NCBI GenBank assembly: GCA_028877205.1
Contig: JAPPHY010000002.1
Span: 123,351-165,741, forward strand
Source of the DNA: Chloroflexota bacterium
GTDB taxonomy: Bacteria > Chloroflexota > Dehalococcoidia > Lucifugimonadales > UBA2985
Length of the DNA: 42,391 nucleotides
Reading direction: 5' to 3'
Both the position numbers and the translations under genes were made by a program. Positions 1 to 42,391 of the stretch are shown here, one piece after another (the first letter of the stretch is position 1; the number at the start of each line of letters is the position of its first letter). A model generated the notes under the pieces. The model worked only from the letters and a program-made list of their open reading frames with translations. It was not told where the DNA came from and did not search any database.

Positions 1-55
<55 letters not shown>

Positions 56-95
56 CCTCTTGCTTTGTTCTGAGTGATAGCAGTTGGTTGGCCGG

Positions 96-869
96 CTAGA
101 TGCCCATGATGTGGTATCCGGCGTCCACGGGTATGACGGTGCCGGTGATGCCGCTGGCCAGGTCGCTGCACAGGAATAGAGCGGTCTTGGCCACCTCGTG
201 ATGGGTGATGTTTCGACGGAGTGGCGCTCTCTCAGCGTGTATCCGCCGCATGTCCGGGAAGCCGTGGATGCCGCGTGACGCCAGAGTCTCCAACGGCCCC
301 GCAGAGATTGCGTTGACCCTGACGTTCGCGCCGCCGTACTCCTGTGAAAGCTGCCGGACCTCGTTCTCGAGCGCCGCCTTGGCGGTACCCATGATGTTGT
401 AGCCGGGGAAGACCCGCTCGGAGGCCTGGAAGGTCATCGCAACGATGCTGCCGCCGTTGGGCATGAGGTCGGCCGAATGGCGCACCAGCGGGATCAGCGA
501 GTACGCGCTTATGTCCAGCGAGAGCAGGAAGCTGTCTCTGGACGTCTTGGAGAACTCGCCACGCAGGTCGTCGCGGTTGGCAAATGCGATGCTGTGCACC
601 ATGAAGTCCAGTCCGCCCAGCTCTCGCGCCATCTCGTCGAAGGCTGCGGCAATGGACTCGTCGCGGGAGACGTCGCACTCCAGCAGCAGCGTCCCCGGCA
701 TCGACTCAGTGAGGCGCGCGACCCTGTCGCGGAATCGGTCGTTCTGGTACGTGATGGCCAAGCGAGCGCCGGCTTCGTGCAGTATGGAGGCAATCGGCCA
801 GGCGATGCTATGCTCGTTGGCAACGCCGAACACCACGCCTCTCTTGCCGCTCAGGTCGATTGGGTACAT
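96..869 (-). CDS. fabI: Enoyl-[acyl-carrier-protein] reductase (FabI type)
   Basis: NAD(P)H-dependent reductase for the last step of each fatty-acid elongation cycle, acting in the cytoplasm. The 257-residue length is typical of FabI. The N-terminal nucleotide-binding segment reads GVANEHSIAW (residues 15-24), the FabI form of the SDR glycine motif, and the catalytic Tyr157-X6-Lys164 lies in YNIMGTAK, numbered almost as in E. coli FabI. The C-terminus (SGITGTVIPVDAGYHIMG) is also family-typical. An upstream in-frame start would add 35 unrelated residues. I chose the ATG at 869 because a GGAGGA Shine-Dalgarno lies about 10 bases before it and FabI proteins begin at this point. The gene is divergent from the COG2426 gene. 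Confidence 0.95.
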   Translation of the reverse strand: MYPIDLSGKRGVVFGVANEHSIAWPIASILHEAGARLAITYQNDRFRDRVARLTESMPGTLLLECDVSRDESIAAAFDEMARELGGLDFMVHSIAFANRDDLRGEFSKTSRDSFLLSLDISAYSLIPLVRHSADLMPNGGSIVAMTFQASERVFPGYNIMGTAKAALENEVRQLSQEYGGANVRVNAISAGPLETLASRGIHGFPDMRRIHAERAPLRRNITHHEVAKTALFLCSDLASGITGTVIPVDAGYHIMGI

Positions 870-915
870 GGTCTCAACATCCTCCGATTGCTCAAAGGTA
901 CGGGCCGGGAATCTC

Positions 916-944
916 AGGATAACAGATTCGCCCGCGGTTGAAAA
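916..944 (-). promoter_or_regulatory. Candidate sigma-70 promoter of fabI
   Basis: On the minus strand a -35-like TTTTCA (939-944) is followed after 17 bases by TATCCT (916-921), preceded by TG at the extended -10 position. Predicted transcription would start near 909 and leave about 40 bases of leader before the fabI ATG. Pattern only. Confidence 0.4.
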
Positions 945-992
945 ACGCAGCTTGCTGTTCACCCGCCCGCCCATCGTGTACCATATCGGCTC

Positions 993-1475
993 ATGGAGCT
1001 ATCACACGTCCTGCTGACGTTCGCAGCCGCCATGACGCCGGTTGGCGAGCTCCGACTTGCGATTCCACTCGCGCTTCTCACCTACGACCTCGACTGGTAC
1101 GTGGCTCTGCCGGTGGCAGCCCTCGGAAACATGGTGCCCGTGCTCATCCTAGTTCCCGGCCTGCGGCGCATCTCCGCAATCCTGCTGAGCTTTCCGAACC
1201 CCGCGGGACGGCTCCTGCTTTGGCAGCAGGAACGCGTGAGGCGTGTGCAGGGCCCGCGTTTCGAGAAATACGGGTCGCTGGCGCTGGTTATCCTGGTGGC
1301 CATCCCTCTCCCGATGACAGGAGCGTGGACAGGGTCACTGGCCTCGTGGGTGTTCGGAATACCGCCGCGCCGCGCGATACCGCTGATAGCGATAGGGGTC
1401 GCGATTGCAGGCGTGGTGGTGACGGCGGTGGCGCTGAGCGGAATCGGGCTGGGCCGCATCATCCTGGTGGACTAG
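993..1475 (+). CDS. Small multidrug export family membrane protein (COG2426)
   Basis: A 160-residue hydrophobic protein with about four membrane segments. The N-terminal MTPVGELRLAIPLAL segment, the central FEKYGSLALVILVAIPLPMTGAWTG block and the closing hydrophobic stretch match COG2426 (Sm_multidrug_ex). Despite the family name no transport substrate is established, so only an integral membrane role is claimed. No clear Shine-Dalgarno precedes the ATG, so the message may have a very short leader. It is divergent from fabI and followed by the DUF6391 gene after about 100 bases. Confidence 0.8.
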   Translation: MELSHVLLTFAAAMTPVGELRLAIPLALLTYDLDWYVALPVAALGNMVPVLILVPGLRRISAILLSFPNPAGRLLLWQQERVRRVQGPRFEKYGSLALVILVAIPLPMTGAWTGSLASWVFGIPPRRAIPLIAIGVAIAGVVVTAVALSGIGLGRIILVD

Positions 1476-1574
1476 GAAAGTGCCGGCATTGGCGCCGGGA
1501 AGCTGTGCCAAGTGTACATGTCACCCTTCGAGTGCTATCATTGGAATAGTCAACCTGGCCGAACGGAGGGTTCA

Positions 1575-2066
1575 TTGAACCTGGAGTTCTTCAACAAGAT
1601 TCGAAGGAACCACGCGCTGGAGCACGCCACTATTGCGCTGGCTCACTCGGGCATGGGCGAGAGCGGCATACTTGGCGGGAACTCCACTCAGTGGGGCTTC
1701 CTGGTGTACGGCGACGTGCCCACGGACGTGCTGTCCAGCGCCGCAGAGGAGGCGCTGAGGCGCCTGAAGTCCGGCGAGTCCGAGCTGGCCGTGTCGCCGT
1801 ACTGCGGTACCAACCTCGTGGTGGCCGCCGCGCTGGTAGCGGTGGGATGCGCGATCGCAGTCGGCAAGAGGCGAAGGTGGAGCAGCATCCCGCGGCTGAT
1901 GTCGGTGTCGCTGATGGCCCTGCTGGCCGCGAAGTATGTTGGCCCGCAGGTGCAGAGATACGTGACCACCAGCGGCGAGGTGGACGGCTTGAGCATCCGT
2001 GACGTAGGGCGTTTGGGCTCGGGCGGCCTGACTGTTCACCGAGTGCGCACTACCCAAGACGACTAG
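1575..2066 (+). CDS. DUF6391-like membrane-associated protein
   Basis: A 163-residue protein beginning NLEFFNKIRRNHALEHATIALAH. The HALEHATI block is the signature I associate with DUF6391 proteins of Chloroflexota and cyanobacteria. Two hydrophobic segments (about residues 80-98 and 108-125) bracket a basic KRRRW turn, suggesting a membrane hairpin. The reading frame is open further upstream, but the TTG at 1575 has a CGGAGGG Shine-Dalgarno a few bases before it and the conserved block starts right after, so I take it as the start. The function of the family is unknown. Confidence 0.7.
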   Translation: MNLEFFNKIRRNHALEHATIALAHSGMGESGILGGNSTQWGFLVYGDVPTDVLSSAAEEALRRLKSGESELAVSPYCGTNLVVAAALVAVGCAIAVGKRRRWSSIPRLMSVSLMALLAAKYVGPQVQRYVTTSGEVDGLSIRDVGRLGSGGLTVHRVRTTQDD

Positions 2067-2140
2067 CCACAGGTAGGGATCAGGGCCCTTGCTTTTCGGC
2101 GCCGCGGCCCGGATCCACCGAAGATAGCGGAATTGCCAGT

Positions 2141-2216
2141 GCCCCAGTAGCTCAGAGGATAGAGCGGCTGCCTTCTAAGCAGCGGGTCGCGGGTTCGAAT
2201 CCTGCCTGGGGTACCA
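2141..2216 (+). tRNA. tRNA-Arg (anticodon TCT)
   Basis: A complete cloverleaf of 76 bases. The acceptor arm GCCCCAG pairs with CTGGGGT (a terminal G-U), the anticodon loop carries TCT (CTTCTAA), the T loop is GGTTCGAATCC, and the CCA end is encoded. It is the first of five tRNA genes on the same strand. Confidence 0.96.
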
Positions 2217-2392
2217 ACCAACGATTCCTGTAATCTCGGCGCGTGAGACCAACCCCCTACAAATCCGCGCTGATTTGTGGCACAATTATTGGGCTGGAAC
2301 CAGCTTGGAGCATGCACGGTCGTAGGCAGATTCGATAGCGGGTTGCGAACGATGCTGTGTGACGCTCCGGCGGGTTCCGTCATCGGCAGTGC

Positions 2393-2469
2393 AGGAGTGT
2401 AGCTCAGTTGGCTAGAGCAGCGGTCTCCAAAACCGCAGGTCGGGGGTTCGAGTCCTCCCACTCCTGCCA
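2393..2469 (+). tRNA. tRNA-Trp (anticodon CCA)
   Basis: A complete cloverleaf of 77 bases. The acceptor AGGAGTG pairs with CACTCCT, the D arm is GCTCAGTTGGCTAGAGC, the anticodon loop is CTCCAAA with anticodon CCA, the T loop is GGTTCGAGTCC, and the discriminator G and CCA are encoded. The A1-U72 pair and discriminator G are typical of bacterial tRNA-Trp. Confidence 0.96.
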
Positions 2470-2488
2470 AACCCCAAGCGGGCGCTGT

Positions 2489-2575
2489 GCCGAGGTGGTG
2501 GAATTGGTAGACACGCGGTCTTGAGGGGGCCGTGGGTGCAAACCCGTAGGAGTTCAAATCTCCTCCTCGGCACCA
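2489..2575 (+). tRNA. tRNA-Leu (anticodon GAG)
   Basis: An 87-base class II tRNA. The acceptor GCCGAGG pairs with CCTCGGC, the anticodon stem CGGTC/GGCCG encloses the loop TTGAGGG with anticodon GAG, and a long variable arm follows. The T loop is AGTTCAAATCT and ACCA is encoded. One of two leucine isoacceptors in the cluster. Confidence 0.95.
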
Positions 2576-2597
2576 GAAACGTGGTAGAATGGTTTGG

Positions 2598-2673
2598 GGC
2601 GACGTAGCCAAGTGGTTAAGGCGGAGCTCTGCAAAAGCTCTATTCGGCGGTTCGAATCCGCCCGTCGCCTCCA
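2598..2673 (+). tRNA. tRNA-Cys (anticodon GCA)
   Basis: A complete cloverleaf of 76 bases. The acceptor GGCGACG pairs with CGTCGCC, the anticodon stem GAGCT/AGCTC encloses CTGCAAA with anticodon GCA, and the discriminator is T, the known cysteine identity base. CCA is encoded. TAGAAT at 2585-2590 is too close to the tRNA to be a sure promoter. Confidence 0.96.
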
Positions 2674-2738
2674 AACACCCCATCGTTGAGCAGGCGGAAT
2701 CAGGCCAGTCACTGCTCACGCATACCACCCTCCACTCT

Positions 2739-2822
2739 GCCCAGGTGGCGAAAGGGTAGACGCGGCGGACTTAAAATCCGCTCCCCGATAAGGGGGTGTG
2801 GGTTCGAATCCCTCCCTGGGCA
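2739..2822 (+). tRNA. tRNA-Leu (anticodon TAA), no encoded CCA
   Basis: A class II tRNA with acceptor GCCCAGG pairing with CCTGGGC, anticodon stem GCGGA/TCCGC enclosing CTTAAAA (anticodon TAA), a long variable arm and T loop GGTTCGAATCC. After discriminator A2822 the sequence is CAACAC, so unlike its four neighbours CCA must be added after transcription. The next ORF starts only 10 bases downstream. Confidence 0.95.
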
Positions 2823-2832
2823 CAACACAACG

Positions 2833-3603
2833 ATGCCCCCAGCTCCGCAAAATCCGAGAGCATCCGTGGTACTCCGCGGCCACACCCTCATGCTGCTGGT
2901 GGCCGCACTGGGAGCGCCGCGCCGCCGCATCGCCTACGGCGCCGCCGTTCGGCGCGCCGTGCAGATGATGGGCACGGCCACTCCTACGAGGGCGGACGTC
3001 TCGGCCTTCTCCCGGTCCGTGCGCCGGTTGCACGCGATGGGGCTTGTGGATATGGAGGTACGCCTGCGTCGGGTCCGCACGATTGCCTCTCGCCGCGGCC
3101 ATCGCCTCTCGACGCGCCAGTGGAGGCGGGCAGGGCGAGCCGCCGGCCCGACGCGCCTTCGACCCATCGACGCCGCGGAGTGGGCCTCGCACAGCGACGA
3201 GGCAAGGGAGGAGCGGCTTGGCGAGTTCGCCACGGCGGCGTTTCGAGTGATGATCTCCAATGCCACGCTCTTCCTGTCGCTGGGGCTGAGCGCCACCGAG
3301 GCGGTGAGAGCACTCGGTCGCACCGTCCCGCCGTCCGTTGCCTCCGCGCTGAGCGTGGCTGCGTCGCATGACAGGCGGTCGCTGCTGCAGGTCAGCTACG
3401 CCGTGACCGGCCAGTCCGATGAGGCTCAGGAGCCGCAGATGTTTGCCTCGCAGGAGTACCCTGCGTCATGGGCGTTTCGAATGCCACCGCGGGGGAGGCA
3501 GCAGCTGGAGGCGGCGCTTGCGGTCGCGGAGGTGGTGAGACTCGCGCGGGACAACGGCCTGGATAAGCTGGTCTCACTCAAGCGCTTTCGAGTGCGCGTG
3601 TAG
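2833..3603 (+). CDS. Hypothetical protein with winged-helix-like N-terminal half
   Basis: A 256-residue basic protein I do not recognise. Residues about 15-80 (LMLLVAALGAPRRRIAYGAAVRR to MGLVDMEVRLRRV) have the alternation of short helices and a basic wing seen in winged-helix DNA-binding domains. The rest is Arg/Ala-rich with no motif I can name. The frame is open back through the tRNA, so the ATG at 2833, 10 bases after tRNA-Leu, is the first start outside RNA. Codon bias and length favour a real gene. The DNA-binding idea is inference. Confidence 0.55.
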   Translation: MPPAPQNPRASVVLRGHTLMLLVAALGAPRRRIAYGAAVRRAVQMMGTATPTRADVSAFSRSVRRLHAMGLVDMEVRLRRVRTIASRRGHRLSTRQWRRAGRAAGPTRLRPIDAAEWASHSDEAREERLGEFATAAFRVMISNATLFLSLGLSATEAVRALGRTVPPSVASALSVAASHDRRSLLQVSYAVTGQSDEAQEPQMFASQEYPASWAFRMPPRGRQQLEAALAVAEVVRLARDNGLDKLVSLKRFRVRV

Positions 3604-3658
3604 ATATTGGTGCGCGTGAGCGTGCTGCGCGACCGAGTTCGCCTGTGCGGAGGAGTGC

Positions 3659-3931
3659 GTGGAGCATACGAGTACCGACTGGATAGTTGAAGAGTGGTTG
3701 TGCAGGTACGTTGCGCACTGCACGCCCATTGGCGGCCCCGCGCAGCTGATCATCACCCCGCTGCCAATGGTGGTGGACACGCTGGAGGAGGCGTACAGGC
3801 GCGCGGGTGAGGCGATGGCGTCCGCCAGGGAGATGTTCGAGGAGCGGCTGATGTGGATCGAGGTTGAGACGCTCGACCGCGCCGGGCAGTGGAACGCCGT
3901 GCGCCGCTACTACCCCCACAGCTTCCGTTAG
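3659..3931 (+). CDS. Small hypothetical protein (90 aa)
   Basis: A 90-residue acidic protein opening with MEHTSTDWIVEEWLCRYVAH, with a predicted amphipathic helix in the middle (DTLEEAYRRAGEAMASAREMFEERLMWIEVE). The GTG at 3659 has GGAGG five bases upstream. No family recognised. It lies between the winged-helix-like gene and pyrF on the same strand. The pyrF promoter lies just after its stop. Confidence 0.5.
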   Translation: MEHTSTDWIVEEWLCRYVAHCTPIGGPAQLIITPLPMVVDTLEEAYRRAGEAMASAREMFEERLMWIEVETLDRAGQWNAVRRYYPHSFR

Positions 3932-3946
3932 AACTCGCCTCTGGCC

Positions 3947-3975
3947 TTGTTCGCTCGCCGACACGCGGGTACACT
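3947..3975 (+). promoter_or_regulatory. Candidate sigma-70 promoter of pyrF
   Basis: TTGTTC (3947-3952) is followed after exactly 17 bases by TACACT (3970-3975), 33 bases before the pyrF ATG. It would drive pyrF and the closely linked DUF951 gene. Pattern only. Confidence 0.5.
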
Positions 3976-4007
3976 ATCGTCAGGCCTTCGTGGTGAAAGG
4001 AGTCTCC

Positions 4008-4817
4008 ATGCCCACGTTCCGCGAAAAGCTGTCTGCCGCCGCAAAGAAGAACGAGTCCCTGGTGTGCGTGGGACTGGACCCGGATCCCGCGCTCATGCCC
4101 ATCGAGGACGTGGCGGAGTTCAACGCGGCGATCGTGGAGGCCACGGCGGACCTGGTGTGTTGTTACAAGCCCAACATTGCCTTCTACGAGGCGCTTGGAA
4201 TCTCCGGCCTTGAGGCTCTCAGGCGTACCCTGGAGTGCATTCCGCAGGACATCCCGGTAATCTGCGACGCCAAGCGGGGCGACATAGGCTCCACGGCAAA
4301 GGCTTATGCTACAGCCTTATTCGAGTGGTGGGGCTTCGACGCGGCGACGGTCAACCCCTACCTGGGTCGTGACTCCGTCGAGCCGTTCTTGGAGTACGCC
4401 GACCGCGGCATCCTGGTGCTCTGCCATACGTCCGGTCCCGGCTCGGTCGATTTCCAGGACCTGACGGTAGAAAGGGACGGAGTGCAGCGCCCGCTCTTCG
4501 AGGAGGTGGCTCTCAGGACGCGCTCGTGGAACGAACGCGGCAACGCCGGGCTGGTGCTTGGCGCAACCTTCCCCCAGCAGATGGAGACGGCGCGGCAACT
4601 GTGTCCTGACATGGTCATACTGGCGCCGGGCATTGGCGCACAGGGAGGAGACCTGGAGAGTACGGTGCGAAGCGGTGTTGACGCACAGGGAGGCGGGCTG
4701 ATCGTGAACTCATCGCGGGGCGTCATCTACGCCTCGCGTGGCCGCGACGACTTCGCTGACGCGGCGCGAAGGGCGGCGGACGAGCTGAGGCGCGCTATCA
4801 ACGCCGCGAGGGAATAG
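4008..4817 (+). CDS. pyrF: Orotidine 5'-phosphate decarboxylase
   Basis: Converts orotidine 5'-monophosphate to UMP, the last step of de novo pyrimidine synthesis, in the cytoplasm. The 269-residue length and sequence match the longer bacterial/archaeal PyrF type. The N-terminal strand VCVGLDPD holds the substrate Asp, YKPNIAFYE provides the conserved Lys, and [15 protein letters not shown] carries the catalytic Asp-Lys-Asp set. The C-terminal [14 protein letters not shown] is the phosphate-binding loop with Arg. Although the frame extends to 3864, the ATG at 4008 has GAAAGGAG upstream and begins at the usual family N-terminus. Confidence 0.96.
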
Positions 4818-4824
4818 GCGCGCG

Positions 4825-5019
4825 ATGGTGATGGAGTGGAAGGTGGGGGACGTGCTCACGCTGCGCAAGGTCCACCCGTGCGGGGGATACCGGTGGGAGG
4901 TGTACCGCGTGGGCGCCGACATCGGCATCCGATGCGCAACGTGCGGTCGCAGGGTCATGCTGGAGCGCCGCGCGCTGGAGAAGCGGCTGTCCAGATCCGG
5001 CGCTGCGCCCCAGGCATGA
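4825..5019 (+). CDS. DUF951 family protein
   Basis: A 64-residue protein matching DUF951: [50 protein letters not shown]. Three cysteines (HPCGG and CATCG) suggest a small metal-binding or SH3-like fold. The family is common in Firmicutes and Chloroflexota and its role is unknown. It starts 7 bases after the pyrF stop, so the two are probably co-transcribed. A second in-frame ATG at 4831 is an equally possible start. Confidence 0.85.
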
Positions 5020-5081
5020 GGCAGGCTGGCATTCCGCGACGGTTGACGTCTACAATCTCGACCACCGCCGGTAGCCCGCGC

Positions 5082-5110
5082 TTGTGCTCGCGGGGAAGTG
5101 AACATATAAT
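5082..5110 (+). promoter_or_regulatory. Candidate sigma-70 promoter of the cmk operon
   Basis: TTGTGC (5082-5087), a 17-base spacer and a perfect TATAAT (5105-5110). Initiation near 5117 would serve cmk-plsC and perhaps glmS. Its position rules out any cmk start upstream of about 5117. Confidence 0.6.
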
Positions 5111-5152
5111 TGCACAAAGCCCGCTCGCTCCCGCAGCGTGGCTCCCATACCC

Positions 5153-5842
5153 ATGCAAGGGCGTTACTTGAGCAGATCTTCGACCATTGCCATAGATGGG
5201 CCGGTGGCCGCGGGCAAGTCCGCAGTGGGCACGCTCCTGGCTGCCCGCCTTGGCTACCGATTCATCGACACCGGGGTTATGTATCGCGCCATCACCTGGG
5301 CGGCTCTGAAGGACGGGTTGGACCCGGAGGACGAAGCGAGCGTTACGGCGCTTGCCGAAAGGTCGGGGATCGAGGTAACTGAAGGCGACGCGAGCGGAGT
5401 GTCGCGCATCATCGTGAACGGCCACGATGTAACGGGAGTGCTTCGCACCAAAGAGGTCGAGCAGGGCGTTTCCCTTGTCTCGCGGTTCACCGGTGTGCGT
5501 TCTGCGATGGTGGCCCGTCAACGGGCGCTTGCCGGCGAGGGCATGCTCATCATGGCGGGCAGGGACATCGGTACGGTGGTGCTTCCCGACGCCGACCTCA
5601 AGATCTTTCTGACGGCCTCCGCCGAGGAGCGGGCGCGCCGCCGCCACCAGGAGATGCGAGAGGCGGGACAGACGGTCGAGCTTGAGCAGGTCCTGGCCGA
5701 GCTGATTCAGCGCGACAAGCTGGACACCGAACGCGCAAACTCGCCGTTGCGGCCCGCGGACGGCGCATTCGTGCTCAACACGGAAAGCATCGGTATAGAA
5801 CAGGTGGTGGAGCGGATAATCGGGCTGGCGGGAGACGACTGA
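5153..5842 (+). CDS. cmk: Cytidylate kinase
   Basis: Phosphorylates CMP and dCMP with ATP. The P-loop IAIDGPVAAGKSAVG, the FIDTGVMYRAITWAAL substrate motif, the AGRDIGTVVLPDADLKIFLTAS block and the ARRRHQEM lid are all diagnostic. Three starts are possible: GTG 5138, ATG 5153 and TTG 5168. The TTG has an AAGGG six bases upstream and gives the shortest N-terminus, closest to other Cmk proteins. I list the ATG as a compromise. Its TGA overlaps the ATG of plsC by one base, so the two genes are translationally coupled. The Cmk-PlsC pairing is also seen in other bacteria. Confidence 0.93.
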   Translation: MQGRYLSRSSTIAIDGPVAAGKSAVGTLLAARLGYRFIDTGVMYRAITWAALKDGLDPEDEASVTALAERSGIEVTEGDASGVSRIIVNGHDVTGVLRTKEVEQGVSLVSRFTGVRSAMVARQRALAGEGMLIMAGRDIGTVVLPDADLKIFLTASAEERARRRHQEMREAGQTVELEQVLAELIQRDKLDTERANSPLRPADGAFVLNTESIGIEQVVERIIGLAGDD

Positions 5843-6519
5843 TGGGTGCGGTGTACGGCTTGTCCAACACGCTCATGCGTGGAGCGCTTCGCATCTTCGG
5901 CGACTGGAAGGTTGAAGGCCGGGAGAACGTGCCGCCAATGGGCCCGCTCATCATCGTGTCCAACCACCAGAGCAACATGGACCCGCCCATACTGGCTGCC
6001 AGTATTCCCAGGAAGATTACCTTCATGGCCAAGCGGGGCCTGTTTCGAAACCCGGTTGCCTCGCAGTTCTTCAAGGCCTATGGCGCGTTTCCGCTCAACG
6101 AGAGCGGCAACGATCTGGGCGCAATACAACGCAGTGTGCGATTGCTGGAGCGGGACGGCGCGCTGGGCATCTTCCCTGAAGGTACAAGGAGCCCCGGGGG
6201 CATGCGCAAGGCCATTCCGGGCATTTCGCTGATTGCCCTCAGATCCGGTGCGCCGATCCTTCCCGTGGGGATCGTGGGTACTGAGGTCATCGGCCCGCCG
6301 TGGCAGGTGGCGGTGCCCAAGGGCTCGTTCACCATCAGGATCGGGCAGCCCTTCACGGTGCCTCAAATGGAGGGGAACATCGTGCGGGGGCAGCTCGAAG
6401 CAATAACGACGATGATTATGGAACGCGTGGCGGCCCTGTTGCCGGAGAGCTACCGCGGTGCGTATGAGCCGGTCAGAAGCGGAGTTGCGTCGCCGGAACG
6501 GGCCGGCGGGAGCGAGTAG
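5842..6519 (+). CDS. plsC: 1-acyl-sn-glycerol-3-phosphate acyltransferase
   Basis: Transfers the second acyl chain to lysophosphatidic acid at the inner membrane face. The 225-residue protein shows the LPLAT motifs in order: NHQSNMDP (the catalytic H-X4-D), FMAKRGLFRNPV, the acceptor-binding FPEGTRSPGG and the PVGIVGTE block. It starts on the last base of the cmk stop and ends 14 bases before glmS. Shared placement with fabI and glmS gives a stretch devoted to envelope building. Confidence 0.9.
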   Translation: MGAVYGLSNTLMRGALRIFGDWKVEGRENVPPMGPLIIVSNHQSNMDPPILAASIPRKITFMAKRGLFRNPVASQFFKAYGAFPLNESGNDLGAIQRSVRLLERDGALGIFPEGTRSPGGMRKAIPGISLIALRSGAPILPVGIVGTEVIGPPWQVAVPKGSFTIRIGQPFTVPQMEGNIVRGQLEAITTMIMERVAALLPESYRGAYEPVRSGVASPERAGGSE

Positions 6520-6533
6520 AAGGATTACGGGCC

Positions 6534-8378
6534 TTGTGTGGCATCATCGGATACGCAGGACGCAGGGAGGCGGCGCCAGTTCTGCTGGAGGGCCTGGCCA
6601 ACCTGGAGAACAGGGGTTACGATAGCGCCGGAATCGCCGTGCTTTCTTCCGGAGGCTCCGTCGCTGTGCGTAAGGCTTCCGGGAAGCTGGAGAGCCTTGT
6701 CAGCTCGCTGAACGGCTCTCTGCCGGAGGGCAGGGTGGGCGTCGGACACACGCGCTGGGCCACCCACGGCAAGGCCAGCCTGTCCAACGCGCACCCGCAC
6801 CTGGACTGCGGCGACAACGTCATCGTGGTCCACAACGGCATCGTCGAGAACTACATCGAGCTCAGGGAGGAGCTCATCGCCCAAGGCCACACCTTCGCCT
6901 CCGAGACGGACAGCGAGGTGCTTCCGCACCTGGTTGAGAGCTTCCTGAACAACGGCGCCACGCCCGAGGAGGCGGTGCGCAGGACTGCAAAGCTGCTCAA
7001 GGGCGCCCAGGCGGTGGCAGTGGCGTTGAAGCGCGAGCCGGAGAGGGTGATGGCTTTCCGGGTCGGGAATGCCGGGGGCATCGCAGTCGGCTACGGGGAC
7101 GGTGAGATGCTGCTGGCCAGCGACCTGCCGGCCATCATACCCCACACGCAGCGCGTGGCCTTCCTGTCGGCGGGCGAGATGGTGTCGGTGACGTCGGACG
7201 GGGCGTCCTACTCCACGCTCGACGGCGCTGAGCTCTGCAAGTCGCCACAGGTTCTGCCGTACGACCCCGTGTCGGTGGCGAAGAACGGCTACAGTCACTT
7301 CATTCTGAAGGAGATCCAGGAGCAGCCCCAGGCCGCCATCGCAACGCTGCGCGGCCGCGTCTCGTTTGATCCCTGGGACGTCGAGCTGGACGGCATCAAC
7401 CTGACGGACGACGACCTCCGCGGCATTGACCGCGTGATTTTCGTGGCAATGGGCACCAGCTACCATGCGGCGATGATTGGCCGGCACATGATGGAGCGGC
7501 TGGCGGGAATCCCGTCGGAGGCCGAGAACGCATCCGAGTTCCGGTACAGGGACCCGATACTGGACTCCCGTACGCTGGTCGTGTCCGTAGGCCAGTCCGG
7601 CGAGACGGCGGACACCCTGTCGGCGATGGAGGAGGCGTCGCGCAAGGGGGCGCGCCTCATCACGGTCTGCAACGCGGAGGGGAGCGGCGCCACGCGCATG
7701 GCGGAGGGCTGCGTCTACCTGCGATGCGGGCCGGAGATAGGGGTGGCGTCGACCAAGACCTTCACGTGCTCGCTGGAGGCGCTCTACATCCTGGCTGCCT
7801 ACGTTGGGAGGCGCCGGGGCTACCTGCCGCAGGAAGATATGGGCGACGTGTTGGAAGACCTGGCGAGGCTGCCCGACCTGCTCGGAGGCCTGGTGTCCCG
7901 GCATGAGGAGGCGGAGGCGCTCGCCGAGCTCTATCACGACAGGCCGCACTTCATGTACCTGGGCCGCGGCCCAAACTACGCTGTCGCCATGGAGGGCGCG
8001 CTCAAGCTGAAGGAGATGGCCTACGTCCACGCGGAGGGATGCCCCGCCGGAGAGATGAAGCACGGCCCCATTGCCCTTGTCGACGAGACGATGCCCATCG
8101 TTGCCATAGCCCCCGACGACGGCCTGAGAGACAAGATGCTGAACAGCATCTTCGAAGTGAAGGCCAGGGGCGGCACGGTCATCGCCGTCGCGACCGAGGG
8201 GGACGAGGAGATGGCGGACGTGGCCGACCACGTGCTGTACATTCCCCAGCTTTCGCCTCTGCTCACGTGCATACTTGCCAGTGTGCCCCTGCAGCTGCTG
8301 GCCTATCACATCGCCGTCAAGCGCGGCTGCGACGTGGACCAACCCAGGAACCTGGCGAAGACCGTAACGGTCGAGTGA
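6534..8378 (+). CDS. glmS: Glutamine-fructose-6-phosphate aminotransferase (isomerizing)
   Basis: Makes glucosamine-6-phosphate from fructose-6-phosphate and glutamine, the entry to amino-sugar and peptidoglycan synthesis. The TTG at 6534 is the true start because the second residue must be the catalytic Cys (M-CGIIGYAGRREAAPVLLEGL) exposed after Met removal. AAGGA lies 9 bases upstream. Class II amidotransferase residues include HTRWATHG and HNGIVENY. Two SIS domains follow (about 290-420 and 460-600), with SQSGETADT and the STKTFT loop, and the protein ends in the conserved KTVTVE. The length of 614 residues is standard. No glmS ribozyme is visible in the 14-base gap upstream. Confidence 0.97.
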   Translation: MCGIIGYAGRREAAPVLLEGLANLENRGYDSAGIAVLSSGGSVAVRKASGKLESLVSSLNGSLPEGRVGVGHTRWATHGKASLSNAHPHLDCGDNVIVVHNGIVENYIELREELIAQGHTFASETDSEVLPHLVESFLNNGATPEEAVRRTAKLLKGAQAVAVALKREPERVMAFRVGNAGGIAVGYGDGEMLLASDLPAIIPHTQRVAFLSAGEMVSVTSDGASYSTLDGAELCKSPQVLPYDPVSVAKNGYSHFILKEIQEQPQAAIATLRGRVSFDPWDVELDGINLTDDDLRGIDRVIFVAMGTSYHAAMIGRHMMERLAGIPSEAENASEFRYRDPILDSRTLVVSVGQSGETADTLSAMEEASRKGARLITVCNAEGSGATRMAEGCVYLRCGPEIGVASTKTFTCSLEALYILAAYVGRRRGYLPQEDMGDVLEDLARLPDLLGGLVSRHEEAEALAELYHDRPHFMYLGRGPNYAVAMEGALKLKEMAYVHAEGCPAGEMKHGPIALVDETMPIVAIAPDDGLRDKMLNSIFEVKARGGTVIAVATEGDEEMADVADHVLYIPQLSPLLTCILASVPLQLLAYHIAVKRGCDVDQPRNLAKTVTVE

Positions 8379-8390
8379 GACCCGGCCCGC

Positions 8391-8412
8391 CCGCCGGTCC
8401 ACCGGCCGGCGG
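8391..8412 (+). terminator. GC-rich hairpin after glmS (possible terminator)
   Basis: The arms CCGCCGG (8391-8397) and CCGGCGG (8406-8412) can pair around an 8-base loop 13 bases past the glmS stop. There is no T tract, so intrinsic termination is uncertain. Confidence 0.3.
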
Positions 8413-8484
8413 AGGCCCGCGCCACCTGCACGGCACAAGCTGCCGCTCGATAGCCCACTCATTGCCTGTAAGGGAGAGCACCTC

Positions 8485-9627
8485 ATGCGGGTCCTCGTCA
8501 CAGGGCAGACCGGCATCGACAAGAAGATCCAGCTGCAGGCTCTCGGTGAGTACAGCGCCCAGAGGGGCAAGAATATACACGCCGTCTTCAACATCGGCGA
8601 CATGATGTACGCCGAGAGCCGGCGGTCCGGCCTCCGCCTGGCTGAGGGCAAGATACTCGACCTGCCCCTGGCGCAGCTTGGAGCGTTGCGCCGCTCCGCG
8701 TTCAACCTGGTGCGAAACGAGGTTGGCGAAGAGAAGAATGTGCTGGTGAACTCCCACGCGGTGTTTCGCTGGAACAACCGGCTGTTCCGCGCCTTCGAGC
8801 TGCCGGAGGTCCAGGACCTGCGGCCTGACGTCATCGTCACGCTCATTGACGACGTGGAGAACGTCAAGCTTAGGCTGGACCAGTTCAAGGAGTCCGGTGA
8901 GCTGCCGCCCGACACGCGCTACAGCCTCAAGGACTTGCTGGTGTGGAGAGAAGAGGAGATGCTGGCGTCCGAGATTCTCGCCTCCGTGCTGGAGATACCC
9001 CACTACGTGCTGGGCGTGTCGCTGGAGGAGGAGGTGTCCACGATGCCGCTGGACGTGCTGCACAGCCTGATGTTCGAGCCGTGGAGGAAGACATCGTACG
9101 TCAGCTTTCCGATTAGCGGGGCGCGCTCCAGGCCGGACGTCTGGGAGAAGGTCATCGAGTTCCGCAAGCTGGCCAGGAGGTATCTCACGGCATTTGACCC
9201 CTTGATGATCGACGAGAAGAGGCTCGTGGACCTGGCCCATCGGTCGGCGAGCGGCTCGGATGAGGTGGAGTGCACCGCTCTGGGCCAGAGTGTGAAGCTG
9301 AGCCGCCGGGAGATCGAGGACGTGGCGTACGACATCGACGGACAAATTGTGGCAAGGGACTACAAGCTGATCGATCAGTCCGAGATGATAGTCGCTTACT
9401 TCCCTTCGGACGCGTCCGGGGAGCCACTCATCGCGGGCGGCGTCCAGTCGGAGATCGAGTACGCCTCCGCGTCCACCAAGAAGGTGGTCATACTGTGGGA
9501 GGCGTCCCGCGATCCAACGCCCTTCATCGGTCAGCGAGGCGACGTGCTGGTAAGAAGCATGGATGAGCTGGAGGAGCACCTCCGGTCGATCAGCCAGCAA
9601 CCGGGCCAAAGAGAGATGCAACTGTAG
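8485..9627 (+). CDS. Unrecognised P-loop-like protein with C-terminal deoxyribosyltransferase-like segment
   Basis: A 380-residue soluble protein I cannot assign. The N-terminus MRVLVTGQTGIDKKIQLQAL looks like a strand, a phosphate loop and a helix, but the loop reads GQTGIDKK rather than the classical GxxxxGKS/T. DVIVTLIDDVENVKLRLDQF may be the Walker B strand. The C-terminus (LIDQSEMIVAYFPSDASGEPLIAGGVQSEIEYASASTKKVVILWE) resembles the substrate loop and Glu of nucleoside 2-deoxyribosyltransferase-like folds. AGGGAG precedes the ATG. It sits between glmS and dnaG, suggesting nucleotide handling, but this is inference. Confidence 0.7.
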   Translation: MRVLVTGQTGIDKKIQLQALGEYSAQRGKNIHAVFNIGDMMYAESRRSGLRLAEGKILDLPLAQLGALRRSAFNLVRNEVGEEKNVLVNSHAVFRWNNRLFRAFELPEVQDLRPDVIVTLIDDVENVKLRLDQFKESGELPPDTRYSLKDLLVWREEEMLASEILASVLEIPHYVLGVSLEEEVSTMPLDVLHSLMFEPWRKTSYVSFPISGARSRPDVWEKVIEFRKLARRYLTAFDPLMIDEKRLVDLAHRSASGSDEVECTALGQSVKLSRREIEDVAYDIDGQIVARDYKLIDQSEMIVAYFPSDASGEPLIAGGVQSEIEYASASTKKVVILWEASRDPTPFIGQRGDVLVRSMDELEEHLRSISQQPGQREMQL

Positions 9628-9636
9628 CCAGTCCTC

Positions 9637-9667
9637 TTGGGCGGGTTTGCCCGCGGACTGGTAAAAT
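9637..9667 (+). promoter_or_regulatory. Weak candidate promoter of dnaG-rpoD
   Basis: TTGGGC (9637-9642) and TAAAAT (9662-9667) are separated by a suboptimal 19 bases, 43 bases before the dnaG ATG. The spacer contains a short GGGC/GCCC hairpin. Confidence 0.3.
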
Positions 9668-9709
9668 GGTGGTGGTTGGTTCATAGCTCGTTGAGGTGAG
9701 GCCATTGCC

Positions 9710-11515
9710 ATGACGGCTGTGCAGGACGTAAAGAGCCGGGCGGACATTGTGGAGGTGGTCTCGGAGCACGTGACGCTCCAGAAGGCGGGGCGCAACTACA
9801 AGGCCAACTGTCCTTTCCACGCGGAGAGGACGCCTTCCTTCATCGTGTTCCCGGAGAGGCAGACGTGGCGCTGCTTTGGCGCGTGCGCAACCGGAGGTGA
9901 CGTCATCACATTTGTGATGAAGGTCGAAAACCAGGACTTTGCGCAGGCGCTCGCCGCTCTGGCGCAGCGCACCGGTGTGCAGCTCCCGTCGCGCGAGCAG
10001 AGGAGCCGCTACGACGGGCTGTACCGGCTGAACGACGAGGCGTCCGAATACTTCCGCCGCGTGCTGGAGTCGCAGGAGGGTGCGAACGCGCGCGAGTACC
10101 TGCGCCGGCGTGGCCTCGACAACGAAACGGCGCATCGTTTCGGACTCGGCCTGAGCCCCGGCGGTCGCGAGGTCCTGCTGCGCCACCTGCTGGGCCGAGG
10201 TCACGCAGAGGAGCAGGTCCTGGCCGCGGGCCTGGCGACTGGCTCGGGAGCCGGCGGTGTGCGTGACATGTTCCAGAGGCGGCTGATGTTCCCGATTCTC
10301 GACTCCTCCGGCCGAGTGGCCGGCTTCGGCGGGAGGGCGCTGGACGACGGCACTCCCAAGTACCTGAACACGCCGCGTACCCCCGTATTTGACAAGGGCG
10401 GCATCCTCTACGGCCTCTCGATGGCGCGCGAGAGCATCGCCGGCGCGGGCAGCGCTGTCATCGTCGAGGGCTACATGGACGTTATAGCCGCGCACCAGCA
10501 CGGCTTCTCCAACGTGGTGGCGTCGATGGGCACGGCGCTGACGGAGCAGCAGGTGGGCCTGCTCAGGAACGTTACGTCCAACTACGTGCTGGCCCTTGAC
10601 CCCGACAACGCGGGCAGGGAGGCCACTCTGCGCAGCCTGGAATCGTCGTGGCGTGCTTTGCAGATCGACTACGTGCGGGCGGGCGGCAGGAGCGGGATAG
10701 TGTTCAGTCAGCGCCACCTGAACGCATCGCTGAACGTTGCGCCGCTGCCGACGGGCCGCGACCCCGACGAGCTCATACGATCGGCTCCGGGCGAGTGGGA
10801 GAGACTTGTCGCGGAGGCACAGCCACTCATGGACTTCCTCATGGATGCACTGCCTCCGCGGTTCGACTTGGGCAGCGACGACGGCAGAAGGCAGCTGCTT
10901 GACGCGATAGCGCCGTTCGTCAGGAGCGAGGGCAACCCGTTCACGTACCGGCGCTACCTCCGCCGCCTTGCGGAGACGGTCGCGCTAAGCGAGCCGGAGC
11001 TTGAGCGGTACGTGTGGCGCTCTCAGAGGCAGCCGGCCGCCGGCGCTGGCAGGCGTGCGGCGTCGGCCGGATCGGCGGGCGTTCCGGCACCGGTCAGCCT
11101 GGAGGAGCACTGCCTGTCGCTTCTGCTCAGGCACCCGGAGCTGAGGGAGAGGGGCGTTGACATCTTGCCGGACTACTTTGAGCAGTCGGAGAACAGGGAC
11201 GTCTTCACAAAATGGCTTGCATGCGATACAATAGAGGAGATTGGTAGGAGTGTGCCCGTTGACCTGGCAGACCACCTGCACACCCTCCTGAACACCGATG
11301 AGCCTCCCCTGAACATCAAGGAGCGGGAGAGGAGTCTTCACTCGGTGGTGAACCGCCTGAAGGAGCGGTACTACAAGGTGCAGGAACTGGCGCTGCTGGA
11401 GGGACTGGAAGACGCGGACTGGACGGACATTGCCGGACTTGAGCAGTCCCAGGATAGGGCACGAGAGATCAATCAGCAGTTGAAGGGGCTTTACTCCGGC
11501 ACGGATTCCGGATAG
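9710..11515 (+). CDS. dnaG: DNA primase
   Basis: Synthesises RNA primers at the replication fork. The zinc-binding domain has Cys34, His37, Cys55 and Cys59 (CPFH and CFGAC), with one extra residue between the last two cysteines compared with the E. coli form. The RNA polymerase core follows, and the TOPRIM domain (about 245-330) has [16 protein letters not shown] and the metal-binding LALDPDNAG. The C-terminal region (about 430-600) is the helicase-binding part. The length of 601 is normal. A GAGGTGAGG Shine-Dalgarno precedes the ATG. It is followed by the primary sigma factor after 16 bases, the core of the classical macromolecular-synthesis operon, here without rpsU. Confidence 0.96.
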
Positions 11516-11531
11516 CGCACGAGATGGAGAT

Positions 11532-13088
11532 ATGGTAAGAGACAGAAACAACGAGATGGAAGTGAGCCCGGAAGAGGAAGAACCCACCTCCGAGAACATG
11601 CTCGCGGCGGTGGGGTCCATCAGGGAGGACGCCAAAGAGCTTGGCATCAACATCGCGCCCCCACAGGGTGACGGCGACGGCGATGCCAACGGTCACGCGC
11701 TTCCCACTTCCCTGGCCAAGGACGACGTCGAGGAGCTGACCGAGGAGGCGGAAGCCGAGGGAGAGACCGAGGTAGAGGTAGAGGTGGAGCCGGATCTCGC
11801 CAACCTGGACATGATCGATGATCCGGTCCGCATGTATCTTCGCGAGATCGGCCGCGTCCACCTGCTCACCGCCAGAGACGAACGCAACCTGGCCCGGAGC
11901 ATGGAGTGCGGCATCCAGGTGAAGGCGCTGGAGAAGGACGTCAGCGCTCAGGGCGGCTGGGAGCCGAAGGCCTACGAGGTGGTGCACCTGCTGCTCACCC
12001 GCCTGGCGCATGCCTCATACCTGGCGGACGCGCTGGGCGAGAGGCTGGACATTCCCGGCGGTCTCAGCCTGTGGCACCTGCGCTCCGACCCGACCGTGCT
12101 CGACGCCATCGACAGCGAGATTAACCAGGACATGGTCGCGGAGTTGGCCATGAAGCTGGAGTGCCCGCCGGAGGAGGCCCGCAACGGCTTGCTCCAGCTG
12201 TCCGTGAACAGCCGGATTGTGCCGCTCGAGGCGCTGGAGGTGGTGGGCGAGGCAACGCCCCTCAGCCAGCTGCCGCGGTTCCTGAGCGATCAGGACCTCA
12301 TTCGTGACCTGCGGGTGAGGGAGTCGGCAATGAGTTCCTACCTGCACTCCGTGGTGGAGCAAGGCAACAAGGCGCAGCGACACCTGGCGGAGGCGAACCT
12401 TCGCCTGGTGGTGAGTGTCGCCAAGAAGTACATCGGAAGGGGCATGTCGCTGCTGGACCTGGTGCAGGAGGGGAACATCGGCCTCATCCGCGCCGTGGAG
12501 AAGTTCGACTACCGCAAGGGGTACAAGTTCAGCACGTACGCCACGTGGTGGATTCGCCAGGCCATAACGAGGGCGATCGCCGACCAGGCCCGTACCATTC
12601 GCATACCCGTCCACATGGTGGAGACCATCAACAAGCTCATGCGGACCAGCCGCCGGCTGGTGCAGGAGTTCGGGCGCGAGCCCACCAGCGAGGAGATCGG
12701 GCAGGACATGGAAGTGAGCCCGGAGAAGGTGCGCGAGATCCTCAAGATATCGCAGGAGCCGGTCTCGCTGGAGACGCCCATAGGCGAGGAAGAGGACAAC
12801 CACCTGGGCGACTTCATCGAGGACCGCGGCGCCATTGCGCCCGCGGACGCCGCCTCCTACCAGCTGCTGAAGGAGCTTGTGGAGGATGTGCTGGACACGC
12901 TCAACCTCCGCGAGCGTCGGGTGCTGCAGCTGCGGTTCGGGCTGGAGGACGGGCGCAGCCGCACGCTGGAGGAGGTGGGCAGGGAGTTCGGCGTGACTCG
13001 CGAGCGCATCCGCCAGATAGAGGCCAAGGCCCTGCGAAAGCTCCGCCACCCCTCGCGCTCCAGGAAGCTCAAGGACTTCCTGGAGTAG
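11532..13088 (+). CDS. rpoD: Primary RNA polymerase sigma factor (RpoD/SigA)
   Basis: A 518-residue sigma-70. The acidic N-terminal region (about 1-90) contains Glu/Val-rich runs. Region 1.2 is [21 protein letters not shown]. Region 2 holds [69 protein letters not shown], the -10 recognition part. Regions 3 and 4 end with the helix-turn-helix [42 protein letters not shown] roughly 200-residue non-conserved insert separates 1.2 from 2. It is co-transcribed with dnaG. Promoters elsewhere in the window fit the TTGACA/TATAAT specificity of this factor. Confidence 0.96.
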
Positions 13089-13242
13089 GGCGCGCGGGGG
13101 GTTGGGGTGGGGTCGCGAACCCCTGGCCCGAACTAGAGCGACAACGCCGATAGCCCAACATCCGTGCAACCTGCGCCTGTAGGACTTTGCGGAGAGTCAA
13201 GGTAATCACTGAAGACACCTAGCTTCCAATAGGGTCATCACA

Positions 13243-15864
13243 ATGCGAAGTGCCCTCAAGTCCGCCGGTCGCATAGGCCTGTTGTGCGTCTTGGTGCCGA
13301 TGTTGCAGTCGGCATGTGAAATCCCGACTACCCCCGAGCCCGGCAATACCCAAACTCCCGCAGCAACATTGACTCCTGAGCCTTCCCTGACGCCTACGCT
13401 GCAGCCAGTCCCAACGCCTACGCCGCAGCCTTCACCTACGCCGCAGCCCGTGCCAACGCCCACACCCCAGCCGACTCCCACCATGGGGCCGACTCTCACG
13501 CCGAGGCCATATTCGACGCCGCAGCCACTTCCAACGCCGATTCCGACACAGGGGCCTGTACCTACGCCAACTCCTCAGCCACTTCCAACGCCTACGCCCA
13601 CCACGAGTCCACTATTTGGCTTCACATGGGTGGAGGACGGCCTCACTGAGGAAGAAGAGCACGCAATCTCTACGATCAATAGAATCTTGGATAAGGATCC
13701 GGAGTTTGGGAAAGCCGTGCTTGATCTCTGGTGGGTTGAAGAAGCAATGCCTACAGTTCGGTTTTTTGCGCTGAGGGAACTTTCCCGCCTAGTCGAAGAT
13801 AACCCGAGTCTGGCTTGGCAGGCGATTCGAGAACCGTTTATGGAACCTCCATTTCGGTACCGAGACCAGTATGCGTTGAGCGTCCTTAAGTCATTGGCCC
13901 AAGATGGGCCGCACAATGAAGAGAGGAAAGCCCTGCTGACTCAGCTTGGTTCCCAAACGTGGTTTAGTGACGGTATAGATGATTTGGATGCAGCGCTCTT
14001 GTATGCAATCAGCATGAGTACCGGTGACTTTCGGCAGGCCTTGTTGGACGAACACTACGTGGCGTCTGCGACCGTGGAGCTACCGTTGTCTGGCAACGTA
14101 GGAACGGTTGTAATTCGCAACACCCCGTTTCCTACAGAAGATCATACACTGGCCACAATGGAGGAGGGACTACGGTATATCGAAGGCTTCATGGGAAGAC
14201 CGTTTCCCGTCGATGACATAATACTGATTGTTACCGATCCAGACATCTGGCGTTTAGGTGGAAGACACTGGGCTTACCTGCTTGGTGACCAGGGCAAGCC
14301 TGGGCACATGACCGCCCACATGGCCATCGGGGACTTTGGGCATGGGCCACTAAAGCGCATAATCTATCACGAAATCGCCCACTACTACCATATGTATGGA
14401 TCTCCATGGATCCAGGAAGGTACGGCGAATTTCCTAGAGGCCTACGTTCGAGACCAGCTTGGCGTAGAATCTATCGAAGATAGGCTGGAGTACTTCGAGG
14501 GACTGAGAGAGTCAAGTAGCAGCGAGACGCTCCAAGGTGAAAACGAGACCATCTTTCGCGACATTTACGAGTTGAGCCAATGCGAGGCTCACGGTCTTGG
14601 TGAGCAGTTCATGTTGGGAATGTACGTTGCTTTGGGTCCTGAAGCCCTCAGCGTGGCATTGAATGAGTTGCACGATCAGTCCATGCGTCTTGTGAGACTG
14701 AATGACGATAGCATATACTACGCTCTTCTGTCACAAACGACCGATGAGAACATAGAGGCTTTCAAGACAGCATATCGAAGGTATCACGGCGGATCTATCG
14801 TAGACATGACCCCGGAGCACTCTCCGGATTGGCCGGCACTGGCCGCGCTATACGAATCGACCAACGGAGCAGGCTGGATGCATAGCGGAAACTGGGTATC
14901 CCTTGGTGCACCCTTGGGGGCTTGGTACGGTGTACAAACCGATTATACGAATCGCGTATGGGACCTGGATCTCGAGGACAATTCCTTGGCAGGCAGGCTG
15001 CCACCTGGCTTGGAAGCTCTCTCGAGTCTTAGATTCCTCAAATTGGCTTATAACTCGCTGGAGGGGACTATACCCCCTGAACTCGGAAGGCTTTCCAGTC
15101 TAGAAACACTAGATCTCAGACGCAACCAACTGAATGGAGAGATACCGCCGGAACTGGGTGACATCTCCAACCTCGAATCCCTTAGCATGTGGGGAAACCA
15201 GCTAGGTGGTGAGATACCCGCTGAATTAGGAAGGTTGTCCCGTCTCACATGGCTTGACCTCGATCGAAACTCTTTGGTCGGCGAAATCCCATCGGAACTG
15301 GCCGGACTAGTGAGCCTTGAATATATGTCCTTAAGGAGAAACCGATTGAGCGGACAGATTCCTCCTGAGCTGGGAAGCTTGTCCAATTTGAGGAGTCTTC
15401 TACTTGAGGAGAATCAGCTGGAGGGGACGATACCGTCTGAGTTGGCGCGTCTCTCTAATCTATGGTCACTTCGTCTCTGGGGAAACCAGCTAAGCGGTGA
15501 GATACCTTCGGAACTCGGGGGTCTGTCCAACCTTTCAGGATTAGATCTTGGCGACAACATGCTGACTGGGGGAATCCCCTCGGCACTCGGCGGCCTTGCG
15601 AATCTTGAGTCGCTGGACCTTGCCGGGAATGAACTGACCGGCGAAATCCCCATTGAATTGGGAAATCTCTCGAACTTGTATAGGCTCGACCTCAGCAACA
15701 ACAATCTGGCTGGTGAGATACCCTCGACATTGGAGGGCCTTGCCGAACTGCACATATTGTACTTGGGAGGCAATCAGTTCACAGGATGTATACCAGAGGG
15801 GCTGCGAGAAGTCCCTCAGAACGACTTTGACGAACTTGGTCTGCCGTTTTGCGGCGTTTCTTGA
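13243..15864 (+). CDS. Secreted lipoprotein with gluzincin-like peptidase and plant-type leucine-rich repeats
   Basis: An 873-residue protein. A signal peptide ends in the lipobox LQSAC (Cys25), predicting lipoprotein anchoring. Residues about 30-125 are a Pro/Thr/Gln spacer (repeats such as PTPTPQP). The middle carries HEIAHYYH followed by [14 protein letters not shown], the HExxH plus downstream Glu pattern of gluzincin metallopeptidases. A cap of the type [20 protein letters not shown] introduces about eleven 24-residue repeats of the form NxLxGxIPxELGxLSxLxxLxL (about 575-850), ending in a Cys-containing cap. Third-position composition is visibly less GC-rich than in neighbours, suggesting acquisition or relaxed selection. 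Target and peptidase activity are unknown. No convincing Shine-Dalgarno. Confidence 0.8.
13360..13610 (+). repeat. Degenerate Pro-Thr-Gln coding repeat
   Basis: Inside the lipoprotein gene, short units reading like CCAACGCCTACGCCGCAGCC recur imperfectly and encode Pro-Thr-Pro-Thr-Pro-Gln-Pro. They form a flexible cell-surface spacer and could change length by slippage. Confidence 0.75.
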
Positions 15865-15973
15865 TCAACTGGTCCCAAGAAAGTCTACTTGCTCAGATCC
15901 AGAAACCGGCGCGGGCGCATGCAACAGACTCTAGTTACTTGGCCACCGCCTTAGCCGCCCCACTCCCCGCCCC

Positions 15974-17245
15974 TTACCCCACCACGGACGTATAGGCGCG
16001 CAGAAACTCCTCGTCCGACATGCCCGCGGCGGCCGACAGCCTGCCCAGCATCTCCGCGTCCTCAAGGTCTTGCCGCTCCAGCCGGATCATGTACTCCCGC
16101 GCCGTCGCGTAGTACGGCGAGCTCACGTCCACCAGGCGCACGCGTGTCCTGCCGGTCTCCTGATCGCGCAGCTGGTGCATCGGCAGCGCGGTCAGGTCGC
16201 CGTTCTCAATGCAGATGAGCGCGCCGCGCGCCAGCTCCTCGCGCGGCTCCTCCGCCAGGATGCGTACGGCGCCCCAGCCCAGCGTGCGAGTGTAGTCGAT
16301 GTCGAACGGGACCGGCGAGGCGGACCGCAGCCCGTAGCCAATGGTCGAGTCGACCAGCTGGAACGTCTGGCCGCGCTCGGCGAAACGGCTCTGCAGCGCC
16401 TTGCGCAGAATCATCGCAAGCGGTATCTCGGCGAGGCGTATGTGGCCGTAGGGGTCGCGTGTCACCTCCACGCCGGGCACCTGCGCCAGCTCCTCCGGGT
16501 CCAACCGGCTGCCGATGCCCTCCGCGACGACCAGCAGGCCGTGCTGCTGGCCCATCGCCCTGCGCTTGATGATCGCTCCCTCCATGACCTTGCACACTTG
16601 GTCCAGCGAGAGGCTCGGCGTGGAGAACTCCTCCGGGATGATGGTCGTGGTTGCGCCCGCGGACTTGCCGATGCCCAGTGCCAGGTGTCCCGCCGTGCGG
16701 CCCATCACCACGACCATGTACCACCGGTTTGTGGTGCGCGAGTCCTCCATCATGTTCAGCACGATCTCGGTGCCGACCTGCCGCGCAGTCTCGAAGCCGA
16801 AGGTTGGCATTCCGGCTGGCAGCGGCAGGTCGTTGTCGATGGTCTTGGGGACGTGCACGACTCGAAGCGAGGCGTGGGAGACGCGGGCCACCTCGGACGC
16901 GCCGAACGCCGTGTCGTCGCCGCCGATGGTGACCAGCCGGCCGATGCCCAGCTCGCTGAGCGTCCGGCCGACGGTCTCCAGGTGCTCCTCGCTGCGTGTT
17001 GGGTTGGCGCGCGAGGTGCGCAGCACGCTGCCGCCCTGGAAGTGGATGCGGGACACGTCCGAGATCGACAGCGGCTGGACGTGCTCCGTGCTGCCCGCGA
17101 TCAGGTGCTGGAAGCCGTCGATGATGCCCACCACCTCGAAGCCGGAGTTGATGGCCTCGATTGTGACGGAGCTGATGACGCTGTTGATTCCGGGCGCGGG
17201 GCCACCGCCAACCAGAATGCCGAGCTTCTCGCCGTTGGTCGTCAT
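15974..17245 (-). CDS. pfkA: 6-phosphofructokinase, pyrophosphate-dependent type
   Basis: Phosphorylates fructose-6-phosphate. The 423-residue PFK-family protein has GGDDT at 108-112 and PKTIDND at 133-139. ATP-dependent enzymes have GGDGT and PGTIDND. The Asp and Lys seen here are the known determinants of pyrophosphate use (as in the E. histolytica and plant enzymes), so a reversible PPi-PFK is predicted. Other family blocks are GGGPAPGINSVI and MGRTAGHLALGIGKSAGA. An AAGGAGG Shine-Dalgarno precedes the ATG, only 33 bases after the thiolase-like gene, so it is probably the last gene of that operon. Confidence 0.92.
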   Translation of the reverse strand: MTTNGEKLGILVGGGPAPGINSVISSVTIEAINSGFEVVGIIDGFQHLIAGSTEHVQPLSISDVSRIHFQGGSVLRTSRANPTRSEEHLETVGRTLSELGIGRLVTIGGDDTAFGASEVARVSHASLRVVHVPKTIDNDLPLPAGMPTFGFETARQVGTEIVLNMMEDSRTTNRWYMVVVMGRTAGHLALGIGKSAGATTTIIPEEFSTPSLSLDQVCKVMEGAIIKRRAMGQQHGLLVVAEGIGSRLDPEELAQVPGVEVTRDPYGHIRLAEIPLAMILRKALQSRFAERGQTFQLVDSTIGYGLRSASPVPFDIDYTRTLGWGAVRILAEEPREELARGALICIENGDLTALPMHQLRDQETGRTRVRLVDVSSPYYATAREYMIRLERQDLEDAEMLGRLSAAAGMSDEEFLRAYTSVVG

Positions 17246-17278
17246 GGAGCCTCCTTGGTGTGTGGGTGAGTCGGGGGC

Positions 17279-18604
17279 CTACGGCGGTGAGCTGGCAAGG
17301 GTGAGGTATGCGGCGCTCATGGCAGGAGCATAGGCGACGACGGCCGTCTCCGCCTTGACGTTGACCTGCCGCGCGCCGGCCGTGCCCCTGAGCTGCTCGA
17401 TGCCGTCGATGTACATGGCGGTGCGAGTGCGCCCGCAGCCGAGGTTGCCGCCGCCGGACAGGAAGGGATGCGGCCCCTCCACGCTTATGTCGCCCTTGAC
17501 GAAGTCCTTGGCCTCGCCCTCCTTCACGCCGTGCCACTCGAACGCCTCCAGCGCCAGCGGCATGAACGGCGAGAAGCCGTCGTACGGGTTGAAGATGTCA
17601 ACGTCCTGAGCGCGCAGGCCGGAGCCTTCGTACACCATTTCGGCGATGTTGCGCTTGCCGACCATCCACTCGTCCAGCGTCAGGTAGCTACTGCGCGCCA
17701 CGTTGCCGCGTCCCTGGTTGTGGTTGAGCACGTAGACGGGCTTCTGGCGCATGTCCTTTGCGCGCTCCGCGGTGGTGAGCACGAATGCGCCCGCGGCGTT
17801 GACCGGCCTGTCGTAGTCCCAGATGCGCGCGGGCCACGCAATGGGCCTGGAGGCCAGGTAGTCCTCCGTGGTGAGGCCGGACGCGCCGTTGGTGGCGTAG
17901 AAGCCCCAGGAGGTCATCATGCCGTTGCGGTGCTCGGTGAGGATCAGGGGAGCCATCAGCTCCTCCCACGTGGTGCCGTAGCGGGCGCAGTACTGCTGGA
18001 TGCAGATGGTGCCGTCGATCTGGAGGGATAGCGTGTTTGCGCCCCACGGGAAGTTCCACTGGTTGGGGCCCTCCGCGTAGTCGCGGGCGTTGTCACCGCC
18101 GCGGCGGTAGCGGCCCTCCAGGTTGTTGGCGGTATAGATGTACAGCGCGACCTCGCACTTGCCCGTGGCGACGGCCTCGGCGGCGAAGCCCAGGCCCTCG
18201 CCGATGTCAGGCAGGGCCTCCGGGGCGTACGTGACGCCGGTCAGTCCCGGCATGTTGTTGAGCATCCACTTGCCCGTCACAACTGTCAGGCCGTCCTCGG
18301 AGTCGTAGGGCGGCGGGAAGTAGGGGCGGTACGGCCCCCAGCTCGCCGAGCTGCCGCCGTTTGCGCCCGCCATGTTGTTGGGGCACTGGAGCAGACCATC
18401 GACCTCCTCGGGGCTCACGCCTGCGTCCTCCAGCGCGCGCTGCGCCGCCAGGATGCAGAACGCGCCCAGCGTCCGGTCCATCGACACGCCGTCCCATCGC
18501 CGGTCCACCGGAGACATGCCCCAGCCCGTGATGGCAACCTTGCCCTGATGCGGCCAGACGCCGAGTCCCTTCCTGTCCCTTCTCCAACCGGTCTCTGTCG
18601 TCAT
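17279..18604 (-). CDS. Thiolase-like protein of the Ltp2/SCP-x type (possible retro-aldolase)
   Basis: A 441-residue thiolase-fold protein. The start KVAITGWGMSPVDRR, the helix ALEDAGVSPEEVDGLL and the C-terminal FNPYDGFSPFMPLALEAFEWHG, HPFLSGGGNLGCGRTRT are typical of the non-canonical thiolases linked to lipid-transfer-protein aldolases. I do not see the usual thiolase nucleophile Cys in its normal context. Ltp2-type members paired with a DUF35 partner perform retro-aldol cleavage of acyl-CoA side chains in steroid catabolism. A DUF35 gene lies directly upstream (51-base gap), so a similar two-protein complex is likely. Substrate unknown. A GGAGGAC Shine-Dalgarno precedes the ATG. Confidence 0.8.
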   Translation of the reverse strand: MTTETGWRRDRKGLGVWPHQGKVAITGWGMSPVDRRWDGVSMDRTLGAFCILAAQRALEDAGVSPEEVDGLLQCPNNMAGANGGSSASWGPYRPYFPPPYDSEDGLTVVTGKWMLNNMPGLTGVTYAPEALPDIGEGLGFAAEAVATGKCEVALYIYTANNLEGRYRRGGDNARDYAEGPNQWNFPWGANTLSLQIDGTICIQQYCARYGTTWEELMAPLILTEHRNGMMTSWGFYATNGASGLTTEDYLASRPIAWPARIWDYDRPVNAAGAFVLTTAERAKDMRQKPVYVLNHNQGRGNVARSSYLTLDEWMVGKRNIAEMVYEGSGLRAQDVDIFNPYDGFSPFMPLALEAFEWHGVKEGEAKDFVKGDISVEGPHPFLSGGGNLGCGRTRTAMYIDGIEQLRGTAGARQVNVKAETAVVAYAPAMSAAYLTLASSPP

Positions 18605-18655
18605 GGTCTTGTCCTCCGTGCTGAATGAAGTTGTCGGTTCAAGAGAGCGTTCTGC

Positions 18656-19063
18656 CTACTCGACGATCTTCCACTCGTGGATCAGCTGGCCGGGCGCCAC
18701 CTCCTCGAAGATGACCTCCACGGCCGCGCCTATGGGCACCTGCCTTACTGGAACACCCGGCAGGTTGGAGTAGAAGTTGATCTTTGGGTCATCGTCAAGC
18801 TCGATGAAGGCCAGGTTGAACGGCTGGTCCTCCACGCGCCGCGCCAGGTGGATGTCCATCATCACCACGTAGGTGGAGATGCGGCCCCGGCCGCTGGTCT
18901 CCTTCCACCCAAGGTTCTCCGAGCCGCAGTCCAGGCAGGTCGGCTTGGGTGGGTATTGCAGCGTTGGGCAATCAGCGCAGCTCTGGACCACCAACTTCCG
19001 CTCGTTGACGGCATCCCAGAACGGCTTGCTAAGGTCGTCCGGAACCGGTATCAGCTTCGGCAT
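18656..19063 (-). CDS. DUF35/OB-fold zinc-ribbon protein (acyl-CoA binding partner)
   Basis: A 135-residue protein. The rubredoxin-like zinc ribbon uses CADC near residue 30 and CLDC about 14 residues later. The OB fold (GRISTYVVMMDIHLARRVEDQPFNLAFIELDDDPKINFYSNLPG) follows. DUF35 proteins bind acyl-CoA and partner thiolase-like enzymes. A GAAAGGAGACAGG ribosome site precedes the ATG. It lies between the double CoA-transferase and the thiolase-like gene in the same orientation. Confidence 0.88.
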   Translation of the reverse strand: MPKLIPVPDDLSKPFWDAVNERKLVVQSCADCPTLQYPPKPTCLDCGSENLGWKETSGRGRISTYVVMMDIHLARRVEDQPFNLAFIELDDDPKINFYSNLPGVPVRQVPIGAAVEVIFEEVAPGQLIHEWKIVE

Positions 19064-19127
19064 GTCCTGTCTCCTTTCGTGTGCGGCGGCGCGCCATCCG
19101 CGCCGGTCGGTTCGGTGATTGCGGCCG

Positions 19128-21593
19128 CTATCGAGCCGCTATGGGGTTTACCTCTTCCCAGTTGACGATGTTTCGCTCCTGGTAGTCGTCGATTTCCTGC
19201 TGGCTATAGCCGACCTCCGCCATGACTTCGGCGGTGTGCTGGCCGGGGTACGGGGCGCACCGGTAGCTCGCGGACATCTCAGAGAAGTGGACGATCATCC
19301 CGTTGCGAAGGTACTTCCCGAAGCGCGGGCTCTCGTTCTCCACCTCCACCGCCAGGCCGAGCTCCTGCGCGTGCGGGTCGTCCATGAAGAACTCCTCGTC
19401 CTCGCTGTAGCTTACGCGGACGCAGGCGACGTCCTCAGTGGTCAGCAGCGTTTCCCACTCCGCAGCCGTGCGCGTGGCGAACACCGCGGCCAGCTGCTCG
19501 ATGAGCTCCTCGTCGTGCGACCTGCGGGCCGCCGGTGCGAATCGCGGGTCGCCAATGAGGTCCGCGCGCCCGATGGCGTTGCACAGCGCCTGCCACTCCT
19601 CCTCGAACGGGCAGGCAAGGAACACCCACCCGTCGCTCGCCTCGTAGATCCTGTAGAGGGCGTGGAGGCCGTAGCAGTCCGCGTCGGGCACTGCGTAGGG
19701 CGGCCGGCCCTGGTAGTCGTAGGCCTCGTCGTGGTTGGCCCAGGCGTTGGCGCACATCATCGTCACCTGGATCGACTGGCCCTCGCCGGTGCGCTCCCTG
19801 TCCCACAGTCCCAGCATGATCGCCGTTGCGACGCCCTGCGATGAGTTGGGATCGGGGTTGCCCTCGTTGGCGCGCATCATGCGGCGGGACATGTCCTTGA
19901 TCTCGTCCATGCTCATGGGCTGGTAGGTGGGGTATGGCATGCCTCTGCCGGCCTGCCTCAGAGCGCCTCCGAACAGCGCGCCGGGTATGGGGTGCGCGCC
20001 CGGTCGCCGGCTGTGCGGGCCTGTTGCGCCGTAAGCGCCTACGTAGACGTGCACCAGCCGGGGGTTGATCTGCCTGCACGTTTCGTAGTCGATGCCCAGG
20101 CGGTCCGGCACGCCCGGCCGGAAATTGTGCAGCAGAACGTCGGCTCGGGCCACCAGCTTGTGTACCAGCTCGCGGCCCTCCTCCGTCTGGAGGTCGACGC
20201 GGATGCACTCCTTGCCGGAGTATGTGCGGATGTTGTTGAGATTCACCGCGCCCACGCCAGGCATGCCGCGGCCGGGCACGGCGTCCACCTTGATGACGCG
20301 TGCGCCCAGGTCAGCGATCATCACGGCACCGTACGGCCCAGCAATCACGGTCGAGAAGTCAAGCACGGTGACGTCCTCGAGCGGGTGCTTGGGCATGGGA
20401 TGGCTGCCGTTGGAGCTAGCGCCCGCCACGACCGCAGGCTCGCGGCCGGCAAGCTCGGCGAGCACCTCTTCCGTGTGCTGTCCCAGGTCGGGGGCTGGGC
20501 CGCCGACCTCGCCGGGGTTGTTCTTCAGGTCCGCCAGCACGCCGACCACCTTCATGGGGCCGACGCGCGGGTCCTCGATCTCGACGACGTGGCGATTGTG
20601 CACGAACTGCGCGTGGTTCATCGCCTCGACGGTGTGCAGGAACGGCTCGCCTGCGATGTCGCCGTCCTCCACGTAGATCTCCATCCACTCGTCGAGCGTC
20701 TTCTCCTGCATGCGCTCCAGGATCAGCTCCCGCAGTGCCTCCTGGTTCTCAGGCGTGAGGGCGGACGTGTTCTTGAACCTGTCGTCCTCCAGCACCCAGC
20801 CGAGCCCAATTGCGCGCAGGTGCGCGTGCAGCAGCCGCGGGCTGAACTGGATGTTTGCGTGCTGCAGCCAGCGGCCGTCGCCGGTGCGTACGGGGATGTA
20901 GCCGAGGTTGGGCAGCGTGCGCGGGCCGGGCAGCGTGTTGGGGAACTTCTCCGGGTCGATGCGCGTGAAGTAGGTGGACAGCTGCCGTCCGCCGTAGTAG
21001 GGGATCATGCCCTGGAGCACGCTGGTGTCCACCCGCTGGCCGCGTCCGGCTCGTGCCCTGGCTCGCAGTGAGGCGAGGATGCCACGCACTGCGCCCTGGC
21101 TTGCGGCCCACGTCCCGGTCTGCACGGCCACGTACGCGGGGCCTTCCCGGTCGAGCTGGCCGGCGAAGTTGTGCATGCGACCGCTTCGAGCGGCGATCAC
21201 GCCCTCGTAGCCCTTCACGTTGCTGAGCGGGCCGCTGCGGCCGAATCCCGAGATTGAGCAGTAGATGAGCCGTGGGTTGAGGGCGGAGAGCGTCTCGTAG
21301 TCGACGCCGAGGCGCTCGGCCTCGCCGGGCCGGTACGACTCGACGAGCACGTCGGCCTGGGCGGCGAGCGTCTGCGCCTTCTCGCGGTCGGCGGCGTCCT
21401 CCAGGTCGAGGACGATGCCGCGCTTGCCGCGGTTCCACGCAAGCCAGGTGGGATGCGAGCGGTAGGGGCTACCGCCGGGCGGCTCCACGACGATGACGTC
21501 GGCGCCGAAGTCGGCCAGGACCGCCGTTGTGAGCGTTCCCGGCATTCCGAAGCTGAAGTCCAACACAGTCAGTCCGCTACAAGGTCCAGGCAT
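19128..21593 (-). CDS. Tandem family III (CaiB/BaiF) CoA-transferase
   Basis: An 821-residue protein made of two complete CaiB-type halves. The first (about 1-390) begins GLTVLDFSFGMPGTLTTAVLADFGADVIVVEPPGG and contains LDLEDAADREKAQTLAAQADVLVESYRPGEAERLGVDYETLSALNPRLIYCSISGFG. The second (about 405-821) restarts DVTVLDFSTVIAGPYGAVMIADLGARVIKVDAVPGRG. Such enzymes move CoA between carboxylic acids. Most family III enzymes are homodimers of interlaced subunits, so the fusion could fold as an internal pseudo-dimer. I could not place the catalytic Asp in either half at the usual spacing. A GAGAGGAGG ribosome site precedes the ATG. It is the first gene of the operon with DUF35, thiolase and pfkA. 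Confidence 0.9.
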   Translation of the reverse strand: MPGPCSGLTVLDFSFGMPGTLTTAVLADFGADVIVVEPPGGSPYRSHPTWLAWNRGKRGIVLDLEDAADREKAQTLAAQADVLVESYRPGEAERLGVDYETLSALNPRLIYCSISGFGRSGPLSNVKGYEGVIAARSGRMHNFAGQLDREGPAYVAVQTGTWAASQGAVRGILASLRARARAGRGQRVDTSVLQGMIPYYGGRQLSTYFTRIDPEKFPNTLPGPRTLPNLGYIPVRTGDGRWLQHANIQFSPRLLHAHLRAIGLGWVLEDDRFKNTSALTPENQEALRELILERMQEKTLDEWMEIYVEDGDIAGEPFLHTVEAMNHAQFVHNRHVVEIEDPRVGPMKVVGVLADLKNNPGEVGGPAPDLGQHTEEVLAELAGREPAVVAGASSNGSHPMPKHPLEDVTVLDFSTVIAGPYGAVMIADLGARVIKVDAVPGRGMPGVGAVNLNNIRTYSGKECIRVDLQTEEGRELVHKLVARADVLLHNFRPGVPDRLGIDYETCRQINPRLVHVYVGAYGATGPHSRRPGAHPIPGALFGGALRQAGRGMPYPTYQPMSMDEIKDMSRRMMRANEGNPDPNSSQGVATAIMLGLWDRERTGEGQSIQVTMMCANAWANHDEAYDYQGRPPYAVPDADCYGLHALYRIYEASDGWVFLACPFEEEWQALCNAIGRADLIGDPRFAPAARRSHDEELIEQLAAVFATRTAAEWETLLTTEDVACVRVSYSEDEEFFMDDPHAQELGLAVEVENESPRFGKYLRNGMIVHFSEMSASYRCAPYPGQHTAEVMAEVGYSQQEIDDYQERNIVNWEEVNPIAAR

Positions 21594-21937
21594 CGCATCC
21601 TCCTCTCCCGCGTGCGCTTGTGCGCCGCAGTCCGGTTGTTACACCGCCGTCGTTCTGCTATGTGGCTTCGTGTTTTTCGGCTATTTGGATCTGCTCCGAT
21701 GTTTCCTGGTGGTACCCCGACTCGCCCGACAAGGCATCATTAGGCTTGGGCGAATTCGGATTTACCGATGCCATTATGCCACCAGCCATCGCTCGATTCA
21801 AGCAGACGCCCAAAACAGGCACGTTGGAGCCAGGCCGGTTGGGGTTAGCCAGCTACTGCTTCCACGAGCGTTGGGGTGTATCCTTAAGTGGGGCGCTGAT
21901 TCGCCAAGCCGTCCCCGCAGTCGCATAGAGGAGTCGG
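21594..21937. other. 344-base divergent intergenic region
   Basis: The region between the CoA-transferase operon (minus) and the DUF2867 gene (plus). It should carry both promoters, but I find no convincing -35/-10 pair. A 102-residue open frame here lacks codon bias and a ribosome site and is not taken as a gene. Confidence 0.5.
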
Positions 21938-23419
21938 ATGGAACACTCAGGGCTGGTCCTGGTCACCGGGGCCACTGGGTACATAGGCGGCAGGCTGGTG
22001 CCCCTTCTGGTAGAAGCTGGGCATCGAGTGCGCGTCCTCGTTCGCGACGAGTCCCGCGTTCGATCCAGACCGTGGTCCGACCAGGTGGAGGTAGCCACCG
22101 GCGACGTCTTCGACCCCGAGTCCCTATCGAAGGCGCTGGCAGGCGTGGACTACGCCTACTACCTGATTCACAGCATGGCCAGCGGGCCTCGTTACCACGA
22201 CCTGGACGTGGAGGCTGCGCGCAAATTCGGCGAGGCGGCTTGGGCGGCCCGCGTCAAACGGGTCATTTACCTGGGCGGCCTGGGTGACCCGAAAGCCAAC
22301 CTCTCCCGCCATCTGCGCTCCCGCCAGGAGACCGGAGAGGCGCTGAGGGAGAGCGGCGTCACCGTGTCCGAGTTCAGGGCCGCCGTTGTGGTCGGGTCAG
22401 GTAGCATATCGTTCGAGATGATTCGGCACTTGGTGGAGCGTCTTCCGGTCATGGTCTGCCCCAGGTGGATCTACTCCCGCATCCAGCCCATCGCAGTCGA
22501 TGATCTGTTGGCGTACCTGGTCGTGGCGCTGGACCTGCCCCAGGACGCCGAGCCCATCATCGAGATCGGCGGGCAGGACGTGACTACCTACAAGGGGCTG
22601 ATGCTCGGCTATGCCAGGGCAAGAGGACTCAGGCGGCTGCTCCTACCGGTGCCCGTCTTGACCCCTCGCCTGTCCTCCTACTGGGTGCACTGGGTGACGC
22701 CCATTCCTGCCGGCATCTCCAAGGCGCTCGTGGAGGGGCTGCGCAACGACGTGGTGGTCACCGACACCGTTGCGGCCACCACATTCCCGCACATCCAACC
22801 TCGCGGCTACGCCGAGGCCATTGCCGGCGTGACGCGAGACCTCGATGAGGGGAGGATCGACACGTCGTGGAGCGATTCGGCGGGCAATCGCTCAGCGAGC
22901 GGTGAGCCGGTGAGGCTGGAGTCTCGCGAGGGCATGATCATCGAGCGCCGCCGCCTGTCGGTTTCGGCGCCGGCCCGGGACGTGTATCGCGTGTTCACCG
23001 GCATCGGCGCGGCAAGAGGCTGGTTCTTCGCGAATTGGACGTGGCGGCTGCGCGGGATGGCAGACCGCCTGCTCGGCGGCGCAGGTCTGCGGAGGGGGCG
23101 GCGCCACCCGGACGACCTGCGAGTGGGAGACGCCGTGGACTTCTGGCGGGTTGAGGACCTGGTCGCCGACCGCCTCATGCGGCTGAGGGCGGAGATGAAG
23201 CTACCCGGCCGCGCCTGGCTGCAGTACGAGGTGTGGGAAACGGAGGACGGCGAGACGCACCTGGAGCAGACCGCAGCTTTCATCCCCAAGGGACTGGCTG
23301 GACTGCTGTACTGGTACGCGCTGTATCCCGTTCACTCCTGGATTTTCGGTGGACTGGCCAAGGCAATATCCGGACGCGCCGAACGGCTGGCTGCTTCACG
23401 AGGCAGACTCAACGCGTAG
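21938..23419 (+). CDS. NAD(P)-binding SDR protein with C-terminal DUF2867 domain
   Basis: A 493-residue fusion. The N-terminal atypical short-chain dehydrogenase (about 1-290) begins LVLVTGATGYIGGRLVPLLVEAGHRVRVLVRDESR, a TGxxGxxG nucleotide loop, with YYLIHSM and VKRVIYLGGLGD strands of the NmrA/epimerase-like group. The C-terminal DUF2867 domain (about 315-480) contains SVSAPARDVYRVFTGIGAARGWFFANWTWRLRGMADRLLGG and LRAEMKLPGRAWLQYEV. The substrate is unknown. A GAGGAG ribosome site precedes the ATG. Convergent with the ABC-F gene, 23 bases apart. Confidence 0.88.
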   Translation: MEHSGLVLVTGATGYIGGRLVPLLVEAGHRVRVLVRDESRVRSRPWSDQVEVATGDVFDPESLSKALAGVDYAYYLIHSMASGPRYHDLDVEAARKFGEAAWAARVKRVIYLGGLGDPKANLSRHLRSRQETGEALRESGVTVSEFRAAVVVGSGSISFEMIRHLVERLPVMVCPRWIYSRIQPIAVDDLLAYLVVALDLPQDAEPIIEIGGQDVTTYKGLMLGYARARGLRRLLLPVPVLTPRLSSYWVHWVTPIPAGISKALVEGLRNDVVVTDTVAATTFPHIQPRGYAEAIAGVTRDLDEGRIDTSWSDSAGNRSASGEPVRLESREGMIIERRRLSVSAPARDVYRVFTGIGAARGWFFANWTWRLRGMADRLLGGAGLRRGRRHPDDLRVGDAVDFWRVEDLVADRLMRLRAEMKLPGRAWLQYEVWETEDGETHLEQTAAFIPKGLAGLLYWYALYPVHSWIFGGLAKAISGRAERLAASRGRLNA

Positions 23420-23442
23420 GGACACCGCTTTCTCCGGTGATT

Positions 23443-25428
23443 CTAGATGGCCTTCAGCGCCGCCAGCTCACCGTCGATGGTCTCCGCTTCCAGTGACAGC
23501 CTCTCCCACTCGTCCCAGAGAGACCCTGCTTCCTCCTTGAGGACGCGGTACTCCTCTCCAGCGGTCGCAAACTCGGCCGGGCTGAGCGACCTGTCGGGCT
23601 GAGAGAACATGGCCTCCAGCTCCGATATGCGGGCCTCGCGGTCGGACAGCAGGCCGTCTATCTCCGCGATCCGAATCGCCAGGATGCGGGCCTCCTTGCT
23701 GAGCGCCCGGCGCCGCATCTCCTCCGCGTTGTGCGGCCGGCCAGAGCGCCTTCTGATCGGTGGAGCGTCCGGGGTTGCGTCTGCTGCCGTCCCATCGTCC
23801 GACGGAGCCGCGCTTGCGCTTTGGGCCTCGGACTGCTTCGTGTACAGGTAGGCGTCGTAGTCGCCGGGGTAGACCGTGGGCCGCCCAGAGTCTATCTCGA
23901 TGATCTTGTTCGCCACCTGCCGGATGAGAGTCCGATCGTGCGTAATCAGGCAGATGGTGCCGTGGTAGTCATCTAGGGCGTCCGCCAGAATCTCCCTGGA
24001 GGCGATGTCCAGGTGGTTGGTCGGCTCATCCATGAGGAGCAGGTTGCTGGGCTGGAGAAGCAGCTTGGCCAGGGCGACCCGCGCCTTCTCTCCTCCCGAC
24101 AACACTGAGATGGACTTGCGAACGTCGTCACCGCTGAACAGGAAGCCGCCGAGGGTCGTGCGAAGGTTCTGCTCCGATTCCATCGGCGCCGCCTGCTGCA
24201 GCTCCCCGATGACCGTGTTCGCCGGGTTGAGCAGCTCGAGTATGTGCTGCGCGTAGTAGGCCGCCACCACGTTGTGGCCGAGCCTTCGTCTTCCTTCGTC
24301 GAGTGGGAGGACGCCCGCGAGCATCCTCAGCATGGTGGTCTTGCCTGCGCCGTTCGGACCGACCAGGGCAACGCGGTCGCCACGCGAGAGCACCAGGTTC
24401 ATGCCTTGGTAGACGGCGTTGTCGCCGTATGACTTGCTCACGTTGGTAAGCGATATGACCTCGGCTCCGCTGCGCGTCGGCTGCGGAAACGAGTAGCGGA
24501 CTCTCCTGGTCGCTCTTGGCAGCTCGATTCTCTCGATCTTCTCGAGCTGCTTCAGACGGCTCTGCACCTGGCTGGCCTTCCTTGCCTTGGCCCGGAACCG
24601 CTCGACGAACCGCATCTGCCTCTGGATCTCGCGCTCCTGCCTGGCCGCGGCCGCCTGCTTGACCTTCAGCATGCTCTCGCGCGCAACCAGGTATTCGTCA
24701 TAGTTGCCCTTCATGAGGACAGGCCCGTCCTCCTCGATGGCGAGCACCCTCGTTGCGACCTGGTTCAGGAATGCACGGTCGTGAGACGTGACGATCACTG
24801 CGCCCCGGAAGGAAGCGAGGTACTTCTCGAACCACAGGTTTGCATCGAGATCAAGATGATTGGTCGGCTCGTCCAGGAGCAAGAGGTCCGGTCTCTTGAA
24901 CAGCAGCCTGGCAAGGCCCGCCCGCATGACCCAGCCGCCGCTGAACTCACGCATCGGCCGGGCAAAGTCGCTCTGCTTGAAGCCAAGGCCGGAGAGTATC
25001 GTCTTGGCCTCATGTTCCCTGTCGCCGCCGCCTGTTGCTTCCAGCGCCACTTCGAGCCGGCCGAGATCCTTCAATAGGGCGGCCTGTTTCGCTGAATCGC
25101 GCTCCGTCGCGAGAGCCTCTCGAGTGTCATTGACCTGGTCGATGAGGGCAAGCTCGTCGGAGCGGGCGTCAAGCACCTCCTGGAGCAGCGGCTTGCCGGT
25201 GAACGCCGCGGGCTCCTGCCTGAGATAGCCGATGGAGAGGTTGCGCTGCCTCGAAACGCTCCCCGTGTCCGACAAGATGTCGCCCGCGAGGATGTCCATC
25301 AGCGTGGTCTTGCCGGACCCGTTCGCGCCTATCAGCGCAATTCGGTCTCCGGCGGTCACAACCAGGCTGAGGCCGCTGAACAGCGTCCGGGTAGAGTAGG
25401 CCTTGCTGACTTCCGATGCGATTAGCAT
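23443..25428 (-). CDS. ABC-F family ATPase
   Basis: A 661-residue soluble ATPase with two ABC cassettes and no membrane segment. The first has GANGSGKTT, the signature [15 protein letters not shown] and [13 protein letters not shown]. The second has [24 protein letters not shown] and [14 protein letters not shown]. The two-cassette linker (about 235-320) is basic and helical. The C-terminal extension (about 530-661) is a predicted coiled coil, as in Uup/EttA relatives. ABC-F proteins act on ribosomes in translation or antibiotic protection. The subfamily is not assignable from sequence alone. It is the last gene of a three-gene minus-strand set. Confidence 0.93.
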
Positions 25429-25449
25429 GTCAATAGTTGCCGTGCACCG

Positions 25450-25998
25450 CTACGGCGCGTTGACCATGTCCAGCAGCGTGAGGACGGTGCGCCAGTTTCG
25501 CATGGTGCTCACGGTCTGCAGCCGCGCTTCCAGGTACGCATTGGTCAGCTTGCTGCCGGCGACGCCGTTGGGGTAGTGGAGATAGACATCGCGTCCCCGC
25601 ACCTCAAAGGCGTCAGGCGGCGAACGCAACGGGTCCAGGCTGGCCACAGCTTCCGCGCCGGGAGTGTCTTGCAGAAACGCCACGTGCAGAAGCCGCGGAT
25701 CGCCGGAGGTATCGAAAGGATTCGAGTCCGCGACCTCTTGCATTTCCTCTTTCGAACGCACGACGACGGCCGTCTCGAAACCCAACCGTTGGCGAGTGGC
25801 CTCAGTCACGATCTCAGGCACCCGTTCGGCCAGCTCCTGCGCCGCCTCGAATACGACGTTGCCGCTCTGGATGTAGGTCTGCACCGCCGCGCAGCCCGCC
25901 TCGGCGAACATGTCTCTGAGGTCAGCCATAGGCAGCCTGTTCTTGCCTCCGGCGTTGACTCCTCGAAGGAGTGCCACGTATGAAGTCGCGGAGCGCAA
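25450..25998 (-). CDS. DUF1697 family protein
   Basis: A 182-residue protein matching DUF1697: SYVALLRGVNAGGKNRLPMADLRDMFAEAGCAAVQTYIQSGNVVFEA, then SKEEMQEVADSNPF and VYLHYPNGVAGSKLTNAYLEARLQTVSTMRNWRTVLTLLDM. Function unknown. The family start requires the LLRGVN block, so the only fitting initiation codon is the TTG at 25998, one base from the stop of the upstream gene. Tight spacing implies co-translation. No strong ribosome site is visible. Confidence 0.9.
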   Translation of the reverse strand: MRSATSYVALLRGVNAGGKNRLPMADLRDMFAEAGCAAVQTYIQSGNVVFEAAQELAERVPEIVTEATRQRLGFETAVVVRSKEEMQEVADSNPFDTSGDPRLLHVAFLQDTPGAEAVASLDPLRSPPDAFEVRGRDVYLHYPNGVAGSKLTNAYLEARLQTVSTMRNWRTVLTLLDMVNAP

Positions 25999-25999
25999 G

Positions 26000-26518
26000 C
26001 TATGGCCCGGCCCACTCGAATGCCAGAGTGGCGTATCGCACGAAGATGCCGCCGCCGGGGGCTCCCAGCGGGCCGTTCACCGCCAGCAAGGCGATGGTGT
26101 GTTGTTGGCCAGGAACGGCGCTGGTAGTGACGGGGACCCTCTGGGGCACGTTGAAGCCCTGAACGGCTCCACGCTCCCGGTTCAACTCGCCGTCCACCCA
26201 GATCTCGCCGTAGTCGTCGATGCATGTCTCAAACTGCACTCGCACGCCGCTGACCGGATGCCCGTCCACCGTCTCCGGCATGGTGACGTTGATGCGATAC
26301 CACCCGAAAGTGAATCCCTGTGACTCCCTTTGCATCAGGTCGCCGCATACTTCCCATGCCGAATCGTCGTAGTCCAGCAGCCGGGCCGGGCTGCCCTCCG
26401 ACTGCTCTACGAGGCCCTCGTTTGGCTCGCCCGGCACGTACCCTCGGGCGAACCTCCACTGGCCTTTGACCGCTGCCTGTCCCGCTGCGCTTTCCAGGGC
26501 AAGAGTTGCTCTCGGCAT
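26000..26518 (-). CDS. Galactose-binding-like (GH2 N-terminal-type) domain protein
   Basis: A 172-residue protein of one beta-sandwich domain. Features include GQWRFARGYVPGE, WYRINVTMPETVDGHPVSGVRVQFETCIDDYGEIWVDGELNRERGAVQGFNVPQRVPV and a final QQHTIALLAVNGPLG block, a pattern like the sugar-binding domain of family 2 glycoside hydrolases, standing alone here. There is no catalytic domain. The ATG at 26518 has an AGAAGGAGAG ribosome site. A longer start upstream is unlikely. Likely transcribed with DUF1697 and ABC-F. Substrate unknown. Confidence 0.75.
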   Translation of the reverse strand: MPRATLALESAAGQAAVKGQWRFARGYVPGEPNEGLVEQSEGSPARLLDYDDSAWEVCGDLMQRESQGFTFGWYRINVTMPETVDGHPVSGVRVQFETCIDDYGEIWVDGELNRERGAVQGFNVPQRVPVTTSAVPGQQHTIALLAVNGPLGAPGGGIFVRYATLAFEWAGP

Positions 26519-26756
26519 CGTGCTCTCCTTCTGTCCGAGTATCCACTGCATTCTACAATAATCTCAGCAACCGGCGTGAGATGGGTTATTCGACAGCCCG
26601 CAAAGAGGAAGACCGACTGCGGTCGCAGCAGGGAAATCTCTCGTATAGCCAAAGAAGCGAGTTCGAAGTAGAGTACGCTTGGGCGCGCCTCCTGGCATGT
26701 CTTTTTGCATCCATTCATGGCGCCGATGGAATACTGAGCTAAACCGGAGAGCCGAC

Positions 26757-27677
26757 ATGAGCAATGTCTTCGACGTGGTCATCATAGGCGGTGGCACAAC
26801 CGGGCTGAGCGCCTGCATCTACACCCTTCGATACGGCCTGAGCACATTGCTCGTTGAGGGCACGGTCTTCGGCGGGCAGATCATCAACGCCGACACCATC
26901 GAGAACTTCCCGGGCTTTCCGCAGGGAATCAAGGGGCCGGACCTGGTAGCCGCCCTCCAGGAGCAGGCGTCAGACCTCGGCGTGGAGTACGGTTTCGGCG
27001 AGGTGCAGTCGCTAGACGTCCAGGCTCAGCCCATGTCGATTCGCACCGAAGGCGATGAGTTCCTGGCAAGAACCGTCATCATCGCGACCGGCGGCGAGCG
27101 CAACAGGCTGGGAATACCCGGCGAAGATGAGTTCGAAGGGCGCGGCGTCTCCACTTGTGCCACGTGCGACGGCTACTTCTTCGCAGACAGCGAGGTGGCG
27201 GTAGTCGGAGGAGGCGACACCGCGCTCGACGAGGCCCTGTACCTGACCGAGATGTGCAGCAGGGTCACGCTGGTGCACAGGGGAGATCGACTCACGGGCA
27301 GCAGAATTCTCCAAGACCGCGCCCTCCGCAACCCCAAGCTGGACGTGCGATATGGCACGGTGGTTGAGTCGATTGTCGGTGAGGATGTCGTTCAGGGCGT
27401 CGTGCTGCGCGACGTGGGGACAGGTGAGGCGACAGAATTCTCGATGGCGGGGGTGTTCGTATGCGTTGGGTATCACCCAAACACCCACGCGTTTTTGGGC
27501 ACGATTCCCATGGATGACGGAGGTCACATAAGGGTCGACCTGAAGATGGCCACGGAAGTCCCGGGGGTGTTCGCCGCAGGAGATTGCCGCTGGCACTCGG
27601 CGCGCCAGTTGGCCAGCGGCGCAGGTGACGGAGTTACTGCCGCTCTGTCCGCCTACGCCTACCTGTGCGGCGCGTGA
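26757..27677 (+). CDS. Thioredoxin reductase-like flavoprotein
   Basis: A 306-residue member of the low-molecular-weight TrxR family. The FAD-binding loop is VVIIGGGTTGLSACIYTLRYG, the redox-active pair is Cys134-Ala-Thr-Cys137 in CATCDGYFF, and the second nucleotide loop is VVGGGDTALDEALYLT. The C-terminal FAD block is VFAAGDCRWHSARQLASGAGDG. In standard TrxR the NADPH 2'-phosphate site reads HRRDxFRA. Here it is HRGDRLTG, so cofactor preference may differ. A CCGGAGAG ribosome site precedes the ATG at 26757. No thioredoxin gene is adjacent. The next genes encode the UGSC selenoprotein pair, a plausible redox partner. Confidence 0.9.
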   Translation: MSNVFDVVIIGGGTTGLSACIYTLRYGLSTLLVEGTVFGGQIINADTIENFPGFPQGIKGPDLVAALQEQASDLGVEYGFGEVQSLDVQAQPMSIRTEGDEFLARTVIIATGGERNRLGIPGEDEFEGRGVSTCATCDGYFFADSEVAVVGGGDTALDEALYLTEMCSRVTLVHRGDRLTGSRILQDRALRNPKLDVRYGTVVESIVGEDVVQGVVLRDVGTGEATEFSMAGVFVCVGYHPNTHAFLGTIPMDDGGHIRVDLKMATEVPGVFAAGDCRWHSARQLASGAGDGVTAALSAYAYLCGA

Positions 27678-27697
27678 TCCATCGCTTCGCTCTTCAC

Positions 27698-27725
27698 TTG
27701 ACACCCATTCGCCCTCAGCTATAAT
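27698..27725 (+). promoter_or_regulatory. Consensus sigma-70 promoter of the selenoprotein operon
   Basis: Perfect TTGACA (27698-27703) and perfect TATAAT (27720-27725) separated by 16 bases. It is the best match in the window. Transcription would begin near 27732, about 44 bases before the GTG at 27776. Confidence 0.8.
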
Positions 27726-27775
27726 CAAGCCAGTCCGCCGTGGTTAGTCGAAAATACCTTCCGCAGGAGGGTCTG

Positions 27776-28846
27776 GTGACTACAAAGGCACTTCAGTCAG
27801 CTCAGTTCGAAGTGGATAGCGTCCATGACGCTATAGAGTTCTACTACGAAAAGGGCTGGACGGACGGCCTGCCTGTTGTTCCCCCGACCGAGGAGAAGGT
27901 CTGGGCGTTCCTTGACGCGGCGGGACTCGAGCCCGACGCTGTCATCGGCTCGTACGAAACGCGAAAGCGCGTGGTGACCGCCGAGAAGGTCGCCATCAAT
28001 TCGGTGATGGCGGGCTGCCTCCCCGAGTACTTCCCGGTGGTGCTTGCCATCATGGAACCGATACTCGACCCGCGATTCAATCTCCACGTCCCCAACTCCA
28101 CGACCGGCGGGGCCGCGATCGGGTTCATCGTGAACGGCCCGATTCGGGACAGGCTTGGCATGAACTACCGCGGCAACGTGCTTGGCCCCGGCAATCGCGC
28201 CAACTCCACTATCGGCCGGGCGGTGAGGCTCTGCCAGATCAACATCCTCGGCTCGCTGGCGGGCGCTGGAACGGAGGACCCGCTCGGCCGCCCGGTATTC
28301 GACAGGGCGACCGTCGGACAGCCGGGCAAGTATGCCGGCTACCACATCGTCGAAAACGAGGACGACTACCCGACGCTGCTCCCGGTACATGTTGAGCGGG
28401 GGTTCAGCAGGGACCAGAGCGCCGTGACCGTGTTCTCCACGGGCGGCCACGTGCAGATTTCGGCCCACTCCGAGGGCTCGGCGCAGAAGATAGCCGACAC
28501 GGTCGCCAGGCACCTTGTAGGCAGCGGAAGACTGGTCGCGTCCGGAGGCTACTGCGTAATCGTGATTCCGGCGGAGAACGCCGGGTACCTCGTCAAGGAC
28601 GGCTGGTCCAAGGCCGACTTTCGGCAAGCGGTGCACGAGGGGACCAGGCGCACGGCCGAGTCGCTGGCGGCGCAGGGCTGGCCGGTTCGAGGAGGAGGCT
28701 CGTCGGATGCCGGCGAGCGGATGCTGGCGGTAACCGGAAGCGCCGACGACATCTATGTTGTGACAGCGGGCGGCCCGGCGGGAGGATTCATTCACTATAT
28801 GCTGCCGTACGGCGGATCGGTCATCACGTGCGAGATCAGGTCATAG
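27776..28846 (+). CDS. Conserved protein of the DGLPVVPPT type, partner of the UGSC selenoprotein
   Basis: A 356-residue soluble protein. It opens with VHDAIEFYYEKGWTDGLPVVPPTEEKV and has EKVAINSVMAGCLPEYFPVVLAIMEPILD, GFIVNGPIRDRLGMNYRGNVLGPGNRANSTIGRAVRLC and QPGKYAGYHIVENEDDYPTLLPVHVERGF. I know this pattern from uncharacterised environmental proteins that tend to sit beside UGSC-family genes. No catalytic function is known. The frame is open to 27740, but GTG 27776 has AGGAGG five bases upstream and is chosen. The gene ends 64 bases before the selenoprotein ATG. Confidence 0.85.
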   Translation: MTTKALQSAQFEVDSVHDAIEFYYEKGWTDGLPVVPPTEEKVWAFLDAAGLEPDAVIGSYETRKRVVTAEKVAINSVMAGCLPEYFPVVLAIMEPILDPRFNLHVPNSTTGGAAIGFIVNGPIRDRLGMNYRGNVLGPGNRANSTIGRAVRLCQINILGSLAGAGTEDPLGRPVFDRATVGQPGKYAGYHIVENEDDYPTLLPVHVERGFSRDQSAVTVFSTGGHVQISAHSEGSAQKIADTVARHLVGSGRLVASGGYCVIVIPAENAGYLVKDGWSKADFRQAVHEGTRRTAESLAAQGWPVRGGGSSDAGERMLAVTGSADDIYVVTAGGPAGGFIHYMLPYGGSVITCEIRS

Positions 28847-28865
28847 GCAGAGAACCTAAGCCTAA

Positions 28866-28877
28866 CTTGGATCCAAG
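28866..28877. repeat. 12-bp perfect palindrome between the operon genes
   Basis: CTTGGATCCAAG reads identically on both strands. It lies 34 bases before the selenoprotein start. It could be an operator or chance. Confidence 0.35.
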
Positions 28878-28910
28878 AGTGTTGCAGGAGTCCAGTGGAA
28901 GGAGGACGAG

Positions 28911-29456
28911 ATGGTTGTAGCAGAGCGGTTGCGAGTACTCGATCCCACGTCGGAGCCGGTCATAGAGGCCGGATCGAAGGCTGCCAGAGTGGACACCCTT
29001 GACGGGAAGGTGGTTGGACTCTTCAACAATCAGAAGCTCAACGCGCCTCAGCTGCTCGAGATGGTTGGGGAGGTCCTCGGCGAACGGTACAATCTCAAGG
29101 GAATCGTTCGATCGACGTACAGCTCCAGTCACCACCACACCTGGGATGAGTGGGTGGAGAAGGGGGCGAAGGAGTGTGACGTCGCGATCCTCACCCACGG
29201 TGACTGAGGGTCCTGCAGTTCGAGCGGTCTGCTCAACAGCATAGAAATCGAGAAGCACGGAATACCTGCCATGCTGATTGCCACAGATGCCTTCATAAGC
29301 ACCTGCAAGGGTATGGCGCGCGTCGGTGGGATCCCGGACATGGAGTTCGCCGTGGTGCCTCACCCGGTCGGGAGCCTTCCACCTGAGGTGCTGATGGAAC
29401 GGGCCAGGTCGGCAGCGGACCAGTTTGTGAGGATCATCAGCGAAGGTCAGGACTAG
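28911..29456 (+). CDS. UGSC-family selenoprotein (in-frame TGA = selenocysteine 99)
   Basis: Two short open frames, 28911-29207 and the frame from 29208 to 29456, are in register and separated by one TGA at 29205-29207. Read through, they give a 181-residue protein whose centre is ILTHGD-U-GSCSSSGLLNS, the U-G-S-C motif that names the UGSC family. Sec99 and Cys102 form a UxxC redox pair. The part after TGA has normal coding (IEIEKHGIPAMLIATDAFISTCKGMARVGGIPDMEFAVVPHP). TGA stops cmk, moxR and others here, so it is not globally reassigned. A SECIS-like hairpin follows directly. An AAGGAGG ribosome site precedes the ATG. The protein's biochemical role is unknown. Standard gene callers would split or truncate it. 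Confidence 0.92.
29214..29241 (+). promoter_or_regulatory. Bacterial SECIS element
   Basis: Starting 6 bases after the TGA, the RNA can fold as UGC-A-GUU-[C]-GAGC, loop GGUCU (29226-29230), GCUC-AAC-A-GCA. That is ten Watson-Crick pairs, one A-A mismatch and one bulged C. The loop is 18 bases from the UGA, within the known window. GGUCU with its G-U is the SelB-recognised sequence of the E. coli fdhF SECIS. The bulged base is C rather than U. Confidence 0.85.
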
Positions 29457-29752
29457 CCGGCTGCGCTCTGATGCGCTCAGCCGAGCACGATTGCAGCCAG
29501 TGACCGGCGCCCATACCGGGTGCTTGACCCGGGTACTCGCGCGCCGTTGAACGCGACGGGTGTGCACTTAGCCGCCAGAAGTCCCAGTCTGGTGCACAGC
29601 TGCGCAGCCTCACCAACACTGCCCCAACACTAGTACGCGGGCAATGTTGGTCTAAGCCGCAAGCTCTCGATCAAGTGCGTGTTCTGTACTAGGCTGAGAT
29701 TTCCGGCTAAACTCATGGGGGCATCCGGAACGACTCGCAAGGAGGCATACCG
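29457..29752. other. Intergenic region before the molybdenum hydroxylase gene
   Basis: About 296 bases without a coding frame I trust. It holds an imperfect hairpin near 29510-29533 (ACCGGGT pairing with ACCCGGGT with a bulged G) and an inverted repeat CCAACA/TGTTGG near 29622-29653. Either may end the selenoprotein transcript. Neither has a T tract. Confidence 0.4.
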
Positions 29753-32083
29753 ATGACTGTAGAGACTGAAAAAGGCCTTGCAGAACCGGCCCAGTTTCGA
29801 ATAGTAGGCACCAGGGCTCCACGACTGGACGGCCTGGAGAAGGTGACCGGCGCTGCCAGGTTCGGAGCCGACATTCACTTGCCCGGTATGCTTCATGGCA
29901 AGATGCTCACAAGTCCTTACGCCCATGCTCGCATTCTCTCGATAGACACAAGTGAAGCGGAGGCCGTTCCGGGCGTAAAGGCCGTGATGACGGCCAGGGA
30001 TTTTTCAATCTTCGAACGGCAGCCGGACGTAGATTTCGTCGCGGAGCAGTTCCGCGGCGCCAGGATCATGGCCGAACACTTCATGGCTCGCGACAAGGCC
30101 CTCTACCGAGGCCATCCGGTGGCCGCCATTGCAGCAACCAGCCCTCACGTAGCTGAGGAAGCCGCAAAGCTGATCCGTGTGGAGTACGAGGTGCTGCCAG
30201 CCGTCCTCACAATAGAGGACGCCCTCAAGGACGACGCCCCTCTTGTCCACGACAGCCTTACCACCGTAACGCGCGGCCCCGATGGCCGCGAGGTCTCGGA
30301 TACAAAATCGAACGTGGCAAGCCACGCGCAGCTCAGGCGAGGTGACGTGGAGGCCGGCTTCAGGGAGGCGGAGGTCATCGTGGAGCGTGAGTTCTCGACT
30401 CAGCCGGTCCACCCCGGCTACATCGAGCCGTTCGCAACCGCGGCACAGTGGAACCCGGACGGCCACGTGACTGTTTGGACCACCACCCAGGGCACCTTTG
30501 ACGTTCGCGAGGGCACCGCCTCCATCCTCGGCATTCCCGAGTCGATGCTGAAAGTGATCGCGATGGAGTGCGGCGGAGGATTCGGGGGCAAGGGCCCGAA
30601 CACCAACCCCCTCAATCCGATGGCGGCTGTTCTCTCCAGGAAGAGCGGCCTGCCCGTCAAGATGGTCATGAGCCGCAAGGAGACCTTCGAGAGCACATGC
30701 CCCGCTTCGGCGGCCTACATCCGGCTGAAGATGGGGGCCGACCGGTCGGGGCGAATCACGGCCGCCGAGTACTACCTCGCCTACCAGGCAGGAGCGTTCC
30801 CGGGGTCGCCGGTGGGCGCGGGCGTGCAGAACGGCCTCGCGTCATACAAGATCGAGAATCTCCAGGTGGACGGTTACGACGTCGTCACGAACACCCAGAA
30901 GATGCAGAGCTACCGGGCGCCCGGACAGCCTCCTGCCACGTTTGCCGTGGAGAGTGTTGTAGACGAGTTGGCGGAGAAGCTGGGCATGGACCCCATGGAG
31001 TTCCGGTTGAGAAACACTGTGCAGGAAGGGGACCGGATGCCCAATGGTGTTCTCTATCCCCGAATCGCCTGCATGGAGATCATGGAAGCCATGAAGAACC
31101 ACCCCCATTACAGCGCGCCGCTCGGCGGCCCGAACCGGGGTCGAGGCGTGTCAGTGGCCGCCAGGGCCATAGGCGGCGAAGGAGCTACGCCTCACGTTGC
31201 AACCATCAGCGTCAATGCGAACGGCACCGTATCTCTCGTGACGGGCTCAAACGACCTGAGCGGCACGCGTACCACCGTGGCGATGCAGGCCGCTGAAGTG
31301 TTGGGATTGGACGCGACTGACGTGATATCCACAGTTGGCGATACCGAATCCGCCGGTTGGAGCGGCGTGGCCAACGGCAGCAAGATCACCTATTCGACGG
31401 GTCTGGCCGCCATCGCCGCCGCGGAGGAGGTCAAGATTCAGATGAAGGCTCGCGCGGCGCTGGTCTGGGAGGTGCAGCCGGAGGACGTGGAGTTCGTGAA
31501 TGGCGCCTTTGTGTGCACCAAGAATCCGGCCGACAGGCTGAGCTTCAAGGAGCTGGCGGGCAGGCTCATGCGCACGGGAGGCCCAATCACCTGCGCCGGA
31601 TACTCGTTCCCGACCGGGCCCGGCGGCGTGCTTTTCGGCGGCAACCTCGTGGACGTGGAGGTCGACCCAGAGACCGGCAAGGTCGACATCCTGCGCTTCA
31701 CCACCTTCATCGATGTGGGCAAGGCGGTCCACCCCAGCTTCGTGGAAGGACAGGCTCAGGGCTCGACGGCGCAGGGTGTCGGGTGGGCGCTCAGCGAGGA
31801 GTACTACTACACCGGAGACGGCGCGATTGCAAACTCCACCTTCCTGGACTACCGCATGCCGACAACACTGGATGTGCCCATGATCGATACGGTAATCGTG
31901 GAGGTGCCTAACCCTGGCCACCCGTTCGGACTGAGGGGGAGGGCGGGAGAGATCCCCATTGTTCCAGTCATCGGGGCGGTGGCCAACGCCGTGTCCAATG
32001 CGACCGGCGTACGCATGACCAGGGCGCCCATGAATCCAGGCACCATCGCTGAGGCACTGAGGGAGAGCGGGGCGGAGGTATAG
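29753..32083 (+). CDS. Xanthine dehydrogenase/aldehyde oxidase family molybdopterin-binding subunit
   Basis: A 776-residue large subunit of a molybdenum hydroxylase (CoxL/XdhA-like), which oxidises an aldehyde, purine or CO-type substrate at a Mo centre. Diagnostic blocks are RLDGLEKVTGAARFGADIHLPGMLHGKMLTSPYAHARI, ECGGGFGGKGPNTNP, SYRAPGQPPATFAVESVVDELAEKLGMDPMEFRLRNTV and the C-terminal LRGRAGEIPIVPVIGAVANAVSNATGVRMTRAPMNPGTI, whose GE carries the catalytic Glu. AAGGAGG precedes the ATG. No FAD- or [2Fe-2S]-subunit gene is adjacent, so partners must lie elsewhere. The substrate is not predictable. Confidence 0.92.
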   Translation: MTVETEKGLAEPAQFRIVGTRAPRLDGLEKVTGAARFGADIHLPGMLHGKMLTSPYAHARILSIDTSEAEAVPGVKAVMTARDFSIFERQPDVDFVAEQFRGARIMAEHFMARDKALYRGHPVAAIAATSPHVAEEAAKLIRVEYEVLPAVLTIEDALKDDAPLVHDSLTTVTRGPDGREVSDTKSNVASHAQLRRGDVEAGFREAEVIVEREFSTQPVHPGYIEPFATAAQWNPDGHVTVWTTTQGTFDVREGTASILGIPESMLKVIAMECGGGFGGKGPNTNPLNPMAAVLSRKSGLPVKMVMSRKETFESTCPASAAYIRLKMGADRSGRITAAEYYLAYQAGAFPGSPVGAGVQNGLASYKIENLQVDGYDVVTNTQKMQSYRAPGQPPATFAVESVVDELAEKLGMDPMEFRLRNTVQEGDRMPNGVLYPRIACMEIMEAMKNHPHYSAPLGGPNRGRGVSVAARAIGGEGATPHVATISVNANGTVSLVTGSNDLSGTRTTVAMQAAEVLGLDATDVISTVGDTESAGWSGVANGSKITYSTGLAAIAAAEEVKIQMKARAALVWEVQPEDVEFVNGAFVCTKNPADRLSFKELAGRLMRTGGPITCAGYSFPTGPGGVLFGGNLVDVEVDPETGKVDILRFTTFIDVGKAVHPSFVEGQAQGSTAQGVGWALSEEYYYTGDGAIANSTFLDYRMPTTLDVPMIDTVIVEVPNPGHPFGLRGRAGEIPIVPVIGAVANAVSNATGVRMTRAPMNPGTIAEALRESGAEV

Positions 32084-32261
32084 ACCTCGCTCTGGCATTG
32101 CCTATCGGTGCCCCAGCACGTTCGACATTGCGAACTTCTGCATGGGCCAAGTTCGAGCTTGCCGAGGCAGCTACTCAGCCAGCCGATTCTCGAAATGGGC
32201 AGATGCCAATACCCACGTCACACTGTGACCAAGTCCGGTGGGGATGAGTTTGTTTCTAGAG

Positions 32262-32360
32262 CTAGGCGTAGCTCTCGTTGAGACGTTCTGCGCCAAGCCT
32301 TGCGTGGAGAGCCTTGACCATGGCGACGTCCGTAGGCTTGCTGAGCCGGCTGAAGTCCAT
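32262..32360 (-). CDS. Tentative 32-residue small ORF or gene remnant
   Basis: Reads MDFSRLSKPTDVAMVKALHARLG then AERLNESYA and stop. An upstream GGAGTAAAG resembles a ribosome site right before the ATG, and codons are GC3-rich as in real genes of this genome. It may be a micro-protein or the N-terminal relic of a longer gene. No homologue comes to mind. Confidence 0.3.
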   Translation of the reverse strand: MDFSRLSKPTDVAMVKALHARLGAERLNESYA

Positions 32361-32549
32361 CTTTACTCCGCTCAGGTGCGCCTACTAGAGACGCCCTCTC
32401 CCACCGGCTGGCCTGCTCCGCTCTCGCACAAGTCCCATCTGTCCACTCGCGCTTATGCCGCCTTTCTTGATGTCCCCTCCCGACAACGTGACTTATGAAG
32501 CAACATCATCCCCTTCGCTAACGCCGGTTGTGAAGGAATTCGACCTGCG

Positions 32550-32579
32550 TTGACCCGCAGGCACGGACTGGAATATACT
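32550..32579 (+). promoter_or_regulatory. Candidate promoter of the transglutaminase-MoxR operon
   Basis: TTGACC (32550-32555), an 18-base spacer and TATACT (32574-32579). It would start a transcript near 32586 with a leader of about 290 bases before the ATG at 32884 or the TTG/ATC region at 32878. The leader's purpose is unclear. Confidence 0.5.
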
Positions 32580-32877
32580 CCCCGCGAGTTGCGTCCCGTC
32601 ATCTCTCCCGCATAGTCGGGCGAATCACGTCACGGCCAACGGTGTGCATCCGTTTCTCCACGAAGCTGGGAGACGACGAGGGATCGATGGGGACTGCAAG
32701 GCCAATGGAGTCCTGTGCCTGGGAGCGGCCGACTCCCGACTTCCTTCAAGCAGCGCGCCGGGTGCGTCGCTCAATTGATTCCGGCACTCTCGAAGCCCGC
32801 CCATATCTGAAAGCTCCTCCGTCACCTGTATAGTAGTCCTCGGAAGCGGACCGGCGGGCGATTGTCTCGAAGTCAGG

Positions 32878-35800
32878 TTGATCATGAGAGGGCTCGATTC
32901 GCTGTCAGAACAGTCTTCAACCTCAGGACGGCTAGTCCGCCAGATAGTGCTGCTCCTGACGCTGGCAGCTGGCCTCACCGGATTTCTGGTCCTGCTAAAC
33001 CTGTTGCTGCCGCTCGCCTCACCTACACCCGAGGGCCTGTGGGCGTCAAGGGCACCAACCGATGACTCGACCGGCTTCCCGAGCGGCGTTGGACTACTGA
33101 CAGTGTCCGTGCTGGCGGTGTCCGTGATCCTGGGAATCTCCGCGCTCCTGCTGACCCAGCGCGGTCCACTGAGTCTGGACAGGCTTCGGCTCAGCCGGCC
33201 TCTGGTCGCGGGGGTGCTGGCGTTTCTTTTCCTGGTTGGGCTTGGGGGCTACCTGGCGCTGTCGGGTGCGCTGGGCCAGGACCTGTCAAATGAGCGGGGC
33301 CTTGTGGAGAGTTCACTCCTCCGTCCCTCCGTCCTGGCGGCGCTGTCCGGCTTCCTGCTCTTGATCATCCTCGTTGGCATACTCAATCCCAGGCTTCTCC
33401 TGCCAGCGTTGATGGTCGCACTCACGGCAGCAGTCGTTATGTGGGCCGTACGGGAATGGGGTGGAACGGGAAGCGAGCTTACCCAGCCAAGCGGTTCCGG
33501 TGGCATCCCGTCCCCGCCTGAGCCGACTCCCATCGATCCGAGAGCCCTGATAGTCCTTCTCGGACTGATTGCCATAGCAGTGCCGATTCTCATAGCTCGG
33601 CTGCTGGCGTGGAGGCCCGCAGGAGACGCCCGAGGTTCCGGGGTTGGAAGGTTTCTCCTGAACCTCCTGATTCTGCTGATTCTGGCTGCGCTCATACTGT
33701 GGCTCCTCAGCCCACGTGAGAGTGGGGGGCAAGCCGTGTCAGGCGGCGGTGGCGTTGGTGAATTTCCGGGCAACCTTGACGGCGGCGGGGCAGAGCTGGG
33801 CGACGGGCTACCGGGCGTCCCTTCTTTTGGTGCCGAGGCGCTTGAACAGCTGCTCAAGTTGCTGGAGCAGGATGGCGCGGACGTGTCCCGGCTGGAGAAC
33901 GGGAGCGCAGTGGTGCAGCTCGACGGGGAGGTCAGCCTCCTGACGGGAACCTCCACCGGTCAAGCAGCCGAGCATGATCCCGTACCGCTCTTTGAGGTCA
34001 GCGGCGCTGCCAATACCGGGTATCTCCGTACCGGCGTAGGCGACGTGTACGATGGGGCAAACTGGGCGCAACTCGACCCCGTGTCGGTCTCGTACGACGG
34101 CGCCGGGAATGTCGCTGATAGCGTGGCGGAGGTCTACGCAAGCCCAACCGGCGGACTGGCAGGCCTGCCGGAATGGAGGCGCGAGTCCGCCCTCCTGACC
34201 GGATTGCCCGGTCGTACGTCCGGAGCCACTGCGGACAGCATACAGGTAACCACTACCGGAAGCTCCGGAGAGCTCTCCTCGGGCACTGTGCCGGTCTCGA
34301 TGCCCCTGTCCAGCGCAGGCGTGCGAGGACAGTTCCATCCGTTCAGTGGAACATTCTCTGTTGACGAACCTGTTGAGTATTACTCGTGGACCTCCACCAT
34401 CCCTTCGTACTCCCCGGAAGAGTACGCGGCAGCGGTGACCTCTTCAGACCCAACCTATACGCAGCTGCCCGACGACCTTCCGGACAGAATCCGAAGCCTG
34501 GCGCTTGATGTCACGGCAAGCCACCCGACTCCGTACGCAAAGGCCAAGGCCCTGGAGCACTACCTCAGGACGCAGTACGCCTACCGCTATGCGAGCACAG
34601 CCGATGAGGGACTCCCACCACCGGGGCGCGATCCAGTCGACTGGTTCCTCTTCGACCGTCGAGAGGGAACGTGTGGTGCGTTCAGCACTGCCTTTGCGGT
34701 CATGGCGCGCTCCATCGGCATTCCGGCGAGGGTGGTCACAGGGTGGGTTGTCGCTCCTACGGCCGACCCGCAGGTGGTCGAGTCGCGCCAGGCGCATCAA
34801 TGGGTGGAGGTCCCGTTCGAAGGTATCGGGTGGGTCCGCTTCGAACCGACGGCGTCCGGCGGTGCGCCTTCTAGGCTGGCGGAGGCATTCCCAGGCATCG
34901 AACAGATCGCACCGACGGATGCGGAACCTCCGGCTTCGGAGAGCGCGACCGGAGGAACCGGCGACCAGATCGCCGCTCCTGACCTGGATGGCCCGAATAC
35001 GGCATACCCCGTGGACCCCCAGGCAACGCCGGTTGTTGAGGCACGTCTCGAAACCGTCACGACTATCACCCAATGGCCCTCTCAGATACACCGCCAGGCC
35101 CCCTTCAGCGTGGGCGGCACGGTGACCACCGCAGCGGGAGACCTGGTGAGTGACGCAGAGGTGGAAATCTACGTCAACGAGACCAAGGAACACGGCGGGA
35201 CTATCATTGGCGGAGCGGAAGTCAGTGATGGGAAGTTCGAAGCCGGCGTCGTGATACCCTTCGAGATTGAGCTGGGTAACTACCAGCTCCTCGCCAGGAC
35301 GGTACAGAACAATAGAATCAACGAGTCCTGGAGCGACCCGGACATCACCGTGGTGTCCAGGAGCGGACTGGAGCTCACCGGCCCCTCGGAGGTGGCTGTT
35401 GACGTGGACGCGGCGTTCCGCGGCAGACTGTCCGACGACAGCGGCGGGGGGCAGGCAGGCCGCGTGATTGCGGTAGTCATCGACGGCAGTCCCGGACTGA
35501 CGGTGACCACAGGCCCTGAAGGCGGGTTCAGTTTCACAAGGAGCTTTGCGGAGACTGGGCCTCACTGGGTAGAGGTGACCATTCAAGGGGACGATCTGCT
35601 TATGGGGAACTCCGCGCGGTTGGATTTCTTTGTGACACTGCCCACTGAGACGGAGATCACCGTCCCAGTGATCGTTGAGGTAGGCAGGGACTTCACTGTC
35701 ACCGGCAAACTGCTCGACGCGAGGGGCGAGCCCGTCGGGGATGTGAGCCTCAACGCCCGAATCGCCGGACAGGAGCAGACGGTCTTCACCGACGACTCCG

Positions 35801-36960
35801 GCGAGTTCGGGCTCACTGGCAACGTGAACGAGGCGGGCCGGTACGGCGTGGAGGTCGAGTTCGCCGGAAGGCCGCCGGCGCTCCCGTCGAGTGCCGTTGC
35901 CCACTTGGTTACCAGGCACGCCCTCATCCTGACTCTTGACGTGCCTGATCGATTCCAGACAGGAATCGAGACTGCCATCACCGGGAGCGTGTCCTCCCCC
36001 ACTCTCCCATCGATCGGCCGGCTGCCCTTCACGCTTGAGGACGCGGAGGGAAGCCGGCTTGCCGCCGTGACCACGGACGACGACGGCAACTTCGAGCTGA
36101 CCTACGTTCCAAGTGAGAACGTGCTTGCGGAGCCCCTGGCAATCAGGTATGCGGGCGACGACCTGCTGATGCCGGTCAGCTACTCCTTGAATGTCTCACA
36201 GGGTGAGGCCCCCGGCACCAACTGGCTGCCCTGGGTTGGTGTGCCCGCGGCAGCCGCGGCAGCCGTGGCCGTGATATTCCTGGGGCGAAGGGTGCTGGCC
36301 AGGCGATTGTCGTCGCTTGACCAGCGAGAGCCGGCTACCGAGATAGCGGAACCGGTTGAAACGATCGAGCTGCAGAGCACGTCCGAGCCTGACGTAGGCC
36401 TGATCGAGGTGCGGTTCGTGAACAATGCCGAGGACCTGCCAGACGTCTGGGGTGTCGGCGAGACCGTGGAGGTTGAGGTGGTGCTTGCTGGGAGCGACGG
36501 AGAGTCGATCAGTTCGGCGACGGTGGAGGTGACAATCGCCAATGCGGAGGTCTCGTCCGAGCTCACCACCGACGAGTCGGGGAGGTGCAGCCTGAGTTGG
36601 GCTGCCGGGCCGGTCGGCGAGTATGTCGTAAGGGCGGCCGTCGCAGGCGACGGCCGAGACCTTGTGGCATCCGGCTCACGGAGTCTCCGCGTAGTCGACT
36701 TCCGGGAGGAGATCGTGCGCCTGTACGACGTCTTCCTGGATTGGGCCAGAGGGAGAAGCTCCGGCATTCAGGACCAGTTTACGCCCAGGGAGGTGGAGAT
36801 GACCCTGGTGTCGCAGGGCTTGGCAGTTGACCAGAAGGCCCTGGACGGCGTCATCTCGCAGTATGAGGAGGCGGACTACAGCGAGCATCCCATCACACGA
36901 CGGCACTACGAGGCCATGTACCGCGCCTGGCACAAGGTAGTGGAGGAAGCGCGTCGATGA
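32878..36960 (+). CDS. TgpA-like transglutaminase membrane protein with Ig-like repeats and DUF4129 tail
   Basis: A 1360-residue membrane protein. About six or seven hydrophobic segments fill the first 290 residues. The extracytoplasmic transglutaminase core has Cys599 (GTCGAFSTAFAVMARSIGIPARVVTGWV) and His640 (RQAHQWVEVPFEGIGW). The expected Asp is Glu in RFEPT, common in relatives. Residues about 740-1110 contain several Ig-like/carboxypeptidase-regulatory repeats (GRVIAVVIDG, FTVTGKLLDARGEPVGD, ETAITGSVSSPT). A transmembrane helix near 1117-1140 is followed by another such domain and a DUF4129-like end (REEIVRLYDVFLDWARG, YEEADYSEHPITRRHYEAMYRAW). It heads the MoxR/DUF58 operon, and its stop overlaps the next start (ATGA). 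Role: cell-envelope peptide processing, inferred. Confidence 0.85.
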   Translation: MIMRGLDSLSEQSSTSGRLVRQIVLLLTLAAGLTGFLVLLNLLLPLASPTPEGLWASRAPTDDSTGFPSGVGLLTVSVLAVSVILGISALLLTQRGPLSLDRLRLSRPLVAGVLAFLFLVGLGGYLALSGALGQDLSNERGLVESSLLRPSVLAALSGFLLLIILVGILNPRLLLPALMVALTAAVVMWAVREWGGTGSELTQPSGSGGIPSPPEPTPIDPRALIVLLGLIAIAVPILIARLLAWRPAGDARGSGVGRFLLNLLILLILAALILWLLSPRESGGQAVSGGGGVGEFPGNLDGGGAELGDGLPGVPSFGAEALEQLLKLLEQDGADVSRLENGSAVVQLDGEVSLLTGTSTGQAAEHDPVPLFEVSGAANTGYLRTGVGDVYDGANWAQLDPVSVSYDGAGNVADSVAEVYASPTGGLAGLPEWRRESALLTGLPGRTSGATADSIQVTTTGSSGELSSGTVPVSMPLSSAGVRGQFHPFSGTFSVDEPVEYYSWTSTIPSYSPEEYAAAVTSSDPTYTQLPDDLPDRIRSLALDVTASHPTPYAKAKALEHYLRTQYAYRYASTADEGLPPPGRDPVDWFLFDRREGTCGAFSTAFAVMARSIGIPARVVTGWVVAPTADPQVVESRQAHQWVEVPFEGIGWVRFEPTASGGAPSRLAEAFPGIEQIAPTDAEPPASESATGGTGDQIAAPDLDGPNTAYPVDPQATPVVEARLETVTTITQWPSQIHRQAPFSVGGTVTTAAGDLVSDAEVEIYVNETKEHGGTIIGGAEVSDGKFEAGVVIPFEIELGNYQLLARTVQNNRINESWSDPDITVVSRSGLELTGPSEVAVDVDAAFRGRLSDDSGGGQAGRVIAVVIDGSPGLTVTTGPEGGFSFTRSFAETGPHWVEVTIQGDDLLMGNSARLDFFVTLPTETEITVPVIVEVGRDFTVTGKLLDARGEPVGDVSLNARIAGQEQTVFTDDSGEFGLTGNVNEAGRYGVEVEFAGRPPALPSSAVAHLVTRHALILTLDVPDRFQTGIETAITGSVSSPTLPSIGRLPFTLEDAEGSRLAAVTTDDDGNFELTYVPSENVLAEPLAIRYAGDDLLMPVSYSLNVSQGEAPGTNWLPWVGVPAAAAAAVAVIFLGRRVLARRLSSLDQREPATEIAEPVETIELQSTSEPDVGLIEVRFVNNAEDLPDVWGVGETVEVEVVLAGSDGESISSATVEVTIANAEVSSELTTDESGRCSLSWAAGPVGEYVVRAAVAGDGRDLVASGSRSLRVVDFREEIVRLYDVFLDWARGRSSGIQDQFTPREVEMTLVSQGLAVDQKALDGVISQYEEADYSEHPITRRHYEAMYRAWHKVVEEARR

Positions 36961-38987
36961 ACGCGACGGCGCCATCCCCATCGAGAATTGTGGTCTCCTT
37001 ACTGCCGCCGCTGGCTCTTGCGATCGGCGCGCCGGCGTTCCTTGCGACCGGCGGCGGGTTTCACAACGTGAGTGGTCTCGATCTGCACTACCTGAGGCTG
37101 CCACTTGCCCTGGCGGGCGTACTATGGTTATTCGGCCGCCTGGTGTCATGGGCAGCCCGCACCAGTATTGCGACTGTGTTCGTCCTGCAAACGGCGGCCG
37201 GTGGCAGGCGTTTTCGTGTCGGCATACTCCCCGTCGTGCACAGCCTGCTGGTCCACTCGGCATGGATAGCGCTGCTATGGGGACTCCTGACAGCGGTTCC
37301 TCAGTTTCCCGATACGATCTCCAACCGCCCCGGCGGTCCCGACCTGATGTGGTCCACGAAGTACCTGGCAGCCTTCGACCCCCTTGCGTTCTGGTCGCTA
37401 GTAGTCCTGGCTCCCTTCGCAATCGTAAGAGCCGCATTCTCGGCATTCCCTGAGGTGCGCAGCGTGCTTGGTATTCCTGTGGGGGAGCTGACGATTCTGG
37501 CCGTTGCCTTCTTACTCCTTTCGGAAGACGGAATCCTGAACGCTGAGCTTTCGGTGGACCTGTCCGGGATCCCGCCGGTGCTGTCGCTGGTGCTCGCGCT
37601 GAATTACATCACCTCCGTCCTGGACAGAGCTGCTCGAGCGGGTCTCCTTGAGAGAGTAGCGCCGGAGATTGTCGCCGCCCTGCCGGTTCTGAGAGCAGTG
37701 GAAACCTCCGCCGTTCCTGCTATTCTCCTGTGGCTCACCCTGGACAATCTGCCGGAGATCGGGGACCTTCTCTGGTACCGCGCGCTCTCCAGAGGATTGA
37801 CCGAGACGTTCTCCCCGCTATATTCGGGCTTGTTCGAGGCCCGCAACGCAACCGCTCTGCTTGCATTTGTCACCATCCTCGCATTTGCCCTGCCCAGGGA
37901 GCTTGGCAACACACTGGAGCGGTATCAGGCCATAGCGTCCGCCGCGCTCTTCAGCGCAGGCGCGTACTTCGCCTGGGATATCGGTACCAGCCTGTCGCAT
38001 TTGCACCACTTCTACACGCTCGGGGGAGCCATAGTCGCGTCCGGATTCCTGACGCTTGCCCTCGCTCAGCTGGCGGGCTATGCGACCACGTCTTCCAGCC
38101 CAACACTGGCCGGCTTGGGGCGCTGGCTCTCCGAGTCGAAGGTACGCGGATTCGTACTTGGAGCCACAATCGCGTACTATGTACTCCTGCTGCACCCGTT
38201 TCTTCACCAGGTCATGCGATTCGCCGCAGTCTTCGAATACGTGGCAGTCCTGGCACTGATGATGTTCCTGCTGCTGCGGTTCAGACGTTGGGTGCGGGTT
38301 GAGGCGGAGAAGCCGTACCGAATACCGCTGGACTGGCCCGACTGGACACACCACGAGCAGCGGCTGGCAGCGAGACGGGACCCACGCGCCACGGGGATGA
38401 GAGTCCTGGAGAGCCGGTTCGTGGACAATGGGGACTGGAGTCCTATTCTCAGCTACCTCCTGGGGCTGCTGTACCGGAACTACGTCCCGGTCGAACACGC
38501 TGAGGAGGTGTGCCGGTCCATGCGCGGGGCAGTCCTCTCCTCGGAGCGCCGCTTCCTTGGAGGAGGGCAGGGCCGAAAGAGGTCTATCCGGAGGAACACC
38601 CTCGTGGAAGTCCTCTCGAAGGTTGAGAACGGCCTGAACTCTGCGGGCCAGGGCACGACCGTTGCGGACGAGGCGCTTCTCAGGGAGGCTGCCGGAGACT
38701 ACATTCAGAGCGGGACAAATCCCGAGAAGCTCGCGGCGGCCATGATTCTGGCGTACAGCCAGAATGGCAGCGACCTGAGCGCGGCCATAAGCTACTGGGT
38801 GCCGTTTCTCAGGCGGCGTGCCGCGACGCCGGGTTGGTACACGCCTCCCTGGTTGCGCACCCGGTCACTGGTCAGGGCGCGCGAGCAGCGGCAGAGAATG
38901 GTCGACATTGGGCTCACCTACCTCTTCGGCGGGGATCATCGAAGTTCGGTTGAGTCGTCGCCTGAAATGGTGGCTGCAGCAACATAG
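36957..38987 (+). CDS. Polytopic membrane protein of the MoxR operon (unknown)
   Basis: A 676-residue protein I do not recognise. About ten hydrophobic segments occupy residues 10-435. The remaining ~240 residues are polar and probably cytoplasmic, with WPDWTHHEQRLAARRDPRATGMRVLESRFVDNGDWSPILSYLLGLLYRNYVPVEHAEEVCRSMRG. The ATG overlaps the transglutaminase stop by four bases, and it ends 30 bases before moxR, so it is an integral part of the operon. It may be a scaffold or partner of the transglutaminase. That is inference from position. Confidence 0.75.
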   Translation: MNATAPSPSRIVVSLLPPLALAIGAPAFLATGGGFHNVSGLDLHYLRLPLALAGVLWLFGRLVSWAARTSIATVFVLQTAAGGRRFRVGILPVVHSLLVHSAWIALLWGLLTAVPQFPDTISNRPGGPDLMWSTKYLAAFDPLAFWSLVVLAPFAIVRAAFSAFPEVRSVLGIPVGELTILAVAFLLLSEDGILNAELSVDLSGIPPVLSLVLALNYITSVLDRAARAGLLERVAPEIVAALPVLRAVETSAVPAILLWLTLDNLPEIGDLLWYRALSRGLTETFSPLYSGLFEARNATALLAFVTILAFALPRELGNTLERYQAIASAALFSAGAYFAWDIGTSLSHLHHFYTLGGAIVASGFLTLALAQLAGYATTSSSPTLAGLGRWLSESKVRGFVLGATIAYYVLLLHPFLHQVMRFAAVFEYVAVLALMMFLLLRFRRWVRVEAEKPYRIPLDWPDWTHHEQRLAARRDPRATGMRVLESRFVDNGDWSPILSYLLGLLYRNYVPVEHAEEVCRSMRGAVLSSERRFLGGGQGRKRSIRRNTLVEVLSKVENGLNSAGQGTTVADEALLREAAGDYIQSGTNPEKLAAAMILAYSQNGSDLSAAISYWVPFLRRRAATPGWYTPPWLRTRSLVRAREQRQRMVDIGLTYLFGGDHRSSVESSPEMVAAAT

Positions 38988-39017
38988 AATACTACCGGGA
39001 AAGGCGGTGACCACGCC

Positions 39018-40004
39018 ATGAATGAACGAGAATTGGAAGAAGCCAGGCTGTCCTGCGAGCAGATCATCGACCGGATAGGCACCGCATTCGTCGGAAACCG
39101 GGTCCTCTTGCGCAAGCTTCTCGGCGCTGCCCTGGCCAACGGCCACGTGCTGTTCGAAGACTTTCCAGGCCTGGGCAAGACGCTGCTTGCCAAGGTCTTC
39201 GCCAAGTCGATTGGCAGCGATACGAAGCGCGTGCAGTTTACGCCCGACCTTCTGCCCACCGACATTCTGGGCGTGAACGTGTGGAGACAGAACGACTCCA
39301 CCTTCCAGATGGTGAAGGGGCCTGTGTTCACAAACGTCCTGCTGGCCGACGAGATTAACCGCGCGCCACCCAAGACGCAGTCCGCACTCCTGGAGGCGAT
39401 GGAGGAGCGCCAGGTTACCATCGACGGAACCACGAACCAGCTGTCTTTGCCGTTCGTCGTGATAGCCACGCAGAACCCGATTGAGCAGGAAGGCACGTAT
39501 CCGCTGCCGGAGGCCCAGCTGGACCGATTCCTGCTCAAGCTCAGCGCCGGCTATCCGGCCAACCAGGAGCTTGAGAACGACATTCTCCTGAGGCGGATTG
39601 AGTGGCAGAAGGACGACCCCACCGAAGACCTGGAGCCGGCCGTGGACATGGAGCGGTTCGTGGAGTTGCAGCGCCTGGTCGAGACCAGGGTCTACACCGA
39701 CCCGCTCATCATCGACTACATAACGCAGCTGGTGAGACTGACCCGCGAGCATCCCAGGGTCGCGGTGGGGGTTAGCCCTCGAGGCGCGCTGGCGCTCCTC
39801 AGGGTGTCGAGGGGCATCGCGCTGATTCACGGCAGGGACTTCGTGGTGCCCGATGATGTCAAGATGGTCGTATCCGACGCCCTCTCGCACCGTGTCATTC
39901 TGAACATCGAAGACACGCTGGAGGGAGTCCGGGGCCAGGAGGTGATCGACGAAGTGCTGCAGGAGGTGCCCGTACCCAGCGACATTGGAAAGTCGGGCTC
40001 CTGA
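39018..40004 (+). CDS. MoxR-family AAA+ ATPase
   Basis: A 328-residue AAA+ protein of the MoxR group. Walker A is FEDFPGLGKTLLAKVFAKSIG. The pore segment is RVQFTPDLLPTDILG. Walker B is VLLADEINRAPPKTQSALLEAMEERQVTIDG, and sensor 1 is VIATQNPIEQEGTYPLPEAQLDRFLLKL. The C-terminal lid follows. MoxR ATPases act as chaperone-like activators of metal- or envelope-related complexes, nearly always beside a DUF58 gene. Here the DUF58 gene starts 2 bases after its stop. Confidence 0.95.
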   Translation: MNERELEEARLSCEQIIDRIGTAFVGNRVLLRKLLGAALANGHVLFEDFPGLGKTLLAKVFAKSIGSDTKRVQFTPDLLPTDILGVNVWRQNDSTFQMVKGPVFTNVLLADEINRAPPKTQSALLEAMEERQVTIDGTTNQLSLPFVVIATQNPIEQEGTYPLPEAQLDRFLLKLSAGYPANQELENDILLRRIEWQKDDPTEDLEPAVDMERFVELQRLVETRVYTDPLIIDYITQLVRLTREHPRVAVGVSPRGALALLRVSRGIALIHGRDFVVPDDVKMVVSDALSHRVILNIEDTLEGVRGQEVIDEVLQEVPVPSDIGKSGS

Positions 40005-40006
40005 GC

Positions 40007-41332
40007 ATGTTCCCAACCTCGCTGCGGACCTGGATTGCCCCGGCGATGCTAATGTTGCTACTGGGGCTGTTCCTGGGCAACGTACCGCTGCTGGCGGGAG
40101 GCATGTTCGTGCTGATCTCGACGCTCATAGCCACGGCCCTGCCTCCTCCGTCCGGCATCGTGGTCGAGAGACGGCTGCCCCGCCTGATCTTCTGGACTGG
40201 TGACACGCTCACCGTGGACCGCCGGTTGACCGTCTTGAGAGGCATCGGGCCGATCTTCGTCCACGACCCGCTGCCCTCAGAGGCACTGGTCACGGATGGA
40301 AGCAATCTTCGAGCATTATGGAAGTGGCCCGGCGCCAGGACCTACGACGTCTCCTACCAACTCGCATTCCCAAAGCGGGGTCGATTCACTTTGCGGGAAG
40401 GCAGGTGGCAGTCCCAGTCTCCGTTCGGGTTCAGGAGCGCATCGGGCACGGCTGGGAAAGCGTTAGAAGTCAGCGTAGTCCCCAGAGTACGCAGCGTGAA
40501 CAGGCTCAACGAGGTCCGCGTGCCCGCAAGGTCGCAGAGATACCAGGATGACGTCGCCAAGACGGGAGCCTCCACCAACGAGTTCAGGGAAATCCGGCCC
40601 TATCAGCCGGGCGACCCCATAAAGCGCATCAACTGGAAGGCCAGCGCACGGGCCACCGGAGTCAACAACGTGCCACTTGTGAATGAGCTTGAGCCGGAAA
40701 CCAAGAAGTCCGTCTGGATCTTCCTGGACATGGCCAGCTATATGGAAGTGGGCAGCCCGCTGTCCAACCCGCTGGAGAACACAGTGGGGGCATCCGGTGC
40801 GCTGGCCCAGTACTACCTTTGGAAGGGGTCAACACTGGGAGCTTACGCCTACAACACTTCCGGTTCCGCGGGTGAGCTGCTCTCGCCGGAGTCCGGACGG
40901 AAGCAGTTCAACCGGATGGTACACCTGCTGACCAGCCTGAAGTCCGGTAGTCCCAACCTGGACCTCCTTCAGGCGGTGGAGCGGTGCAAGGACTTTCTCC
41001 TTCAGCTGCACCCGGAGGTATACGTCATCACACGGCTGGACGTGCACTATGCCAGACTGGGCGAAGCTCCCGCGTCGCTGGACCGCCTGCAAGCGGCCGT
41101 CTCGAGGCTCGCGTCCATGAGAGCGCACTCCGGGAGGCCTGGCCGGGTGAGGATTGTGCACGTGGCCCCCGAGGAGCCCGCATACGAGCTGAATGCTCCG
41201 TCCCTGCTGAAGTGGGAAACGAGAGTTGTTTCCGGAGTCCTGCGAAGGGCGGGGGCCATAGTCATGGAGTGGGAGCCGGACACTGAGGACTTCACTTTGG
41301 CCCTTATGCGACATGTGCACACCTATGGCTGA
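40007..41332 (+). CDS. DUF58 domain protein
   Basis: A 441-residue protein. Two N-terminal hydrophobic helices (about 8-45) anchor it. A beta-rich region follows, and the DUF58 hallmark EFREIRPYQPGDPIKRINWKASARATG lies near residues 187-213. The C-terminal half resembles a von Willebrand A fold (KKSVWIFLDMASYMEVG), but the MIDAS is incomplete in the visible DMASY. DUF58 proteins are the regular partners of MoxR. It starts 2 bases after moxR. Confidence 0.93.
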   Translation: MFPTSLRTWIAPAMLMLLLGLFLGNVPLLAGGMFVLISTLIATALPPPSGIVVERRLPRLIFWTGDTLTVDRRLTVLRGIGPIFVHDPLPSEALVTDGSNLRALWKWPGARTYDVSYQLAFPKRGRFTLREGRWQSQSPFGFRSASGTAGKALEVSVVPRVRSVNRLNEVRVPARSQRYQDDVAKTGASTNEFREIRPYQPGDPIKRINWKASARATGVNNVPLVNELEPETKKSVWIFLDMASYMEVGSPLSNPLENTVGASGALAQYYLWKGSTLGAYAYNTSGSAGELLSPESGRKQFNRMVHLLTSLKSGSPNLDLLQAVERCKDFLLQLHPEVYVITRLDVHYARLGEAPASLDRLQAAVSRLASMRAHSGRPGRVRIVHVAPEEPAYELNAPSLLKWETRVVSGVLRRAGAIVMEWEPDTEDFTLALMRHVHTYG

Positions 41333-41372
41333 TCCACGTTTACGAATACTTTGAGGGAGACGCATCACCTTG

Positions 41373-42023
41373 ATGAAGCTCGCCGCTGCTGAGGCGCTTC
41401 TGCTAGTCGGACTTGTCGCGCTGTCGGTGTCAGTTGCCAGGGAAGCCGCGGCCACGCCGTTCGGCAACTACGGCCTCGTAGAACTGGCGGCAACAACCCT
41501 GGTTGTGGCAGGCGTGTATTGGCTCCTGAGCTGGCGGGGCCGCGTGAGGCTGGCGTTCCTGCTGATGGCGATGATAGCGCTGCTGCCGCACATCCCGGCA
41601 GTCTGGAGCCACAACCGGTTGGAACTATACCGGCTGTTCGGACTGGATGCCACCGTCACAGCCTTCAATTCCACGACGGTGGACGGCGTCCTCCTCCTTG
41701 CCTCACTGGTTGGCCTGGCAGCGCTGCACCGACTCGCCGGCCTGCGCAGAATGGACAGGCAGCTCAGATCGCAGAGGGCGATGGCCTCAGACCGCAGCCG
41801 AGTCGTGCTCGGCGAAGCAGGAATGCTGTTGGTGCTGACGGCTGCAGCGCTGCTCTCGTCATTCCTGTTGGTGCTGCTTGCCGCGCTGGCCGGAAGGGTC
41901 GAGACGCTGCTCGACTGGTCGCCGTGGACTGTCCTGTTGGTGGGGGTGGGAGGCGCGCTGGTCTTCACATCGACGCTGGCGCTCTGGTTCCGGTCCCAAA
42001 GAGACGGCGAACCCACGGTGTAG
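41373..42023 (+). CDS. Small membrane protein of the MoxR operon
   Basis: A 216-residue hydrophobic protein with about five segments (AAAEALLLVGLVALSVSVA, YGLVELAATTLVVAGVYWLL, VRLAFLLMAMIALLPHI, GVLLLASLVGLAALHRLAGL and two more near the end). No recognised family. The TTG at 41370 is directly followed by the ATG at 41373, and I prefer the ATG. TTGAGGGAG 13 or more bases upstream may be the ribosome site. It lies 40 bases after DUF58 and ends the operon. Confidence 0.7.
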   Translation: MKLAAAEALLLVGLVALSVSVAREAAATPFGNYGLVELAATTLVVAGVYWLLSWRGRVRLAFLLMAMIALLPHIPAVWSHNRLELYRLFGLDATVTAFNSTTVDGVLLLASLVGLAALHRLAGLRRMDRQLRSQRAMASDRSRVVLGEAGMLLVLTAAALLSSFLLVLLAALAGRVETLLDWSPWTVLLVGVGGALVFTSTLALWFRSQRDGEPTV

Positions 42024-42255
42024 AGCGGGACAGACTACACCTAAGCGTACCATACTGCGAACTTTTCGGTGGGTAGTTCCAATATAGATTGAGTATAGTT
42101 GGGTCACCGGCTGTATTCCAGAGTTCGAATACTGTGCAGTGGGCCTGAGTTGACGATAGGCAGAACCATTTTCGAATTGTGGATGGGTGATCCAACTTCA
42201 CTCCGGCGATCCTGACACCCACGTTAGTATATTACCTAGCCGCCCCACGGCCAGC
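42024..42255. other. Spacer at the end of the MoxR operon
   Basis: More AT-rich than the genes, with no coding frame. Nothing recognised other than the terminator that follows it. Confidence 0.5.
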
Positions 42256-42294
42256 GCAAGGGGGGCCTGCGACATTGCCGCAGGCCCCCCTTGC
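42256..42294. terminator. Bidirectional hairpin terminator (perfect 16-bp inverted repeat)
   Basis: Arms GCAAGGGGGGCCTGCG (42256-42271) and CGCAGGCCCCCCTTGC (42279-42294) pair perfectly around a 7-base loop. There is no long T tract but its strength and position between convergent genes indicate termination on both strands. Confidence 0.75.
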
Positions 42295-42322
42295 ATCCTC
42301 TTGCCGGTCCGGCCGGGCCGGA

Positions 42323-42391
42323 CTAGTCGTCGTCTTTGATCGTCATGGTTCCCACGGCGTCGGGCGGGTAGAGGGTCCCGGGCAGGTACGC
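42323..42391 (-). CDS. C-terminal end of a minus-strand gene (partial)
   Basis: The minus strand reads AYLPGTLYPPDAVGTMTIKDDD followed by TAG (42323-42325), open to the window edge. Codons are GC3-rich and the hairpin terminator stands 28 bases downstream, so this is likely a real gene end. Family not recognised. Confidence 0.55.
   Translation of the reverse strand, partial: AYLPGTLYPPDAVGTMTIKDDD

Follow-up and report, generated by a model that had tools for sequence, protein, structure and literature searches.

The window analysed here, a 42,391-nucleotide stretch of a Chloroflexota contig, contains three successive forward-strand genes that end with a selenoprotein gene of the UGSC family. 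This gene lies 64 nucleotides downstream of the gene for a conserved partner protein, which in turn begins 62 bases after a thioredoxin-disulfide reductase gene. The relevant features, with the basis of each assignment, are as follows.

26679..27677, + strand: thioredoxin-disulfide reductase gene (trxB) with a CATC motif, by its match to TIGR01292 (339.2 bits, just below the cut-off of 343.45)
27740..28846, + strand: partner protein gene, 368 aa, with the motifs TDGLPVVPP and MAGC, by co-occurrence with UGSC
28900..28905, + strand: Shine-Dalgarno sequence AGGAGG of the UGSC gene, read from the sequence
28911..29456, + strand: UGSC-family selenoprotein gene, 181 aa with Sec99, by Pfam and NCBIfam profiles
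29205..29207, + strand: in-frame TGA, selenocysteine codon of residue 99, by the TGA/Cys column of the homologues
29219..29237, + strand: bacterial SECIS stem-loop, by family covariation and consensus fold

The UGSC gene starts with an ATG at 28911, five nucleotides after its strong Shine-Dalgarno sequence, and ends with a TAG at 29454-29456, with one in-frame TGA between them. The initial annotation joined the two frames 28911-29207 and 29208-29456 into a single gene. Its coordinates are exact, and the Pfam UGSC profile matches across the TGA. The junction it described reads directly at residues 98-102 as D98-(TGA)-G-S-C102, placing selenocysteine at position 99 and a cysteine at position 102. 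Normal coding on both sides of the TGA, also proposed there, agrees with third-position GC, which is the same before and after the codon (0.74 versus 0.73) and close to the values of neighbouring genes (0.80 and 0.78). Because the GC-rich window holds 150 mechanical ORFs of at least 80 aa, the 83 open codons after the stop are weak proof alone, and the case is therefore built on homology. On the opposite strand, a 243-aa mechanical ORF (28836-29567, - strand) overlaps the UGSC gene from end to end and could lead gene-calling programs astray.

The read-through protein matches Pfam PF24696 over residues 9-177 with 155.8 bits (E 1.5e-45, cut-off 25). Both the profile and the homologues continue past the TGA, which provides the downstream similarity expected of a genuine C-terminus. 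Against NCBIfam NF041046, the protein scores 118.4 bits, narrowly below the curated cut-off of 125, so the NCBI naming rule might miss it. It shares with the family the whole-length profile match, the D-U-G-S-C motif and a column that is mostly Sec with rare Cys forms, and there is no essential difference. The motif is followed by S-S-S-G-L-L-N in the window copy and by S-S-C-S-V-H-D in most members. This is the only UGSC copy in its own genome (G000, 2.0 Mb, 96% complete).

The family was named in 2008 as 'UGSC-containing protein' in the GOS selenoproteome paper, where it ranks among the commonest selenoprotein families of aquatic metagenomes (PMC2398784). It is also represented in Pfam and NCBIfam. 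The word 'hidden', applied to the selenoprotein at the outset, thus fits the gene in the window and does not fit the family. Public records still contain split or truncated UGSC-type genes. On Paracoccus ferrooxidans plasmid pFER4 (L176), for example, UGSC appears as a pair of hypothetical proteins (6411-6698 and 6738-6980) that the annotation separates at the TGA, just as had been predicted for standard gene callers. No paper giving a function for UGSC was found in the literature searched. A search of genome contigs with the window protein alone as query found no relative, and no patterns could be seeded from the UGSC alignment because it varies too much; the partner alignment served instead.

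Homologues show how the TGA column behaves. In a set of 71 UGSC copies from GTDB genomes, fetched through the neighbouring partner gene and independent of the phylum sample, the column holds TGA in 69 and Cys in two, the two residues that had been anticipated. Nearly all UGSC matches of the phylum sample hold exactly one TGA, at the same column in 20/20 aligned sequences, and plasmid records add four more Cys forms and two TGA forms. A Cys form, L080, is sister to the window protein in a tree of 96 sequences (support 100/96), on which the Cys label changes six times, at least five of them by well-supported branches. Recurrent switching between Sec and Cys at a single column is a classic hallmark of selenocysteine. 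The Sec99 and Cys102 columns are invariant across 46 sequences, and the two residues may form a redox pair, as first suggested.

The host genome carries the complete insertion machinery. Profile scores reach 344.7 bits for selB, 552 bits for selA and 366 bits for selD, which has its own in-frame TGA in C-A-G-U near its start, and a tRNA-Sec with anticodon TCA scores 70.3 bits. The check for selA, selB, selC and selD thus found all four in the same genome. Across the order sample, selA lies above the cut-off in 44/46 genomes with UGSC versus 39/52 genomes lacking it, and the two UGSC genomes below the cut-off are 81% (G322) and 88% (G353) complete.

A SECIS element follows the TGA and emerges at the family level. 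Among 65 homologues, the RNA folds into a stem with a maximum of eight pairs, capped by a G-U-N loop 19 nt past the TGA, with 87.3% of cells paired and five pairs showing changes on both sides. The covariation score of 0.241 exceeds both that of shuffles (0.080) and those of slid registers, which do not rise above 0.101. In shape, the window copy agrees with the bacterial type, its loop lying 18-19 nt after the UGA and opening with G. Its core stem pairs 29222-29226 with 29230-29234 (GAGC/GCUC closed by a G-U) around the loop GUC at 29227-29229. Folded alone, the post-TGA RNA of the window is no more stable than shuffles, and the stem is visible only in the family alignment. A C-A mismatch occupies columns 17/31, where the other 64 sequences have C-G, and the window SECIS is among the weaker stems of the family. 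The native SelB of the host may make up for the mismatch and the G-U closing pair.

These observations bear on whether the TGA is a true stop, so that the gene would be a pseudogene cut short, an artefact of sequencing or the source of a protein of 98 residues. TGA does end ordinary genes of the window, such as 26679-27677, and the nearest sampled family members lack UGSC. However, the same TGA recurs in 69/71 homologues from many phyla, its column is exchanged for Cys, a covarying SECIS follows it and the genome holds the Sec machinery, which together make a true stop very improbable. Reading of the TGA as another amino acid such as Trp under a changed genetic code, which would also leave the frame open, is more improbable still, given that the window tRNA-Trp has the anticodon CCA, a neighbouring gene terminates in TGA, the single TCA tRNA found is tRNA-Sec and the alternative residue at the column is Cys rather than Trp. 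Judged from sequence, the product of the locus is almost certainly a UGSC selenoprotein that arises through the usual bacterial route of Sec insertion, in which SelB, tRNA-Sec and the stem-loop just past the UGA would insert Sec at residue 99.

The partner protein belongs to none of the families searched. It has no match in Pfam, even at E 10, none in NCBIfam and no relative by sequence among solved structures. Fold comparisons with Foldseek (best E 0.004, probability 0.23) and VIA (best Z 7.2 over 94 residues) are unconvincing and are no proof of a new fold. Its invariant residues include D42, G43, L44, P45, C93, R160 and E205. The N-terminal part of GrdB, the selenoprotein B of glycine, sarcosine and betaine reductase, was compared as a possible relative and showed no relation. 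Because the partner is unrelated to that part or to any Pfam family, it need not work as in the GrdB complex.

The partner and UGSC are nevertheless found together with great regularity. Among 301 genomes of the phylum, 31 carry both, each occurs alone in one and 268 carry neither (Fisher p 6e-40, with kinship among genomes uncorrected). For 60/69 UGSC matches in these genomes, a same-strand partner gene lies no more than 1 kb away, before UGSC at some loci and after it at others, and eight of the remaining nine belong to two many-copy genomes in which scoring covered just six candidates for the partner. Both genes share a reading frame in about half of the adjacent pairs, where chance would give a third, and direct reading of L040, L043 and L044 reveals UGSC running into the partner motif as a single protein, a read-through fusion. 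In the converse test, UGSC is present at 69/80 loci picked by the partner alone; it was not found near the partner at the other 11, several of them from Poribacteria. The Poribacteria loci L133, L140, L144, L146, L114 and L123 hold partner genes with no UGSC nearby; UGSC may be encoded elsewhere, or the partner may have a different associate there.

The 2008 study noted UGSC fused to a conserved domain termed 'Unknown_1' (PMC2398784), and the fusions described here likewise join UGSC to a conserved extra domain. To judge by this shared arrangement, Unknown_1 is most likely the partner family. In the haloarchaeon Natrinema zhouii (L174, 6324-8020), a Cys-type UGSC adjoins the partner, and the pair has therefore crossed domains. 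Gene pairing and fusion make it probable that UGSC is the selenol subunit of a two-subunit enzyme whose other subunit is, in the window, encoded upstream.

Thioredoxin-related genes recur around the pair. The likely true start of the window trxB is the ATG at 26757. The gene also accompanies the pair in Arthrobacter, in the order trxB-trxA-partner-UGSC, and in Variovorax and Roseovarius. In the GTDB collection, it adjoins the pair at only 2/69 UGSC loci (L124 and L138), so trxB is regarded as a recurrent neighbour, and the idea that it is a constant component was dropped. A wider census of neighbours yields transporters, TctC, amidohydrolases and acyl-CoA dehydrogenases with no dominant pathway, and therefore no substrate is claimed. 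At other loci, transporters (tripartite tricarboxylate and others), amidohydrolases and genes linked to CoA give a hint that the substrate may be a small organic acid or a compound related to one. Arthrobacter (L172, 4737-5525) and Natrinema (L174, 3856-4323) both have a gene for phosphosulfolactate synthase close to their Cys-type pair, which may be another clue to the substrate.

Profile comparison links UGSC to a characterised group of selenoenzymes. With hhalign, the UGSC profile aligns to the Sec domains of two GrdB-like proteins with E values of 7.8e-8 and 1.2e-6, Sec on Sec, and one of these domains itself reads U-G-S-C. In NCBIfam, weak matches over the motif region fall on GrdB, GrdF and PrdB, that to GrdB (TIGR01917) reaching 23.7 bits (E 2e-5) against a cut-off of 602.2. 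Like the Sec domains of GrdB (PF07355) and of the D-proline reductase PrdB, with which it aligns Sec on Sec, UGSC carries E-I-E-x-x-G-I-P and P-H-P-x-G after the selenocysteine. Unlike GrdB, it has no counterpart of the N-terminal part, and the host genome gives no match to PF07355 for a full-length GrdB. By alignment, UGSC is homologous to the C-terminal domain of GrdB.

Structural prediction gives UGSC an alpha/beta sandwich of flavodoxin/Rossmann-like type (pLDDT 87.5), placing Sec99 where the helix of residues 100-115 begins. The leading structural matches of the model are PurE, WrbA and similar folds (Z about 9-11), and there is no thioredoxin among the matches listed. This model differs from the thioredoxin-like fold that the 2008 paper supposed for UGSC (PMC2398784).

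Taken together, the GrdB link, the predicted fold and the trxB neighbours suggest that UGSC is probably a thioredoxin-fed, GrdB-like selenol reductase that acts with its partner on a small molecule. The grd system uses thioredoxin-linked selenol chemistry, and the alpha/beta domain of UGSC corresponds to the Sec-bearing C-terminal domain of GrdB. By analogy, Sec99 would attack or reduce a small molecule bound jointly with the partner. Cys102 would then resolve the adduct on selenium by forming a selenenylsulfide, and the selenol would be restored by thioredoxin and the neighbouring thioredoxin reductase. Attack, resolution and recharge acting jointly in this way stand at about an even chance.

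A different reading also takes UGSC as a selenoprotein and assigns it to the general thiol-disulfide oxidoreductases or peroxidases, thioredoxin-like as in the 2008 paper (PMC2398784), instead of to substrate-cleaving reductases. The U-x-x-C motif and the trxB or trxA genes adjoining some loci would suit such an enzyme. However, the predicted fold has the alternating strands and helices of the flavodoxin/Rossmann-like type, led by matches to PurE and WrbA, the homology is to GrdB, and a fixed large partner would be unusual for a general oxidoreductase, all of which make this reading rather unlikely. For the reductase reading in its broadest form, the balance tips slightly in favour. UGSC and its TDGLP/MAGC partner would then constitute a widespread, uncharacterised two-subunit selenoenzyme, in which a free-standing protein akin to the Sec domain of GrdB works with a partner of possibly new fold. 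It would be distributed over many bacterial phyla and, as Cys forms, some haloarchaea, and would cleave or reduce a small organic substrate.

As a selenoprotein, the UGSC gene is an ordinary find, because its family is known and abundant; its moderate interest lies in the pairing and the kinship to GrdB, which open its function to testing. The near-constant partner, the relation of the Sec domain to glycine reductase GrdB and the trxB gene ahead of the pair emerge from the comparison. With the first two, a family that had been a bare list entry becomes an enzyme open to experiment. Moreover, natural Cys pairs occur in culturable bacteria, such as Arthrobacter sp. ERGS1:01 (L172) and Roseovarius sp. 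THAF8 (L175), which makes testing feasible without selenocysteine expression.

Two further features of the window lie outside the gene pair. About 300 nt after the UGSC gene, a gene at 29753-32083 (+ strand) encodes a large molybdopterin subunit of the xanthine dehydrogenase/4-hydroxybenzoyl-CoA reductase type. Additionally, five tRNA genes (Arg, Trp, Leu, Cys and Leu) are clustered at 2141-2823 (+ strand).
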